Positions 1 to 64,000 of a stretch of 64,000 nucleotides of DNA are shown here, piece by piece. Source of the DNA: Corynebacterium lowii. GTDB taxonomy: Bacteria; Actinomycetota; Actinomycetes; Mycobacteriales; Mycobacteriaceae. The stretch covers positions 310,001 through 374,000 of the forward strand of contig NZ_LKEV01000001.1 of assembly GCF_001412085.1 (NCBI RefSeq). Reading direction: 5' to 3'. The notes below the pieces were generated by a model, which was given only the letters and a program-made list of their open reading frames with translations, was not told the DNA's origin and did no database searches. The first letter of the stretch is position 1. Each line of letters starts with the position of its first letter. The position numbers and the translations under genes were made by a program.

Positions 1-1505
1 TTGCCCCAATCCAGGGTGCCGCCGAAGATTCCCTGCGATACCGAGGACATGAGCGCGGCTTGGGGCGCGGCGAGGGCGTCCGGCCCGGCCCCCTCGGCGC
101 CCTGGAAACCGAAGGCGTGGAGCATGAGCTGGAGAATCGGGGGAATGACGAGGGAACCAAAGACCACGCCGATGATGAGGGCCACCTGTTGCTTCCAGGG
201 GGTAGCGCCCACGAGCTGGCCGGTTTTGAGGTCTTGGAGATTGTCATTGGAGATGGTGGCGATGCCGAAGATCACGGCGGCGGTGAAGAGGGTATAGGCC
301 ACCAGGGCGGTGGGATTGGTGGCGGATTCCTCCCCGGTGGCGACCTTAATGAGCAGGGCGGTGGCGAGCACGGTGATGATGCCCATTGAGGAGATGGGGC
401 TATTGGAGGCCCCGATGAGTCCCGCCATATAGCCGCAGACGGCGGCGATGAGCAGGCCGGAAATCAGAGTGAATACCACGCTGAGCAGAATCAGGGTGCC
501 GGTGTGGTGGCTGATCTCCGTGCCGCGCAGGAAGTTCCAGAGCAGGAGGCCGATGGGGAGCATGGAAACTCCAATGCTGCCGAGCACGAGGGGGAAGGGA
601 ATATCGCGCTCGATGAGTTCCACCTGCTGCCCGCCCTGGCGAGCGCGGGAGGAAAGGATGGAGGAATAAATACCCCTGGCGATGGGGCCGATGATTTTAA
701 GAAGCGTCCACAGCGCGGCCACGGCCATGGCACCCGCGCCGATGAAGCGAACATCGTTGCGGAATGCGGCGCTCACGGCCTCGGAGATGTTGCCAGAAGC
801 GGGTACCTCGCCGCGCGTAAAGAGCGGCAGGAGCACGCCGTGAGAGATGAGCACGCCCACGAACATCGCGGCTCCCACGGTGATGCCCACCAGGTGCCCC
901 ACGCCGATGAGGGCGAGCGAAAGGCTGCCGCCGATCATGGTGCCACCCGTGCCCACGCGCAGCGCCGTGGAAACCTCCGTGCTCACGGCCTTGAGGGCGC
1001 CGAGCAGCGAGAAGAAGGCGGAAGAGGCAGCGCCTGCAACGATGGCGCGCAGCCCGCGGCGATTTTCCTCCTCGGAGCGGCTTTCATCGCCCACGCGCAG
1101 CACCTCGGCGGCGGCGACGCCCTCGGGGAAGGGAAGATCGGAGCCGGTGACGAGCGCGCGGCGCAGCGGTATGGAATACATGACGCCCAAAACGCCGCCG
1201 ATCATGCACACCAGGAGCGTGGTCCAATAGGGGAAACCCTGCCACCACCCCACCATCACCAGGCCGGGGAGCACGAAGATGATAGCGGAGAGCGTGCCGG
1301 CGGCGGAGGCGATGGTTTGCACGATGTTGTTTTCCACCACGGTGTGATGCCTAAACCGGCGCAGCACCGCCATAGAGATCACCGCAGCCGGGATAGAGGT
1401 GGCAAAGGTGAGGCCCACCTTGAGGCCTAAATAAACGTTGGCGGCGGTGAAAACCAGGGTGATGAGTCCACCGAGGATCACCGCCCGCATAGTGAGTTCG
1501 CGCAA
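1..1505 (-). CDS. OPT family oligopeptide transporter (3' end outside window)
   Basis: Translation gives a very hydrophobic protein beginning RELTMRAVILGGLITLVFTA and continuing with the NVYLGLKVGLTFATSIPA signature of prokaryotic OPT transporters, which import oligopeptides or metal chelates using proton motive force. About 501 codons are present and the frame is still open at the window edge, in agreement with the usual 500-680 residues of the family. Several membrane spans are separated by short loops; the Pro-Phe-Pro-Glu-Gly (PFPEG) stretch typical of the family lies near residue 120. The start chosen is TTG 1505, since GGAGG ends 6 nt before it; ATG 1490 is the alternative. The substrate cannot be read from the sequence. 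The family assignment is solid and the start is moderately sure. Confidence 0.88.
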   Translation of the reverse strand, partial: MRELTMRAVILGGLITLVFTAANVYLGLKVGLTFATSIPAAVISMAVLRRFRHHTVVENNIVQTIASAAGTLSAIIFVLPGLVMVGWWQGFPYWTTLLVCMIGGVLGVMYSIPLRRALVTGSDLPFPEGVAAAEVLRVGDESRSEEENRRGLRAIVAGAASSAFFSLLGALKAVSTEVSTALRVGTGGTMIGGSLSLALIGVGHLVGITVGAAMFVGVLISHGVLLPLFTRGEVPASGNISEAVSAAFRNDVRFIGAGAMAVAALWTLLKIIGPIARGIYSSILSSRARQGGQQVELIERDIPFPLVLGSIGVSMLPIGLLLWNFLRGTEISHHTGTLILLSVVFTLISGLLIAAVCGYMAGLIGASNSPISSMGIITVLATALLIKVATGEESATNPTALVAYTLFTAAVIFGIATISNDNLQDLKTGQLVGATPWKQQVALIIGVVFGSLVIPPILQLMLHAFGFQGAEGAGPDALAAPQAALMSSVSQGIFGGTLDWG

Positions 1506-1573
1506 GGCGCACCTCCAAGATCGGGAAATACGAAGATGAAGGTAGATTACTCCCTATTGCTCGATAGGAAAGA

Positions 1574-2005
1574 TCACCAAGCGCCCTCTAGGCGCAGCAA
1601 CCACTCCTTAGCCGCGAGGCCCCCGGCATAGCCGCCCAGGGAGCCGTCGGAACGCAAAACCCTATGGCAGGGCGCGATGATGGGCAGGGGATTGGTGCGG
1701 CAACCACTGCCGACGGCGCGGGCTGCCCTCGGGGCGTCGAGGGCAGCGGCGATCTCGCCATAGCTGCTGGTGTGGCCGTACCCGATGGAAAGGAGATGGC
1801 GCTGTACTCGCAGGCGGAAACCGGAGGAGGCGCCCCAATCCAGGGGGACGTCGAAAGTGCGGCGCCGCCCGGCAAAGTATTCCTCTAGTTGAACCCGCGC
1901 GGCCTCCACGAAGGGGGAATCGGTGGATTCACCGGGGCCGAAGAGTATGTGCGTGAGCCCCTGCGGGGAGGCCAGGAGGGTGAGGGGGCCGATGGGGGTA
2001 TCCAT
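1574..2005 (-). CDS. ogt: Methylated-DNA--protein-cysteine methyltransferase
   Basis: This 143-residue protein carries the PCHRV active-site motif (Cys113) that accepts the alkyl group from O6-alkylguanine in a suicide reaction, preceded by the helix-turn-helix region with SYGEIA at about residues 81-86. It is short because the N-terminal Ada-like domain is trimmed, as in many Ogt proteins of actinobacteria. It acts in cytoplasmic direct DNA repair. Its start lies 3 nt beyond the stop of the adenylate cyclase gene upstream on the same strand, so the two are probably cotranscribed. All expected catalytic residues (Asn/Arg region, Cys, His) are present, so activity is likely. Confidence 0.93.
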   Translation of the reverse strand: MDTPIGPLTLLASPQGLTHILFGPGESTDSPFVEAARVQLEEYFAGRRRTFDVPLDWGASSGFRLRVQRHLLSIGYGHTSSYGEIAAALDAPRAARAVGSGCRTNPLPIIAPCHRVLRSDGSLGGYAGGLAAKEWLLRLEGAW

Positions 2006-2008
2006 GAT

Positions 2009-3535
2009 TTACGACCTGTCTGCGAGGGTTTGCCGGATGGGGCGGGCCAGCTGGGTCATTTCGCGGCGCCCGCGCAGCTCCACGGACTTCATCAGCGTCC
2101 AGCGGGCCTGCTCGGCCTCGTTGGCCCCGCGCAGCGTGGAGGAGTTCGTGAGCACGCGGCCGGGGGTATCTTTGGCCAGCTCGGTGAGGCGCGCGGCCTG
2201 ATTCACGGCGTCGCCAATCACGGTGTACTCAAAGCGATTGTGGCCGCCGATGTGCCCGGCCACCACGTGCCCCGCGGCCACACCGATACCGGCCTGCAAC
2301 TCCATATCGCGCAGTTCCTCCCGCAGCTCGCGGGCGGCGCTCAGCGCCAGGGAGTTGGCATCGCCCAGCGGGAGCGGCGCACCAAAGACGGCGAGCGCGG
2401 CGTCACCCTGGAACTTGTTGATGATGCCCTTATTCCGGTGCACCACCTCCACCACGTGCTCAAAGAAGCGATTGAGTTCCGCCACCACTTCTTCCGGCTC
2501 GTGATGGACGGCAAAGGTGGTGGAACCGATGACGTCGATGAAGAGCACGGCGACCTTGCGGTCCTCGCCGCCCAGGGTGGGGCGCTCCTCTAGCGCGCGG
2601 CGCGCCACCTCCGTGCCCACGTAGCGGCCAAAAATATCGCGCACCCGCTGGCGCTCCCGCAGCCCGCGCATCATCTCATTAAAACCGGCCTGGAGCACGC
2701 CGATCTCGGAGCCATCGTAGATGTCCACCTGCGCATTGGAATCACCGCGCCGCACGCGATTAATGGCCTCCTGGAGCTCCTGGATGGGGTCTACCACGCT
2801 CATGATGGAAAGCGTGGTGCCCACAAAGCCGGTGATGAGGGCGCTCACGATGAGCCAGAGGATAGCGGGGATGATGTCTGCGGCGTTGTCCGTGAAGAAA
2901 CCCGCCTGCTGCCCCCAGATGAGCAGCAGCACACCCAGGGCGGGCACCCCCGTGGTGAGCACCCACGTGGTGCGCAGGCGAGACTTAATCGGAGGCTCCA
3001 GTGTGGAATCCTCGAAGCGGCGTGCCAGGGCGGAGGCCGCCACCGGGCGCACCATGCGCTCGGCGGCCAGGTACGTGATGATGATGACCACGGAACCTGC
3101 CAACGCACAGGCCACGGCGATCACGAGAGCCATGCGGCCGCTGACGGAAGAGGTGATCCCCACGGCGATGAGAATGCCGATGAACCACACGATAGCGCAC
3201 ACCACGGCCTGATAAATGGGCAGGCGGAGCACCAAATTGCGCACCATATTGGGATCATGCGCCTCTGGGGAACGCTGCCAATCCAGCACCGGCCTAAACA
3301 GGACAAAGGTGGCGGCAATGCCCACGACGGCGGCAAGGACTACGTAGCTGATACCGATGGCCGGTAGATGCGTTTCCGAGGAATCAAAGTGTTCCAGTTC
3401 CGGCAGGGGAATGAGGAAGCGGATGAAGAACATGATGGCCGCCGCACCCAGCAGGTTCGATCCGAGAACGAGGGCGGCGTACAGGGGCCAGGAGGTGCCC
3501 CAAAGCCACGTGATAGCCCTCAACAATCGGTTCAT
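2009..3535 (-). CDS. cyaB: Membrane-bound class III adenylate cyclase with HAMP domain
   Basis: Makes cAMP from ATP. The N-terminal half has about six hydrophobic membrane segments, then a HAMP linker (around residues 255-305, including the DPIQELQEAI stretch) and a class III cyclase domain (around 325-490). The metal-binding Asp residues are in FIDVIG and KFQGDAAL; the adenine-selecting Lys and Asp are in INKFQGD and VIGDAVNQAAR; the transition-state Asn and Arg follow in NQAARL. All are intact, so it should be active. This architecture matches C. glutamicum CyaB and the Rv1318c group. ATG 3535 is chosen because a TAGAGT -10 lies 7 nt upstream of it (leaderless); ATG 3553 is possible. It is divergent from holB. 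cAMP would feed the CRP-like regulator GlxR, which is not in this window. Confidence 0.9.
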   Translation of the reverse strand: MNRLLRAITWLWGTSWPLYAALVLGSNLLGAAAIMFFIRFLIPLPELEHFDSSETHLPAIGISYVVLAAVVGIAATFVLFRPVLDWQRSPEAHDPNMVRNLVLRLPIYQAVVCAIVWFIGILIAVGITSSVSGRMALVIAVACALAGSVVIIITYLAAERMVRPVAASALARRFEDSTLEPPIKSRLRTTWVLTTGVPALGVLLLIWGQQAGFFTDNAADIIPAILWLIVSALITGFVGTTLSIMSVVDPIQELQEAINRVRRGDSNAQVDIYDGSEIGVLQAGFNEMMRGLRERQRVRDIFGRYVGTEVARRALEERPTLGGEDRKVAVLFIDVIGSTTFAVHHEPEEVVAELNRFFEHVVEVVHRNKGIINKFQGDAALAVFGAPLPLGDANSLALSAARELREELRDMELQAGIGVAAGHVVAGHIGGHNRFEYTVIGDAVNQAARLTELAKDTPGRVLTNSSTLRGANEAEQARWTLMKSVELRGRREMTQLARPIRQTLADRS

Positions 3536-3570
3536 GCTAGATACTCTAACCATTAGCTAGGCTGGGTGCG

Positions 3571-4809
3571 GTGAATACTTCCCCCCGCAGCGTAGCCGAA
3601 CGCCTCGCAGATACTCCCAGCGTGCGCGATGTGGTGCTGGGGGCTGCGCGGGCGGCGCGCGAAATGGTGGGGGAGATAGCGGGGGAGGAACCCGCGGGGG
3701 CGTCGATAAGCGGGGCCATGACGCACTCGTGGGTGTTTACCGGTGCACCGGGCTCGGGGCGCTCCCAGGCGGCGCTGGCCTTTGCCGCGGCCCTGGAATG
3801 TACCGGCCCCGAGCCCGGCTGTGGGCGCTGCGAATCCTGCCGGGCGGTATTCGAGGGCGCGCACACCGACGTGGTGCGCGTGGTGCCCCAGGCCCTTTCC
3901 ATCGGCGTGGACTATGTGCGCGAAACCATCATCGCCGGGGCTCACCGCTTGCCCACCGTGAGCCCCTGGCGCGTGGTCATTATCGAGGACGCCGATCGCC
4001 TCTCCGCCTCGGCGGCCGACGCCCTGCTCAAAACCGTGGAGGAACCGCCCTCGCGCACCGTCATCATTTTCTGCGCCCCCTCCACCGATCCCGAGGACTT
4101 CTCCACCACCCTGCGCTCGCGCTGCCGCCACGTGTACGTGCCCTCCCCCTCGGTGGAGGAGATCGTGCGCATTCTCGTGAGCGAGGAGGGGGCCAGCGAG
4201 CACGATGCGCGCCTGGCCGCGCACGCCTCCCTCCGGCACGTGGGCCGGGCGCGCCGCCTGGTGACCACCCCCAGCATGCAGCAGCGCCGCGCCGCGATAC
4301 TGAACCTCGCGGAACTCATTAACCACGGAGACCAGGCCTTCCAGGCGATGTATGCGCTGGTAAAAGCGATGGAGAAGGAGGCCACGGAGGCCTTTGCAGA
4401 AGAGGACGCCGCCGAGCGCGAGAAGCTGGAACGCTCTCTGGGGGCGGGAGGCCGAGGAAAAGGCGCGCAGAAGGCCGCCCGCGGCACCGCGGGAATGGTC
4501 AAGGAACTAGAGAAGGCGCAAAAAATGCGCACCACCCGGCGGCGGCGAGACCTGCTGGACCTCGCCCTCGTGGACCTCGCCGGGCTATACCGGGACGCGC
4601 TGCTGCTGGCGGTGGGCTCCGGGGTGGACCCGGTGCATCCCGACTTCGCTGCACTGGCCGGGGAGTTGGCCGCGCGCGTGGGAGAGGCCGGGCTGGTGGC
4701 CTGCCTGGATGCTATCGCGGTGTGCCGCCGACATATCACGGAGAACGTGCAGTTCAGCATTGCCACCGACGGCCTCGTAGGCCGTTTGCGGCAGGCATAC
4801 GGGGTGTAG
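3571..4809 (+). CDS. holB: DNA polymerase III subunit delta'
   Basis: Clamp-loader subunit that helps open the beta clamp. The N-terminal AAA+ domain carries a P-loop-like FTGAPGSGRSQ (about residues 56-66), a Cys-rich zinc motif CGRCESC near residue 90 and the SRC sensor sequence RSRC near 188. Length (412 residues) fits actinobacterial delta' proteins. Start GTG 3571 sits 8 nt after a TAGGCT -10-like box, so the mRNA may be leaderless. Residues about 44-49 (GASISG) are encoded by a copy of the dispersed GGCGTCGATAAGC motif at 3699, just before the conserved MTHSWVFTG segment. Threonine tRNA follows 16 nt downstream. Confidence 0.93.
   Translation: MNTSPRSVAERLADTPSVRDVVLGAARAAREMVGEIAGEEPAGASISGAMTHSWVFTGAPGSGRSQAALAFAAALECTGPEPGCGRCESCRAVFEGAHTDVVRVVPQALSIGVDYVRETIIAGAHRLPTVSPWRVVIIEDADRLSASAADALLKTVEEPPSRTVIIFCAPSTDPEDFSTTLRSRCRHVYVPSPSVEEIVRILVSEEGASEHDARLAAHASLRHVGRARRLVTTPSMQQRRAAILNLAELINHGDQAFQAMYALVKAMEKEATEAFAEEDAAEREKLERSLGAGGRGKGAQKAARGTAGMVKELEKAQKMRTTRRRRDLLDLALVDLAGLYRDALLLAVGSGVDPVHPDFAALAGELAARVGEAGLVACLDAIAVCRRHITENVQFSIATDGLVGRLRQAYGV
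3699..3711 (+). repeat. Dispersed motif GGCGTCGATAAGC, copy 1 (inside holB)
   Basis: Exact copy of the 13-mer, within a longer G-rich context (five G before the C, GGGG after the final C). It lies inside the holB reading frame and encodes GASIS in a linker ahead of the AAA+ core. Other exact copies are at 5016, 5099, 21166, 22394 and 42493; shorter versions with the 9-bp core GTCGATAAG occur at 28371, 43712 and 45414. Confidence 0.8.
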
Positions 4810-4825
4810 TAGGGTAATCGCTCGT

Positions 4826-4898
4826 GCCGCCTTAGCTCAGTCGGTAGAGCGATTCACTCGTAATGAATAGGTCGCGAGTTCGATTCTCGCAGGCGGCT
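4826..4898 (+). tRNA. tRNA-Thr (anticodon CGT)
   Basis: The sequence folds as a standard cloverleaf: acceptor arm GCCGCCT pairs with AGGCGGC, the D arm is GCTC/GAGC, the anticodon stem ATTCA/TGAAT holds the loop CTCGTAA giving anticodon CGT (codon ACG, threonine), and the T arm GCGAG/CTCGC holds TTCGATT. Discriminator base is T at 4898 and CCA is not encoded. It follows holB and is followed by a strong terminator. Confidence 0.96.
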
Positions 4899-4918
4899 CT
4901 GCTTTTTGTAGTTGTATG

Positions 4919-4964
4919 CAGCGCCGCAGGGTAAGAAGATTCTTGCTCTGCGGCGCTGTTTTTT
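4919..4964 (+). terminator. Rho-independent terminator after tRNA-Thr
   Basis: Perfect 11-bp arms CAGCGCCGCAG and CTGCGGCGCTG flank an 18-nt loop and are followed by a run of six to seven T. It ends the holB/tRNA transcript. Confidence 0.9.
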
Positions 4965-5015
4965 CGTGTTCGGGTGGGTGCGGCAGCGCTGTGGGGTGCC
5001 AGTACCGGGGTTGCT

Positions 5016-5028
5016 GCTTATCGACGCC
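5016..5028 (-). repeat. Dispersed motif GGCGTCGATAAGC, copy 2
   Basis: Exact 13-mer on the minus strand (reads GCTTATCGACGCC on the plus strand), in the 330-nt gap between the tRNA terminator and the flavoenzyme gene. It is inverted with respect to copy 3 at 5099. Confidence 0.8.
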
Positions 5029-5071
5029 GCCTAACGTCACCCCTTCGTGTTGCGTGGGGCACCCACCAACC

Positions 5072-5130
5072 CCAAGGGGTGCCAGTGGGAGGGGCGGGGG
5101 CGTCGATAAGCGGGCAGTGGCACCCCTTGG
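5072..5130. repeat. Inverted repeat with copy 3 of the dispersed motif in its loop
   Basis: A perfect 13-bp inverted repeat, CCAAGGGGTGCCA at 5072-5084 and TGGCACCCCTTGG at 5118-5130, encloses GGCGTCGATAAGC at 5099-5111. The gap 4965-5257 contains no convincing gene; apart from this element and copy 2 of the motif it shows further GGGGTGCC/GGCACCC half-elements. No T run follows, so it is not a typical terminator. Confidence 0.7.
5099..5111 (+). repeat. Dispersed motif GGCGTCGATAAGC, copy 3
   Basis: Exact 13-mer in the same G-rich context as copy 1 (five G before CGTCGATAAGCGGG). It lies in the loop of the 13-bp inverted repeat 5072-5130 in non-coding DNA. Confidence 0.8.
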
Positions 5131-5256
5131 TGCTGCGGTGCCCGCGCCGCAACGCGATGGGGTGTCACCTCGGCCTGGTGGGGTGGCTGCTGCTTTGTAG
5201 TGGCACCCTTACGCGGCGGGTAGCCCCGCTCCCTACCCCCGCCGGCGCTTAACACC

Positions 5257-5285
5257 TTGACACTTTCTGTAAAAGTGTCATCATT
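5257..5285 (+). promoter_or_regulatory. Promoter with TetR-type operator for the agpS-glpD operon
   Basis: A perfect inverted repeat with 9-bp arms (TGACACTTT, AAAGTGTCA) and a 5-nt spacer occupies 5258-5280. Its left end overlaps TTGACA at 5257-5262, a consensus -35 box, and its right end reaches the expected -10 position (about 5280-5285), 5-6 nt before the ATG at 5291. Binding of a dimer here would block RNA polymerase. The likely ligand-responsive repressor is the TetR protein encoded third in the operon; this link is inference. Confidence 0.75.
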
Positions 5286-5290
5286 GGTAC

Positions 5291-6928
5291 ATGTCTACGA
5301 ACAGCCCTGACCGTACCCAATCCGCCGTACCGCTCCCTCCCATGACCCACAGCCTGTGGGGCACGCCGGAGGAGGCCAAGCCGCTCTCTAAGGCCGTGCG
5401 CAAGCTCGTTTCCACCGTGCTGGGGGCCGATGCGGAGAAGAACAACCGCATTCCCGCAGCGGAGATCAAGCTGAGCGAGGTACGCCTTTCCGAGGCCGAC
5501 CTCGCCGCCCTAGCCGAGATCGTGGGCGCGCAATACCTCAGCGTGGAGCACGAGCAGCGCCTACGCCGCGCCCGCGGAAAATCCTACCCTGACCTGCTCG
5601 ATTGGCGCTCCGGCCGCGTGATCGACGCCCCCGATGCCGTGGTGGCCCCCGGCACGGAGGAGGAGGTAGAAGCCCTGCTGCGTTGGTGTACCCAGGAGCG
5701 CGTGGCCGTGGTGCCCTTCGGCGGCGGCACGAGCGTGGTGGGCGGCGTGGCTCCCAAGGACGGCGGCCTGCGCGCGGTGCTGAGCCTGGACCTGGCGCGC
5801 TTCGACGCCCTGGAGGACGTCGATGAGGTTTCCCTGGAGGTCACCCTGGGCGCGGGTCTTTCCGGCCCGCATGCGGAACTCAAGCTGGCCGAGCACGGCC
5901 TGCAAATCGGCCACTTCCCGCAGTCTTTCCCCTATGCCTCCATCGGTGGCTATGCGGCCACGCGCTCCTCGGGGCAGAACTCCGCAGGCTATGGCCGCTT
6001 TGATGAGATGGTGCGGGAACTCACCGTGGTGACCCCGGTGGGTATCACGCGGGTGGGCTACCAGGCTCCGGCCTCGGCAGCCGGGCCGGATCTGCGCCAG
6101 CTCTTCCTGGGTTCGGAGGGCACGCTGGGCGTGATTACCAGGGTGCGCCTGCGCGTGCACCCGATTCCCCAGGTCAAGCGGTACGAGGCGTTTAGCTTTC
6201 CCTCCTTTACCCAGGGCGCCGAGGCCATGCGCCACGTGGTGCAAACGGGCACCGGCCCCACGGTGCTGCGCCTTTCCGACGAGATCGAATCCAGCATCAA
6301 CCTTTCCTCCACGGACAAGATCGGTGACTCCGAGGACGCAGACTCCGGCTGCCTCCTGCTGACGATGTACGAGGGAACCCCGGAGCATACGGCCTCCCGC
6401 CACGAGGAAACACGCAACCTTTTGCTCTCCCTGGGCGGAGTTTCCCGCGGTGAGGGGCCGGTGCGTCAATGGGAGCAGGGCCGCTTTGGCGCCCCGGTGC
6501 TCCGCGATGGCCTGCTCGATCAGGGCGCGGTGTGCGAAACCTTCGAGACGGCTACGGAGTGGTCCAATATCGGCCGCGTGAAGAAGGCCGTCACGGAGGC
6601 AGTCGGTGAGGCCCTGGCGGCGTCGGGAAGCTCCGCGATCATCATGTGCCACATCTCGCACGTCTACGAGGGCGGCTGCTCCCTGTACTTCACCATCATC
6701 GCGGGGCAGCGTGGCGACGACCCGGCGCGCCAGTGGTGGACGGCCAAGGAAGCCGCCTGTCAGGCGATGGTGGATAACGGAGCGACGATCACGCACCATC
6801 ACGCCGTGGGCACCGATCACCGCCCGTGGGTGCAGCCGGATATGGGGGAACTGGGAGCCACGATCTTGGGCTCGGTGAAGGCAACCTTGGACCCCGCGGG
6901 GATTCTGAATCCCGGCAAACTTTTCTGA
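5291..6928 (+). CDS. FAD-binding oxidase, alkyl-DHAP synthase (AgpS)-like
   Basis: A 545-residue flavoprotein of the vanillyl-alcohol-oxidase superfamily. The FAD-binding segment (about 110-290) contains PFGGGTSVVGG, SSGQNSAGYGRFDEM and FLGSEGTLGVI; the C-terminal FAD-oxidase domain carries CHISHVYEGG and the HHHAVGTDH cluster seen in alkyldihydroxyacetonephosphate synthases. The eukaryotic enzyme swaps the acyl chain of acyl-DHAP for a fatty alcohol to make ether lipids; D-lactate or glycolate dehydrogenase activity is the alternative for bacterial relatives. No Shine-Dalgarno precedes the ATG and the -10 ends 5 nt upstream, so the message is probably leaderless. First gene of an operon with a lipid kinase, TetR and glpD, all of which fit glycerol-backbone lipid metabolism. 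Confidence 0.82.
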   Translation: MSTNSPDRTQSAVPLPPMTHSLWGTPEEAKPLSKAVRKLVSTVLGADAEKNNRIPAAEIKLSEVRLSEADLAALAEIVGAQYLSVEHEQRLRRARGKSYPDLLDWRSGRVIDAPDAVVAPGTEEEVEALLRWCTQERVAVVPFGGGTSVVGGVAPKDGGLRAVLSLDLARFDALEDVDEVSLEVTLGAGLSGPHAELKLAEHGLQIGHFPQSFPYASIGGYAATRSSGQNSAGYGRFDEMVRELTVVTPVGITRVGYQAPASAAGPDLRQLFLGSEGTLGVITRVRLRVHPIPQVKRYEAFSFPSFTQGAEAMRHVVQTGTGPTVLRLSDEIESSINLSSTDKIGDSEDADSGCLLLTMYEGTPEHTASRHEETRNLLLSLGGVSRGEGPVRQWEQGRFGAPVLRDGLLDQGAVCETFETATEWSNIGRVKKAVTEAVGEALAASGSSAIIMCHISHVYEGGCSLYFTIIAGQRGDDPARQWWTAKEAACQAMVDNGATITHHHAVGTDHRPWVQPDMGELGATILGSVKATLDPAGILNPGKLF

Positions 6929-6938
6929 GAGGCAAGCG

Positions 6939-7868
6939 ATGAGCGATACATACCATATGCCCAAGCGGGATATTTCCCGCATTGCTTTGCTGACTAATCC
7001 AGCTGCGGGAAAGGGGAAAGCCGTGGCGGCCTCGGAGGCCGCAGCCAGAGCCTTTTATAAATACGGCGTGGACGTGGTGCGCATTTCTGGTTCCTCGCCG
7101 GAGGCGTCGAGGAACCTGGCCAGGGAAATGGTGCAAGATGATTCCATTGACGCCCTGGTGGCCTGCGGTGGCGACGGCCTCATTAGCCTTGCCCTGCAAG
7201 AACAGGCGGGAAGCGATACGCCCCTGGGGATTATTCCCGCTGGCACGGGTAACGATCATGCCCGCGAATACAACATTCCCAGGGATACTCGCCGCGCCGT
7301 AAAAACCATCGTGGAGGGTTATACCACCCGCACGGATTTGGGAATTATGCGCACCGATGATGGTCAGGAACGCTATTTTGGCACCATTGCCTGCGCCGGA
7401 TTTGATTCCCTCGTCACGGATCGCACCAATAAGATTCCCTGGCCCTCCGGGCAACCCCGGTACATGCTGGCGATCCTTATTGAGTTTGCCAATTTCCATT
7501 CCATCCCCACCCGGATCACCCTGGATGATGGGCAGCCCATAGAGGAAGAAGTGACCCTGTGCGCCATCGGTAATACGAAAACCTACGGTGGCGGTATGCA
7601 GGTATGCCCCGACGCGGATCACTACGACGGCCTTTTTGACATCACGGTGCTTTCTAAAATCTCTCGGAGCAAAGCGGTCTTAAATGTGGGCAAGGTGTTC
7701 TCGGGAGACTTTGAGGACGTGAAAGAGGCAAAGAAATACCGGGCGCGAAAGGTGCGGGTGGAGATGCCCGGCATTAATTCCTATGCCGATGGCGATAAGT
7801 ACTTCCCCTGCCCGATCGAATGTGAGATCGCCCCAGGAGCGGGCTATTACATTGTTCCGAGGCCCTAA
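6939..7868 (+). CDS. Diacylglycerol kinase family lipid kinase
   Basis: 309 residues with the DAGK catalytic fold: LLTNPAAGKGKA near residues 15-26 (nucleotide loop), ACGGDGLISLAL near 67-78 (the GGDG hallmark) and GIIPAGTGNDHA near 89-100. It would phosphorylate a lipid hydroxyl with ATP, probably diacylglycerol or a related glycerolipid, at the inner membrane face; a sphingosine-kinase-like or phosphatidylinositol-related substrate cannot be excluded. It starts 10 nt after the AgpS-like gene (GAGAGGCAAGCG precedes ATG), so the two are cotranscribed. All key residues are intact. Confidence 0.88.
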   Translation: MSDTYHMPKRDISRIALLTNPAAGKGKAVAASEAAARAFYKYGVDVVRISGSSPEASRNLAREMVQDDSIDALVACGGDGLISLALQEQAGSDTPLGIIPAGTGNDHAREYNIPRDTRRAVKTIVEGYTTRTDLGIMRTDDGQERYFGTIACAGFDSLVTDRTNKIPWPSGQPRYMLAILIEFANFHSIPTRITLDDGQPIEEEVTLCAIGNTKTYGGGMQVCPDADHYDGLFDITVLSKISRSKAVLNVGKVFSGDFEDVKEAKKYRARKVRVEMPGINSYADGDKYFPCPIECEIAPGAGYYIVPRP

Positions 7869-7888
7869 AAGGGAAGGCGTGAATCTTT

Positions 7889-8485
7889 GTGAGTGAGAGT
7901 CCCCTGGAAACGCAAAAACGGCCAATGAGCGTTGAGGAATCCATCTTGGCTGCGGCGCGAGAGTGCTTTATGGAGCGGGGAGTTCGGCAGACCACGATGG
8001 CGGCCATCGCCAGAGCGGCGGGAGTATCGCGGCCCACGGTGTATTCGTATTTTGGCAACGTGGAAAACCTGGTGCGCAAGGTGCTCACCAGGGAAACCGT
8101 GGGGCTTCTCGACGCCGTGTATCCGCCCCCGCGCGACGTGGATGTGCTGAGCGAAGGAATCACCACCGTGGCCTTGAAGGCGCGCGATAATGAGTTTTTA
8201 TCGTCGATGGTGAGCAAGGACCCGGAATTGCTGCTCACGTACCAGTTTCAACGGCTGGGCGAGAGCCAAGAGATTCTGGTGAAGTTTTTAAAGAATGTGA
8301 TTGCCCGTATGCAGCGGGAAGGCGTGGCTATTAGGGAAGGAGACCCCAAGGTCATCGCCACACACGTTTTTATGGTGGCACAATCTCTTGTTCTTTCCGC
8401 CAAGGTACTTGGTGCAGTGGTGTCATCGGATGAGGAGTGGGCCCACGAGCTCACGGCAATATTGAAGGGATATTTACGGCAATGA
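7889..8485 (+). CDS. TetR family transcriptional regulator
   Basis: 198 residues. The N-terminal helix-turn-helix (about 15-60) has the typical TetR pattern ECFMERGVRQTTMAAIARAA followed by GVSRPTVYSYFGN. The C-terminal all-helical ligand domain has no recognised signature. Start GTG 7889 follows AAGGGAAGG; the gene lies 20 nt after the lipid kinase and its TGA overlaps the glpD ATG. Because it lies inside the operon behind the 5258-5280 palindrome, autoregulation is the simplest model; a lipid or glycerol intermediate would be the inducer. That assignment is inference. Confidence 0.9.
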   Translation: MSESPLETQKRPMSVEESILAAARECFMERGVRQTTMAAIARAAGVSRPTVYSYFGNVENLVRKVLTRETVGLLDAVYPPPRDVDVLSEGITTVALKARDNEFLSSMVSKDPELLLTYQFQRLGESQEILVKFLKNVIARMQREGVAIREGDPKVIATHVFMVAQSLVLSAKVLGAVVSSDEEWAHELTAILKGYLRQ

Positions 8486-10041
8486 GTACTAGCGCATTAA
8501 ACGCGCGCCGCCGCGCAGCAGAATGGACGGAGCTTTCCCGCACGCAAGAGACTGTGGACGTGGTGATTATCGGCGGCGGTATCACCGGCGTGGGCCTGGC
8601 ACTTGATGCCATCACGCGCGGGCTTTCCACGGTGTTAGTGGAAAAGCACGACCTCGCCTTTGGCACCTCGCGGTGGTCCTCCAAGCTGGCCCACGGAGGT
8701 CTGCGCTACCTAGCCAAGATGGAACTCGGTATCGCGCATCACTCCGCGGTAGAACGCGGGATTCTCATGGAGCGCACAGCCCCGCACCTGATTCGGGCTT
8801 TGCCACAGGTGATGGCCCTGGGAGCGGATACCACCGTGAAGCAAAAAGTGGCGACCAGGATGGGCTTTTTAGCCGGAGATGCGCTGCGGATCACCGCCGG
8901 GACGTCGGCAAGCACCCTGCCGCGCTCGCGCTTTGCCGCGAAGGAAGAGACGCTGCGACTGTGCCCGGCGGTGTCCCGAAAGGGGCTGAAGGGCTCCTGG
9001 GTGAATTACGACGGGCAGATGGTTGACGACGCCCGCGTGGTCACCGCGCTTGCCCGCACGGCGGCGAGTGAGGGAGCGCGGATACTGACGTATTGCGAGG
9101 CCACCTCCGCCAGCGGCCAGGAAGTAAAACTGCGCGATACGCTCACGGGCGCAGAAACCATCGTGCGAGCCCGCGCGGTTATTAGCGCCACCGGAGTATG
9201 GGCGGGTGGGCTTGACTCCGAGATCACGGTGCGCCCCGCGCGAGGCACCCACCTGGTCTTTGACGCCGAGCTCTTTGGCAACCCTACGGGGGCGCTCACG
9301 GTGCCGCTGCCGGGTTCGATCTCGCGCTATCTCTTCATTCTCCCCGCCCCGCATGGCCGGTGCTATTTGGGGCTGACCGATGAGGACGCCCCCGGCGAGA
9401 TTCCCGATGTGCCCCCCACGCCGGAAGAGGACGTGGAGTTCTTGCTCAAGCACATCAATCGCGCCTTGGAAAAGAAGCTGACCCGCGCGGACGTGCTGGG
9501 GACGTTTACGGGACTGCGCCCCCTGCTGGATAACGGCGAAGGGGGATCGACCGCCGACCTTTCGCGCCGCCACGCCATCGTGACTTCGGAGAACGGGGTG
9601 TACTCCGTGGTGGGCGGAAAGTTCACGGAATATCGCCTCATGGCGGAGGAAACGCTCGATCGCGTGATTCGGGAACGCGGCCTGACGGCTCGGGCCTGCG
9701 TGACCCGCAATTTTCCGCTCATCGGCGCGCCGGGGCACCGCGATTATTCCCACATCGCCCTGCGCGATCTTCATGGCCTCCCCGCCGCCATGATGAGGCG
9801 CTTTGGCAATGAGGCTCCGCAGGTATTCGCCGCGGCCACCGTGGAGAATCCACTGAACAACGTGGGAAATCTGGACGTGAGCCGGGCTGAGGCGGAATAC
9901 GCCTTTACCCACGAGGGCGCCCTCACGGTAGAGGACGTGCTGGAACGTCGTACCCGGGCGGCCATGATTCCGCGGGACGCCGAGGCGGCTTATGCCGAGG
10001 TACAAGAGATTCACGATCATGTTATGAGGAGCATGCGATGA
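8482..10041 (+). CDS. glpD: Glycerol-3-phosphate dehydrogenase, FAD-dependent
   Basis: A 519-residue membrane-associated flavoenzyme oxidising sn-glycerol-3-phosphate to DHAP and reducing quinone. Seen: the Rossmann FAD motif DVVIIGGGITGVGLALDA (about 26-43), GTSRWSSKLAHGGLRYL (about 71-87, typical of GlpD), and the C-terminal DUF/DAO_C domain. ATG 8482 overlaps the TetR stop (ATGA), showing translational coupling. DHAP made here is the precursor of acyl-DHAP, the substrate expected for the AgpS-like enzyme encoded first in the operon, which supports a common role in glycerolipid synthesis or turnover. Confidence 0.95.
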   Translation: MSTSALNARRRAAEWTELSRTQETVDVVIIGGGITGVGLALDAITRGLSTVLVEKHDLAFGTSRWSSKLAHGGLRYLAKMELGIAHHSAVERGILMERTAPHLIRALPQVMALGADTTVKQKVATRMGFLAGDALRITAGTSASTLPRSRFAAKEETLRLCPAVSRKGLKGSWVNYDGQMVDDARVVTALARTAASEGARILTYCEATSASGQEVKLRDTLTGAETIVRARAVISATGVWAGGLDSEITVRPARGTHLVFDAELFGNPTGALTVPLPGSISRYLFILPAPHGRCYLGLTDEDAPGEIPDVPPTPEEDVEFLLKHINRALEKKLTRADVLGTFTGLRPLLDNGEGGSTADLSRRHAIVTSENGVYSVVGGKFTEYRLMAEETLDRVIRERGLTARACVTRNFPLIGAPGHRDYSHIALRDLHGLPAAMMRRFGNEAPQVFAAATVENPLNNVGNLDVSRAEAEYAFTHEGALTVEDVLERRTRAAMIPRDAEAAYAEVQEIHDHVMRSMR

Positions 10042-10355
10042 AGAAAGTGACACAAACGGGGCGGAAGGTCCTGGACTCTGCATTTGTGAAAGCACAGGCG
10101 CGCTATCCGGTGGCCACCGGCGCGGTGATTCATAAGGTTATGGGGCTGACTTCCAGCAGCGGGCATAAAAAGCCTGGAACAAGTGAGGAGCAGGGTTCCT
10201 ATGCCCACGTGAAGGGACTGCGGGCGGCTAATGAGGCCGCAGGGGTTCCTGCCGAGCTGGAGATAGAACGGCCTAATGGCGTGCTCGCCGCCAACGTGGC
10301 GGCGGGGATTCCGGGGTATGGGCAGGCACGGGCGACGCCCAGCCACGAGGGGTAG
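10038..10355 (+). CDS. Small conserved-type protein in the glpD operon
   Basis: 105 residues, no family recognised. The ATG overlaps the glpD stop (ATGA), so it is translated with glpD. It is hydrophilic with no signal peptide; the C-terminal half holds an internal duplication, AANEAAGVP (about 57-65) and AANVAAGIP (about 77-85). It may be an accessory or membrane-tethering partner of GlpD, but that is only suggested by coupling. The following 268 nt up to the protease gene hold no gene that I can support; they are visibly richer in A/T near the protease promoter. Confidence 0.75.
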   Translation: MKKVTQTGRKVLDSAFVKAQARYPVATGAVIHKVMGLTSSSGHKKPGTSEEQGSYAHVKGLRAANEAAGVPAELEIERPNGVLAANVAAGIPGYGQARATPSHEG

Positions 10356-10623
10356 GAGAGAACGAGGGGTAGGAGAACACGGAGGCTGGGTGAGTACGAG
10401 GGTTGAGCGAAAGCGTTAGCCGAAAGATGGGAAAGCCAGACGAAAGTTAGGCGGCGAATGTAACTTTTTGATTAAGAGGTAATGGGAGGCATTTTCCGGT
10501 CCTTAATTTCCTCGAATAAATCTTGCCGTAAAAGGATGAGCCGTTTATGGTTCCCGATGGATCATGGCCGCCATTGGGGCTAAGGTTCGACCATGAAAGT
10601 ACGTTGATGGAAAGGGATTGGGC

Positions 10624-11274
10624 ATGAAATTCTCCCCCACTAAGTTTGGTTCCAGCCGTTTTGCCGCGCTGGTAACCTCCCTCGCGGTTGCGGCGATGCC
10701 CTTGGCTAATGCGGCCACCGCTCAGGCAGCGGGCACGGTATGGCAGGGCATGCCCATCCGTGGCGTCAATAATTCTCCCTGCACGGCCAGCATCGCCAAC
10801 GACCATACGGCCTATACCGCCCTGCACTGTGGTGGCGGCCAGTGGAAGGTGGGCGATCAGATCAACTCCCGCACTGGAGGCAGCATTGGCACCATCGCCG
10901 CGCTGGGCTCCGACCTTCCCGCAGGCCAGCAGCTCGATGTGGTGAAGATTGACCTCGGCCCCGGTGTGAAGGTGAAGGGGAACGTGGGAGTGGGCGATTC
11001 CGCCGCGCTCAATAACGGCGATGCCGTGAAGGTTGCCGCCCCCGGCAACCGCAACACCGGTACGGTCACTAACAGCACCCCCACCCGCCTCACGCTCCGG
11101 GACGATCAGTACCCCTCGGACCTCATCTCGACCAGCGTGCAGACCTTCGGCGGCAACTCCGGTGGCGCGCTGCTGAACTCTAACGACGAGCTCGTGGGCG
11201 TTCTGGCGGGCGGCAATGCCAAGAACAAGTCCTACTTCACCCCGATCAACGTGATTTTGGAGCGCCTGGGCTAA
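10624..11274 (+). CDS. Secreted chymotrypsin-like serine protease
   Basis: 216 residues with a Sec signal peptide (Lys-rich start, hydrophobic core, ATAQA cleavage site near residue 35). The trypsin-fold triad is visible: His68 in TALHCG, Asp105 in LDVVKIDL and Ser179 in GGNSGGALL; Cys53 and Cys69 probably form the disulfide next to His. The fold is compact, like Streptomyces and corynebacterial extracellular proteases. ATG 10624 has AAAGGGA 7 nt upstream. It is a single-gene unit, closed by the terminator at 11296. Substrates unknown. Confidence 0.9.
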   Translation: MKFSPTKFGSSRFAALVTSLAVAAMPLANAATAQAAGTVWQGMPIRGVNNSPCTASIANDHTAYTALHCGGGQWKVGDQINSRTGGSIGTIAALGSDLPAGQQLDVVKIDLGPGVKVKGNVGVGDSAALNNGDAVKVAAPGNRNTGTVTNSTPTRLTLRDDQYPSDLISTSVQTFGGNSGGALLNSNDELVGVLAGGNAKNKSYFTPINVILERLG

Positions 11275-11295
11275 ACCCGCCTAGAGCACTCACCG

Positions 11296-11345
11296 CGCCC
11301 CTGCTTCCGGCACCCAAACGTGCCCGGTAGCAGGGGCGTTTTTCT
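11296..11345 (+). terminator. Rho-independent terminator after the serine protease
   Basis: GCCCCTGCT-CCGG-CA and TG-CCGG-AGCAGGGGC form a long hairpin with a few mismatches around the loop CCCAAACG, followed by GTTTTTCTTT. Confidence 0.85.
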
Positions 11346-11441
11346 TTATCGAGGGCTGCGGTCCCGGCTCTTCGTTACACTCGGCGGGGAGAACGAACTG
11401 ACCGCGTAACTAAACAGGCATCACCAAGCTGAGGAGTTTTT

Positions 11442-12536
11442 ATGTCCCACACCGTCACCGGAATTATCTCTGCGGCGCAGAATGCGCCGGTAGAAAGCGC
11501 GACGATCGTGATTCCCGACCCCGGCGCTCACGACGTCGTGGTGCGAGTACAGGCCTGCGGCGTGTGCCACACGGACATGGCCTACCGCGACGGTGATATT
11601 GAGGACGCCTACCCCTTCCTGCTGGGCCACGAGGCCGCCGGCATCGTCGAGGAGGTGGGCTCAGGCGTGACCCACGTGGAGGTGGGGGACTTTGTGGTGC
11701 TCAACTGGCGTGCCGTGTGTGGGGAGTGCCGCGCCTGCAAGCGCGGCGAGCCGCACTACTGCTTTGACACCTTTAACGCCTCCAAGAAGATGACCTTGGA
11801 GGATGGCACGGAACTCACCCCCGCCCTGGGCATTGGGGCTTTTGCGGAAAAGACCCTGGTGCACGAGCGCCAGTGCACCAAGGTGAACCCGGAGGCCGAC
11901 CCCGCCGCCGCAGGCCTGCTGGGTTGCGGAATTATGGCGGGTGTGGGTGCCGCGGTGAACACCGGCCAGGTGAAGCGCGGAGAATCCGTGGCCGTCTTTG
12001 GCTGCGGCGGCGTGGGCGCGGCGGCCGTCGCGGGTGCTGCCCTCAACGACGCCACCACGGTTATCGCCGTGGACGTGGACGAGCGCAAACTCGAATGGGC
12101 GCGCAACCTCGGCGCCACCCACACCATTGCCTCCGCCGACATGGAGGAGCAAGAGGTGATCGACCGCGTGCGCGAGCTCACCGGGGGTTTCGGGGCTGAC
12201 GTGACCATCGACGCCGTGGGCATCCCCGCCACCTTCCGCCAGGCCTTCTACTCCCGCGACCACGCCGGACGCATGGTGCTCGTGGGCGTACCCAACCTCA
12301 CCTCCAAGATCGAACTTCCCGCCATTGACTTCTTCTCTCGCGGTGGTGCCCTCAAGCCCTCCTGGTATGGCGATTGCCTCCCCGAGCGCGATTTCCCCGC
12401 CTACGTGGACCTCCACCTGCAAGGCACGTTCCCGCTGGGCGATTTCGTCTCTGAGCGCATCGGGCTGGGCGACGTGGAAAAGGCCTTTGACACCATGAAG
12501 GCTGGCGAGGTGCTGCGCTCGGTGGTGGTGCTCTAA
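11442..12536 (+). CDS. fadH: S-(hydroxymethyl)mycothiol dehydrogenase
   Basis: Zn-dependent medium-chain alcohol dehydrogenase (364 residues) that oxidises the formaldehyde-mycothiol adduct with NAD. Visible: catalytic zinc ligands Cys42 (GVCHTD) and His63 (GHEAAG), structural zinc cysteines in [15 protein letters not shown] (about 94-108) and the NAD loop GCGGVGAA (about 188-195). The sequence and the adjacent metallo-beta-lactamase gene match C. glutamicum fadH/cg0388 and mycobacterial mscR. AGGAG lies 6 nt before ATG 11442; a TACACT box about 70 nt upstream could be its -10. mshA for mycothiol synthesis is at 41224. Confidence 0.93.
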
Positions 12537-13171
12537 TGGCGCACACCGACCTGCGCGTAGACCACGTGGTTACCTCCGGCATCTTCGCCCTCGACGGCGG
12601 CGAGTGGGAGGTGGATAACAACATCTGGCTCGTGGGCGACGAGAGCGAGGTATACATTATCGACGCCGCCCACAGCGCCGCCCCCATCATCGAGGCCGTG
12701 GGCGAGCGCACGGTGCGCGGAATCATCTGCACCCACGCCCACAACGACCACATCAACGTGGCCCCGGAGCTGGCGGAGCATTTCGACGCCCCGATACTCC
12801 TGCACCCCGGCGACCACATGCTGTGGGAAGAGACGCTGCCCCAGGTATCGCACCACGACCTCAGCGACGGCCAGGTATTCGAGGTGGCGGGCACCCAGAT
12901 GAAGGTGCTCAACACCCCCGGTCACTCGCCGGGTTCTTGCTGCCTTTACCTCCCCGAGGCCGCCGAGCTCTTCTCCGGGGACACCCTCTTCCAGGGCGGG
13001 CCGGGGGCCACGGGGCGCAGTTATAGCTCCTTTGGCACCATCATTGATTCACTGAAAACCTCGCTGCTGGACCTCCCCGCAGAAACCACCGTGCGTACCG
13101 GGCACGGCGATCACACCACCATCGGGGCCGAGGCCCCGCACTTAGAGGAGTGGATTAAGCGGGGGTATTAG
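12536..13171 (+). CDS. Metallo-beta-lactamase-fold hydrolase of formaldehyde detoxification
   Basis: 211 residues. The zinc-binding motif CTHAHNDHIN (about 63-72), a later His in NTPGHSPGSCC and the Asp in FSGDTLFQGG identify a glyoxalase-II-like hydrolase. Its ATG overlaps the stop of fadH (TAATG), so the proteins are made together. The likely reaction is hydrolysis of S-formylmycothiol to formate and mycothiol, from context and from C. glutamicum; the sequence alone would also allow another thioester. Its 3' end overlaps by 4 nt the small minus-strand gene after panC. Confidence 0.88.
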   Translation: MAHTDLRVDHVVTSGIFALDGGEWEVDNNIWLVGDESEVYIIDAAHSAAPIIEAVGERTVRGIICTHAHNDHINVAPELAEHFDAPILLHPGDHMLWEETLPQVSHHDLSDGQVFEVAGTQMKVLNTPGHSPGSCCLYLPEAAELFSGDTLFQGGPGATGRSYSSFGTIIDSLKTSLLDLPAETTVRTGHGDHTTIGAEAPHLEEWIKRGY

Positions 13172-13308
13172 CGGCTTTTGATGAGCCACGTGAGGTGGTC
13201 GATACGTTCCCAGAGTTCGCGCTCTCGCGGGGAGAGAAGGTACTCGCGGGCGAGCTCGTTGACCTCCTCGATGGAGGCGCAAAGCGCAATGAGGGGTGGC
13301 GAGGTCAC
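13168..13308 (-). CDS. Small acidic/helical protein downstream of panC
   Basis: A 46-residue ORF, GTG 13308 to TAA 13168. It lies in the same frame as panC, 15 nt after the panC stop, with GAGGACA as a possible ribosome site, so it would be made by coupling or reinitiation. The protein has the charged helical stretch NELAREYLLSPRERELWERI and a Trp pair but no recognised domain. Codon pattern (G/C third positions) and the tight packing against the convergent hydrolase gene support a real gene. A function cannot be assigned; CoA/pantothenate relevance is suggested only by position. Confidence 0.6.
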   Translation of the reverse strand: MTSPPLIALCASIEEVNELAREYLLSPRERELWERIDHLTWLIKSR

Positions 13309-13323
13309 CCCTGCGCTGTCCTC

Positions 13324-14199
13324 TTAATCACCCACCACCACGTTATCTATCAGCCGCACGCTGCCCACGGTGGCGGCCACCAGGGCTAGCGCCGGGCTGG
13401 TCAGGGGGTGCCCTAACTCGGCCTCGCTTAACGGTTCGAGCGTGGCGGGATTGACCACCACTAGGTAATCCACCTCCACGCCGGGGGAGTGGGCGAGGTC
13501 GTTGCGCGCGCCGGGAAGATCAAGGGGCTGGCCCGCCGCCGCGCGGTCGCGCAGGCCAAAGAGGGTGCGAGAAAGGGCCAGGGCCTGTTCCTTTTCTGCC
13601 GCGCTCAGGCGCTGATTCCGGCTGGATTCCGCCAAGCCTTCCGGGGTGCGGGCGATGGGTACTTCCGCGATCTCTATATCGAAGTTCATGTCTCGCACGA
13701 GCCGGTGAATGATGGCCACCTGCTGTGCATCCTTGCGGCCAAAATAGGCGCGGGTGGGGGCGATGAGGTGGAAGAGTTTGGACACCACGGTGGCCACGCC
13801 ATCGAAGTGGCCGGGGCGGCTGGCCCCCTCTAGGCGAGAACCCATCTCCCCGGTGCGCACCCAGATGAGGGGATCACCGTCCGGGTACATCTCCTCGCGG
13901 CTGGGCATGAAGGCGATGTCCACGCCGAGTTCTTCCAGCAGGCGCAGATCGGCTTCCGGCTGGCGAGGATAGAGTCGGTAGTCCTCGCAATCGCCGTTAT
14001 TGGCGTATTGCAGGGGATTAACAAAGGCGCTCACCACCGTGACCTCGTTGTGCTCCACGGCCTGTTCGATGAGGCGGGCGTGGCCCTGGTGCAGGGCGCC
14101 CATCGTGGGCACCAAACCCAGGCTGGAAGAAGCACCCGAACCGCGATACTGAGCAAGCGCAGAGCGCAGTTCCGCGATGGTGTGGCACAGAATGGTCAT
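13324..14199 (-). CDS. panC: Pantoate--beta-alanine ligase
   Basis: 291 residues joining pantoate and beta-alanine with ATP, last step of pantothenate synthesis. Signature segments: [11 protein letters not shown] (about 29-39, HIGH-like), FVNPLQY (about 60-66), GRKDAQQ (about 149-155) and a KMSKS-like SSRNQRLS (about 185-192). Length is normal. It starts 3 nt after the panB stop and the two form an operon. ATG 14199 with the neighbouring GGAGTAAAGC as ribosome site. Confidence 0.96.
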
Positions 14200-14202
14200 G
14201 CT

Positions 14203-15018
14203 TTACTCCTCAAAGGATTCCGCCGCGGCGGGGAAGGCTCCGCCTTGAACGTCCTGGATATAGGCCTGGGTGGCGCGGTGTAGTTCCTCGCCTATGGTGG
14301 CATAGGAGCGCACAAAGCGCGGGGTCTTGCCCTGGGTGAGGCCAAAGGCGTCGGTCCACACGAGGATCTGGCCGTCCGTGCCCGCCCCGGCCCCGATACC
14401 GATGGTGGGCACTGTCAGTTCCGCGCTGATCTTTTCTGCTACCGCGGTGGGCACCATCTCTAGCACCATCGCGCACACGCCTGCCTGCTGGATCGCCAGG
14501 GCGTCGGCAAGCAAACGCTGGGCACCTTCGCCCCGGCCCTGTACCACGTAGCCGCCCAGGGCGTGCTCGGATTGTGGGGTGTAGCCCAGGTGCCCCATCA
14601 CGGGTATGCCCGCCTGGGTGAGGGCGGCGATGGTGGGGGCAATCTCCGCGCCGCCCTCGATTTTCACGGCGGCCACTCCGCTTTCCTTCATAAAGCGCGT
14701 GGCGGTGGCGAGGGCCTGCTGGGGGCTGGCCTCGTAACTTCCAAAGGGAAGGTCGGCCACCACAAAGGCGTGCGGGGCGGCCCCGGCCACGGCGCGCGCC
14801 ATAGAAAGCAGTTCTTCCACGGTGATGGGCAGGGTGGAGGAGTGGCCCAGCACCACGTTGGCGGCGGAATCGCCCACGAGGAGTACGTCTATCCCAGCGG
14901 TGTCAAAGATGGCGGCGGTGAGGGCATCGTAACTGGTGAGGGCGCTGATCTTCTGCCCTTTTTCCTTGGCGGCTATCAGGTGGCGGGTGCGCACGCGCCC
15001 CGTGGTGATCTGCGGCAT
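14203..15018 (-). CDS. panB: 3-methyl-2-oxobutanoate hydroxymethyltransferase
   Basis: 271-residue TIM-barrel enzyme making ketopantoate from ketoisovalerate and methylene-THF. Visible: LTSYDALTA (about 28-36), [13 protein letters not shown] (about 47-59, metal-binding Asp), VKIEGG (about 117-122), HLGYTPQS (about 142-149) and IGIGAG (about 200-205). A TACACT box 7 nt before ATG 15018 suggests leaderless transcription of panBC. A divergent MFS gene lies on the other side. Confidence 0.96.
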
Positions 15019-15094
15019 GGTAGAGAGTGTAACCGATAGCCCTTCCGTGATGTGGGGTGCCGGGAGTCACAGTATGGGCGTACTATATTTTTCT

Positions 15095-16315
15095 ATGGCT
15101 CACCAACAAACATCCTCGTATCTATGGCTGCGGGTAGCGCTGAGCATGTTCGTCGTGGCCTGGGGCGGCAATCAGTTCACCTCCATGATCGTGTTTTACC
15201 GCGGCGAAGGGGAGTTTGCGGACCTCTTTGTGGATTCCATGCTGGCGATCTACGCCCTGGGCGTGGCTACGGGACTGCTGGGGGCGGGCACTCTTTCCGA
15301 TCACTGGGGCAGGCGCAAGGTCATGTTGCCCGCTCCCGCCCTGGCGATGCTCGGCTCCGTGCTCATCGCCTCCGGGGAGCACCAGGGAGCTCTTTTGGCC
15401 TCGGGGCGCTTCATCGCGGGCATCGCCCTGGGCATTGCGATGACGGCCGGGGGAAGTTGGCTCAAGGAACTCTCCATGCCACCCTACGAGCCGGACGCAC
15501 GTGCCTCGGCGGGTGCCAAGAGGGCGTCGATGACGCTCACCACCGGCCTGGCGCTCGGCCCGGTGACGGCGGGAATCCTGGCCCAATGGGCCATCTACCC
15601 CGGCCAACTCATTTATGCGGTGCACATCGCCCTGACCCTCGCCGTGTATCCGCTGCTGCTTTCCGTGCCGGAGACGTACCGCAGCCGCAGCCCCCGCGGG
15701 CGTGGCCTGGGTTCCATGCTGAGCGACATCGCCGTACCCTCCTTACGTAGTAAGCGATTCCTCACCGTGGTGGTGCCGATGGCCCCCTGGGTTTTTGGCA
15801 CCTCCTTTACCGCGCAGACCATCGTGACCTCGCGGCTCCAAGGCGGCCTCGAACACCCGGTGGCCTATACCGGGATGATCTCGCTCATCACGATGGGCTG
15901 TGGCTTTGCCATTCAGCAGATCGGCCCGCGCTTTGATACCGGCGGGCGCCGCGGCCCCGTGAGCGCCCTGGCCCTGGCGGCCCTGGGCATGGCCTGCGCC
16001 ATGTTCACCGTCTGGCACCCGAGCATCTGGGGCGGCGTGCTCTGCGCCGTGGTGCTGGGACTGGCCTACGGCCTGGGAATGTTTATTGGCCTAGCGGAAA
16101 CTCAGCGTATTGCCCTGCCGGAGGACCTGGGCGGATTGACGGGCATATATTACTGCTGCACGTATGTGGGAATGGTGTTCCCGGCTCTGCTCACGTTCCT
16201 GGGCAGCAGGTTTAGCTATCCGCAGATGCTCGGCTTTGGGCTCGTCATGGCGCTGGCCGGAATGGCACTTGCGGCGTGGGCGGCACGGCGGCGTCCGCTA
16301 GGGCAGCTAAGGTAG
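15095..16315 (+). CDS. MFS transporter
   Basis: 406-residue carrier with about twelve hydrophobic segments. Typical MFS loop DHWGRRKVMLPAPA follows the second segment (about residue 68). An AYGLGMFIGLAETQ stretch in the second half is usual for drug or sugar:H+ symporters. The start chosen is ATG 15095, 8 nt after the -10-like TACTAT at 15081; ATG 15074 is in frame as well. Cargo unknown. It ends 6 nt before the epimerase gene, so the two may be one transcript. Confidence 0.85.
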   Translation: MAHQQTSSYLWLRVALSMFVVAWGGNQFTSMIVFYRGEGEFADLFVDSMLAIYALGVATGLLGAGTLSDHWGRRKVMLPAPALAMLGSVLIASGEHQGALLASGRFIAGIALGIAMTAGGSWLKELSMPPYEPDARASAGAKRASMTLTTGLALGPVTAGILAQWAIYPGQLIYAVHIALTLAVYPLLLSVPETYRSRSPRGRGLGSMLSDIAVPSLRSKRFLTVVVPMAPWVFGTSFTAQTIVTSRLQGGLEHPVAYTGMISLITMGCGFAIQQIGPRFDTGGRRGPVSALALAALGMACAMFTVWHPSIWGGVLCAVVLGLAYGLGMFIGLAETQRIALPEDLGGLTGIYYCCTYVGMVFPALLTFLGSRFSYPQMLGFGLVMALAGMALAAWAARRRPLGQLR

Positions 16316-17257
<942 letters not shown>

Positions 17258-17312
17258 CCCCGCGCGGCGCATGATGCGCGCATAAGTGCGTGAACGCGTG
17301 AGCGCATAGAGA

Positions 17313-17361
17313 AAGCCCGCTTGCTGCCTTTTCCCATCGGGTTAGTGCAGCAAGCGGGCTT
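17313..17361. terminator. Bidirectional terminator between galE and the DsbA-like gene
   Basis: Perfect 15-bp arms (AAGCCCGCTTGCTGC at 17313-17327 and its complement at 17347-17361) with a 19-nt loop lie between two convergent genes. The T-rich tail is clearer on the minus strand (CTTTCTCT), so it mainly serves the DsbA-like gene, with weak use for galE. Confidence 0.75.
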
Positions 17362-17400
17362 AAGGCGCTCCACAGAGTTCGTTCTATAGAGCGCCTGCGA

Positions 17401-19422
17401 TTAGCCCTCGGAGTGGCCTTCTTCGCCCTCCTCGTGCTGTTCGCCGGAGTTCTGCTCTTCCTCGGCCTTGTGCTCTTCCTTGTGTTCCTCTTCGGCCTGG
17501 GTCTCCTGCGCGGCGCTCTCTTGCGGAGCGTTTTCCTGCGGTGTGGCAGGGGCGTCCGGCTGGCCGTTGTCTAGGGATTGCTCAATGGCCTTCTTCAAGG
17601 AGTCATAATCGTTGCCCGGCACCAGCACACCATTGACCACAAAGGTGGGGGTTCCGCTCACACCCAGGGTACCCGCGTAGGCCATCGCCTGAACGATGGT
17701 GCCCACGTATTTGCCGGATTCTACGTCCTGGCGGAACTTATCCAGATCGGGCACGCCCGCTTGCTCGGCCAACCCCACAAAGTCATCCAGCGTGTTACCG
17801 GGGTGTTCGTTTCCGTGGAAGGAGCCATACACGGCGTCCTTAAACTCCCAGAACTTCCCCTGCGCGGCGGCGGCGCGTCCCGCCTGAGCACCGATGGCGG
17901 AGTTTTCGCCCAGGATGGGAAAATCGTTCCATTCCAAGCGCACGCGGCCATCATTGACGTATTCATCAATGATCTTCGGCTCAACGTCGCGCTCATAGGT
18001 GGCGCAGACGGGGCACTCAAAATCGGAGAAGTACGAGATCACCACCTGTGCGTCCTCGGAACCAAGGGCAAAAGGGTCCTCGGGGTTTAGGCGATGTACT
18101 TCGGTGGGGGTACGCAGCGGACCGCTGGGGCCGCCAATATAGGAGGCGGCTTCCATTTGAGCCTTGGCGTGGCCCTGTTCCTTACCCACCAGGTAACCGC
18201 CCACGCCAGCGGCCAGGGCGATCACCGCCAAGCTGCCGATGGCTGCCACGGCCCACGTGGGAAGCGAGCTCTTACGTGGCGCGCTTGCCTTGGAGCTGGG
18301 TGCGGGGGCCACAGCGGCGGGAGCGGCGTGCTCTGCCGCCGCCGGTGCGGCCGCTGGTGCTGCTGCGGCAGGGGGCGTCGTCGGTTGCTCCGGAGGCGTG
18401 GTGGCAGCCTTGCGCGGCACCGGGGTGGGGCTGCTGATGGTCCGCTTGGGAGCAGGCTTGGCGGCTGCCGGGCGCTCTTGCTTTTCGACGCCCTCCGCAC
18501 GCGGTGTGGCGGCGGGTGCCTGGGGTTCCCGAGGTGCTTTCGGTGCGGCGGCCGGAGCGGGCTCAGCGGTGGGCTCAACAGTGGGCGCAGGTTGAGGGCG
18601 CTTTGCCGAAACTTCCGAGTTAGCGCGTGGCGGCTCTTCCGCAGCCGGGGCGGGGGTTTCCTTGGCCTTGGCCGCTGGTTCAGGGCTTTGAGGCTCTTCC
18701 GGGGGCGCTACCTTCGGTTCCTTGGCCTCCTTCTTCTCCGTAGAGGGCGCGGGGGTTTCCTCGATGGCGTGGCGAGGTTTCGCTGTCGCCGAGGACTCGA
18801 CCGATGGGGCTGGCTGCTCGCTGGGTTGTTGGAGCGGTGCTAAAGAGGGAGCGTCGGATTCCGTGACGGGGCGGGGCGCCTGAACGGGAGCGGACTGCTT
18901 TTTATCCGTCTTAGCTGCTTCTTCCGCGGGTTTTGGCTTGGACTCAGCAGCGGGCTCGGCAGCAGATTCGGCCGCAGGTTCGGCAGGGGCCTCGGCGGGA
19001 ACCTCAGTAACCGGCTTGGAGGGAGCCTCAGTGGGAGCCTCGGCGGCGGGCTTTGCGGTTTGCGCAGCCTCCGTAGCCTTCGCGGCCTCTGCGCTATCTG
19101 TGACCTCCGCGGGTTTTGCTGTTTCTGCGCTCGGAGATTCTTCCGAGGCTTCCTTAGCGGATGATAATGGAGCCGCAGCCTCTTCCTGGGGCTTCTCAGC
19201 CTTGGATTCGGAAGAAGTAACGGCTGCTTCCTCGCTGCTAGTACGAGGGGATTCCTCGATCTGGGAGGCGGCTTCTGCTACGGGAGATTCAGCCTCCGCG
19301 GTAGCGGCGGGTTGGGCCTTGGGTGGCTCCTCAGCGGGAAGATCCTGCTGAGCGGATTCTGGTTGGGAATCCGCCTGCGCATTGGCCTTGTTGAGATCGT
19401 CGCTTTTATTCTCATCGGTCAT
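17401..19422 (-). CDS. Membrane-anchored DsbA-family thiol oxidoreductase with long disordered N-terminus
   Basis: 673 residues in three parts. Residues 1 to about 390 are low-complexity, rich in Ala, Pro, Glu, Ser and Thr and free of Cys. One membrane segment follows (WAVAAIGSLAVIALAAGV). Outside lies a thioredoxin/DsbA domain with the CPVC active site in YFSDFECPVCATYE and the cis-Pro loop VSGTPTFVVNG. A further Glu/His-rich tail ends the protein. It would catalyse disulfide formation in exported proteins. The 390-residue cytoplasmic or wall-spanning arm is unusually long for the family. Start ATG 19422 is chosen; GTG 19428 is in frame. It lies 18 nt after the DUF2304 gene. Confidence 0.85.
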   Translation of the reverse strand: MTDENKSDDLNKANAQADSQPESAQQDLPAEEPPKAQPAATAEAESPVAEAASQIEESPRTSSEEAAVTSSESKAEKPQEEAAAPLSSAKEASEESPSAETAKPAEVTDSAEAAKATEAAQTAKPAAEAPTEAPSKPVTEVPAEAPAEPAAESAAEPAAESKPKPAEEAAKTDKKQSAPVQAPRPVTESDAPSLAPLQQPSEQPAPSVESSATAKPRHAIEETPAPSTEKKEAKEPKVAPPEEPQSPEPAAKAKETPAPAAEEPPRANSEVSAKRPQPAPTVEPTAEPAPAAAPKAPREPQAPAATPRAEGVEKQERPAAAKPAPKRTISSPTPVPRKAATTPPEQPTTPPAAAAPAAAPAAAEHAAPAAVAPAPSSKASAPRKSSLPTWAVAAIGSLAVIALAAGVGGYLVGKEQGHAKAQMEAASYIGGPSGPLRTPTEVHRLNPEDPFALGSEDAQVVISYFSDFECPVCATYERDVEPKIIDEYVNDGRVRLEWNDFPILGENSAIGAQAGRAAAAQGKFWEFKDAVYGSFHGNEHPGNTLDDFVGLAEQAGVPDLDKFRQDVESGKYVGTIVQAMAYAGTLGVSGTPTFVVNGVLVPGNDYDSLKKAIEQSLDNGQPDAPATPQENAPQESAAQETQAEEEHKEEHKAEEEQNSGEQHEEGEEGHSEG

Positions 19423-19440
19423 GCGCACGAGTGTAACCGT

Positions 19441-19794
19441 TTAACTTGTGCGCTCGTCCTCCGGGCGGATGGCGTTTTGCAGGGCCACCGAGCGAGCTAG
19501 GCGGGAATAGCGCAATTCCAGTTCCCGGAAACGCACGTAGGTGGACATGGTGACGAACATAAAGGCCACCACGAGGCCATAAAGCAGCAGATCGGTGCCG
19601 CGATCCACGCCCACCCAATTGGCTATCACCGTGAGATCATCCGGCCGCAGCACCGCCCAGATACACACGGCAATAAAGAGAACAAAAAACAGCTTGACGT
19701 AGGCCTTGGCGCGGGCCTTGCGGCGGTTACTGATGAAGTACCACACGAGGCCAATGGTGGCCAGAAGCAAAATAATTTGAATCATGGCGGTCAC
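19441..19794 (-). CDS. DUF2304 membrane protein, glycosyltransferase partner
   Basis: 117 residues with three hydrophobic segments (about 5-22, 33-50 and 68-86) and a charged C-terminal helix with RFRELELRYSRLARSVAL. This is the layout of DUF2304 proteins, which are usually encoded beside a dolichyl-phosphate-mannose-synthase-like glycosyltransferase. Here the ATG overlaps the stop of such a gene (ATGA), so the two should act together in polyprenyl-phosphate sugar synthesis or flipping. Direct function unknown. Confidence 0.85.
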   Translation of the reverse strand: MTAMIQIILLLATIGLVWYFISNRRKARAKAYVKLFFVLFIAVCIWAVLRPDDLTVIANWVGVDRGTDLLLYGLVVAFMFVTMSTYVRFRELELRYSRLARSVALQNAIRPEDERTS

Positions 19795-20492
19795 GGCAGC
19801 CTCCTTGCAAGTAGCTCATCGGCCAGGATATTCACACCGTTGAACAGGGATTGTCCCTTGCTCATGGAGTATTCCGTGTACAGAATATCCACGGGTTGTT
19901 CCGCCACTCGCCAGTCCATCTCATCCATGAGGGAAACAAACTCGGAGGCGTGGGACATGCCGTTCATGCGCAGGTTCAGTTCCCCCGCCACCTTTTTATT
20001 AAAGGCGCGCAGTCCGTTGTGGGCGTCGGTAAGCCCCAGGCGGCGGGTGCTGGGGGAGAGCATCACTACGGTCTTGAGCACCACGCGCTTGATCCAGGGC
20101 ACCTGATCGGTTTCCTTGCGGGGGCGGCCAAAGCGGGTGCCCACCACGATGTCGATGGGCTCGGTGCGCAGCCGCTCCACCATCACCAGCACGTCTTTGA
20201 CCTGGTGCTGTCCGTCGGCGTCGAAGGTGACAAAGTATTGCGCGCCGGGTTGCTTGCGGGCGTACTCCACGCCGGTTTGAATCGCGGCACCCTGCCCCAG
20301 GTTCACGGGGTGGTTCACCAGGTGCGCCCCGGCCTGGTGGATGGCGTCGGCGGAGTTATCTGCGGAGCCATCGTTAACGGCCACGATGTTGGGGAAGGTC
20401 TCGCGGGCCTGGCTGATGACGTCACCGATGACGGTGCCCTCGTTAAAGCAAGGGATAATCAACCACGTATCTTCATTCATGATGTCCCACAT
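19791..20492 (-). CDS. Family 2 glycosyltransferase, polyprenyl-phosphate-mannose-synthase-like
   Basis: 233 residues, GT-A fold. TWLIIPCFNEG at the N-terminus, VAVNDGSADNS near 37-47 (nucleotide-sugar Asp), NLGQGAAIQTG near 62-72 and FDADGQHQ near 88-95 (DxD metal motif) are all present. It lacks C-terminal membrane helices, which the coupled DUF2304 protein may replace. ATG 20492 directly follows the stop of the upstream glycosyltransferase; ATG 20480, with GGGA before it, is possible. Likely makes a polyprenyl-phosphate sugar for cell-envelope glycans. Confidence 0.88.
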   Translation of the reverse strand: MWDIMNEDTWLIIPCFNEGTVIGDVISQARETFPNIVAVNDGSADNSADAIHQAGAHLVNHPVNLGQGAAIQTGVEYARKQPGAQYFVTFDADGQHQVKDVLVMVERLRTEPIDIVVGTRFGRPRKETDQVPWIKRVVLKTVVMLSPSTRRLGLTDAHNGLRAFNKKVAGELNLRMNGMSHASEFVSLMDEMDWRVAEQPVDILYTEYSMSKGQSLFNGVNILADELLARRLP

Positions 20493-20493
20493 A

Positions 20494-21327
20494 CTAATCT
20501 TTCTTGGGCTTTCTGTGGAATAACCGGGCGTAGGCGCGCCGCAAAAGATCCTGGGGCAGCAGGCGGTAGGTGGTGCGGGCCGCGAGATTAAACCAGGAGC
20601 GCGGCTTGCTGATGAGCCCATAAGAAACGAGGTGGCGCTGCATCTGCCGCTCGGCGGCGAACATCTCCGAGCCGGTACGCCGCGCGAACTGGGCGTCGGA
20701 AACGCGGAAGTACGTCAGGGGCTCCGGAAGGTTATGGAAGCGCGCCCCGGTGGCCAGGGCGCGGGCGTAGAGGTCGTAATCCTCCATGAAGTGCACGTGC
20801 CGGTACCCCCCGGCCGTGTGCAGAGCCGCCGCGCGCATCATCACGGAGGGGTTATTAATAGGCGAGTTCATCTTGGCGTAGCGCGCGATCTCGTGGTGTT
20901 GCTCGGGGAGGCGTCGAATAGCGGTAACCTCTTCGGGCGAGCGCTCAAACTCCGCGAGCGCGGTGCCCAGAATGTCGATCTCCGGGTGCTGCGTCAGGAA
21001 GGCGCATTGGCGCTCGAAGCGCTCCGGGGCGGCGATGTCATCGGAATCGAGGCGGGCAATGAGTTCATCGCCCTCCATGCGCTCCAGGCCTGCGGCGGAG
21101 GCGAGGCCGGAGCCCATGTTGTGCGGCAGCCGCAGTACCTCGGCGTGGGGGTGCTGGGCCGTGAAGGCGTCGATAAGCGCGTGGACCTGTGCGGACACAG
21201 GGCCGTCCTCCACGAGCACGATGTGATCGGCCTGGCGGGTCTGGGCGGCGAGGGAATCAAGACATTCGGCCAGGTGGGCTGGCTGGGAGCCGTGATACAC
21301 AGTGATGAGAACCCCGAGCGTAGACAT
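20494..21327 (-). CDS. Family 2 glycosyltransferase (WcaA-like)
   Basis: 277 residues with GVLITVYHGSQPAHLAECLD at the N-terminus, VLVEDGPVS near 37-45, a basic LPHNMGSG segment and ARLDSDDIA near 90-98 (DxD-type metal motif). The C-terminus is rich in Arg/Lys and may lie on the membrane. It sits between the flippase and the second glycosyltransferase on one transcript (gaps 11 and 1 nt). Acceptor and sugar unknown; a surface polysaccharide or lipoglycan is likely from context. Confidence 0.86.
   Translation of the reverse strand: MSTLGVLITVYHGSQPAHLAECLDSLAAQTRQADHIVLVEDGPVSAQVHALIDAFTAQHPHAEVLRLPHNMGSGLASAAGLERMEGDELIARLDSDDIAAPERFERQCAFLTQHPEIDILGTALAEFERSPEEVTAIRRLPEQHHEIARYAKMNSPINNPSVMMRAAALHTAGGYRHVHFMEDYDLYARALATGARFHNLPEPLTYFRVSDAQFARRTGSEMFAAERQMQRHLVSYGLISKPRSWFNLAARTTYRLLPQDLLRRAYARLFHRKPKKD
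21166..21178 (+). repeat. Dispersed motif GGCGTCGATAAGC, copy 4
   Basis: Exact 13-mer inside the coding sequence of the WcaA-like glycosyltransferase (gene on the minus strand), where the complement encodes ALIDA in a helix. Confidence 0.75.
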
Positions 21328-21338
21328 AGTTCACCATG

Positions 21339-22634
21339 TTAGCGCCGGTGCTGGCCTGCGCGCTGGGTGGCCTCGGTTCCCCGTGGAGCGCGCAGCGCGC
21401 TCAGGTGAATCACCGTGCCGACGAGGGGGCCGATGATGAGCGCGGCCGGAACGGTGGTCAGGGGGTCCGTGCCCCACCACAGTATTGCGCCCACCGTGAC
21501 GGAGGCCCCCACCCAGCCCAGCACGTACAGGCGGTGGCGTTCCGCCGCAATGCTGGCTGCGCCGGTAATCATCAACACGCCGGTGCAGGCGGAGGCAAAG
21601 GTGAGCGCGGCCAGCAGCGGGCCGGGCACGGCGTAGGCGGGGTCGTTATCCCACCCCACGCGCAGCAGCCACGGGCCGATGAGCCAGGCGAGCACCGCCC
21701 CGAAGGCCCCAACTCCCAGCACCGCGGCGGCGGGGGCGAGCACCGCCTGCCGCATTCGCTCGCGGTGCCGCACGAAGTACACGATCAACGCCGATTGGAA
21801 GCGCTGAAGCGGAACCAGGATGGGGGCGCGGGTAAAAGAAACCGCGATCATGATTCCAGAAAGGGCCACGCCCGCCCTGGCCTCCGGCTCCTCCAGGGTG
21901 GCGCTGATGAGGGGAGCGATACCCGAAATGATCGCCGCTGAAGCCCCCGTAGCCAGCATCGCGGAGCCAGCGCGGCGAGCGAAGGTGCGCAGAGAAACGG
22001 GAAGGGGAGTACGCAGGTGCTCGCGGGCGCCGCGATTGCTCAACACAATGATTGCCCAACTCAGCGTGCCCACCACCGTGAGGAGGAGGAAGGGCAGCAG
22101 ATCCCAGCCAAAAAGAAAGGCAAGCGCGGCGAGGAGGAAGCGAATACCGGAATCGAGCGCAATAAGCCAGGCATACTGAGGCCATTGCTCCCACCCGGAG
22201 AGCACGCCGGAGAGCACGGCCTGGAAGGCATACAGGCATAGTCCCAGCGCGAGGAGGCCGCTGCCGGCCATCTGATAATCGGTGAGGATGCGTGGCATCC
22301 ACCAGGACTCCGTGAGCAGGCTCAACGCCGCCACCGTGAGGCCCACGAGGAGGCCGAAGTGCCAGTGCGCGAGGGTGGGTTTTTGCTTATCTTGCTTATC
22401 GACGCCCCCGTGGTCCGGGTGGGCGGGTACCTTCTGCGTGGTTTCCCTCTGCATGGAGACCGTGCGGGTGGTTTCCTGCATGATGCCGTCGAGGATGCCG
22501 GTGCAAGCGAAAAACAGCCCCCAATAAGCCTGAAAAGACTTGGCGGTCTCCGCGTCCAAAGTCTTGGTGGCGATGATGATGACGAGGAAGCCAGAAAGGG
22601 CCGCAAAAACCGTGGCTATACTGAGGAATCTCAA
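21339..22634 (-). CDS. Polysaccharide flippase-like membrane protein
   Basis: 431 residues with roughly twelve to fourteen hydrophobic segments and no soluble domain, the pattern of Wzx/MATE-type lipid-linked oligosaccharide exporters. It is the first gene of the minus-strand transcript that continues with two glycosyltransferases and DUF2304, which supports export of the glycan they build. Residues about 70-90, a hydrophilic loop with GGVDKQDKQK, are encoded by a copy of the dispersed 13-mer at 22394 and look like an inserted segment. Family assignment by topology and context; specific substrate unknown. Confidence 0.75.
   Translation of the reverse strand: MRFLSIATVFAALSGFLVIIIATKTLDAETAKSFQAYWGLFFACTGILDGIMQETTRTVSMQRETTQKVPAHPDHGGVDKQDKQKPTLAHWHFGLLVGLTVAALSLLTESWWMPRILTDYQMAGSGLLALGLCLYAFQAVLSGVLSGWEQWPQYAWLIALDSGIRFLLAALAFLFGWDLLPFLLLTVVGTLSWAIIVLSNRGAREHLRTPLPVSLRTFARRAGSAMLATGASAAIISGIAPLISATLEEPEARAGVALSGIMIAVSFTRAPILVPLQRFQSALIVYFVRHRERMRQAVLAPAAAVLGVGAFGAVLAWLIGPWLLRVGWDNDPAYAVPGPLLAALTFASACTGVLMITGAASIAAERHRLYVLGWVGASVTVGAILWWGTDPLTTVPAALIIGPLVGTVIHLSALRAPRGTEATQRAGQHRR
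22394..22406 (-). repeat. Dispersed motif GGCGTCGATAAGC, copy 5
   Basis: Exact 13-mer on the minus strand inside the flippase gene, encoding GVDK in a hydrophilic loop. A further GCTTATC lies 9 nt away, so the site may be a partial tandem. Confidence 0.78.
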
Positions 22635-22883
22635 CGGTACGCTCCTGGCCCTAGCGCGGTTCTAGGGAGAGGTGGTATGGAAGGTAACATCGTTGAGCAT
22701 CATACGCGCGGAGAGAAATTTCCCGGAGTGGGTTCGCTCCACTTGCGCGGCACCAGATGTCTGCTAACTTATAGAGCATATTCTTTTGCGAGTGACCACA
22801 GGGGACTGGGGTCATGGGAGATTGAGTACTGAAGCCCGGTTGCGTTGAGGCGCGGCCGCAACGAGACGAAAGTGAACACGAGC

Positions 22884-23357
22884 ATGAAGAATACGAAAAA
22901 GCTTACTGCTGGTTTCGCCGCTGGCCTTTGCGCTCTGGCGATGGGTGTGGCGCCTGCACAGGCATCCACCGTGCTGACCTACGAGGAGCATTCCAACACC
23001 TTCGTGAGCCGCTACGTTATGATGGTTCCCACTGAGATCGTGGTTTCCGTCGCTGAGGTTTTCGCTGATGGTTCCTCCGCGCCGGTGGCTCCCGAGGCTG
23101 AGGAAGCTGCTGCCGACGTCCTCCCCGCTGCTGAGGAGGCTTCTGCTGGTGTTTCCGTGGCTGACCTGAGCGAGGGCGACACCTTCGCCAGCCAGATGGT
23201 TGAGCTGGCCGGTGCCACCATTGACAAGGCCACCAGCAGCAAGGGCCGCGGTGGTGTGGTTAACGCCGTGACCTCCTACTCCAACGGCACCGTCTTGAGC
23301 TTCACTAAGGAAGCTGGCGCCGATCAGTACACCCTGGTAGGCATCGAGCAGGGTTAA
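22884..23357 (+). CDS. Small secreted protein of unknown function
   Basis: 157 residues with a clear Sec signal peptide (MKNTKKLTAG start, hydrophobic core, APAQA cleavage site near residue 27). The mature part has a low-complexity Ala/Glu/Pro stretch (about 73-100) between two ordered segments; it has no Cys and no LPxTG or lipobox. ATG 22884 is chosen; GTG 22872 is in frame and has GACGAAA before it. Between it and the divergent flippase gene, 22635-22883, there is a TTATAG-type promoter region and no further gene. Not recognised; it is probably a wall-associated or extracellular corynebacterial protein. Confidence 0.72.
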   Translation: MKNTKKLTAGFAAGLCALAMGVAPAQASTVLTYEEHSNTFVSRYVMMVPTEIVVSVAEVFADGSSAPVAPEAEEAAADVLPAAEEASAGVSVADLSEGDTFASQMVELAGATIDKATSSKGRGGVVNAVTSYSNGTVLSFTKEAGADQYTLVGIEQG

Positions 23358-23369
23358 AATCCAACAGAG

Positions 23370-23399
23370 AAGGGGCGCGGGAGACCGTGCCCCTTTTTT
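23370..23399 (+). terminator. Rho-independent terminator
   Basis: AAGGGGC and GCCCCTT arms around an uneven loop are followed by a run of six T, directly after the small secreted-protein gene. Confidence 0.8.
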
Positions 23400-23525
23400 G
23401 CTGCCCGCCACCCTATGAACCTGAAAGATTCATGCTGGTACCTCCGTACATGGTTGCACGGTGGTGAGGGCTCCACGATAATGGCTATCTGGATTATGGC
23501 CTGACTTCAAGGGAATGAAGAATTA

Positions 23526-24248
23526 ATGAGCAATACGAATAATGTGCCCTCCTCCCGCTCTCCGCAGGAATCGGGAGGGAGTACGCAAAAGAAGAACTGG
23601 CCCGCAGTGCTGATCGGCATTGTGATTTTTGTGGTCATCGTGATTGCCGCGGTGTGGGCCTTGGTTTTTGCCGGGAATAATGACGATTCCGATACCGCCG
23701 CGGAATCCTCCACGAGCACCAGCGCGTACATCGATGATTCCGGCGAGCAGGAACACGAGATGGAGGCCGCGCCGGGTGAATCCGATGACGTCTCCGCCAT
23801 GCAGATCACCGTGGGTGATGAGGGCAGTGCCGAGATAGACGCGGTTCAGGTGACCGAAACTGAGAATGGCGAGTATAGCCTCGTGCCCCCGCAGGATGTT
23901 CAGCGCCTGGGCTGGTACTCCGCCTCCGCCGTGCCGGGCGCCAAGGGTAACGTGGGTTCCTCCGTGATTACCGGCCATGTCAACTTTGCCGGGCAGGGTG
24001 AGGGCTATGCCGCGAAGTTCACCCACCTCAAGAAGGACGAGACCTTCACTATCACCGTCAACGGTGAGGATCGGGAGTTCCGCGTCACCGAGGCTCCCTA
24101 CCACGTGACCAAGGGTGCCGATTTCCCCGATGTTATTGACGACCAGGACGGGGAAAACCGCGTGGTTCTGGTGACCTGCGGCGGTGACTTCGTGGGCGGC
24201 CAGTTGGGCTACGCCGATAACATCATTACGGTGGCAGAGCCGGTCTAA
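23526..24248 (+). CDS. Class F sortase
   Basis: 240 residues: a short hydrophilic N-terminus, a membrane anchor (about 25-49), a Ser/Asp/Glu-rich linker and a sortase beta-barrel from about 95. The catalytic His is in VITGHVNFAG and the Cys in LVTCGGDF, the TCGG form of class F. In the usual position of the catalytic Arg many class F proteins show YRDN, whereas here the residues are YADN; another Arg may serve, or activity may be altered. It would attach or process surface proteins; no sorting-signal protein was seen in this window. A single-gene unit ending at the 24264 hairpin. Confidence 0.88.
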   Translation: MSNTNNVPSSRSPQESGGSTQKKNWPAVLIGIVIFVVIVIAAVWALVFAGNNDDSDTAAESSTSTSAYIDDSGEQEHEMEAAPGESDDVSAMQITVGDEGSAEIDAVQVTETENGEYSLVPPQDVQRLGWYSASAVPGAKGNVGSSVITGHVNFAGQGEGYAAKFTHLKKDETFTITVNGEDREFRVTEAPYHVTKGADFPDVIDDQDGENRVVLVTCGGDFVGGQLGYADNIITVAEPV

Positions 24249-24263
24249 ACGGCCATATAGAAG

Positions 24264-24311
24264 AAGGCCCCGCCGTTCCCCTTCCGGATAGGAGGAGGGA
24301 GGCGGGGCCTT
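24264..24311. terminator. Hairpin between sortase and cmt1 (convergent)
   Basis: Perfect 11-bp arms AAGGCCCCGCC and GGCGGGGCCTT with a 26-nt loop in the gap between convergent genes; it can stop transcripts from either side although T runs are short. Confidence 0.72.
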
Positions 24312-24362
24312 AGTCGTTGGCTGCTGCCCCCGGTGAGGGGCGTCGCTTAGCAGCGGCCTGTT

Positions 24363-25460
24363 TTAGACGCCCAAGCCGCGGGCGATGGTGGGCCAGGAGG
24401 CGCGCAGATCCTGCTGCCAGTAGCCCCAGGAGTGGGTTCCGGTGTTGTGGAAGTTGAAGTCCGCCGGAATGCCCAGGGAGTCCATCTTGGCCTTGAGATT
24501 ATGCGTGCACATGTTGGTGCCGCCCTCGATGATTCCGCCGAGGCCGATGGTCTGAGCCATAGCCCATGCCGTCTGGACATCACCATAATCCTTGAAACGC
24601 GGGCCGTTGGGCATGTCATTTTCCCCGGCAGTGCCGGAGCCATTGGACACGTACACCTGGGTACCTGCCAATTTATCGGCGTTAATCAGGGCATCGTTGT
24701 AGAGGTTGACCTCGCCGCCTCGTTCACCCCACATCTTTTCAAAGGAGATGTCGTTGATTCGGCTGTGGTTCAACGTGAGGGCAATGGAGGCGTATCCCAG
24801 GGGGGTGGAGCTTTCCGCGCAGCCGGAGAAGGAGCCCACAGCGTCGTAAAAGCCCTGGTTGTGCTGAGCGAGCAGCAGGGAAGAGGTGGCGGACATGGAC
24901 ATGCCGGCGATGGCGCGGTTGTTATTGGCCTGAAGGTAGCCTTCCACGGCTCCGGGGAGTTCCTTGGTGAGGAAGGTCTCCCACTTTTGTGGCCCGCCCA
25001 AGGGCTGCGCATCTTCGATCCAGTCGGTGTAGTAAGAGAACTTCCCGGACATGGGGATTACTACGTTGATGCCCCTAGAGAGGTAGAAATCTATGACATC
25101 GGTCTGCTGAATCCAGTTAGCGCTTCCTTCGCCGCCGTCGCCGCCATTGAGAAGATAGAGGGTGGGAGCATCCGGGCGATCGGCCTTGATGAGCGCCAGG
25201 GGAACGTGGCGATTCATGGCGGGGGAGAAGGCGGTGGCCTCTTCCACGCGATCACCGTGTTCGCGGACAATCCTGCGCCAGGCGGGGGAGCCTTCGGGGG
25301 CGGGGCCGGGCACCGGAGTGATGGTGGCTAGCGGAGTATCGCCCGCTACCTGCTGAGCGTTGACCTCGGCAGCGGAGGCGGGGGCAGCCAGCGTAAGCGC
25401 GGCTGCCGTGACGGCCGTGGCAGCCAGCGGCGCGGCCAGGGCGGTTTTGAGGAACTTCAT
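24363..25460 (-). CDS. cmt1: Trehalose corynomycolyltransferase (antigen 85 family)
   Basis: 365 residues, secreted (signal peptide MKFLKTALAA to APASA near 30), alpha/beta-hydrolase fold. Nucleophile Ser is in AIAGMSMSATSS (about 165-176), the equivalent of the GxSMxG elbow of antigen 85; the catalytic His is in NTGTHSWGYW near the C-terminus. It moves corynomycolate between trehalose monocorynomycolate and arabinogalactan or another trehalose, building the outer membrane. Its placement before lpd and among glycan genes fits C. glutamicum cmt1. It has its own short upstream region before the repeat-protein gene. Confidence 0.9.
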   Translation of the reverse strand: MKFLKTALAAPLAATAVTAAALTLAAPASAAEVNAQQVAGDTPLATITPVPGPAPEGSPAWRRIVREHGDRVEEATAFSPAMNRHVPLALIKADRPDAPTLYLLNGGDGGEGSANWIQQTDVIDFYLSRGINVVIPMSGKFSYYTDWIEDAQPLGGPQKWETFLTKELPGAVEGYLQANNNRAIAGMSMSATSSLLLAQHNQGFYDAVGSFSGCAESSTPLGYASIALTLNHSRINDISFEKMWGERGGEVNLYNDALINADKLAGTQVYVSNGSGTAGENDMPNGPRFKDYGDVQTAWAMAQTIGLGGIIEGGTNMCTHNLKAKMDSLGIPADFNFHNTGTHSWGYWQQDLRASWPTIARGLGV

Positions 25461-25573
25461 GCTTAACCCTTGATCGGAAGTGGGCGGGGTGAATGGGGCT
25501 GGGAACGGCCAAAACCCTGGCGGGCAGGCCGCCAGGGTTTCTATTCAAGCCATGATGGCATGATAGCCGCAGA

Positions 25574-26356
25574 TTAGACGGACTGCGGGATGTCGGGGAG
25601 GTTCAGCTCGCCATCCAGGTTCAGATCCAGCAGATCGGAGAGGTCCAGATCCAGGATGTCGGAAGAACCGTTATCGCCATTGGAGAGCTCGCTCACGTCG
25701 GCAAGGTCAGAGGAGCCGTTGTCGCCGGAGGACAGCTCGGAGAAGTCACCGAGGAAGTCGGTGGAGAGCTGGTTATCGCCGGAGGAGAGCTCAGAGAAGT
25801 CACCGAGGAAGTCGGTGGAACCCTGGTTGTCGCCCGAGGACAACTCGCTCAGGAAGTTCGAGGAGCCGTTGTCGCCGGAGGACAGCTCGGAGAAGTCACC
25901 GAGGAAGTCGGTGGAGAGCTGGTTGTCACCAGAGGAGAGCTCGGAGAGGTCCACGTCACCGAAGAGATCGGTGGAGAACTGGTTGTCGCCCGAGGAAAGC
26001 TCGCTCAGGAAGTCGGAAGAACCGAACTGGTTGTCACCGGAGGAAAGCTCGGAGAGATCCAGGTCACCGAAGAAATCGGAGGAGAACTCGCCCTGGTTGT
26101 CGCCGGAGGAAAGCTCGCTCAGGAAGTCAGAGGAGCCGTTGTCGCCGGAGGACAGCTCGGAGGGGGAGAAGTCACCGAAGGTGGAGCCCAGGTCGCCCAC
26201 CTGAATGTTCTCGGGCATGGTCACGTTCAAGTCCGGCAGGCCGGGGAAGCTGATGTTCGGGAGCTCCGGGAACTGGATACCACCAGTGCGCAGCTGAACC
26301 AAGAGGTCGCCGATGGGGCCGTCAACGAACTCTTTGATTTGAAGCAGGAAATCCAT
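25574..26356 (-). CDS. Repetitive acidic SELSSGDN protein, unknown function
   Basis: 260 residues. The first 75 form a hydrophobic/amphipathic segment (MDFLLQIKEFVDGPIGDLLV start) with no signal peptide, followed by a Pro-rich linker. Then come ten copies of an octapeptide, nine SELSSGDN and one SELSNGDN, spaced by 6-14-residue segments of the types GSSDFL and QLSTDFLGDF, then an Asp/Leu-rich tail (DLDLSDLLDLNLDGELN). It is very acidic with no Cys, Trp or His in the repeats, so a calcium-binding or self-associating surface protein is conceivable. ATG 26356 has AAGGAG 12 nt upstream. Lack of a signal peptide with a hydrophobic start recalls corynebacterial outer-membrane PorA/PorH-type proteins, only as an analogy. 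Confidence 0.72.
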   Translation of the reverse strand: MDFLLQIKEFVDGPIGDLLVQLRTGGIQFPELPNISFPGLPDLNVTMPENIQVGDLGSTFGDFSPSELSSGDNGSSDFLSELSSGDNQGEFSSDFFGDLDLSELSSGDNQFGSSDFLSELSSGDNQFSTDLFGDVDLSELSSGDNQLSTDFLGDFSELSSGDNGSSNFLSELSSGDNQGSTDFLGDFSELSSGDNQLSTDFLGDFSELSSGDNGSSDLADVSELSNGDNGSSDILDLDLSDLLDLNLDGELNLPDIPQSV

Positions 26357-26688
26357 AGTGTGCAAGTACTCCTTGGTAGCCCTGAGATGGAACGGATAGG
26401 TGAAGAGTAACAAGGGCGGAAAGATCACGCAATGGTAACGAGGATAGATACTCAAATGTCTTTCTTGTTATTAGCCGATTTAGCGATCTACTTAAGTACC
26501 TCTCATCCCCCTTTTATGCGTGCCCAGGTAGGTATGCGGCGGGATTTGGCCGCACGGCATGGTGGTTTGAACCACATTTTTACTGATTTATGTCGTATTT
26601 TTCCTGTGTGGTGTGGGGAATGCGATATGCCCCCGTTGGGGAGTGCAGGTATCCTGAGTGAAATTTCGCAACCCGTAGAAAGGCAGTC

Positions 26689-26799
26689 ATGAATCCCCTG
26701 GAAAACCTCACCCTTGCCATCTCTGACGCTCTTGGGCAGGCCGCTCATCTTGGTTCTTCGGAACTATCGGAGTTGTCCTTGGCCCTTCACCTCTTCTAG
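26689..26799 (+). CDS. 36-residue peptide upstream of lpd
   Basis: ATG 26689 with AAAGG 5 nt before it, TAG at 26797. The peptide starts MNPLENLTLAISDALGQAAH and ends with GSSELSELSLALHLF; it is amphipathic and its tail resembles the SSELSEL segments of the repeat protein encoded divergently at 25574. A TATCCT box at about 26651 may be its -10. Size and character are like small corynebacterial porin-type peptides, but no homology is claimed. The divergent gap 26357-26688 is A/T-rich and holds the promoters but no other supported gene. Confidence 0.55.
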   Translation: MNPLENLTLAISDALGQAAHLGSSELSELSLALHLF

Positions 26800-26838
26800 A
26801 TAGGAGATGCCGTCCGGGACAAAGGCCACACTCTTCCG

Positions 26839-26844
26839 TATCCT
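26839..26844 (+). promoter_or_regulatory. -10 box of a leaderless lpd promoter
   Basis: TATCCT ends 7 nt before ATG 26852 and no Shine-Dalgarno lies in between, so transcription should begin at or next to the start codon. Confidence 0.6.
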
Positions 26845-26851
26845 GAACATC

Positions 26852-28261
26852 ATGAGCGAACATTTTGATGTAGTAGTCCTTGGTGCGGGTCCCGGCGGAT
26901 ACGTGGCCGCCATTCGCGCCGCTCAACTGGGTAAAAAGGTGGCCGTGGTGGAGAAGCAGTACTGGGGTGGGGTGTGCCTCAACGTGGGCTGCATCCCCTC
27001 TAAGTCGCTGTTGAAGAACGCCGAGGTCGCTCACACCTTTAATAAGGAAGCCAAGACCTTCGGCATCTCCGGCGAGGTGAGCTTTGACTTTGGTGTGGCG
27101 CACCAGCGCTCCCGCAAGGTCTCCGCCGGAATCGTCAAGGGCGTGCATTACTTGATGAAGAAGAACTCCATCACGGAGATTAACGGCCTGGGTTCCTTCA
27201 AGGACGCCTCTACCATTGAAATCGTGGAGGGCGATGACGCGGGCAAGACCGTAACCTTCGATGACGTCATCATCGCTACGGGTTCCGTGGTGCGCACCCT
27301 GCCGGGCGTGGAACTCTCCAAGAACGTCGTTTCCTTCGAGGAGCAGATCCTCAACGAGGAACTGCCGGAGAAGATGGTTGTGGTCGGTGGCGGCGCCATC
27401 GGCATGGAGTTCGCGTACGTGCTGGCCAACTATGGTGTGGACATCACCATCGTGGAGTTCATGGATCGAGTGCTCCCCAACGAGGAGCCGGAGGTATCCA
27501 AGGAGATCGCTAAGCAGTACAAGAAGCTGGGCGTGAAGCTCCTCACCGGCTACAAGACCACCGCCGTGCGCGATAACGGCACCTCCGTGGAGGTGGACGT
27601 GGAATCCAAGGACGGTTCCAAGTCCGATACCCTCACCGTGGATCGCGTGCTGGTTTCCGTGGGCTTCGCCCCGCGCACCGAGGGCTACGGCCTGGAGAAC
27701 ACCGGCGTGAAGCTCACCGAGCGCGGTGCCATTGCTATCGACGATCGCATGCGCACCAACGTGGAGCACATCTACGCCATTGGTGACGTGACCGCGAAGT
27801 TGCAGCTGGCGCACGTCGCTGAGGCTCAGGGTGTGGTGGCCGCCGAGACCATCGCCGGGGCGGAAACCGAGGAGCTGGGCGATTACATGATGATGCCGCG
27901 CGCTACCTTCTGTAATCCCCAGGTGGCTTCCTTTGGCTATACCGAGGCTGCGGCTAAGGAGAAGTGGCCGGATCGAGAGATCAAGACTGCCGTGTTCCCC
28001 TTTAGTGCCAACGGTAAGGCTGCGGGCCTGGCGGAGACCGCGGGCTTTGCCAAGATCGTGGCGGATGCCGAGTACGGAGAACTCCTCGGCGGGCACATGG
28101 TGGGCGCCAATGTTTCCGAAATGCTGGCGGAACTCACCCTGGCGCAGCGCTTTGATCTTACGGCCACGGAGATTGGCCGCAACGTGCACATTCACCCCAC
28201 GATGTCCGAGGCACTTAAGGAGGCCGCGGAAGGTATTGAGGGGCACATGATTAATCTGTGA
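26852..28261 (+). CDS. lpd: Dihydrolipoyl dehydrogenase
   Basis: 469 residues, the length of C. glutamicum Lpd, the E3 flavoprotein of the pyruvate/2-oxoglutarate dehydrogenase complex. Seen: FAD loop [16 protein letters not shown] (about 7-22), redox disulfide [13 protein letters not shown] (about 37-49), NAD loop [10 protein letters not shown] (about 180-189), [18 protein letters not shown] and the C-terminal HIHPTMSEA with the catalytic His. All catalytic residues are intact. The earlier in-frame starts are rejected because the sequence homologous to known Lpd begins at ATG 26852. Confidence 0.97.
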
Positions 28262-28275
28262 TTGATTGATCTTTG

Positions 28276-28310
28276 ATGAGGGGCCGCCCGTTGGGTGGCC
28301 CCTCATTTCT
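28276..28310 (+). terminator. Rho-independent terminator after lpd
   Basis: ATGAGGGGCC-CCC and GGG-GGCCCCTCAT arms with a 4-nt loop (GTTG) and one bulged pair, followed by TTTCT. Confidence 0.85.
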
Positions 28311-28600
28311 ATGGAGTGACCAGCACCGACGAAAGTTTGACACATTCCGGGGCTAGGTACCCCCGCGATCGTCGATAAGTGAGGAAACTCACCTTTCGCT
28401 CTTGCGATGGTGATTTGGGCAAAGTCTGCGCACCTCGGGGCCGATAAGGTAATCCTCATGTGGCGCGGGTTAGAGGTAACCCTCACCTAAGAAAAGGTGG
28501 AATGTGCCACAAAAACGCCTTGATGGTGGCTTGGAACCTGTTTTTGGACTGTGAGTTTTGCCCTCCACGCACTTATGGTTGAGGCGACATTGGAGGTGCC
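28311..28600 (+). promoter_or_regulatory. sdhCAB upstream region with DtxR-like box
   Basis: This 290-nt gap carries no gene. At 28472-28490 the 19-mer AGAGGTAACCCTCACCTAA matches 14 of 19 positions of the DtxR/IdeR consensus (TTAGGTTAGCCTAACCTAA), with the right arm 8 of 9. A weaker match (11 of 19) is at 28445-28463. There is also a short palindrome GTGAG-GAAA-CTCAC at 28379-28392 and a partial copy (GTCGATAAG) of the dispersed motif at 28371. SdhCAB contains haem and Fe-S centres, so iron control is plausible; in C. glutamicum this is indirect through RipA. Confidence 0.5.
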
Positions 28601-29356
28601 ATGACTGTAAAAAATCCAGACCGTGAGGCAGTCCGTCACGGCAAAATCACCGAAGAACCGCTCCGCTCTGCCCCGAAGATTCCCTCGTGGGCGCTGAAGT
28701 TGGGCATGGCCATCACCGGCCTGATTTTTGGCGGCTTTGTGCTCGTGCACATGGTGGGCAACTTGAAGATTTTTATGCCCATGCACGGCGACGCCTACGC
28801 CATTGATGAATACGGCGAGTTCCTGCGCACGATGGGCGAGCCGATCTTCCCGCGCGAGTCGATCCTGTGGATCTTCCGCATCGTGCTTCTGGCGGCTCTG
28901 ATTATCCACATCTACGGCGCGGTCACCCTGCACTCCCGCTCCCGGCAGTCCCGCGGCAAGTTCCGCCGCACCAACCTGCTCGGCGGGTTGGATTCCTTTA
29001 GCACCCGCACCATGCTGGTTACCGGCATCGTGCTGCTGCTCTTCATCATCTTCCACATCCTCGACCTCACCCTGGGTGTGGCTCCGGCGGCCAGCGATGT
29101 CTTTGAACACGGCGCGGTGCACGCGAACATGATCGCCAGCTTTAGCCGCTGGCCCGTGGCGATCTTCTACATCCTGAGCATGGTGATCCTCTTCCTCCAC
29201 CTTTCCCACGGGATCTGGCTGGCGGTAAGCGACCTCGGCATCACCGGCAAGCGCACCCGCTCGATCCTGCTCGCGGTGGCGTACCTGGTTCCGGCGCTGG
29301 TCATGCTGGGCAACATCATCATGCCGCTTTCCATTGCCGCCGGCTGGGTGAGCTAG
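28601..29356 (+). CDS. sdhC: Succinate dehydrogenase cytochrome b subunit
   Basis: 251 residues with five hydrophobic membrane segments and conserved His residues for haem b (in FVLVHMVGN, LIIHIYGA, IFHILDL and HLSHGIW). This is the single-polypeptide membrane anchor of B. subtilis-type and actinobacterial succinate:menaquinone reductases. GGAGG lies 4 nt before ATG. First gene of sdhCAB. In C. glutamicum ramB lies between lpd and sdhC; here it is absent. Confidence 0.95.
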   Translation: MTVKNPDREAVRHGKITEEPLRSAPKIPSWALKLGMAITGLIFGGFVLVHMVGNLKIFMPMHGDAYAIDEYGEFLRTMGEPIFPRESILWIFRIVLLAALIIHIYGAVTLHSRSRQSRGKFRRTNLLGGLDSFSTRTMLVTGIVLLLFIIFHILDLTLGVAPAASDVFEHGAVHANMIASFSRWPVAIFYILSMVILFLHLSHGIWLAVSDLGITGKRTRSILLAVAYLVPALVMLGNIIMPLSIAAGWVS

Positions 29357-29387
29357 GACGACTGAGAAGGGTTGTAAGGACATAAAT

Positions 29388-31381
<1,994 letters not shown>

Positions 31382-31382
<1 letters not shown>

Positions 31383-32131
31383 TGAAACTTCATCTTGAGA
31401 TCTGGCGTCAGGCCGGACCGACCACCGAGGGCGCCTTTGAGAGCGTGGACGTGGCGGATGCCGAGGAGCAAATGTCCATCCTGGAACTCCTCGACTTCGT
31501 GAACGATAAGTACATCGAGGAGGGCAAGGAGCCCTTCGCCTTCGCCTCCGATTGCCGCGAGGGTATATGCGGCACCTGTGGTCTGCTCGTCAACGGGCGT
31601 CCGCACGGTGCGGCCAAGAACTCCCCGGCCTGCCAGCAGCGCCTGTTCAACTACTCCGATGGCGATACCTTGAAGATCGAGCCGCTGCGCTCGGCCGCCT
31701 ACCCGGTCATCAAGGACATGGTGGTGGATCGCTCCGCCCTGGACCGCGTGATGCAGCAGGGCGGGTACGTCTCCATCAATGCGGGCACGGCTCCCGACGC
31801 CGACACCCTGCACCTCAACCACCAAACGGCCGAGTGGGCTCTTGACCACGCCGCCTGCATCGGTTGCGGTGCCTGCGTGGCCGCCTGCCCCAACGGCGCG
31901 GCGCACCTGTTCACGGGTGCCAAGCTGGTGCACCTTTCCAAGCTGCCCCTGGGTTCGGAGGAACGCGGCAAGCGCGCCCGCAAGATGGTGGACGAGCTGG
32001 AAACCAACTTCGGCCACTGCTCCCTCTACGGTGAGTGCGCGGATGTGTGCCCGGCGGGTATCCCGCTCACGGCGGTGGCGGCAGTCACCAAGGAGAGGGC
32101 GCGAGCTGCTTTCCGAGGCAAGGACGATTAA
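31382..32131 (+). CDS. sdhB: Succinate dehydrogenase iron-sulfur subunit
   Basis: 249 residues. The [2Fe-2S] cysteines are in CREGICGTCGLLVNG (about 58-72) plus a Cys near 82; the [4Fe-4S] and [3Fe-4S] cysteines are in CIGCGACVAACPNG (about 158-171) and CSLYGECADVCPAG (about 209-222). The full set is present. The coupled start with sdhA ensures equal synthesis. Confidence 0.97.
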
Positions 32132-32178
32132 ACTAAAGGTCATTGCGACCTGCACGAGAAGAAAGCGAGTACGACCCC

Positions 32179-32514
32179 ATGCCTAGCACGCACACCCCAG
32201 AGGCCACGCGCATGCACTACATTGATGGCTATGAGCCGGTGAGCTACGAGGCCCCGCATTCCTCCCTGCTGCGCACCGAAACCTGGGTGGGCATGGGCCT
32301 GGTGCTGGCGTCTCTGTGCCCGGCCGGTATCGCAATCTTTGCGGTAGCGCTCATGGTCTTTGGCAATACCGGGCAGGCGGATGTTACTCCCATGACGCTG
32401 CTGTGGATCGGCATTGTGCTCACGGTGATCTTTGCCGTGGCTGGTTCCGTGCTGATTAGCTACGGCCGCCGCCACTACAAGCAGTACGTGAAGGAAACCG
32501 GGCGAAAGAACTAA
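32179..32514 (+). CDS. Small membrane protein downstream of sdhB
   Basis: 111 residues: hydrophilic N-terminus, two membrane segments (about 44-63 and 75-97) and a basic C-terminal tail (GRRHYKQYVKETGRKN). It starts 47 nt after sdhB and ends just before the terminator, so it is the last gene of the sdh transcript. A similar small membrane protein follows sdhB in C. glutamicum. It may help assemble or stabilise the complex; no direct evidence. Confidence 0.78.
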   Translation: MPSTHTPEATRMHYIDGYEPVSYEAPHSSLLRTETWVGMGLVLASLCPAGIAIFAVALMVFGNTGQADVTPMTLLWIGIVLTVIFAVAGSVLISYGRRHYKQYVKETGRKN

Positions 32515-32529
32515 AAGCCACGGTTGCCA

Positions 32530-32575
32530 GCGGGCCGCCGCTCCCCAGATTTCAGGGGGCGGCGGCCCGCTTTTC
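32530..32575 (+). terminator. Rho-independent terminator of the sdh operon
   Basis: GCGGGCCGCCGC-CCCC and GGGG-GCGGCGGCCCGC arms form a very stable hairpin followed by TTTTC. Confidence 0.9.
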
Positions 32576-32588
32576 TACACTGGTATCC

Positions 32589-32678
32589 ATGAAACGCACA
32601 ATATTGCTTGTGGCCACCGGGCTCATCACCCTCATCACGGGATTGAGCCTTATCATCTCCGGCGCTCAGGGGCTTTAA
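32589..32678 (+). CDS. 29-residue membrane microprotein ahead of the DUF445 gene
   Basis: ATG 32589 to TAA 32678 encodes MKRTILLVATGLITLITGLS and a short Ile/Leu/Gly tail: one positively charged start and one transmembrane helix. A TACACT box (32575-32580) lies 8 nt before the ATG, suggesting a leaderless start. The stop is 2 nt before the ATG of the DUF445 gene, whose ribosome site (AGGGG) lies inside this ORF, so translation is probably coupled. It could be a true microprotein or a leader peptide. Confidence 0.6.
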   Translation: MKRTILLVATGLITLITGLSLIISGAQGL

Positions 32679-32680
32679 AC

Positions 32681-33979
32681 ATGGCAGAACACGTACGGGC
32701 CACGCGCCCTCTGCCCGGTCCCTCCCCGGAGGCAGAAGCGGAACGACGCCGCACTTTGCGCCGCCACAAAGCCTTCGTTACTGGTTTGCTGGCGGTGGCC
32801 GCGCTCATCTTCCTGGGCTGCACCTGGTGGCAGCACCAGCCCGGTGGCGCCCCGGCCTGGGTGGGTTACGTACGGGCGGCGTCGGAAGCCGGCATGGTGG
32901 GCGGCCTGGCGGATTGGTTTGCCGTGACGGCCCTCTTCCGGCATCCGATGGGTTTGCCCATCCCGCACACCGCGTTGATTCCTAAGAAGAAGGATCAACT
33001 GGGCGATTCCCTCTCGGGCTTTGTGGGGGAGAACTTTCTCAATGCGGAGCTCATCACGGAGAAGATCGCCACCGCGAATCTGCCCCTGCACGCCGGAAAG
33101 TGGCTGGCCGATCCGGCTCACGCGCAGCGCGTTTCCGCCGAGGCCGGGCAGCTGGCCTATAACGCCCTGGCGGCGGTGAAGGACGAGGACGCCGAGGCGT
33201 TGATCCGCCGCCTGCTCATTGATAAGGCCGCCGAGCCGCAATGGGGGCCGCCCGCGGGGAGGGCGCTGGAGCAACTGATTGATGATGGCAAGACCGAGCC
33301 ACTGATTGAGGAACTGATTACCTGGACGCACCGCAAGGTCCAGGGCTCGCAGGATTTGATTACGCGGCTGCTCGATGAGCGCAAGCCCGTGTGGGCGCCG
33401 CGTTTTGTGAACGACCTGGTGGGGGAGAAGATTTACCGCGAGTTGGTGAACTGGACCGCCGACGTCGCCGCCGATCCCCACCACGAGGCCCGCCGCGCCC
33501 TGCACCGCTTCCTGCGGCAATTTGCCCAGGACCTTCAACACGATCCGCAGATGATCGAGCGAGTGGAGGGCTGGAAGGAAGAGATCATGCGCTCGCGCCC
33601 CGTGGAGCAGGCGGCCCCAGCGCTATGGCGGGCGACGTCGCGCTCGCTGAGCCAGGCGGTGAGCGACCCCGATTCCCTGCTGCGGCGCACCATTACCCAC
33701 TACAGCCTGCACTGGGGGCAGCGATTGCTGGCGGAGGAAAAACTGCGCGAGGAACTCAATCGGAAAGTGGTGACCGCGGCGGCCTTTGTGGCCAATAATT
33801 ATTCCGGCCAGATCACCGCCATCATCTCCGATACCGTGCGCGCCTGGGATGCGGAGGAGGCGAGCGAGAAGATCGAGCTCATGGTGGGCAAGGATCTGCA
33901 ATTCATCCGGCTCAACGGCACCATCGTGGGTGCTTTGGCGGGATTGGCCATCTATACCGTGGCGCAGGTGTTGTTCTAG
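32681..33979 (+). CDS. DUF445 family membrane-associated protein
   Basis: 432 residues. After a basic N-terminus comes one membrane helix (about 32-50), the DUF445 hallmark YVRAASEAGMVGGLADWFAV (about 64-83) and FRHPMGLPIPHTALIP, then a long helical, partly coiled-coil region and a C-terminal membrane helix (GALAGLAIYTVAQVLF). The family (YheB/YjiN types) is of unknown function and linked to envelope or spore structures. Coupled to the 29-residue microprotein. Confidence 0.88.
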   Translation: MAEHVRATRPLPGPSPEAEAERRRTLRRHKAFVTGLLAVAALIFLGCTWWQHQPGGAPAWVGYVRAASEAGMVGGLADWFAVTALFRHPMGLPIPHTALIPKKKDQLGDSLSGFVGENFLNAELITEKIATANLPLHAGKWLADPAHAQRVSAEAGQLAYNALAAVKDEDAEALIRRLLIDKAAEPQWGPPAGRALEQLIDDGKTEPLIEELITWTHRKVQGSQDLITRLLDERKPVWAPRFVNDLVGEKIYRELVNWTADVAADPHHEARRALHRFLRQFAQDLQHDPQMIERVEGWKEEIMRSRPVEQAAPALWRATSRSLSQAVSDPDSLLRRTITHYSLHWGQRLLAEEKLREELNRKVVTAAAFVANNYSGQITAIISDTVRAWDAEEASEKIELMVGKDLQFIRLNGTIVGALAGLAIYTVAQVLF

Positions 33980-34060
33980 GGGGCGCCTCTAGGGGCGTCG
34001 TTTTTGCCGGGGTGGTTTTTGCTCGTGTGGCCAGCGGAAAGCCCCGCTATACTCGGCCTC

Positions 34061-34558
34061 ATGAGTTCCGGGAAGAACCACTTTTCTGAGATCCTTCGCG
34101 CCGGGCGCGAGGCCGCACGCAGCACGGGCGAGGTGATCGGGGAGTTTAGCGGGCACCTCCGCGCCCCGGAAGATCGCGGCCGCCACGCCCTCAACGAGGA
34201 GACCGTGGTGGACACGCTGCGAGATGCCTCGAAGGACTTTGCGGATAAGCGCAGCATGGATTCCCTCAAGAACGGGGCGAGCCAGGTGGCCGGGGCCACG
34301 GGGGAGGCCCTGAGTTCCCTGGCGGACCGCGTGGGGCGCGCGGCCCAGAGCACGCGCCACTCCGAGGCGGCCGCCAAGGCCGGGCGCGCTTATCAGAGCA
34401 TCGGGGAGCAGGTGAGCGACGCCGCCCGCGAGGCCATGAGCTCCTGGAGCTCTGAGAAGAGCGTGGGGGACAACTCTGGGGACAAGGGCGCAGGGGATAT
34501 TATCGACGGTGAAGTAATCTCCGAGACCATTCACGAGGACAACCCCCGCCATGACTAG
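34061..34558 (+). CDS. Helical Ala-rich cytoplasmic protein, unknown function
   Basis: 165 residues, hydrophilic, mostly helical, with many small residues and repeated SxxD/AxxA patterns; it lacks a signal peptide or membrane helix. The character resembles apolipoprotein-like or YtxH-type stress proteins. A perfect TATACT -10 at 34048-34053 lies 7 nt before ATG 34061 (leaderless). It overlaps the DUF2516 gene by 8 nt and shares its transcript. Confidence 0.7.
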   Translation: MSSGKNHFSEILRAGREAARSTGEVIGEFSGHLRAPEDRGRHALNEETVVDTLRDASKDFADKRSMDSLKNGASQVAGATGEALSSLADRVGRAAQSTRHSEAAAKAGRAYQSIGEQVSDAAREAMSSWSSEKSVGDNSGDKGAGDIIDGEVISETIHEDNPRHD

Positions 34559-34865
34559 TGCCCTTTTCCTCCTTCTTGGCTTGATTAACAATCTGCACGA
34601 TCTGCTCTACTTCGTAGCGGGCATCTGCGGCGTGGTAGGCGCAGTTTTCGTAGCCTCCACCCGCTCCGATGCCTTCCCCGCTGCGGATCGGCAGAGCAAG
34701 TGGACGTGGTTCGCTCTGCTGATGGGTTCCGCGGTGGTTTGCGTCTTTGTGGGCGGAGCGGTTCCACTGATTTCCATTGCGGGCGTGGTAATTATCGGCC
34801 TGTATTGGTGGGACCTGCGCCCGCAATTGAACGACCTTCTGGGCGGAACGCAGGGCAGCTGGTGA
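34551..34865 (+). CDS. DUF2516 family membrane protein
   Basis: 104 residues with three hydrophobic segments (about 3-20 weak, 25-40, 52-85 as two helices) and the end WWDLRPQLNDLLGG typical of actinobacterial DUF2516 proteins. It overlaps the gene upstream (8 nt) and its TGA overlaps the GTG of the DeoC-like gene, so the three are one translation-coupled unit. Role unknown. Confidence 0.85.
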   Translation: MTSALFLLLGLINNLHDLLYFVAGICGVVGAVFVASTRSDAFPAADRQSKWTWFALLMGSAVVCVFVGGAVPLISIAGVVIIGLYWWDLRPQLNDLLGGTQGSW

Positions 34866-35293
34866 GGAAGGATCTCACGGGGGCTTCCTCGCGCGCGGCC
34901 GTGGCGGAGGCCATAGAACAGGGGGAGCGTTCCCTCTTGGTGCCCGCCTCCTGGATTCCAGCCGAGGTGCCCGAGGGCGTAGAGATGATGGCCGCCTGCG
35001 GTTTTCCCACCGGCAGGCATCACCCGCTTATCAAGGCCTCCGAGGCGCGCCTAGCGGTGCAAAGCGGAGCCGTGGCGGTGCTCATCGTGCTGGATTCCTC
35101 CGCCGATGAATACGCCTGGATGACCGACCTCATCACCGCCCGCGAGGCGGTCAGCGAGCAGGTGCGCCTGGCCGCGGGAATTGATGTGCACGGTCCACAC
35201 CGCGCGGAGATGGAAGAAACCGCTCGCCGCGCGGGGGCCGAGGAGATTGTGCTTATTGAGGCCTCTTACGGAGTTTTGAGCTCGGAGAGGTGA
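34862..35293 (+). CDS. Degenerate deoxyribose-phosphate aldolase (DeoC)-like protein
   Basis: 143 residues from GTG 34862 (GTGA overlap with DUF2516). The segment GFPTGRHHPLIKASEARLAV matches the beta3-alpha3 part of DeoC and IDVHGPHRAEMEETARRAGA the later helices, so the ancestry is clear. The protein is much shorter than the usual 210-250 residues. At the place of the Schiff-base lysine (family DFVKTSTGFG) it has EIVLIEASYG, and the family Asp in EIDMVIN is replaced by hydrophobic residues. It cannot work as a normal aldolase. The last 28 nt overlap the convergent lmeA-like gene. Confidence 0.72.
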   Translation: MRKDLTGASSRAAVAEAIEQGERSLLVPASWIPAEVPEGVEMMAACGFPTGRHHPLIKASEARLAVQSGAVAVLIVLDSSADEYAWMTDLITAREAVSEQVRLAAGIDVHGPHRAEMEETARRAGAEEIVLIEASYGVLSSER

Positions 35294-36048
35294 ACATCCT
35301 GCCCGCTCACGGTGGCGCGCAGCCCCTCGCCGGTGACCTCGGCATTGGTGATGGAGACTCCCCCGGCGGCTAGGAGTTGTTCTTCCACTCCCTGCTGCAA
35401 TTGGCGGGAGATTTCCTCGGTGATGCTGGGGGGAAGATCAAAACCCAGCACCTGGGTGTTATTGACCTCAAAGTGTGTGCGGCCCTCGGCGGTGACGGGG
35501 GCAAAGTCCATGTTTCCGGCCCCATTGCTGAACTCCACGGAGATGGTGCGGGTATCCGGGTTGGAGGTCACGGCCGTGACCTGAACGAGGTTGCGGATGA
35601 GGGAGGAGCCGATGTCGGCACCATTGGAGCCATCGGCCCCGCCGCTGATATTTTGCTGCAAGAGCGCCAGCAGGAACTCATTGCTGAGGTCTGCGGTGGC
35701 CTCCAGGGAACCGGCCACGGGATTATCGCGGTCGGAAATATCGAGGTTCTCGATGGAGATGTCGGCAGCCGGGTTACCGGAGGCCACGCCATTATCCACG
35801 CGCAGCGTGGAGGGGGTGTGCACGGAAACATGCCCGAGCTCGCTGCGCACGAGCCCCAACAGAACGGGGGAGGCGCCGAAGGAAACGGAGGGGTCCTCGC
35901 TGAGCGTTGTGCCATCGGTCTGAGCCTGGGCGCGGAACTCTTCGGCGAGGTCTTTCTTGGCTACCCACCGCGCGCCAAACTCTGCGGCAAACAGCAGAAG
36001 GAGCAGAACCACGATGATGGTGGTGAAAGTTTTGGCGGTTTTTGACAT
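35266..36048 (-). CDS. LmeA-like (DUF2993) phospholipid-binding protein
   Basis: 260 residues: N-terminal membrane anchor or uncleaved signal (about 8-25), then a beta-rich extracytoplasmic domain with two repeated halves, as in DUF2993/LmeA. Mycobacterial LmeA binds phosphatidylinositol and helps lipomannan elongation outside the membrane. No Cys lipobox is present, so it is membrane-anchored rather than a lipoprotein. The gene is convergent with the DeoC-like gene and overlaps it by 28 nt. Confidence 0.82.
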   Translation of the reverse strand: MSKTAKTFTTIIVVLLLLLFAAEFGARWVAKKDLAEEFRAQAQTDGTTLSEDPSVSFGASPVLLGLVRSELGHVSVHTPSTLRVDNGVASGNPAADISIENLDISDRDNPVAGSLEATADLSNEFLLALLQQNISGGADGSNGADIGSSLIRNLVQVTAVTSNPDTRTISVEFSNGAGNMDFAPVTAEGRTHFEVNNTQVLGFDLPPSITEEISRQLQQGVEEQLLAAGGVSITNAEVTGEGLRATVSGQDVHLSELKTP

Positions 36049-36107
36049 GGGGCTAGTCTACGGGGGATTGCGCGGGGCCGGGGTCCCCCGTGATGCTCAA
36101 CGAGGGC

Positions 36108-36923
36108 TTATACCCCTGGCTCGCTCACCACGCTCCACGGAACTGTGAGCACGTTATCGCGCAGCGGGCGGCACTGCACATCGACGGGTATGCCGCGCTG
36201 ATACAGCATTTCCTTGGCCTTGCGCCAGCGCACCCGCGGCCCGTGAGGAGCCCAGCCCGCGCAGTGATCCCAGGCCTCATCGCAGGCGGTGAGGAGATCG
36301 TAGATGGGCTGGCCGGGGTGATTGCGGTGGATGAGTATTTTGGGCAGGCGTTCGGCCACCTCGGAGGGCCGTGCCACATCGAAGGGGTCCCAGGCCAGGG
36401 TGAGGCTGCGCGGGCCGGAGCGATCCAGCACTATCCATGTGCTGCGCCTGCCAATCTCATCGCAGGTGCCCTCGGCAAAAAGGCCTCCGGGGGCTAGGCG
36501 AGAGATCACCGATTCCCAGGCCTGGTGGACGTCTGCCACATCGTATTGGCGCAGCACATTAAAGGCCCGCACCAGGTGCGGGCGGTGTCCTGCCAGTTCA
36601 AAGCCCCCGAGCCCAAAGGTCACCCCGCCCTGGGGAGGCAGCACGCGCTGCGGGTCAATCTCTAGGCCGAGCACGTGGACGTCGGAACGCAAACGGCGCA
36701 GCCAGCGCCCCCATTCCACCGTGGTGGTGTGGCTGGCCCCGTAGCCGAGGTCGATGGCCAGCGGGTCGGAGGCGAGGCGAAGCGTGCGCCGCGCGGGTTC
36801 ATGGTGATAGAGCCAGCGGTCAAAGCGCCGCAGGCGGTTATAGCCGGTGGTCCCCCTGGTTATCACGCCCACGGGGCCCTGCGTGCGAAACTGCGCCCGC
36901 AGGTTGTGGGCGTGATCGGCCAT
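36108..36923 (-). CDS. Class I SAM-dependent methyltransferase-like protein
   Basis: 271 residues. The region [17 protein letters not shown] (about 55-71) resembles motif I of class I methyltransferases (DLGxGxG), followed by VLGLEIDP (about 85-92, acidic end of strand 2) and FNVLRQYD (about 120-127). It is common among actinobacteria beside murB and DUF2505 genes. Substrate unknown. Starts 1 nt after the DUF2505 stop, so both are one transcript. Confidence 0.8.
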
Positions 36924-37427
36924 TTAGAGGTTCTCGTTGATCCAGGTGGAGATGATCTCGCCCTCGTTCTCAAAGATCTCACCCAGGGCCTCGGCCACCT
37001 TGGGCTCGATGGCGCCGCCCATGAACGGAATGTTCACGGATACTTCGTTCTCATAGTCAAAGGTGGTGGTCTCGGCGTCGCCGGAGATGGTGGCCTCGCC
37101 CTTGTAGTCCACGGGGGTGCCCTTGACGTCGGCGGTGTATTCCAGCTCCGCGCGGCCGTCGTTAAGCGGACCCACGGTGACCACGCGCTTGACCTTGAGG
37201 GCCTGGGAAACCATCGAGCGCACGGCCTCCGGCAGGACGTCGAGGGGCAGAACCTCGAACAAGGTGGCCTCGCCGCCGCCGTTGTTCTGCGTGAACTCGT
37301 GAACCTCGCCGGGCTCGGGGGAGAGGTGGGCGGCGTCGTAAGCCCAGAAATCGGCATTGGTCAGCGCGGCGTGCACCTTCTCCACGGGCTGATTGATCGT
37401 TACGGTGTTCTCACTACGAGTAGCCAT
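36924..37427 (-). CDS. DUF2505 (SRPBCC-like) protein
   Basis: 167 residues of the START/SRPBCC-like fold: [20 protein letters not shown] start, beta-rich middle and a long C-terminal helix [19 protein letters not shown]. Such proteins bind hydrophobic ligands. Divergent from murB, with about 24 nt between the starts, so the two promoters overlap. Actual ligand unknown. Confidence 0.85.
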
Positions 37428-37451
37428 GCCCTAGAGACTACCGTGGGAGGG

Positions 37452-38546
37452 GTGAGCGATGTAGCCCTGACCCAGCGCCTGACCAACATACCTGGCATCA
37501 CCTGCGACGCCGAGGTAACACTCGCTGATCTCACCACGCTGAGGCTCGGCGGCAAGCCGCGCTTTACCGCGCGCTGTGCCACCGCGGAGGCCGCCGCCGA
37601 GGTGATACGCACTCTCGACGCCGCCGAGGTGCCGCTGCTCATCGTGGGGGGAGGCTCCAACCTCGTAGTGGCCGATGGCCCGCTTGACCTCGTGTCCGTG
37701 GTGCTTGACGACGCCACCGTGACCGTGGACACCACCACAGGCCTGGTGCGCGCCGCAGCCGGGGCCGTGTGGGATGACGTGGTGCACACCACGGTGGAGG
37801 CGGGGCTTGGCGGCCTGGAATGTCTTTCCGGCATACCCGGTTCCGCGGGCGCCACCCCGGTGCAAAACGTGGGGGCCTATGGAGCGGAGGTCTCCGATGT
37901 GCTCACGCGGGTGCGCCTGTGGGACCGCCGCACGGGGGAGGACTCCTGGGTACCGGCTGCCGCGCTTGACCTCGGCTACCGCTATTCCAACCTCAAATTC
38001 ACGCAGCGCGCGGTGGTGATGGAGGTGGAGTTCCAGTTGAACACCCAGGGGCTTTCCGCACCCCTGCGCTTTGGGCAACTGGCGAGGGAATTAGGCGCCG
38101 AGGGGCCGGATGCGCGCTTCCCAGCCGCCGACGTCCGCGAGGCCGTGCTCCGGTTGCGTCGGGGCAAGGGAATGGTGCTGGATGAGGCCGATCACGATAC
38201 GTGGTCTGCCGGTTCCTTCTTTACCAATCCCGTGGTGGAAGAGAATCTGGCCGATGAGGTCTATACAAAAGTGGGGGAGGAGACCATGCCCCGCTTCCCG
38301 GCGGGGGAGGGGAAGGTCAAACTCTCTGCGGCCTGGCTCATTGAGCGAGCCGGGTTCCCGCGCGGCTATCCGGGGGAGGGCTCACCAGTGCGGCTTTCCA
38401 CTCGGCATACCTTGGCGCTGACGAATCGTGGGGGTGCGCGCACCGAGGATCTGGTGGCCCTGGCCCGCGAGATTGTCGCCGGTGTGCACGGTGTTTTCGG
38501 AATCACACTGGTGCCGGAGCCTGTGTGGGTAGGCACATCTTTGTGA
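37452..38546 (+). CDS. murB: UDP-N-acetylenolpyruvoylglucosamine reductase
   Basis: 364-residue flavoenzyme reducing UDP-GlcNAc-enolpyruvate to UDP-MurNAc with NADPH. Seen: [10 protein letters not shown] (about 28-37), [13 protein letters not shown] (about 64-76), [20 protein letters not shown] (about 119-138), YRYSNLKF with the catalytic Tyr/Arg region, GSFFTNPV (catalytic Ser, about 254-261) and the final Glu in [12 protein letters not shown] 37452 is chosen; GTG 37443 in the same frame is possible and would place GGGAGG inside the gene. Confidence 0.95.
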
Positions 38547-38589
38547 TGGGTATTTCAGCGAAAGGTTAACTGGTTATAGTATTTAGCCC

Positions 38590-39267
38590 ATGCAACTACA
38601 TTCTCGGACCGTTATGAAGTCCGTGGCCCTGGCTGGGGCTGCGGCCCTTTCCGTGGGTGTTGCCGCACCGGCAGCCTCCGCGAGCGAAAGTGCTCCCACC
38701 GTTGTTCTGACCTCCTATGGCGCATTCACCCGCGATCACAACTCCTCTGGAGAGGTTGCGGAGAAGGCCAAGGAAATCCTTGAGCAAGAGGGCGTTCAGG
38801 TTATCTACCAGGAGATTCCTACCGAGTGGGGCTCCTTCGCCTCTAACCTGGAGAACCTTCTGGAAGAAAACGACCCCGATGCCATCATCAGCCTCGGTGA
38901 GCGCAGCGGCAACCTCAACGCGCCCGCCGTGGAGCTGATGGGCTTCAACCAGCGCCAGGGCAACGACGCCGTTGGCGCTCCGGGCAACGGCCCGGTCAGC
39001 GAGGGTGGCCCCGCTCAGCGTCAGGCTCCCGAGGAGAACCGCGCAGCGCAGAAGGCAGCCTCCGCCGCTGGTAACAAGATCAACATTAGCTACAACGCCG
39101 GTCGCTACCTGTGCAACGCCGCGCTGTACACCAACCTGGGCTTCCTTGAGGAGGGCCGCGTGGCTCACGCTGGCTTCGTGCACGTTCCCGCTCGTGCCAA
39201 GGGTGCTCCGCAGATCGAGAAGGACGGCGAGGCCGTGGCCTCGTTCGTGAAGAACCTGGTGGGCTAA
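38590..39267 (+). CDS. Secreted pyroglutamyl-peptidase-like protein (peptidase C15)
   Basis: 225 residues with a signal peptide (about 1-34, cleavage after AASAS). The mature part aligns with pyrrolidone-carboxylate peptidases: Glu in PAVELMGFN, nucleophile Cys in NAGRYLCNAALY and His in AGFVHVPA, so the Glu-Cys-His triad is complete. It would remove N-terminal pyroglutamate from peptides outside the cell, while most C15 enzymes are cytoplasmic. A Gly/Pro/Gln-rich stretch (about 118-150) replaces an internal loop. TATAGT at 38575-38580 is the likely -10, 9 nt before ATG 38590. Confidence 0.82.
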   Translation: MQLHSRTVMKSVALAGAAALSVGVAAPAASASESAPTVVLTSYGAFTRDHNSSGEVAEKAKEILEQEGVQVIYQEIPTEWGSFASNLENLLEENDPDAIISLGERSGNLNAPAVELMGFNQRQGNDAVGAPGNGPVSEGGPAQRQAPEENRAAQKAASAAGNKINISYNAGRYLCNAALYTNLGFLEEGRVAHAGFVHVPARAKGAPQIEKDGEAVASFVKNLVG

Positions 39268-39341
39268 AACCCGCGAGCTAGATTCTGGGCAGCGCTACCG
39301 TTGCCCATGAAGCTCAGATTTCAGCTGACACTCAGCGAAAG

Positions 39342-39384
39342 GGGGAGGCCCCGGAGATTTTCTCTCCGGGGCCTCCCCTTTTTT
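39342..39384. terminator. Strong terminator between C15 peptidase and fadD
   Basis: Perfect 16-bp arms (GGGGAGGCCCCGGAGA and complement at 39363-39378) with a 5-nt loop and six T on the plus strand; the minus strand also has a CTTTCG tail, so it may serve the convergent fadD gene too. Confidence 0.92.
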
Positions 39385-39389
39385 AGCGC

Positions 39390-41120
39390 TTATCCCTTGA
39401 TACCAAGGTGTTCGAGGAGATCTGCCTGCACCTGGCGGCGTCGGATCTTGCCCATCTGATCCCGGGCCAATTCCTCAAAGTGATAGAAGGTGCGGGGAAC
39501 CTTGTACCTGGTGAGGTGCTCGCGGGCAAACTGCTTGAGCCCCTCCGGGTCCAGGGCCGCGCCGGGGTTGAGGGTGATGCAGGCCACCACGGATTCGGAG
39601 CCATCCTGGCGGGGCACGCCCACCACGGCGACGTCTGCGATGTCGGAATGTTCCCGCATGACCTCCTCGACCTCGCTGGGGTACACATTAAAGCCGCCGG
39701 TGATGATGACCTCCTTGATGCGCGCCACGAGGCGGATAAAGCCGTCCTCCTCCATCACACCCACATCGCCGGTGCGGTACCAACCCTCGTAAAAGGATTT
39801 TTCCGTGGCCTCTGGATTGTTGAGATAGCCGTGGAATACCTGCGGGCCGCGCACCAGCACCTCGCCCTCCTCGCCGTCGGGCATGGTGCGGGATAGATCG
39901 TTGGGGTCCGCAATGCGCACATCGGTATCGGGGAAGGGGATTCCGACGTAACCGGGGCGTCGCGCGGTGGACATGGGGTTGCCCACGATGATGGGGGAGG
40001 TCTCGGTGAGCCCGTAGCCCTCCACGAGCAGGCCGCCGGTCATGGATTCCCAGCGCTCTACGGTGCTAATGGGCAGGGTGGAGGCGCCGGAAAAGGAACT
40101 CCGTACTCCCTTGATGGTGATGTCATCCTCGGCGGCGGCTTCCACGATCTTCTCGTAAAGCGTGGGTACGCCGGGAACCCACGTGGGGGTGTGATTCTTC
40201 ATCACGTCCATGAGAAGGGAGGTTTCGGGGCTGGGCAGAAGCATGAGTTCGCCGCCGATGAGGAAGCCCAAGGTGGCGTTCATCGTGAGCCCGTAGGCGT
40301 GGAACATGGGGAGCGCGGCGAGCATGCGCTCGTCCTGGTCTCCCAGGCCGGGAACCCAGGCCTTGCCCTGAAGGATATTGGCATACAAGTTGCCGTGGGT
40401 GAGCTGTGCTCCCTTGGGGGTTCCGGTGGTGCCGGAAGTATAAAGAACGAGCGCGGGGGTATCTTTATCCACCGTTTCCAGGGAGGTGACATCCGAGCCA
40501 TTGCCGCCTAATTGCGGGGAGAGCAAAAGATCCCAGGGGATCGTATTGGGAGCCGGGGAGGTGAGCTGGGCGCGCATCTTTTTCACCTTTGGCAGCGGCA
40601 GGCGCAGCGCCAAGCGCTTGAGCGGCGGCATGGCGTTGACCATGTTCACCGAGATGATGGTTTCCAGATCGGTGCTGCTGCGGAGCTTTTCAAAGACGTC
40701 GGCAGACTTATCCCAGGTAATCGCCACGCGCGCGCCGTGATCGCGGAAGGGCACCTCTAATTCATGGGCGGTGTAAAGGGGATTGTGCTCCACCACGGCC
40801 GCGCCGAGCTTGAGGATGGCATAGAAGATCACGATGTGCTGGGGGCAGTTGGGCAGAGCCACGGCCACCCGATCGCCGGGGCGTACCCCCAGGGCACGCA
40901 GGCCCGCGGCTGCGGCACGCACCTGCTCATCAATATCGGAATAGCTTTGGCTGCGGCCAAAGAACCACGTGGCGGGCTTTTCCGGCTTTGTTGCAAGAGT
41001 GTGGTCATACACGTCGAGCAAGGTGGTGTCCCCGTAATCGAGGTGATGCGGGGTCCATTCTGGGTAATGCTTGAGCCAAGCGCGTTCTTCTGCGGCAGAC
41101 ACAGGGCTCCCTTCCGGCAT
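39390..41120 (-). CDS. Long-chain fatty-acid--CoA ligase (FadD type)
   Basis: 576-residue ANL-superfamily enzyme activating fatty acids with ATP and CoA. Motifs: [20 protein letters not shown] (about 221-240, P-loop), PMFHAYGLT (about 264-272), GYGLTETSP (about 373-381), WYRTGDVG (about 449-456), the hinge [15 protein letters not shown] (about 467-481) and the catalytic Lys near the end in DQMGKIRRR. All are intact. Divergent from mshA. Likely chain-length preference unknown; in corynebacteria such enzymes support phospholipid and mycolate synthesis from external fatty acids. Confidence 0.93.
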
Positions 41121-41223
41121 GATTGACCATGCACGTGGCGCGACAGCAAGTTTTCTTCACTTGACTATACGCGCGCATCCCATGCTGTACGACCTAACCG
41201 GAGGCGTCGTAGCATGTAGAGCC

Positions 41224-42489
41224 ATGCGAGTAGCCATGATCTCCATGCACACCTCCCCCTTGCAGCAACCCGGTTCCGGGGACGCCGGAGGGATGAACGT
41301 TTATGTGCTCTCCACCGCCATGCAACTGGCAAAACTTGGAGTGGAGGTGGACGTGTACACCAGGGCTACCCGCCCCAGCCAGGGGGAGGTGGTGGAGGTG
41401 GCCCCCGGCCTGCGCGTTATCAACATCGTGGCGGGTCCCTATGAGGGGCTGAGCAAGGAGGAATTGCCCACGCAACTGGCGGCCTTTGCCGGGGGCATGG
41501 TGCAGTTTACGCACTGCCACGGGCTGCATTACGACGTCCTGCATACCCACTACTGGCTTTCCGGCCAGGTGGGCTGGCTTTTGCGAGACCTCTGGGGCGT
41601 GCCGCTGGTGCACACGGCGCACACGCTGGCGGCGGTCAAAAACCTCCACCGGGCGGCCCATGATTCCGCGGAGACGGAGGCTCGCCGGATCTGCGAGCAA
41701 CAATTGGTGGATAACGCCGATCTGCTCGTGGTGAATACCCAGGAGGAACGCGCCGATCTGGTGGCGCATTACGACGCCCCCGTGGAACGCATCACGGTGG
41801 TGCCCCCAGGAGCCGATACCGAGCTTTTTACCCCTGGCACCGACCGCAATACCGAGCGCTCCCGCCGTGAACTGGGCGTGCCCCTGCACGCCAAAGTGAT
41901 TGCCTTTGTGGGGCGGCTTCAGGAGTTCAAGGGGCCGCAGGTGCTTATCCGCGCCGTGGCGCGCATGGTGGAGGATTCCCCCGAGCGCAACGTGCGGGTG
42001 CTCATCTGCGGTGGTACCTCCGGTGCCGAGGCCACGGCGACGCGATACCGCGAACTCGCGCGAGAGATGGGAGTGGCCCGCTACGTGCGCTTCCTCGACC
42101 CGCGTCCGCCGCAGGAACTGGTGGCGGTGTATCAGGCTGCGGACATCGTGGCGGTGCCGAGCTATAACGAATCCTTTGGCTTGGTGGCCCTAGAGGCTCA
42201 GGCCACGGGGACTCCGGTGGTGGCCGCCCGCGCCGGGGGCCTGCCCATCGCGGTGGCAGAGGGCAGCACGGGGCTCTTGGTGGACGGGCACGATCCCGCC
42301 GACTGGGCGGAAACGCTGGCGTATCTGCTCGATGCGGACGAGGAGCGCATAGGCATGGGGCAGCGCGCCATCGGTCACGCGGCGAAGTTTTCCTGGGCCG
42401 CCACGGCGCGGCGGCTGCGTGATGCCTACGAGGAGGCGATGACGGTGGACATCGAGGAGTGCCGCGCGCGGCGCGCGGTGGGGGAGTAA
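41224..42489 (+). CDS. mshA: D-inositol-3-phosphate glycosyltransferase (mycothiol synthesis)
   Basis: 421 residues, GT4 family, GT-B fold; transfers GlcNAc from UDP-GlcNAc to 1-L-inositol-1-phosphate, the first step of mycothiol synthesis. Seen: [20 protein letters not shown] (about 5-24, donor/acceptor loop), [31 protein letters not shown] and the [20 protein letters not shown] segment with the catalytic Glu. ATG 41224 is where similarity begins; the longer in-frame extension is not supported. Context mshA-gpmA-senX3-regX3 is the usual corynebacterial one. Confidence 0.95.
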
Positions 42490-42492
42490 GGG

Positions 42493-42505
42493 GGCGTCGA
42501 TAAGC
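42493..42505 (+). repeat. Dispersed motif GGCGTCGATAAGC, copy 6
   Basis: Exact 13-mer in the 46-58-nt gap between mshA and gpmA, directly after the mshA stop and in the same G-rich context as copies 1 and 3 (GGGGGCGTCGATAAGCAGGG). Confidence 0.8.
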
Positions 42506-42547
42506 AGGGCGCGGCGCGGCCGGGAGGATTGTGGAATGCTGGAGGCC

Positions 42548-43297
42548 ATGAGTAACGGAAAGTTGATCCTGCTGCGTCACGGCCAAAGCGAGTGGAATGC
42601 CTCTAATCAGTTCACCGGCTGGGTGGACGTGAACCTCACGGAGAAGGGCGAGGCCGAGGCCCGCCGGGGCGGTGAACTGCTCAAGGAAGCCGGGCTGGCT
42701 CCCCAGGTGCTCTACACCTCCCTGCTGCGCCGCGCCATCCGCACGGCGAATATCGCTCTCGACGCCGCCGACCTCCTGTGGATTCCGGTGCAGCGCGATT
42801 GGCGCCTCAACGAGCGCCACTACGGCGCGCTCCAGGGCCTGAACAAGGCGGAGACCCGCGAGAAGTACGGCGATGAGCAGTTCATGGAGTGGCGCCGTTC
42901 CTACGGCACCCCGCCCCCGGAACTGGCTGCCAACGCCGAGTACTCCCAGGCAAACGACCCCCGTTACGCCGACCTGGAGCAGGTTCCGGCTACCGAGTGC
43001 CTCAAGGACGTGGTGGAGCGCCTGGTGCCCTACTTTGAGGAGGAGATTCTGCCGCGCGTGCAAAAGGGTGAGGTAGTCATGGTGGCCGCCCACGGTAACT
43101 CCCTGCGCGCCCTGGTGAAGTACCTGGACAAGATCTCCGACGCCGACATCGCGGAGCTCAATATCCCCACGGGTATCCCGCTGGTCTACGAGATTGCCGC
43201 CGACGGCTCCGTGGTGAACCCCGGCGGCACCTACCTCGACCCTGAGGCCGCCGCTGCCGGTGCCGCCGCCGTGGCCTCCCAGGGTGCGCAGAAGTAG
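42548..43297 (+). CDS. gpmA: 2,3-bisphosphoglycerate-dependent phosphoglycerate mutase
   Basis: 249 residues. Catalytic [10 protein letters not shown] (His near residue 11), [11 protein letters not shown] (about 87-97), and [12 protein letters not shown] (second His near 180) are all intact. It interconverts 3- and 2-phosphoglycerate in glycolysis. ATG 42548 corresponds to the usual [12 protein letters not shown] start, but ATG 42536 in frame has a better spaced GGGAGG (8 nt) and could be the true start. Confidence 0.96.
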
Positions 43298-43313
43298 CGC
43301 ATAACACACTGCC

Positions 43314-44564
43314 TTGTCCTTATCCCTCGTTCTCGCCTTTGGAGTGGGGGTCGCCGTGGCGGGTGGCCTCCCTCCGCTTTTCTCGCGCGTGAGAGCGGCG
43401 ATGAACCGCCATCGCTCCTCTGCCACCCTGGAGGAAAACCAGATCACCACCATCAGCCAGGTGCTGCACCTGGCTATCCAGGGTTCGCCCACGGGGATTG
43501 TGGTGATGGATCGCCAGGGTGACGTGCTGCTCTCCAACGCGCGCGGGCACGAGATGGGCCTGGTACATGAGCGCACCCTGAACCCCGAGGTATGGGAGGT
43601 GGCGCAGCAGGTCTACGAGGATAAAGAAACCCATGAGCTCAACCTGGTGAGCTCGGAGCGGCGCACGGGCTCGCGGGTGACCAACGTGCGGGCGGTGGTC
43701 AAACCGCTCACGCTTATCGACGACCGCTTTAGCATCGCCTACAGCACCGACGAATCCGAGTACGTGCGCATGGAATCCGCGCGCCGGGACTTTGTGGCCA
43801 ACGTTTCCCACGAACTCAAAACCCCCGTGGGCGGCATGGCCCTCTTAGCCGAAGCGCTCATGGAATCCGCCGAGGACCCCGAACAGGTGGATTACTTTGG
43901 TGCCCGGCTGCGCAAGGAAGCCCTGCGCATGTCGGATCTGATTAACGAGCTCATCTCGCTATCCAAATTGCAGGGGGCCGAAGCGCTACCGGACATGGAG
44001 CCGGTATCTGTGGATGATGTGATTACCGAGGCCATGACCCGCAACCAGGTGGCCGCCGATGGTCACTCCATCCCGCTCATGCGCGGGGCGCCCTCGGGAA
44101 TTCTGGTCAATGGCAATAAATCCCTGCTGGTTACCGCCGTATCAAACCTGGTGAGCAACGCGATTAATTATTCCGGTACCTCCGCCCCCGTCTCGCTTTC
44201 TCAGCGCGTAGTGGACGGTACCGCCGTGCAGATCAGGGTGACCGACCGCGGAATCGGTATCGCCCCCGAGGATCAACAGCGGGTATTCGAGCGGTTTTTC
44301 CGCGTGGACAAGGCGCGTTCCCGCTCCACCGGAGGCACGGGGCTGGGTTTAGCCATAGTGAAGCATGTGGTGGCAAACCACGGCGGTACCATTAAGTTGT
44401 GGTCGAAGCCCGGAACGGGATCGACTTTCACCATTGAGCTACCCATACATAACCCGGATCATGCGGATACAACATCCGTTCCGGAGGATGACGATGCCTC
44501 TGAGACACCCTTGCTCAAGGCGGTATCACGAGTGACTACCCGGCGAAAGGACAAATCTTCATGA
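43314..44564 (+). CDS. senX3: Sensor histidine kinase, SenX3-like
   Basis: 416 residues: a single N-terminal hydrophobic segment (about 2-20), a PAS-like sensor region (about 45-150), the HisKA dimerisation box FVANVSHELKTPVGG (phospho-His near residue 168) and the ATPase with NLVSNAINYS, DRGIGIAPEDQ and GGTGLGLAIVKH. It pairs with regX3, whose ATG overlaps its stop, and typically senses phosphate limitation. Start TTG 43314 lies 17 nt after gpmA. A GTCGATAAG variant (43712) lies inside the gene but encodes normal kinase sequence. Confidence 0.92.
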   Translation: MSLSLVLAFGVGVAVAGGLPPLFSRVRAAMNRHRSSATLEENQITTISQVLHLAIQGSPTGIVVMDRQGDVLLSNARGHEMGLVHERTLNPEVWEVAQQVYEDKETHELNLVSSERRTGSRVTNVRAVVKPLTLIDDRFSIAYSTDESEYVRMESARRDFVANVSHELKTPVGGMALLAEALMESAEDPEQVDYFGARLRKEALRMSDLINELISLSKLQGAEALPDMEPVSVDDVITEAMTRNQVAADGHSIPLMRGAPSGILVNGNKSLLVTAVSNLVSNAINYSGTSAPVSLSQRVVDGTAVQIRVTDRGIGIAPEDQQRVFERFFRVDKARSRSTGGTGLGLAIVKHVVANHGGTIKLWSKPGTGSTFTIELPIHNPDHADTTSVPEDDDASETPLLKAVSRVTTRRKDKSS

Positions 44565-45256
44565 CCACCATTTTGATCGTTGAAGACGAGGAATCGCTGT
44601 CCGATCCGCTCGCTTTCCTGCTGCGCAAGGAGGGGTTCAACCCGATTATCGCCGCCGACGGGCAAACGGCCCTAGTGGAGTTCGCCAGCAATGAGGTGGA
44701 CATCGTTTTGCTCGACCTCATGCTGCCGGGAATGTCCGGTACCGATGTATGCCGGGAGCTGCGGGCCGTCTCTAACGTCCCCGTCATCATGGTGACCGCC
44801 CGCGACTCCGAAATAGACAAAGTGGTGGGCCTGGAACTCGGCGCCGATGACTACGTGACCAAGCCCTATTCCTCCCGCGAACTCATCGCCCGTATCCGCG
44901 CGGTGCTGCGACGCAACGGCATGGTGGAACCCACCGACGTGGAGGAAGAATCCGATCAAATCCTGCGTTCCGGGTGCGTGCGCATGGACGTGGAACGCCA
45001 CATCGTGACCGTGGCGGGCAAAGAAATCAACATGCCGCTCAAGGAGTTCGACCTCCTGGAATACTTGCTGCGTAACTCCGGGCGTGTGCTCACCCGCGGG
45101 CAGCTCATTGACCGGGTGTGGGGTGCCGATTATGTGGGCGACACCAAGACCCTCGACGTGCACGTGAAGCGCTTGCGCACCAAGATCGAGGACGAGCCCT
45201 CTCAGCCCACGCGTCTGGTGACGGTGCGCGGGCTGGGGTACAAGTTTGAGGGTTAG
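44561..45256 (+). CDS. regX3: Response regulator, RegX3-like (OmpR family)
   Basis: 231 residues: receiver domain with DEE (about 9-11), phospho-acceptor Asp in VLLDLMLPG (near 52) and Lys in YVTKPYSSRE (near 102), then a winged-helix DNA-binding domain (about 135-230) with EYLLRNSGRVLTRGQLI and DVHVKRLRTKIE. It overlaps senX3 by 4 nt. Its TAG overlaps the TAA of the convergent RloB-like gene. Confidence 0.95.
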   Translation: MTTILIVEDEESLSDPLAFLLRKEGFNPIIAADGQTALVEFASNEVDIVLLDLMLPGMSGTDVCRELRAVSNVPVIMVTARDSEIDKVVGLELGADDYVTKPYSSRELIARIRAVLRRNGMVEPTDVEEESDQILRSGCVRMDVERHIVTVAGKEINMPLKEFDLLEYLLRNSGRVLTRGQLIDRVWGADYVGDTKTLDVHVKRLRTKIEDEPSQPTRLVTVRGLGYKFEG

Positions 45257-45840
45257 GGTGTTGCCCCCTGGGCTGCGCGCAGCGCCTCCAACACCACGGG
45301 AACAGCGGTAGCGGGGTGCTCTCCCAGGGAATTAGTTTCTAGGACTGGGATTCTTTTCTGGGCCTCCTGCCATAGGAGGTAGGGGAAGTCTGCGTGCAGG
45401 TGCTTAGGGCTTTGCTTATCGACGAGCCCCGCCTCCCGCACGAGGCGTGCCAGCAGTGGGCGATGCGAGGCAGAAGAAGGTACCTCGCGGGCGTGGGCCA
45501 GGAGCCAGACCTCAAAGCAGATGTGGGACGTAATGAGTTCAAACGAACATTTCTTTGTACTGGCACGCTGGCATTGATGGATGGCGGGTAAGAGTTCGTT
45601 GCGGGAATCGTCCTCATCTACCACGATAAAAACGCGCTCATAATGTTCATCTCTGGCTAGACGCTGTGCGTGCTGCACGAGTTTGAGTGGAGTCTCGTGA
45701 TGCGCCTTGATCTTGATGGCGCGGGACTTCCAGCAGCGCTGCATATAAGCGAAGTACGTGGGTTCTGTGACTGTGCCCTGGCACAGAATCAAGGTCTGTA
45801 GGGCTGCCTTGCGCTTACCGGCGGGACGTTTCCGGGCCAT
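45253..45840 (-). CDS. RloB-like protein, second component of an AbiL-type defence pair
   Basis: 195 residues. TLILCQGTVTEPTYF (about 16-30) is the RloB signature, VFIVVDEDDSRNE (about 70-82) gives the Toprim-type DxD pair (Asp75, Asp77), and SHICFEVWLLAH (about 105-116) is the third conserved block. The family normally reads CEG at residues 20-22; here it is CQG, replacing the presumed catalytic Glu. It lies 5 nt after the AAA+ ATPase gene as in AbiLi-AbiLii operons, whose ATPase plus Toprim-like partner abort phage infection. Residues from the dispersed motif variant at 45414 encode LVDKQ. Confidence 0.85.
   Translation of the reverse strand: MARKRPAGKRKAALQTLILCQGTVTEPTYFAYMQRCWKSRAIKIKAHHETPLKLVQHAQRLARDEHYERVFIVVDEDDSRNELLPAIHQCQRASTKKCSFELITSHICFEVWLLAHAREVPSSASHRPLLARLVREAGLVDKQSPKHLHADFPYLLWQEAQKRIPVLETNSLGEHPATAVPVVLEALRAAQGATP
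45414..45426 (-). repeat. Variant of the dispersed motif in the RloB-like gene
   Basis: GCTTATCGACGAG on the plus strand keeps the 9-bp core CTTATCGAC with one change in the outer part (GAG for GCC). It encodes VDKQ within the RloB-like protein, the same residues as copy 5 in the flippase. Confidence 0.6.
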
Positions 45841-45845
45841 GAGCG

Positions 45846-47174
45846 TTATCGCCTTGCTTTACGGAACTGCTGATACTCGGAGCGTAAACGGGCAACTTCC
45901 TGGGAGAGGTCCTGCCAGGGGGTGGGGACAGCGCCATAAACACCACGGAGATAGCGCCGTTCGATATTGTGTTTGGCGGAATAGGGAAACTCATCGAGGG
46001 CGATGAGTTCGGAAGAACCGTGGTTCTTTTCCGTGAGCCAAATGCCGGAGGGGAGGATTCCCGATTCCGCATCGTTACCCAGCACGGTGGTGTCGTGGGA
46101 GGTAAAAATCAACTGAGCACCGGATTGGTTCGTCTCCGATCTGCTGAAAAGTTGAATCAGGTTGCTGAGCAAGAGGGGATGCAGGCTCTCGTCTATTTCA
46201 TCAACGCTGAGCACGCCGCCGGTGGCCAGGGTGTAGATGGACTGTATGGCGAGGTCGAACCAAGCACGGGTGCCATGTGATTCCTCGCCCTCGGAGAGTT
46301 CAAAGGAATCATCGCCGGAGCCATGTGTGAACATGAGGCGCTGGGCGATGAGCTCCTTTTCTTCCTGGTCCTCTACCGCTATTTCCCCGGCAGGAGATTC
46401 CCCGTTGAGGGCCAGATTGAGGGCGTGCACCCGCTGCGCTATCTCGGGCGGCAAGGTCTGGGTATCCACGCGTACGGAGTTAACCCCGGTATCCGCCGCC
46501 TTGATGATGGCGGAACTGGCGCCCAGCCAGGCGGGGTACTTCAACATGCGCATGAAGGTGTAGTGGGTTTCCTCCCTGCTATTGAGTACGCCGAGGGAGG
46601 TCAGGCGTTCCTCCCACCAGGTCACCGCCCCGATATAAGGCCCCTTGGAACGGGCGGTGAGCCAGGCGGAGAAGGTCAGCGCCCACGGAGTGAGAAACTG
46701 CGCAATGTTTTCCTGCACGGCACGGGGGATACCGGCCTGGGGGCCAAAGTGAATATCGCCCTCATCGCGCTGGAAGATGAGGCGAAAGTGCCCGGTGTGA
46801 TTGGCCTCTAGGGTTTCCGCGGCGACACCTTCCGTATCGAGCCGCAGCCGCCACCGATACCGTGTTCCTTCCTCTATGTATTCCACGGTAAAAGCGGTGG
46901 GCTTGCCTCGATGGAGCGCATGAGGGGAGTAGAGCTCTTGGGTGGTACTGGGGTCTCGGAGGGAAAGTGCAATGGCGCGCTGCAAGAGGGAAAGGGGGAG
47001 CAACACGGTGGATTTGCCGGAGGCATTGGCACCGTAGATTCCCACGACTCGTTCGGTCACGGCGGCCCAGTCCCCATCGGTGGGAACGTTGCGGCGGAAA
47101 CTGCGCTTCATCAGATCGAGGGAGGACTCGGCGGCAAAGGAGCGGTAGTTCTCCAGGGTGAAGGCCAGAAGCAT
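45846..47174 (-). CDS. AAA family ATPase (AbiLi/RloA-like) of a defence pair
   Basis: 442 residues. It begins with the OLD/SMC-like FTLENYRSFA, then Walker A GIYGANASGKST (about 45-56), an ABC-type signature region FELSEGEESHG (about 305-315), Walker B GGVLSVDEIDESLHP (about 331-345) and the H-loop IFTSHDTTVL (about 370-379). Such ATPases form pairs with RloB in AbiL-type abortive infection systems, presumably sensing phage and licensing the partner. All ATPase residues look intact. A TATTCT -10 lies 6 nt before ATG 47174, giving the pair its own leaderless promoter. Confidence 0.88.
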   Translation of the reverse strand: MLLAFTLENYRSFAAESSLDLMKRSFRRNVPTDGDWAAVTERVVGIYGANASGKSTVLLPLSLLQRAIALSLRDPSTTQELYSPHALHRGKPTAFTVEYIEEGTRYRWRLRLDTEGVAAETLEANHTGHFRLIFQRDEGDIHFGPQAGIPRAVQENIAQFLTPWALTFSAWLTARSKGPYIGAVTWWEERLTSLGVLNSREETHYTFMRMLKYPAWLGASSAIIKAADTGVNSVRVDTQTLPPEIAQRVHALNLALNGESPAGEIAVEDQEEKELIAQRLMFTHGSGDDSFELSEGEESHGTRAWFDLAIQSIYTLATGGVLSVDEIDESLHPLLLSNLIQLFSRSETNQSGAQLIFTSHDTTVLGNDAESGILPSGIWLTEKNHGSSELIALDEFPYSAKHNIERRYLRGVYGAVPTPWQDLSQEVARLRSEYQQFRKARR

Positions 47175-47180
47175 GCCCTA

Positions 47181-47186
47181 AGAATA
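47181..47186 (-). promoter_or_regulatory. -10 box of a leaderless promoter for the defence pair
   Basis: On the minus strand TATTCT is followed by six nucleotides and then the ATG at 47174; no ribosome-binding site is seen. The surrounding 47175-47225 is A/T-rich. It allows the pair to be expressed independently of neighbouring genes. Confidence 0.6.
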
Positions 47187-47225
47187 GGTCATTTGCGCAG
47201 ATTTTAGAACAAAAAGGGAAGAAAA

Positions 47226-48116
47226 CTACCCAAGCGCCTCCCTCGTGGCCGGATGAACCGGGAACACCCCCTTGGGTACGGCCGCCCGTGCTCGCAGGTG
47301 CTCGGCTAGAACCTCATAGGCCTCCGCGCCCATGAGGGCTTTCAATTCGGCTTCCTGGCTCACCCACACGGGTGTCTCGGAGGTGTGGCAGCCAGGGGCG
47401 CTGGAACAGTACCAGTCGAAGTCCTCGCCGCCCTCTCCCCAGCCGCGCCGGTCGTATTCCCCGATGGTGGTGCGCAAAATCTCCACCCCATCGGGGCGGT
47501 CCTCCCACTCCTCGGTGCGGCGCAGGGGTAGTTGCCAGCACACTTCGGGTTTCTCCACGGTGAGGTCGCGCCCCTCGTCCACGCACCATTGGTGAATGGC
47601 GCAGCCGGGGCCGGTGGCCCAGCCGCGTCGATTGGCAAAGATGCAGGCGCCATCCACCACTTTGGTTTTCAGGGCGGGTTCGGGATTGCCCTCCTCGTCG
47701 TCTAGTTCGTCCCATTCCAGCCAGGGTTCGATCTCTTCGGGCGCGCCGTGGGCGAGGTATTCGTCGGTCTCGGCGGGGCGCAGTTGCCAGTAGCGGGCGG
47801 GCAGGGCTGCGGCGGCGTCGTAAAGCTGGTCGCGGTCGGTTTCATCCGCGAGGAAGGCACCGTGATTGCAGCAGCCGACGTCGGGAAGCGAGGCGTCGAT
47901 ACCGTGGCAGGCGCTGGTGCCGAAGGTGCAGTGCCAGTGCGATTCCATCCAGGTGAGATCAATGCTGAATACGTGGTGGGGATCGGTGGGATTGGTGAAC
48001 TCAAACCATTCGCGGGGGAAATCGGGGGCTTTTTCCACGCCCTGTGCCACGGATTTTCCGGCGGGGGAGGCGGCGGGGAAACCTAGAAAAACCTGGGTGG
48101 ATTGTGGGCGATTCAC
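47226..48116 (-). CDS. Cys-rich protein, possible metal or Fe-S binding (YkgJ-like)
   Basis: 296 residues from GTG 48116. Conserved-looking metal clusters are [44 protein letters not shown] and PGCHTSETP, twelve or so Cys/His that resemble the spaced Cys groups of YkgJ-type zinc/iron-chelating proteins. The first 40 residues are unstructured. It is common in actinobacteria beside ppx, from memory, but the function is unknown. It is divergent from ppx and shares its palindromic promoter. Confidence 0.7.
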
Positions 48117-48124
48117 ACCTGATG

Positions 48125-48143
48125 AGGGTAGACCGTCTACCCT
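48125..48143. promoter_or_regulatory. Perfect palindrome with two mirror-image -10 boxes
   Basis: AGGGTAGAC-C-GTCTACCCT is a 9+1+9 perfect palindrome. TACCCT at its right end is a -10 ending 7 nt before GTG 48151 (ppx); the same TACCCT read on the minus strand at its left end lies 8 nt before GTG 48116. Both genes thus appear leaderless and share one symmetrical core, which could also be bound by a dimeric regulator. Confidence 0.65.
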
Positions 48144-48150
48144 ATGGGGT

Positions 48151-49080
48151 GTGCGATTAGGTGTATTGGACGTGGGCAGCAATACTGTTCACCTCGTGGC
48201 GGTAGATGCGCGGCCCGGTGGGCGCCCCACGCCCATGAGCGATTGGAAAACCGCGATTAAGCTCGTGGAGCTGCTCGATGATGATGGAGCGATCCATGAG
48301 AAGGGCATGAAGAAGCTCACCAAGGCGGTGCGGGAATCTTCCGAACTCGCGCAACAACTTGGCTGCGAGGAGCTTATTGCCTTTGCTACTTCGGCGGTGC
48401 GCTCCGCGACGAACTCCGAGGACGTGCTCAAACACGTTCATAAGGAGACGGGGGTGAGCCTGGAAGTTCTTTCCGGCGAGGACGAGGCGCGGCTGACCTT
48501 CTTGGCGGTGCGCCGCTGGCACGGGTGGTCCGCGGGGCGCATTACTAATCTGGATATTGGCGGTGGCTCGCTGGAAATCTCCACCGGAGCCGATGAACAG
48601 CCCGACGCGGCCTTTTCGCTGAACCTCGGAGCGGGTAGATTGACCCACGAGTGGTTTGACACTGATCCGCCTGAGCGGAAAAAGATCAATCTGCTGCGTG
48701 ACTTCATTGATGCCGAGTTGGTGGAGCCAGCCCGTCAGGTACGTAGTTTTGGTCCTGCCCGTCTCGCCGTGGGCACCTCCAAGACCTTCCGCACCTTGGC
48801 GCGGCTCACGGGCGCGGCCCCCTCCGCGGAGGGGCCTTACGTGACGCGCACGCTGACGGCCCCAGGCCTGCGGCAACTGATCGCCTTTATCTCCCGGATG
48901 ACGGCCTCGGATCGCGCGGAATTAGAGGGAGTGAGTTCGGATAGATCGCACCAGATCGTCGCGGGCGCACTCGTGGCAGAGGCCGCGATGCGAGCGTTGG
49001 CGCTGGAAAAGATTGATATTTGTCCGTGGGCATTGCGTGAGGGCGTGATCCTCCAACGGATAGATAAGGGACTGGAATAG
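48151..49080 (+). CDS. ppx: Exopolyphosphatase (Ppx/GppA family)
   Basis: 309 residues with the ASKHA phosphatase fold: [15 protein letters not shown] (about 5-19, phosphate loop), [13 protein letters not shown] (about 77-89), GEDEARLTF (about 110-118) and [12 protein letters not shown] (about 132-143). It is the short, single-domain form found in corynebacteria and mycobacteria, which hydrolyses terminal phosphate from polyphosphate. GTG 48151 is placed 7 nt after the palindromic -10. Proximity to senX3-regX3 suits phosphate metabolism. Confidence 0.92.
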
Positions 49081-49093
49081 GAGAGGATGCACG

Positions 49094-50473
49094 ATGAGTG
49101 ACGAGGAGAAACAACTCACCGTAGCGGAGCTGATGGAGCGCGCCCAGGCTAACCGCAATGGTGCCGCGCAACGCAGCGGTAGGCGACGTCGCCGCAGCTT
49201 AGAGGACGGCGGCATTTCCGTGGCCGAGCTCACGGGTTCGTTGTCTCGCGTGAAGGAGAAGCCGGCGGAGTCGCGCCACTCCTCCGTGCCCATCGACACC
49301 CCCGAGTCCGAGCGACGCCCTCGCACCCCCTCCTCGCCCGCGGCCACGGCTCCCTCCGTGGCGGGATTGAACCCCACGCCGCGCCCCAAGGCCCCGAGCA
49401 AGCCTTCCTGGGGCGTGCCGCCGACGCCCACGGGTGAGGCCTATAAGCCTGTGAAGCCCGTGGGGCCAAGCACCTCGGCCTTCCCTGCGGTACAGGCCAC
49501 CCCGAAGCCTGCTCCGAGCGCTACCCAGCGCGAACAGGGGAGCCAGGCCTCTGCAGCAGCGACGCCAACCCAGGCGACGCCGCAGCGCACTGCTACCTCG
49601 AAGGCCGAGCGCTCCACTGCAAAGCCGGAGGCGCCCGTAGCGAAGCAGGGCGCACCTAAGAATGAGAGCGACCGTCAGGAAGAGAAGAAGGTTGCCTCCG
49701 CGCCCTCGACGCCGGTGCAGCCCAAGCCCCAGACGGCTCAGACCGTTCAGCCCGCCCAGGCCAAGGGGCCGTGGCCCATTCCCACCTCCGCGCGCCGCGG
49801 ATACCCCGATTCTTCTCCTTCGATTCCGGTGCAGGGTAAGAAAGAGCAGCCCGCCGCTGAGGCGAAGTCGGAGGTTGCCAAGGCCGAGGAAACCGCCGTT
49901 ATTGCCACGGTGGGAGGCAAAAAGACCGCGCAGACCCAGCAACAGAAGCAGGCTCAGCAGCAGACCCCGCAGCAGAAGAAGCCTGCTGCGGCCGGGGCGG
50001 CGTCGTCAAGCAAAAAAGTAACCTCCGAGCAGGACGCGGAGGAGACCGGGCGTATTCCCCGCGTGGGCGATGAGAACTCCGCCCCCGTGGCGAGCCTGTA
50101 CCAGCGCTCCGAGCGGGAAGATGCGGCTGAGGCCGCCGAAGCCGCCGAGGGGGCGAAGAAGTCTGAGAAGAAGGACGCTCCGCAGCGCTCGAAGAAGGCC
50201 GCTCCCGAGGAGGCGCGCACGAGTGCGGGCTCCGCGGTGCTCCTGGCCGTGATGGGCGTGGTATTCGGCGCGCTGGTGTTCATTGGATTTGACCAGCTGT
50301 GGTCCTCCGGCCTGAGCCGTATCCTCGTGGGGATTTTGGCCTTGGCTGTCACCGGAATCATGGTGGGCGTGGTGCACGCGCTGCGCACCGCCCACGATGG
50401 CGTTTCGATGGCGTTGGCCGCCGTGGTGGGCGTACTGATGACCTTTGGGCCGTATATCCCGCACATCTTTTAA
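49094..50473 (+). CDS. Membrane protein with long disordered N-terminal region
   Basis: 459 residues. A short ordered start (LTVAELMERAQ, GRRRRRSLEDGGISVAELTG) is followed by some 320 residues rich in Pro, Ala, Lys, Gln and Ser, then three membrane helices at the C-terminus (about 372-392, 400-425 and 435-455). The N-terminal box with basic residues followed by SVAEL is shared with other corynebacterial proteins of this place. No enzyme domain is visible. It begins 13 nt after ppx with AGGAGAGG before ATG. Confidence 0.8.
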   Translation: MSDEEKQLTVAELMERAQANRNGAAQRSGRRRRRSLEDGGISVAELTGSLSRVKEKPAESRHSSVPIDTPESERRPRTPSSPAATAPSVAGLNPTPRPKAPSKPSWGVPPTPTGEAYKPVKPVGPSTSAFPAVQATPKPAPSATQREQGSQASAAATPTQATPQRTATSKAERSTAKPEAPVAKQGAPKNESDRQEEKKVASAPSTPVQPKPQTAQTVQPAQAKGPWPIPTSARRGYPDSSPSIPVQGKKEQPAAEAKSEVAKAEETAVIATVGGKKTAQTQQQKQAQQQTPQQKKPAAAGAASSSKKVTSEQDAEETGRIPRVGDENSAPVASLYQRSEREDAAEAAEAAEGAKKSEKKDAPQRSKKAAPEEARTSAGSAVLLAVMGVVFGALVFIGFDQLWSSGLSRILVGILALAVTGIMVGVVHALRTAHDGVSMALAAVVGVLMTFGPYIPHIF

Positions 50474-50579
50474 TCACCCCTTTTAGCGCGGCGTGGCCGC
50501 GCACCTATCACACCGGCGTTCCCGCGCTTTCCAGTCCGCGTGGGGGCGCCGGTGTCGCTTCTGTGGCAGGGTGGAGGGC

Positions 50580-51410
50580 ATGACTTCAATCGCAGTAATT
50601 GGCGGAGGAAAGATCGGTGAAGCCCTCATCGGAGGGCTGATAGCGGCGGGCACGGACCCGACGGATATTACGGTGACCAACCGCAGGGAGCAGCGCAGGG
50701 AGTACTTCCGGGAGCGCTACGGGGTGGAAACGACGCAGGACAACAATCACGCGGCCTCGGGGGCCCAGGTGGTGTTCATGTGCGTCAAGCCCAAGATGAT
50801 GGGCGGCGTGCTGCGCGAAATCGCGGAGACCATCAACGATAACGACGCGGATACCACGGTGGTGTCGATGGCGGCGGGCCTTTCCCTGGCCTCCCTTCAG
50901 GAAGATCTCTCGGCTGGCACGGCGATTATCCGCGTGATGCCCAATACTCCGATGATGGTGGGCAAGGGAGTGTGCGCCATGACGTCGGGGCGGTTTGTGG
51001 ACGAGGATCAAACCGCGATGGTCAAGGAGCTGCTTTCTACCGTCGGCATGGTGGTGGAGGTCGCAGAAGAGGACATGGACGCCGTGACGGCCCTGGCGGG
51101 CTCCTCGCCGGCCTATGTGTACCTCGTGGCGGAAGCCTTGGTGGACGCCGGGGTGAACCTCGGATTGACCCGGGAGGTGGCCACTCGCCTCGCCTCGGGG
51201 GCTATCGACGGCGCGGGGGCCATGCTGGTGCAGGAGGGGGCTGACCCCACCACCTTGCGCGCCAACGTCTCCTCTCCCGCGGGAACCACGGTGGCGGCGC
51301 TGCGCGAATTGGAGGAATCGGGTATTCGCGGTGCCTTCTTCCGCGCGGCTGAGGCCTGTGCCCTGCGTTCTCAGGAGCTGGGGGCTCCCGTGGTTTCGCC
51401 GGAGGATTAA
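50580..51410 (+). CDS. proC: Pyrroline-5-carboxylate reductase
   Basis: 276 residues. NAD(P) loop [17 protein letters not shown] (about 4-20), VKPKMM (about 78-83), [12 protein letters not shown] (about 119-130) and the C-terminal helical signature [20 protein letters not shown], then [14 protein letters not shown], are intact. It makes proline from pyrroline-5-carboxylate. ATG 50580 has GGAGG 2 nt upstream, an unusually short spacing. Confidence 0.96.
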
Positions 51411-51605
51411 CCCTGGTTGCCCGTGTGCCACATGAGCTCTTTCCCGTTGTATTGGGCATCACCTGGCACCAAGGGGCACCTGTCATGGACTCAGGTCGCA
51501 TCAGTCACAGGATTCACGCTAGAATTAGAAAAAGCACGTGCGTGATTCGTTCTGTGGGAGGGGAAGCCTACAGCGCGCCACCTGCTTGTGAAGGGTTAGG
51601 TAATT

Positions 51606-51797
51606 ATGGCTAGTGAAGATAAAGGAACCTTTATGACGGTCGCGGAGGTTGCGGAGATCATGCGCGTCTCCAAGATGACCGTGTACCGTCTCGTTCACTC
51701 CGGTGAGCTGCCCGCCGTTCGCGTGGGACGCTCCTTCCGAGTGCACGATAAGGCAGTGAACGAGTACCTGGATTCCTCGTACTACGAGGTTGGGTAG
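51606..51797 (+). CDS. Excisionase-type helix-turn-helix DNA-binding protein
   Basis: 63 residues, a bare MerR/excisionase-like winged HTH: FMTVAEVAEIMRVSKMTVYR (about 9-28) and LVHSGELPAVRVGRSFRV (about 29-46). The gene between proC and bS22 is very strongly conserved in actinobacteria. It is a regulator rather than a phage excisionase, since no integrase is nearby. GAAGGG precedes the ATG. The gap 51411-51605 before it holds its promoter and no other gene. Confidence 0.9.
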   Translation: MASEDKGTFMTVAEVAEIMRVSKMTVYRLVHSGELPAVRVGRSFRVHDKAVNEYLDSSYYEVG

Positions 51798-51981
51798 TTC
51801 TCCGCGCCTGGTTTCCATCGCGTTATCTCGCACCCGCCGCACGCCCCTTTGCGGGGTGTTCGGCGGGTGCGATGTTTGGCCGTGCTTAGGACGGCGGCTA
51901 AAGTGAAGAACATTCGTGTCGGCACAGGTGCGCGTGTTCGGCAGAACAGAAGTACATCAACGAGGTAAGTGAGGTAGCCCT

Positions 51982-52083
51982 ATGGGTTCCGTGATTAAGA
52001 AGCGCCGCAAGCGCATGTCCAAGAAGAAGCACCGCAAGATGCTTCGCCGTACCCGCGTTCAGCGTCGCAAGTTGGGTAAGTAA
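51982..52083 (+). CDS. 30S ribosomal protein bS22
   Basis: 33-residue, extremely basic protein ([20 protein letters not shown] start, ends [12 protein letters not shown]), the actinobacterial small-subunit protein bS22 related to the AURKAIP1/COX24 domain. It has a GAGG ribosome site 7 nt before ATG 51982. It is too short for most gene callers. It follows the HTH gene and ends at the 52091 hairpin. Confidence 0.93.
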
Positions 52084-52090
52084 AAAGTGC

Positions 52091-52130
52091 ATGAGGAAAG
52101 GCCGCGCCAGATTGCGCGGCCTTTCCTCAT
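52091..52130. terminator. Terminator hairpin between bS22 and the HAD phosphatase
   Basis: Perfect 17-bp arms (ATGAGGAAAGGCCGCGC and its complement at 52114-52130) with a 6-nt loop. It is placed between convergent genes and can act in both directions although T tracts are inside the stem. Confidence 0.8.
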
Positions 52131-52141
52131 ATGGCGGGCCT

Positions 52142-53200
52142 TTAAGCCAGGGCTCCGCGCCCCAGTTTCCACCCAAGGAAGCTGAACCCCGCCGTGGCCA
52201 GGCCGGGTATCCCATAGGTGCGGATGGCCTTGCGCACGTTGCGATAATCGCGCACGATCCAGCCGCGCTTTTGCGCGGCACGGCGCAGCGCGCGATCGGG
52301 GTTGATGGCCACGGCGGTGCCCACCATGCTGAGCATGGGGATGTCATTGGAGGAATCGGAATAGGCCGTGCAGCGCTCCAGATCGAGCTTTTCCAAGGCC
52401 GCCAGGGCCGCCACGGCGTGCTTTTTACCGGGGCCGTGGAGAATATCGCCCACCAGGTTCCCCGTGAAGCGCCCGTCTTTAACCTCGGCCACGGTACCGA
52501 GGGCCCCGGTAAAACCAAAGCGCTGGGCGAGGATCTGGGCGAGCTGCACGGGGGTGGCGGTAACCAGCCACACCTGTTGGCCCGCCGCCAGGTGCATGGC
52601 CGCGAGATCGCGGGTACCGGGGAAGGCCTTGTGCAGCATGTGGCGATCCACTATTTCCTCGCACAGTTCGGTCAGCTCCGCCACGCTGCGCCCCTTGATG
52701 AACTCTAGGGCCTGGGTGCGGCCCGCAGCCATGTCCTCGGCGTTCTCGGAGCCGGTGAGGCGGAACTTGAGCTGCTTCCAGGCGATAGGCAGGAGCTCGG
52801 AGAGCCGAAAGTAACGCTTGCGGGCCAATCCAAAGGCCAGGGCGATGAGGGAGGAACCCTGGATGAGGGTGTTATCGACGTCGAAGAAGGCGGCCACCCC
52901 GGCATCTTGCGGCACGCCGGGGTCGGTGGGGGAGACGCGCAGGGCTCCGGCGGCCTCGATGGAGCCGCTGACGGATTCGATGCCGGAGTGAAAGGACTCT
53001 AGAGAGATGCCGTAGTTTTCCTCCACCGCTGCGGCTGCGGCGGCGCGCCCAGCGGTCTCCTGCTCATCGTCGCCCAACGGGGGCAGCGCCGTATTGGAGA
53101 GGAAGCGGCGCAGGTTGCCGTGGCTGATCGACCAGTTGGCGAGAAAATCACGAGGGGAGGCGGGGAAGGAGGGCGGGCGAAGCTCATTCACGCCCACCAT
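52142..53200 (-). CDS. HAD-IB family phosphatase (SerB1-like)
   Basis: 352 residues. After about 105 unconserved residues comes the HAD motif FFDVDNTLIQGSS (nucleophile Asp near 110), motif II VTATP (about 218-222), and motif III/IV YSDSSNDIPMLSMVG (about 277-291). The family includes actinobacterial SerB1-like proteins such as Rv0505c; the substrate may be phosphoserine or another small phosphate ester. The C-terminal hydrophobic patch (GIPGLATAGFSFLGWKLG) may bind membrane. Divergent from the glutaredoxin gene. Confidence 0.87.
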   Translation of the reverse strand: MVGVNELRPPSFPASPRDFLANWSISHGNLRRFLSNTALPPLGDDEQETAGRAAAAAAVEENYGISLESFHSGIESVSGSIEAAGALRVSPTDPGVPQDAGVAAFFDVDNTLIQGSSLIALAFGLARKRYFRLSELLPIAWKQLKFRLTGSENAEDMAAGRTQALEFIKGRSVAELTELCEEIVDRHMLHKAFPGTRDLAAMHLAAGQQVWLVTATPVQLAQILAQRFGFTGALGTVAEVKDGRFTGNLVGDILHGPGKKHAVAALAALEKLDLERCTAYSDSSNDIPMLSMVGTAVAINPDRALRRAAQKRGWIVRDYRNVRKAIRTYGIPGLATAGFSFLGWKLGRGALA

Positions 53201-53223
53201 CGTAAGCCTGGTAGGACAGAAGT

Positions 53224-53466
53224 GTGCAGAGACATCATGTTCAGCTGATGGTGCGCGCCACCTGTGGTTCGTGCGCGCGGGTGGAGGCTCAGATCAGGCC
53301 GGTGATCCAGGAGCGCGGCGCCACCTTGGAGATATGCGACGTCGATAGCAATGCCGAATGGGCGGCGGAGTTTGGCGATAGGGTGCCGGTGGTGGTGATC
53401 GACGGGGAGGAATTTGCCTGCTGGGAGGTGGATAACGAGGAGTTAGGCCATGCTTTGTTGTTCTAG
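53224..53466 (+). CDS. Glutaredoxin-like protein
   Basis: 80 residues with thioredoxin fold: RATCGSCARVEAQI (CxxC, about 12-25), DRVPVVVIDGEEFACWEVDN (cis-Pro region). This DUF836-type protein is regularly found just before hemA in actinobacteria. GTG 53224 follows a TAGGAC box. It could protect a thiol such as the catalytic Cys of glutamyl-tRNA reductase, which is inference from position. Confidence 0.87.
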   Translation: MQRHHVQLMVRATCGSCARVEAQIRPVIQERGATLEICDVDSNAEWAAEFGDRVPVVVIDGEEFACWEVDNEELGHALLF

Positions 53467-53549
53467 GTAAAGAAAGACTATTACCGTTGGCATCAACTAA
53501 AAAGATCTCCCTATTATCCACCTAAAGTTGGGGGATACGTGAGAAAGCG

Positions 53550-54995
53550 GTGAGTGGCAAGGTGAGTGTGCTCGTGGTGGGCATGTCGCATAGATCGGCC
53601 CCGGTGGCACTGCTCGAAAAATTGAGCATGGATGACGCGGTGCGCAACGAGGCAACGAGCCTCCTAGTGGAGCGCCCCGCGCTCTCTGAGGCGATGATCG
53701 TTTCCACCTGCAATCGCCTGGAAGTCTACGCCGTGGCTAAAGGCTTCCACCCTGGGGTGCACGACGTGGTGAGCGTGCTCCACGAGGTATCCGGGGTGGA
53801 CATTGACACCCTGCGCGGCTACCTCTACGTGCGCTATGCCGACGCCGCCGCGGAGCACATGATGGCGGTGGCCGCGGGCCTGGATTCTATGGTGGTGGGC
53901 GAACAGCAGATCATCGGCCAGGTGCGCGGCGCGTACCAGGAGGCCACGGATAAGGGCACGGTGGGGCCCCTGCTGCATTCCCTGACTCAGGCGGCCCTGC
54001 ACGCGGGAAAGCGCGTGCACACGGAAACGGGCATTGACGATGAGGGAGCCTCTATGGTGACCCTCGCGGTGGAATCGGCCCTAGAGGCACAGGATTTGAG
54101 CGGAGAAAAGCCGCTGCGGGGCCACGAGGCCCTGGTGCTGGGGGCGGGGGCGATGGCCTCCCTCGCCGCCACGCACCTGGGCAAACTCGGTGTGGAGACG
54201 TTGATCCTGGCTAACCGCACCCGCTCGCGCGCCGAGCGTCTGGCCGATCACGCCAGGCAGGCCGGGGTGAACGCCGAGGTCATAGATTTCGAGCAGCGCC
54301 GCGAGGTGCTGGATCGGGTGGATCTGGTGGTCTCTGCCACCGGGGCGGATTACTTTACGGTGACGCCGGGGGACGTCGGCAAGCGTCCCTTGACCCTGAT
54401 CGACCTTTCCCTGCCCCGCGATATTGACCCGGAGATAGCGCAGCAGCCGGGAATGAACCTGGTGAATATCGAGAGTCTGCACCAGCATGAGGGGCGCAGC
54501 GCCAGCGAGGTGGAGCAGCAGGCGCGCGGCATCGTGGAGGAGGAACTCAACCACTTCACCTCCGAGCAGCGGGTACGCGATGTGGTGCCCGCCGTGACGG
54601 CTTTGCGACGCCACGCCACCCAGCTTGCCAATGCCGAGCTAGAGCGGCTGCGGGGGCGCGTGCCCGATATGGACGAAGCGGATTTTGAGGAAGCCGCCCG
54701 CACCGTGCGCCGCTTGGTGGATAAGCTCTTGCACGCACCCACGGTGCGGGTAAAAGAGCTGGCGATGACCTCGGGGGTGGTCTCCTATGAGTCGGCCCTT
54801 CAGGAACTCTTTAATCTCAACCCCCTGCCTAGCCGCAGCGTATCGCTGCCCGCCAGCGATCTCCCGAACAGCGATTTTACGGGCAAGGGTTTTACTGGCG
54901 GCGGTTCTCTTGCTGGTGATTCTCTCGTCGGTGATGAGCCGGTCAGTGATTCTCCGGTTAGCGATGCGCCGGAGCGGGACCCGCAACAAAATTAA
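53550..54995 (+). CDS. hemA: Glutamyl-tRNA reductase
   Basis: 481 residues. GMSHRSAPVALLEKL (about 11-25), the catalytic Cys in STCNRLEVYA (near 52), GLDSMVVGEQQIIGQV (about 110-125), the NADPH loop VLGAGAMASLAATHL (about 195-209) and the C-terminal dimerisation helices are intact. It makes glutamate semialdehyde from glutamyl-tRNA, the first haem precursor. The last 50 residues are a low-complexity Ser/Asp/Gly tail with VSDSPVSDAP that most HemA proteins lack. GTG 53550 is preceded by GAGAAAG. Confidence 0.95.
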   Translation: MSGKVSVLVVGMSHRSAPVALLEKLSMDDAVRNEATSLLVERPALSEAMIVSTCNRLEVYAVAKGFHPGVHDVVSVLHEVSGVDIDTLRGYLYVRYADAAAEHMMAVAAGLDSMVVGEQQIIGQVRGAYQEATDKGTVGPLLHSLTQAALHAGKRVHTETGIDDEGASMVTLAVESALEAQDLSGEKPLRGHEALVLGAGAMASLAATHLGKLGVETLILANRTRSRAERLADHARQAGVNAEVIDFEQRREVLDRVDLVVSATGADYFTVTPGDVGKRPLTLIDLSLPRDIDPEIAQQPGMNLVNIESLHQHEGRSASEVEQQARGIVEEELNHFTSEQRVRDVVPAVTALRRHATQLANAELERLRGRVPDMDEADFEEAARTVRRLVDKLLHAPTVRVKELAMTSGVVSYESALQELFNLNPLPSRSVSLPASDLPNSDFTGKGFTGGGSLAGDSLVGDEPVSDSPVSDAPERDPQQN

Positions 54996-55007
54996 GGAGC
55001 AGAGCAG

Positions 55008-55904
55008 ATGAACACCCTGACGATCGGTACGCGCGGCAGCCTTCTGGCGACCACCCAGGCCGGACACGTGCGCGATGCTCTCACGGCGGCCGGGCACGAG
55101 GCGCAGTTGCACATCGTGACCACCGAGGGGGACGTGAACATGGCCCCGGTGGAGCGCATCGGCGTGGGCGTGTTTACCCAGGCCCTGCGCGAGGCGATGG
55201 CGAAGGGCGAATGCGTGGCGGCGGTTCACTCCTTCAAGGACCTGCCCACGGCCCCCGACCCGCGCTTTCACCTCGTCGTACCGCCGCGCGAGGACCCGCG
55301 CGAGGCGCTGATTGCCCGCGACGGCCTCACGCTCACCGAACTCCCCGAGGGGGCCAAGGTGGGTACCTCCGCGCCCCGGCGTATCTCTCAGCTCAAGGCG
55401 CTGCGCCCGGACCTGGATATTCGCCCTCTGCGGGGCAATATTGATACCCGCATGTCCAAGGTGTTCTCCGGCGAACTCGATGCCATCGTGCTGGCCTACG
55501 CGGGGCTCGTGCGCGTGGGTAAGCAGGATCGAGCCACGGAAGTCTTTGATACCGGCTATTTCCTCCCCGCCCCGGCGCAGGGAGCGCTGGCGGTGGAGTG
55601 CAGGGCTGACGACGCCCCCGCCGTGGCCGCCCTGGATGAGTTGGCGCACTCCGAATCCACCGATCGCGCCCGCGCGGAGCGCGCCCTCCTGGCCACCCTA
55701 GAGGCGGGGTGCACCGCCCCGGTGGCGGCGCACGCGGTGATAGAGGGGGAAGAACTGGTGCTGCGCGCCGGGGTCTTTGCCCTGGATGGTTCCCAGCGTC
55801 TTCTGGTGGAGCGGCGCGCCTCCCGGAATCAGGCCCAGGAGCTGGGAGTTATGGCTGCTCGGGAACTGCTCAGCGAGGGGGCCGCCGAGCTCATGGCGGG
55901 GTAG
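55008..55904 (+). CDS. hemC: Porphobilinogen deaminase
   Basis: 298 residues joining four porphobilinogens into hydroxymethylbilane. [14 protein letters not shown] (about 8-21), [12 protein letters not shown] (about 70-81), [15 protein letters not shown] and RGNIDTR (about 121-148), and the dipyrromethane cofactor Cys in [12 protein letters not shown] (near 233) are seen. AAGGAG precedes ATG by 8 nt; 12 nt after hemA. Confidence 0.96.
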
Positions 55905-55995
55905 CCTGCCCTGGCGCGGCGGCGCTGTTATTGGGGCTGCCGCTGGTGCTCCTACTGGGATTGCGCGCCAAGAACTCCTAAAGTGGAGAGCCATC

Positions 55996-56409
55996 ATGGC
56001 TTATTTACAGATCACCGATAAACAGGTGACGATTACCTTGGACTGGTGGGAAAAGCTCGCTGCGCACCGCTCCCACCTGACGATCCCCCTGCGCGCCGTA
56101 ACGAACGCGCGCGCCGTGGAGGACGTGTTTGCCTTGCCAGAAATCCACGCCGCCGCGCAGGCCTCGGGGTCGGCGGCCTCGGCCACGAGAATCAAGGGAC
56201 TGACCACCACCGGCACCTTTCAAACCCCACAGGGGAAAATCTTTGCCGTGTGCCATGCGGGTTCTGGCGGGCGCAGCGGCCGCAGTGGTCGTGAGGGGTT
56301 GGTGCTGACCTTGGATAAGGCCACGGTGGATTACATCGTGGTCACCACCCCGCTCGCACGGCGCTACGCCGAACAGTTGCAGCCGGAGGGGCAGCGGCGA
56401 GCCGCATGA
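55996..56409 (+). CDS. Uncharacterised protein between hemC and hemD
   Basis: 137 residues, predicted mainly beta (ITDKQVTITLDWWEKLAAHR start, then strands around 75-120), with a Gly/Ser/Arg-rich loop (GSGGRSGRSGRE, about 90-101). No membrane helix or signal peptide. It is like a small PH-type or antirestriction-like fold, but this is not certain. GGAGAG lies 5 nt before ATG 55996. It sits between two haem genes on the same strand. Confidence 0.7.
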   Translation: MAYLQITDKQVTITLDWWEKLAAHRSHLTIPLRAVTNARAVEDVFALPEIHAAAQASGSAASATRIKGLTTTGTFQTPQGKIFAVCHAGSGGRSGRSGREGLVLTLDKATVDYIVVTTPLARRYAEQLQPEGQRRAA

Positions 56410-56601
56410 GCCGGTTTCCTATTTAACTCAGCATATTTTATGGTGTAAATACCACATTGTGATTCTGCGGCGGCGCCCGGGGTATGAGATTGCGCCGCGG
56501 AATCGTACAAAACGCCTCGCGCTGTGTCTGGCACGCCCAGGTGGTGCCGCGCTGCCCGCGAGGTGTCTTTTGCCCCTGTCCAAGAACTAGAAAAGAAGCA
56601 C

Positions 56602-58296
56602 ATGAGTATGGCCCACCAGGCTTTTGCGCCTCAGAGCACGCCGCAGACCACCCAGCCGGGTACGGTCATCTTTGTGGGTGCAGGCCCGGGGAATCCAGAT
56701 TTGCTGACCATTCGCGCCCGTGAGGTACTGGCGGAAACCTCCGTGGCGTATACCGACGCCGAGGTGTTGGCCGGGGTGCGAGAGATCGTGGCGGCTAATC
56801 TGCCGGTTCCGCAGGAAAAGATTGATAAGGCGGAAAAGGAATACGAGGCCCTTGTGGAGGAGGCCCGCAGCAACGGCGCTCGACGCAAACCCCCGCGCCC
56901 CGCGCCCCCCACGGCCGCGGATATTCGTGAGGTTAGCGACCCCGAACCTGCCGAGATCGCCGCGGAACTGGCCGCCGCCGTGCAGGAGGGCCACAACGTG
57001 ATTCGCCTGGTTGCGGGCAACCCGCTCTCGCGGGAATCCGTGCTGGCGGAGATCACCGCCGTGGCGGATACCGGCGCGGAGTTCCAGGTGGTTCCCGGAA
57101 TGTCCTTGCCCTCCACGGTGCCGGCCTTCGCGGGCATCGCCCTGGGCTCCACCTTCACGGAGACGGACGTCACCGGCGGTACTACGGACTGGGATCAACT
57201 CGCCGCCGCCCCGCAGCCGCTGGTGCTCCAGGCCATGCAGGGGGACTTGGGCACCATCACGGAGGAACTGCTGGATCGCGGCATGGGGGCGGCCACGCCG
57301 GTATCCGTGACCGTCAACGGCACCACGCGATTGCAGCGCACTTTCGACGCCACCCTGGGCACCCTCGCCAAGCTCGATGTAGACCTTCCCGGCCGCCTCG
57401 TGGTCACCCTGGGCACCGCCGTCGATGATCGCTCCAAGTATTCCTGGTGGGAAAACCGCCCGCTCTATGGTTGGCGAGTGCTCGTACCCAGGGCCAAATC
57501 CCAGGCAGGCCCCATGAGTGCGCGCCTGGCCAGCCACGGCGCCATTCCCCAGGAGGTACCCACCATCTCCCTGGAACCCCCGCGCAACCCGGCACAGATG
57601 GAACGCGCCATCAAGGGCATCGTGGAGGGCCGCTACCAGTGGATCATCTTCACCTCCGTGAACGCGGTGGACGCCGTGTGGGATAAGATCACCGCCTTTG
57701 GGCTCGACGCCCGCGCCTTCGCCGGAGTGCACCTGGGAGCGGTGGGCCGCAAAACCGCCGAGGCCATCAAGGCCTTGGGGCTCACCCCGGAGATCACCCC
57801 ACCGGCCACCAAGCAGAACGCCCAGGGGCTCGTGGAGGTCTTTCCCGAATACGTGGAGGACCTTGACCCCGTGGGCCGCGTGCTCCTGCCGCGCGCTGAT
57901 CTGGGCAGCGATCTTCTGGTGGAGGGCCTGCACGCCGCGGGCTGGGAGGTCGATGACGTGGTGGCCTACCGCACCGTGCGCGCCGCCCCGCCGAGCGCCG
58001 AGGTGCGCGACATGATTAAGACCGGCGGTTTCGACGCCGTGTGCTTTACCTCCGGCTCCACGGTGAAGAACCTCGTGGGCATCGCGGGGAAGCCACATCG
58101 GCGCACCATCATCGCCGTGATCGGCCCGGCCACCGCCCAGGTGGCCCGTGAGATGGGACTGCGCGTGGACGTCATGCCCGAGGAGGCGGACGTGCCATCC
58201 CTGGTGGACGCGCTGGCCGAACACGTGGCCTCCCTGCGCGCTGCGGGGCAGTTGCCGCCGCCGCGCAAGAAGCGACGGGCGCGTCGTAAAGCATAG
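56602..58296 (+). CDS. hemD: Uroporphyrinogen-III synthase fused to a SUMT-like domain
   Basis: 564 residues. The N-terminal 260 residues are related to uroporphyrinogen-III methyltransferase (VIFVGAGPGNPDLLTIRA), the C-terminal part (about 285-550) is HemD with FTSVNAVDAVW, LLPRADLGSDLLVEGL and CFTSGSTVKNLVG. The SUMT half is eroded: the usual GAGPGDP is GAGPGNP, the GGDP loop is AGNP, and a 25-residue Pro/Arg-rich insert lies near 95-115. HemD function is likely; methyltransferase activity is doubtful. The last 27 nt are repeated exactly at 58679. The upstream gap 56410-56601 is A/T-rich promoter DNA. Confidence 0.92.
   Translation: MSMAHQAFAPQSTPQTTQPGTVIFVGAGPGNPDLLTIRAREVLAETSVAYTDAEVLAGVREIVAANLPVPQEKIDKAEKEYEALVEEARSNGARRKPPRPAPPTAADIREVSDPEPAEIAAELAAAVQEGHNVIRLVAGNPLSRESVLAEITAVADTGAEFQVVPGMSLPSTVPAFAGIALGSTFTETDVTGGTTDWDQLAAAPQPLVLQAMQGDLGTITEELLDRGMGAATPVSVTVNGTTRLQRTFDATLGTLAKLDVDLPGRLVVTLGTAVDDRSKYSWWENRPLYGWRVLVPRAKSQAGPMSARLASHGAIPQEVPTISLEPPRNPAQMERAIKGIVEGRYQWIIFTSVNAVDAVWDKITAFGLDARAFAGVHLGAVGRKTAEAIKALGLTPEITPPATKQNAQGLVEVFPEYVEDLDPVGRVLLPRADLGSDLLVEGLHAAGWEVDDVVAYRTVRAAPPSAEVRDMIKTGGFDAVCFTSGSTVKNLVGIAGKPHRRTIIAVIGPATAQVAREMGLRVDVMPEEADVPSLVDALAEHVASLRAAGQLPPPRKKRRARRKA
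58269..58295 (+). repeat. 27-bp direct repeat, first copy (3' end of hemD)
   Basis: The last 27 nt of hemD before its final base, starting GAAGCGACGGGCGCG and ending in GCATA, match 58679-58705 at every position. The pair bounds a 383-nt segment with a foreign-looking gene. Confidence 0.93.
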
Positions 58297-58328
58297 GATT
58301 GAACTCACGCCTGTAGTAAGGAGTGAAA

Positions 58329-58667
58329 ATGTCCGTGGAAGTGTACTTGACCGCTGCTGCGCCAGGTTTGACGGTTAAGAGCGTTGCAGAAGCCATCATG
58401 ACGGCTCCACATGCACGCCTTGTTGGTGGCGCCATTACCTTGGACAAGGCACGGGTGAGGGTAGCGGAGGCCGACCCCGGAGAGATATGGGTAGACCTCC
58501 TCAATCACGATGATGAGGGTGCTTTTGTGGAGTTTGATTCCCTCTATGACCACCTTGTTCGGTCTACCCCGTGGGATATGTGGACTGGTTACGATGATGT
58601 CCCCGCTTTGTGCAAGAGCACGGGCATCGCCATGAAGCACCGTCCTCTCCTGGCTCGGGCTAGTTAA
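58329..58667 (+). CDS. Orphan small protein in an insertion between hemD and hemB
   Basis: 112 residues, no family recognised. It has no membrane segment; the N-terminal half has mixed strands and helices (EVYLTAAAPGLTVKSVAEAI), the C-terminal half is acidic and aromatic (WVDLLNHDDEGAF, RSTPWDMWTGYDDVPAL). An excellent ribosome site, AAGGAG 5 nt before ATG 58329. Its codons use more A and T in third positions than neighbouring haem genes. It is enclosed by exact 27-bp copies of the hemD 3' end, which marks it as recently acquired. Acidic small size recalls immunity or antitoxin-like cargo, but that is only a guess. Confidence 0.75.
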   Translation: MSVEVYLTAAAPGLTVKSVAEAIMTAPHARLVGGAITLDKARVRVAEADPGEIWVDLLNHDDEGAFVEFDSLYDHLVRSTPWDMWTGYDDVPALCKSTGIAMKHRPLLARAS

Positions 58668-58678
58668 CTGCCGACGCG

Positions 58679-58705
58679 GAAGCGACGGGCGCGTCGTAAA
58701 GCATA
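58679..58705 (+). repeat. 27-bp direct repeat, second copy (hemD tail remnant)
   Basis: Exact duplicate of the hemD 3' end (58269-58295), preceded by an imperfect match (CTGCCG-ACGCG) to the hemD bases further upstream. Read in the hemD frame it would encode LPTRKRRARRKA then a stop, a variant of the hemD C-terminus LPPPRKKRRARRKA. It lies 13 nt after the orphan gene and 57 nt before hemB. Confidence 0.93.
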
Positions 58706-58762
58706 AAAACCACGCGCCTACTATGGGGACACAGCTCTATTCCCCAATCGGAAGGTTGAACC

Positions 58763-59791
58763 GTGCCCGCTACGCCGCCCGATCCCCAGAACTACCACCC
58801 GCAGGAGCCTTCGCGACGCCCCCGCCGCCTGCGCTCCACCCCCGCCATGCGGGAACTCGTGGCGGAAACCGCGCTGCGCCCGGCTGATTTAATTCTGCCG
58901 ATGTTTATAGCCGATGGGATCACCGAACCCCGCGAGATTAATTCCATGCCGGGGGTGTACCAGCACACCACGGATTCCCTGCTGCGTGCCGCCCACGAGG
59001 CACTGGACGCCGGGGTGCGCTGCGTGGACCTCTTTGGGGTGCCGCTCCCGGAGGATAAGGACGCCACGGGTTCTGCGGCCTGGAACCCAGAGGGCGTGCT
59101 CAACCGAGGCGTGCAGGCCTTAAGAGCGGAGTTTGGCGATGATCTGCTGGTGATGGCCGATACCTGCCTGGACGAGTTCACCGATCACGGCCACTGCGGG
59201 GTGCTCAGAACTGACCGCCACGGGGCCACCATCGTGGATAACGATGCCACCCTGCCGTGCTATCAGGCGATGGCGGTGGCCCAGGCTCAGGCGGGAGCCC
59301 ACATCGTGAGCCCTTCGGGCATGATGGATGGGCAGATCGCTGCGATCCGCGAGGCCCTGGATGAGGGCGGCTATCAGGACGTAGCAATCATGGCTTACTC
59401 GGCCAAGTATGCCTCCGCCTTCTTTGGTCCCTTCCGGGAGGCTGTGGGGTCCTCCCTCAACGGTGATCGCCGGGCCTACCAGCAAGACCCCGCCAATGCG
59501 CGGGAATCGCTCTTGGAGGTGGAACTCGACATCGCGGAGGGGGCGGACTTCGTGATGGTCAAGCCCGCCCTGCCCTACCTGGATATTCTGCACCGAGTGG
59601 CGCAGACCTCCCCGGTGCCGGTGGCCGCCTATCAGGTTTCCGGGGAATATGCGATGATTCAGGCCGCAGGGCAGCGCGGCTGGGTAGATGGGCAGCAGGT
59701 GATGATGGAATCGTTGCTTTCCATCAAACGCGCCGGGGCGAATCAGATTCTCACCTACTTTGCCACCGAGGCCGCGCGACTTCTGCGCTGA
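58763..59791 (+). CDS. hemB: Delta-aminolevulinic acid dehydratase (porphobilinogen synthase)
   Basis: 342 residues. Schiff-base lysines are in MAYSAKYAS (about 211-219) and [10 protein letters not shown] (about 260-269). The metal site reads [14 protein letters not shown] (about 132-145), keeping two of the three Cys of zinc enzymes with Asp for the middle one, a mixed Zn/Mg-type site. GTG 58763 has GGAAGG 6 nt upstream. Normally it directly follows hemD; here the orphan insertion intervenes. Confidence 0.96.
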
Positions 59792-59837
59792 GTGGCCCAG
59801 GACTGCGCCAAAAATACAAGCACGATAGAAGGAATAC

Positions 59838-60395
59838 GTGAACGAGCAAGAAAAGAACGCAGCCGCAACTAAACCCGGTCAAGGCTCCGCGCCCGAAAGC
59901 GTGATGCTTCTGGCCCGCGTGTGGGGTTTGGTGCTGCTGGCGGACGTCCTGCACGAGGTGGTCTCCGTTGTGATGACGCTCATGGATACCGGCCCACTGA
60001 AGGCCGCCGCCCGCGAGATGGCGGAAAACCAAGGCGGCGGAGTGGAACTTTCCGATTCCATGCTGGATGCGGTGGCGTATCTGGGGGTGGGCTTTTCCTT
60101 CTTGATCGCTCTGGGTGTGGTGGGCCTGCTGTGGTGGATGCTCACCCTGCTACGCAAGGGGCATAAGTGGGCTCCTGTGGCGCGCCGAATCACCATGATC
60201 TTCGCCTTCTACTTCGTGGTGCGCGCCGTGGCGGTGTTCTCCCTGGTTCCGGGCAGCACGGCGGTGCCGATGGCGTTTTATGCTATCGACGGCTCCCTAC
60301 AGATACTCGCCGGAGTGGGTGCGGTGGTGACCCTGGTATTTGTATTCCGCCGCGAAACCCTCGTGTGGACGGGGGAAGTGAAGAAGGCCGAGTAG
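59838..60395 (+). CDS. Membrane protein downstream of hemB
   Basis: 185 residues with four hydrophobic segments (about 25-45, 75-98, 112-133 and 143-166) and hydrophilic ends. GTG 59838 has AGAAGGAA before it. A membrane protein at this place is usual in corynebacterial hem clusters. No enzyme motif is seen. It converges on the MFS gene with a 47-nt gap. Confidence 0.8.
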   Translation: MNEQEKNAAATKPGQGSAPESVMLLARVWGLVLLADVLHEVVSVVMTLMDTGPLKAAAREMAENQGGGVELSDSMLDAVAYLGVGFSFLIALGVVGLLWWMLTLLRKGHKWAPVARRITMIFAFYFVVRAVAVFSLVPGSTAVPMAFYAIDGSLQILAGVGAVVTLVFVFRRETLVWTGEVKKAE

Positions 60396-60442
60396 GGGCC
60401 GCCTTGGCTCCCCATGCGGGTGGGGCATATTGGGGCCGGGGT

Positions 60443-61714
60443 TCAGGCGCCCTGGCGAGCAAGCCTGGAAAAGATCACCAGGGCACCGGCCACCGCGCAG
60501 GAGGCGGCGAGGAAGAGCAGGGAAACCACCTGCACCGCACTGAGATAGCGCAGGAGCAGCGCCGCCACCGCGAGGGTGAGAAAGGCGGAGAGCCGCGATA
60601 TAGAAGAACTCAGCGAGGTGAGCGCGCTGATATTTTCCGGGGAGACGTGCTTGCGGTAGGAAAAGTTGGAGTGGTTCACCAGCACCCAGAACACCGCCAC
60701 GAAGAAGATATAGGGGGCTAGGGAGAGCACGCCCTCTAGCCGGCTAAAAAGCAAGATCGCCAGGCCGAAAATGGGAATGAGCGCCAGGGATAAGGTACGC
60801 AGCCGCCGGATGGAGAGGTTGTGGGTGGGAATCTGGCTCACAGCAATGCCTGTTATCTGGAAGAGCACGTAGAAGATCACCAGGCGCTCGGCGGGAGAGC
60901 CCTTTTCTAGGAAGAAGGCCTGCCAGAGCTGGAAGTGGGCCTGAAAGAAGATCTGCCCGGCGATGGAGAGCACCATGAAAACCTGCAACTCGCCGCTGCC
61001 GAGTAGTTCGGCCCAGCTGTGCTTGATTTGCCCCATGAGGGAGGAACCGCGCTGGTGGCCCGTTTCCGCGCTGGAATCAAGGTGGAAGTATCGCAGCACC
61101 GCCAGCACGGCGAGAAGAACAAGCCCAATGGAGATGAGATAGGGCGAGTATCCAAACTGGAAGTAGAACCAGGAGCCGATGATGCTGGCGGCCAGCATGG
61201 CGGCGAGGGATACCTGGTTATCACGGCGCACCAGGAGGGATATGCGCGCTTCTTTATTCCCGCTATCCCCGTCCGCGCGCTTGATAGCATTGATGACGTC
61301 ATTATCAATGGTGCCCGATTCCAAGGCGGAGGCCACGCCATAGAGCATCCAGGCCACGCACATAAGCAGGAAGCCCTGGCCCAGAATGGCGACGGCAAAG
61401 AAAGCCAGCAGAACCACCTTTGACCAGAGGAAAAGGCGCTTCCTATCCATGCGGTCCGCGAGGATACCGCTGGGATATTCGGTGAGGATAATGCTCAGGC
61501 TGTACAGGGCGTGGACGAGGGCGATCTGGGTGAGCGAGAGCCCCTTATCCAGCAGCAGGGGCGTGAGAATCGCGTGGGGGAGGGCCAGGGCGGCGCTGAT
61601 GAGGGCCTTGCTGAGGAGGAAGGTGGTGATAGACCTGCGCAGCGGGCCGGGGGGAAAGAGAAAAAGAAGAAATGGAGCATCACCGCCCTGCTTCAGAATG
61701 TATGCCTCATACAT
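60443..61714 (-). CDS. MFS transporter
   Basis: 423 residues, about twelve hydrophobic segments. The MFS loop GILADRMDRKRLFLWSK is at about 65-81. It resembles drug/multidrug MFS carriers of the YxxX type with the start at FLLSKALISAALALPHA. ATG 61714 is chosen because upstream residues are not MFS-like. Its gene interrupts the usual hemB-to-hemE order, as does the divergent gene at 61779. Cargo not predictable. Confidence 0.82.
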   Translation of the reverse strand: MYEAYILKQGGDAPFLLFLFPPGPLRRSITTFLLSKALISAALALPHAILTPLLLDKGLSLTQIALVHALYSLSIILTEYPSGILADRMDRKRLFLWSKVVLLAFFAVAILGQGFLLMCVAWMLYGVASALESGTIDNDVINAIKRADGDSGNKEARISLLVRRDNQVSLAAMLAASIIGSWFYFQFGYSPYLISIGLVLLAVLAVLRYFHLDSSAETGHQRGSSLMGQIKHSWAELLGSGELQVFMVLSIAGQIFFQAHFQLWQAFFLEKGSPAERLVIFYVLFQITGIAVSQIPTHNLSIRRLRTLSLALIPIFGLAILLFSRLEGVLSLAPYIFFVAVFWVLVNHSNFSYRKHVSPENISALTSLSSSISRLSAFLTLAVAALLLRYLSAVQVVSLLFLAASCAVAGALVIFSRLARQGA

Positions 61715-61778
61715 GGTTTGGTGAATTATCTTTGCACACCACGGCGCTCGTCCCACCCCATCGGTAGGATCACCAGAC

Positions 61779-62192
61779 ATGTCCGCCGATTCTTCTTCCC
61801 AGGTTCCTGGTGCCCTCCGCGTGGCCTACTGGCTCTCCGTGGCGGGGGCCGTGCTCATGCTGCTTTCCGCCTTCATCGCGCTCAGCGATATTTCCCAGGC
61901 CACGGAGGGCAGCGTGCGGGTGAACCTCGGGGTGGTTGGCGGCACGAACCTGGTGGCGGGGGTACTGGTGGCGTCGTTCGCGGCTCACCTGTCCAAACCC
62001 GGAAAGCCGGGGCTGCGCGCTCGTCGCATAGTGGCAGCGGCGATCACTGCGAGCATTGCGGTGAGCGTGCTGGGGCTGATAACGCAGGCGGTGGGGGTGG
62101 CGATCTTGCTTCACGTTATTGTCCTGGCCTTCGCCGCCTTGGCGATGTTCCGCCCTGCCGCCAGTGATTTTTTGCGGGGCATATCGGAGTAG
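61779..62192 (+). CDS. Four-helix membrane protein
   Basis: 137 residues with four hydrophobic segments (about 15-37, 48-68, 85-105 and 108-127) and a short N-terminal Ser-rich part. TAGGAT at 61765-61770 lies 8 nt before ATG 61779 (leaderless). It is followed 36 nt later by the P-type-ATPase-like gene and may share its transcript. It is similar in layout to the 59838 protein. Function unknown. Confidence 0.78.
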   Translation: MSADSSSQVPGALRVAYWLSVAGAVLMLLSAFIALSDISQATEGSVRVNLGVVGGTNLVAGVLVASFAAHLSKPGKPGLRARRIVAAAITASIAVSVLGLITQAVGVAILLHVIVLAFAALAMFRPAASDFLRGISE

Positions 62193-62228
62193 GGTGCTCT
62201 GGTGAAATACGGAGAAAGGCGGGCAAGG

Positions 62229-64000
62229 ATGGCTGACCAAGTAGCTCAGGCAATTAGCCAGGCCAAGGCGGCCGCTGCGGAGGCGGGCTTTGGCGATCCT
62301 CAAGCCCTGGGGGAGTCCGGGCGCAAGACCTCGCTCACTTTTGAATTGCAGGGGCTTAACGACGCCCCGGAGATCGCGCAGATCGAGCGGGAGCTAGAGG
62401 AGATACCGGGGGTTCACGCCAGGATTGTGTACCACTCCGCTACGGCATGGGTGACGGCTCCGGAGGGGTTGATGCCCAACCTCGTGGTGGAGGTATTTGA
62501 GCGTTTTGATGTTCGGGCGGTGCTCACCGACGATGCCCTGCGCCGTCAGAGCCTGTACCGCTCGGAGGGCGGCGATCCGTTCTCGATGCCGCCTCGGCGG
62601 CGTCGTGGCGGCAAGCAGGAGCGACGCCGGGCCGAGGTGGAGTTGCGCTCCCTGGAACGCGCCCGGGCGGAGGGATTCTTTCGTTCGGAATCCGCGTGGT
62701 TGACCCCGGAGGCCGGCGCACAGGCCAGGCGGCAGCGCAGCGAGGGCGATGTGCTCTACACCGCCCGCGATCTCATCACCACCCCGAGGTTGATTCTGGC
62801 CTTATTGCTCACCGTTCCGGTGGTGATTCTCAGTTATTTCTCCCAGGCGCAATTTTCCGGCTGGCAGTGGGTGTGCGCGCTGCTTTCCCTTCCGGTGGTC
62901 ACCTGGTGTGCCTGGCCCTTCCACCGGGCCTTGGCGGGCGGGGTGCGTCGCGGCGCCGTGGCTCTCGACGGCGCGAGTTCCATCGCCATCGTGGGGGCCT
63001 TCGTGTGGTCGCTGGGCACGCTGTTATTTACCGAGGTGGGAACGCTCGGCTGGCGGGGTACGCCAGATGTATTCGCCTTCACCGCGCAGCGCTTTAACCA
63101 GGAAGAACTGTTCTTTGACGTGGCCTGCGGTACCACCTTGCTGCTTCTCGGTGGGCGCAAGCTCTCTATTCAGGCGCGTTCCTCCCTCCTCGATGATCTC
63201 GCCGCGCAGCGGATTGATCCGCAGTCGATGGTGACGCTCGTGAGCCACAATCGCGTCACCGGGCAGCCGGTGGCCGAGGAGGTGCCGGTGAGCGAGATCA
63301 ATGTGGGCGATGATGTGGTGATTCAACCCGGCCAGCGCATCCCGGTCGATGGGGTGGTCATCGGCGGCAGCGGCACCGTGCGGCCCGGCGTGGTGGAAAC
63401 GGTATTGCCGCGTTCGGGCGGAGTGGTGCCGGTGGAGGTGGATTCCCCGGTGCGCGCCGGGTCCATCAACACCGGGCAGCGGATCAAGGTGCGGGTGCAG
63501 CGCACCGGGCACCGCACCCGCATCGCGGGAGTGGAGCGCTGGGTTTCGGGGGTCAATGCCCTGCAAAACACGGCGGTGATGCTCTCCACCCGCAGCGCGC
63601 GCATGCTCATCCCCGCGGCGTTGATCGTGGCGGGAATGAGCTTTGCCGGGTGGGCGCTGGCCACGGGTAACCCGGCGTTGGCCTTTGGCACGGCCTTGGC
63701 GGTGCTGGCCTGCGTGGCCCCGGCGGCGCTGGCGCTCTCCTCGGCGCTGGCGCTGCGCCTGGGCGTGGAGACGGCGGCACGGCACGGAATGTTGCTGCGG
63801 GAGGGGGCCGTGATGCGCCGCCTTCAGGGCGTGGACACGGTGATCTTTAATCGCGTGGGCGCGCTCTCGCACTCGGATATGACGGTGGAGACGGTCACCG
63901 CTGACCTCGGTGAGAATCCCGATTTGGTGCTGCGCGTGGCGGCGGCGCTGTGCCTGGAATCCGATCACACGGCCTCCCGCGCCATCGTGCACGCCGCGCG
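62229..64000 (+). CDS. P-type ATPase homologue lacking all catalytic motifs (3' end outside window)
   Basis: 590 codons are open to the window edge. The layout is that of a heavy-metal P-type ATPase: an N-terminal HMA-like fold (about 32-100), membrane helices from about 180, an actuator domain (about 345-430), a long helix pair (about 460-515), then the start of the catalytic domain. Yet the family motifs are replaced: HMA CxxC is absent (GLNDAP), TGE is LPRSGG (393-398), CPC is CVAPAA (495-500), and the phosphorylation site DKTGT is NRVGA with Asn541. ATG 62229 is chosen; GTG 62202, 6 nt after TAGGGT, is in frame. It should be a non-pumping pseudoenzyme. Confidence 0.85.
   Translation, partial: MADQVAQAISQAKAAAAEAGFGDPQALGESGRKTSLTFELQGLNDAPEIAQIERELEEIPGVHARIVYHSATAWVTAPEGLMPNLVVEVFERFDVRAVLTDDALRRQSLYRSEGGDPFSMPPRRRRGGKQERRRAEVELRSLERARAEGFFRSESAWLTPEAGAQARRQRSEGDVLYTARDLITTPRLILALLLTVPVVILSYFSQAQFSGWQWVCALLSLPVVTWCAWPFHRALAGGVRRGAVALDGASSIAIVGAFVWSLGTLLFTEVGTLGWRGTPDVFAFTAQRFNQEELFFDVACGTTLLLLGGRKLSIQARSSLLDDLAAQRIDPQSMVTLVSHNRVTGQPVAEEVPVSEINVGDDVVIQPGQRIPVDGVVIGGSGTVRPGVVETVLPRSGGVVPVEVDSPVRAGSINTGQRIKVRVQRTGHRTRIAGVERWVSGVNALQNTAVMLSTRSARMLIPAALIVAGMSFAGWALATGNPALAFGTALAVLACVAPAALALSSALALRLGVETAARHGMLLREGAVMRRLQGVDTVIFNRVGALSHSDMTVETVTADLGENPDLVLRVAAALCLESDHTASRAIVHAA

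Follow-up and report, generated by a model that had tools for sequence, protein, structure and literature searches.

In P-type ATPases the phosphoenzyme mechanism is defined by an aspartate acceptor together with the TGE, GDGxND and GxG motifs, and functionally uncharacterised P-type ATPase (FUPA) families form a recognised bin in the Saier classification. The closest described relatives of the gene reported here, a pseudo-P1B-ATPase gene that we call psATP, are the CopA-type Cu+-exporting P1B ATPases (3rfu, 3j09 and 7r0g), which its product resembles in predicted fold and in having an HMA-like N-terminal domain, and from which it differs in lacking CxxC, TGE, CPC, the Asp of DKTGT and GDGxND and in scoring below the cut-off of TIGR01525. 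Among the properties that define the P1B family, the fold and some membrane residues are present and the others are missing. The same classes of change were engineered in the ATP7B mutant C983S/C985S/D1027A (7xun and 7xuk), whereas in psATP they are natural, fixed across the genus Corynebacterium and accompanied by new conserved Arg residues. Pseudoenzymes are familiar from kinases and further enzyme classes; if our reading is true, psATP encodes a naturally evolved, lineage-wide pseudo-P-type ATPase. In the open-access literature we found neither a description of an intact P-type ATPase lineage without the phosphorylated Asp nor, with presumed C. glutamicum locus tags, an account of the gene itself. 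The downstream neighbour of psATP in the genome studied here, hemE, is a target of HrrA in the HrrSA haem and cytochrome network of C. glutamicum: HrrA binds close to the start of hemE, where it acts as a repressor of that gene (PMC7337898), so that hemE probably has its own promoter in that species. The word ATPase is absent from the main text of that paper.

The sequence analysed was a stretch of 64,000 nucleotides of the Corynebacterium lowii genome (the window), at whose end psATP begins on the forward strand (62229..64000). The preliminary description had reported an open frame of 590 codons; the frame is indeed free of stops, but 590 codons are merely the part within the window, and the full gene has 864 codons from ATG 62229 with no internal stop and runs on past the window end to position 374823 of contig C1. 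An alternative start at GTG 62202 would give 873 codons; the ATG agrees with the database protein P0001 and was used for residue numbering. The four motif losses claimed in the same description were all found again at their positions: the HMA-like N-terminal domain (62331..62543, + strand, residues ~35-105) has no CxxC, LPRSGG (63405..63422, +, residues 393-398) replaces the TGE actuator loop, CVAPAA (63711..63728, +, residues 495-500) replaces the CPC membrane metal site, and NRVGALS (63849..63869, +) replaces DKTGTLT, with Asn541-Arg542 at its head and Asn541 encoded by AAT at 63849-63851. Two more catalytic motifs are missing in the part of the gene past the window end, TGD having become TRD and GDGxND having become GDSSVSE. 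The same genome also encodes a full CopA of its own (L006:5190-7748) in which TGES, CPC, DKTGT and GDGMND are all present.

The order of genes at the locus is hemC, hemD, orf114, hemB (58763..59791, +), mem185 (59838..60395, +), an oppositely oriented MFS-like transporter gene (60443-61780, −), mem137 (61779..62192, +), psATP, hemE, hemY and urease genes, where the haem, MFS and urease gene names were assigned by reading the sequences. The 3′ end of mem137 lies 36 bp before the psATP ATG, and hemE starts 15 bp beyond the psATP end. The products of mem185 and mem137 are small membrane proteins that matched no Pfam or NCBIfam family above cut-off; with the window sequences as queries, 45 of the 62 psATP loci and 18 of 20 that lack the gene gave a match to at least one of the two. 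The MFS-like gene had no match at the loci of three close relatives (L037, L038 and L039).

Conservation of the altered motifs was assessed in an alignment of 168 non-redundant psATP members (120 database proteins and 48 from 78 loci, the other loci being duplicates), with the C. lowii CopA and 11 other canonical pumps as comparison rows; the motif filter used to pick reading frames lost no locus. The column of the catalytic Asp holds Asn in 167 of 168 members and His in P0117 alone, and the Lys that follows it is Arg in all 168. With 38 further members (P0121-P0158) from a second protein search the total rises to 158 proteins, of which 157 have the Asn, recognised by pattern in 156 and by alignment in P0140; P0117 is again the one with His, and P0158 is a partial record without the TRD region. 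The preliminary description had allowed for homologues that mostly carry DKTGT and CPC and for stop codons downstream of the window; the opposite was seen in the homologues, and there are no such stops in the window's own psATP. The Gly of TGD is Arg in 168/168, giving TRD, SRD or ARD, while its Asp and the Tyr two residues on are kept in every member. At GDGxND the first Asp is present in 159/168, and neither the Asn nor the second Asp is found in any aligned member. An aligned Thr-Gly-Glu is likewise absent from all 168, the string TGE occurring anywhere in the loop region in four. The Pro of the CPC site (Pro498), which in P1B pumps belongs to the fourth core helix, is invariant (168/168) and 167 members have no Cys at either position; P0113 is exceptional in having Cys at the first. 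No aligned member has Cys in the CxxC columns of the HMA-like domain (0/168), and one locus, L031, encodes a CxxC elsewhere, ahead of the membrane part. Residues specific to the family at ≥95% include Arg106, Arg180, Arg241, Cys300 (99%), Lys420, Trp438, Arg510, Asn541, Arg542, Arg675, Arg707, Tyr710, Arg714, Arg739 and Glu852 (97%). Judged from the alignment, such conservation of the motif losses is far beyond chance. Replacement of the GG kink ahead of PF by CA was considered as a further trait of psATP and rejected, since actinobacterial pumps also have CAWPF.

In the AlphaFold model of the psATP product the P1B fold is complete: the two extra N-terminal helices, the six core helices and the A, P and N domains are all present. 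The model matched 7r0g with 25% identity over 625 aligned residues and an rmsd of 3.1, a comparison based on one model per protein with differing alignment depths (120 vs 45 rows), and one in which the control also matches 7r0g best. Cys300 falls in a predicted helix at 296-315 and Glu852 in one at 837-860, both of which we take to be membrane helices in the model. The HMA-like domain is predicted to have the order strand-helix-strand-strand-helix-strand; its profile alignment to the metal-binding domain of AfCopA scored 5.8 bits, which is not significant alone, and Pfam PF00403 (HMA) matched none of 33 psATP members at E≤0.01. Against NCBIfam TIGR01525 (cut-off 346.25 bits) the three members scored gave 253.2, 299.3 and 305.2 bits, all below cut-off, as compared to 590.4 bits for the C. 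lowii CopA, and PADLOC returned no match. Where databases name the members, these are mostly heavy metal or copper-exporting P-type ATPases, and otherwise cation transport ATPases or HAD family hydrolases; genome-based inferences on metal resistance in Corynebacterium may therefore count a protein that is likely non-pumping. A quick tree of 63 P-type proteins placed the 20 psATP rows in a single clade (support 100). With a stem of 2.38 changes per column, this clade branches from among CopA-type pumps from other Actinomycetota, at a point that the long stem leaves uncertain.

To gauge selection, pairwise dN/dS was computed by the Nei-Gojobori method with our own script, the pairs sharing species and hence not being independent. 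The ratio for psATP was 0.028-0.207 (11 pairs); for its neighbours it was 0.029-0.212 in hemE (8 pairs), 0.045-0.223 in hemC (10 pairs), 0.017-0.199 in hemB (11 pairs), 0.198-0.255 in hemY (6 pairs) and 0.072-0.454 in mem185 (10 pairs). Judged by these ratios, psATP is under purifying selection. With 864 open codons and dN/dS in this range, none of the marks of a decaying pseudogene (stops, frameshifts or relaxed selection) was found, and a sequencing error or decay as the cause of the motif losses is ruled out by the genus-wide conservation together with the low dN/dS. Conservation is uneven along the protein. Columns conserved at ≥95% number 14 of 105 in the A domain overall, 6 of 30 and 23 of 103 in the P-domain parts and 23 of 112 in the N domain, and there are none among the 22 columns of the actuator stretch that held TGE (381-402). 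The TGE loop thus drifts while the old site of phosphorylation stays fixed in its altered state, which argues for a changed function rather than none. That selection maintains an intact non-hydrolysing protein, as had been proposed from the window alone, is strongly supported by the substituted residues being conserved genus-wide, by the low dN/dS and by the complete predicted fold.

We surveyed 242 Corynebacterium genomes, scoring three candidates per genome, and searched again with a profile in the 58 whose best match was weak or, in G190, split. By score, psATP is present in 185 genomes and absent from 57, of which 54 are at least 90% complete. The sole case of psATP among the 58 was G190, a fragmented assembly of low quality in which the gene is split over two frames. 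For 29 of the 57 genomes that lack psATP the best-match locus was read, and every one of these loci carried DKTGT. Twenty of the 57 were chosen by eye to cover diversity, and in all of them hemC, hemD, hemB, hemE and hemY keep their order. On a HemC+HemD+HemB tree of 80 of 82 genomes (two being left out for short data), built with no outgroup, the presence and absence of psATP required at least four changes, of which well-supported branches force three; of the 20 genomes that lack the gene, 15 fell in one clade, three in another and two alone. The simplest reading of this pattern is that an ancestral psATP was lost several times. Among the survey rows listed, nine show one in-frame stop; in the four that were read (L030, L034, L221 and L223) this stop is the natural end of the gene.

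Outside the genus, matches were obtained in 21 of 24 genomes of other genera, among those listed only from profile position 183 onward, and three genomes gave none. Across 249 genomes of the order, with three candidates scored in each, the only matches over the full length came from the window genome and two further Corynebacterium; none of the other matches listed starts before query residue 163, and all seven that were fetched carry DKTGT. An origin of psATP outside the genus was accordingly rejected, no full-length match having been found beyond Corynebacterium in these searches of other genera and of the order. A pattern-limited scan gave 80 loci, comprising 21 Corynebacterium loci with Asn-Arg, 58 with DKTGT and one unreadable fragment (L116). 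In the protein search the bit score of the last psATP was 579 (a partial record), followed by 321 for the first canonical pump. One record named Staphylococcus chromogenes (P0061) is a psATP 49% identical to the window protein, and its sequence suggests that it is probably a mislabelled Corynebacterium.

The gene is a member of the hemC-hemD-hemB cluster. In all 62 psATP loci hemB lies upstream on the same strand, at a gap of 534-4873 bp, some of these loci being closely related, and in 33 of the 62 hemE follows within 902 bp; in the remaining loci the stretch ended early or, as in L047 and L048, other genes stood downstream. In these two, the genes after psATP were read as hemL, then resA or ccdA and resB, and neither hemE nor hemY was found within ~6 kb; haem and cytochrome c maturation genes are here clustered around psATP. 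A link to haem scavenging was considered and rejected: the HtaA family (PF04213) was found in 27 of 57 genomes without psATP and in 89 of 185 with it, that is, with no association. The haem link drawn in the preliminary description is thus supported by synteny downstream of hemB, and not by any association with HtaA-type haem-uptake proteins. Given that 57 of 242 genomes have no psATP and that the hem cluster is kept in the 20 inspected, psATP is not generally essential to haem synthesis, and on synteny a function for it in haem metabolism is plausible but unproven.

We are highly confident that the psATP product is a pseudoenzyme. Since it has neither the Asp acceptor nor GDGxND, we infer that no aspartyl-phosphate can form, and without TGE there should be no TGE-driven dephosphorylation; with both steps lost the Post-Albers cycle would be interrupted, leaving the protein in an inward, E1-like state, a placement that draws on the one AlphaFold model per protein described above. 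It is likely unable to form a phosphoenzyme or to pump. The old active-site region, with the invariant or nearly invariant Arg542, Arg675, Arg707, Arg714 and Arg739 and with Asp708 and Lys734, each kept in 168/168, would be a putative anion pocket. The Arg that replaces the TGD Gly would lie near what we take to be the position of the ATP phosphate in active pumps, hence the proposal of an anion pocket, either self-filled or ligand-filled. In the first case side chains of the protein itself would occupy the pocket and lock the domains; in the second the occupant would be an anion, for instance a porphyrin(ogen), whose carboxylates are made attractive by the locus, or a nucleotide, which the ancestry makes attractive. 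That the head domains and a new Arg-rich set are kept, fixed beside hemB, makes a haem-linked membrane scaffold or sensor the most plausible role, to which we give an even chance. In that role it may bring enzymes of the haem pathway together at the membrane or modulate them, close to the cytochrome c maturation genes found downstream in some species. Against this reading, 57 of 242 genomes live without psATP, synteny is not function, HtaA haem-uptake proteins show no association with the gene, and an Asp occupies the GDGxND Asn column in 26/168 members. The full scenario, in which one conversion from pump to pseudoenzyme at the base of Corynebacterium turned the phosphorylation site into an Asn-Arg/Arg-Asp anion pocket, the pocket sensing porphyrin carboxylates or a nucleotide as its haem-pathway ligand and coordinating how haem is made and delivered at the membrane, is put forward tentatively, as a possibility that we would sooner doubt than assume.

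The retained membrane residues count against a pure scaffold in particular, which would be keeping them needlessly: in the last two helices the copper-path residues Tyr822, Asn823 and Met844 are present in 168, 163 and 161 of 168 members. Together with Pro498, the second Ser of MxxSS (Ser848, 145/168; the first Ser is kept in just 117 and is Ala in the window copy), the P1B membrane helices of the model, and Cys300 and Glu852 in presumed membrane helices, they would suit a passive or ligand-gated transporter or channel for metal, porphyrin or haem, with the dead cytosolic head as a gate. The loss of both CPC Cys in 167/168 speaks against such a channel, we know of no P-type protein that normally works in this way, and we regard the idea as unlikely. 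We would give a smaller chance to a regulatory partner of canonical CopA that tunes copper supply, for example to cytochrome aa3. The full CopA in the same genome and the branching of psATP among actinobacterial CopA-like pumps are in keeping with a partnership, but the neighbours in the compared loci are haem genes rather than copper genes, and the DKTGT pumps that gave the best match in the 29 psATP-free genomes read, of 57, occur without such a partner.

The remaining alternatives concern whether the protein has lost its activity, or its function, at all. Retention of Asp708, Lys734 and the first GDGxND Asp would speak for psATP still being an ATP-driven pump with phosphoryl transfer via other residues, and the Asp in the GDGxND Asn column of some members, His580 of the SEHP motif (149/168) and the second Gly of the N-domain GxG (133/168, aligned in a gappy stretch) might also be enlisted; the loss of the Asp acceptor, the complete absence of the GDGxND Asn, its second Asp and an aligned TGE, and a first GxG Gly surviving in 10/168 make such a pump very improbable. 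A slowly dying, functionless relic, retained by chance in the operon, would agree with the tree, on which psATP was gained or lost four times or more, and with the two-frame copy of the low-quality G190 assembly, but it is already disfavoured by the low dN/dS and by a substituted site that is near-invariant across the genus, and we find it hardly credible. Returning to the scaffold or sensor, the role of psATP would be testable in C. glutamicum if P0121 comes from that species, as its sequence leads us to infer, short of proof: this record, with 103 member sequences, is 99% identical to the L223 copy and clusters with the proteins of C. deserti (82%) and C. callunae (78%).
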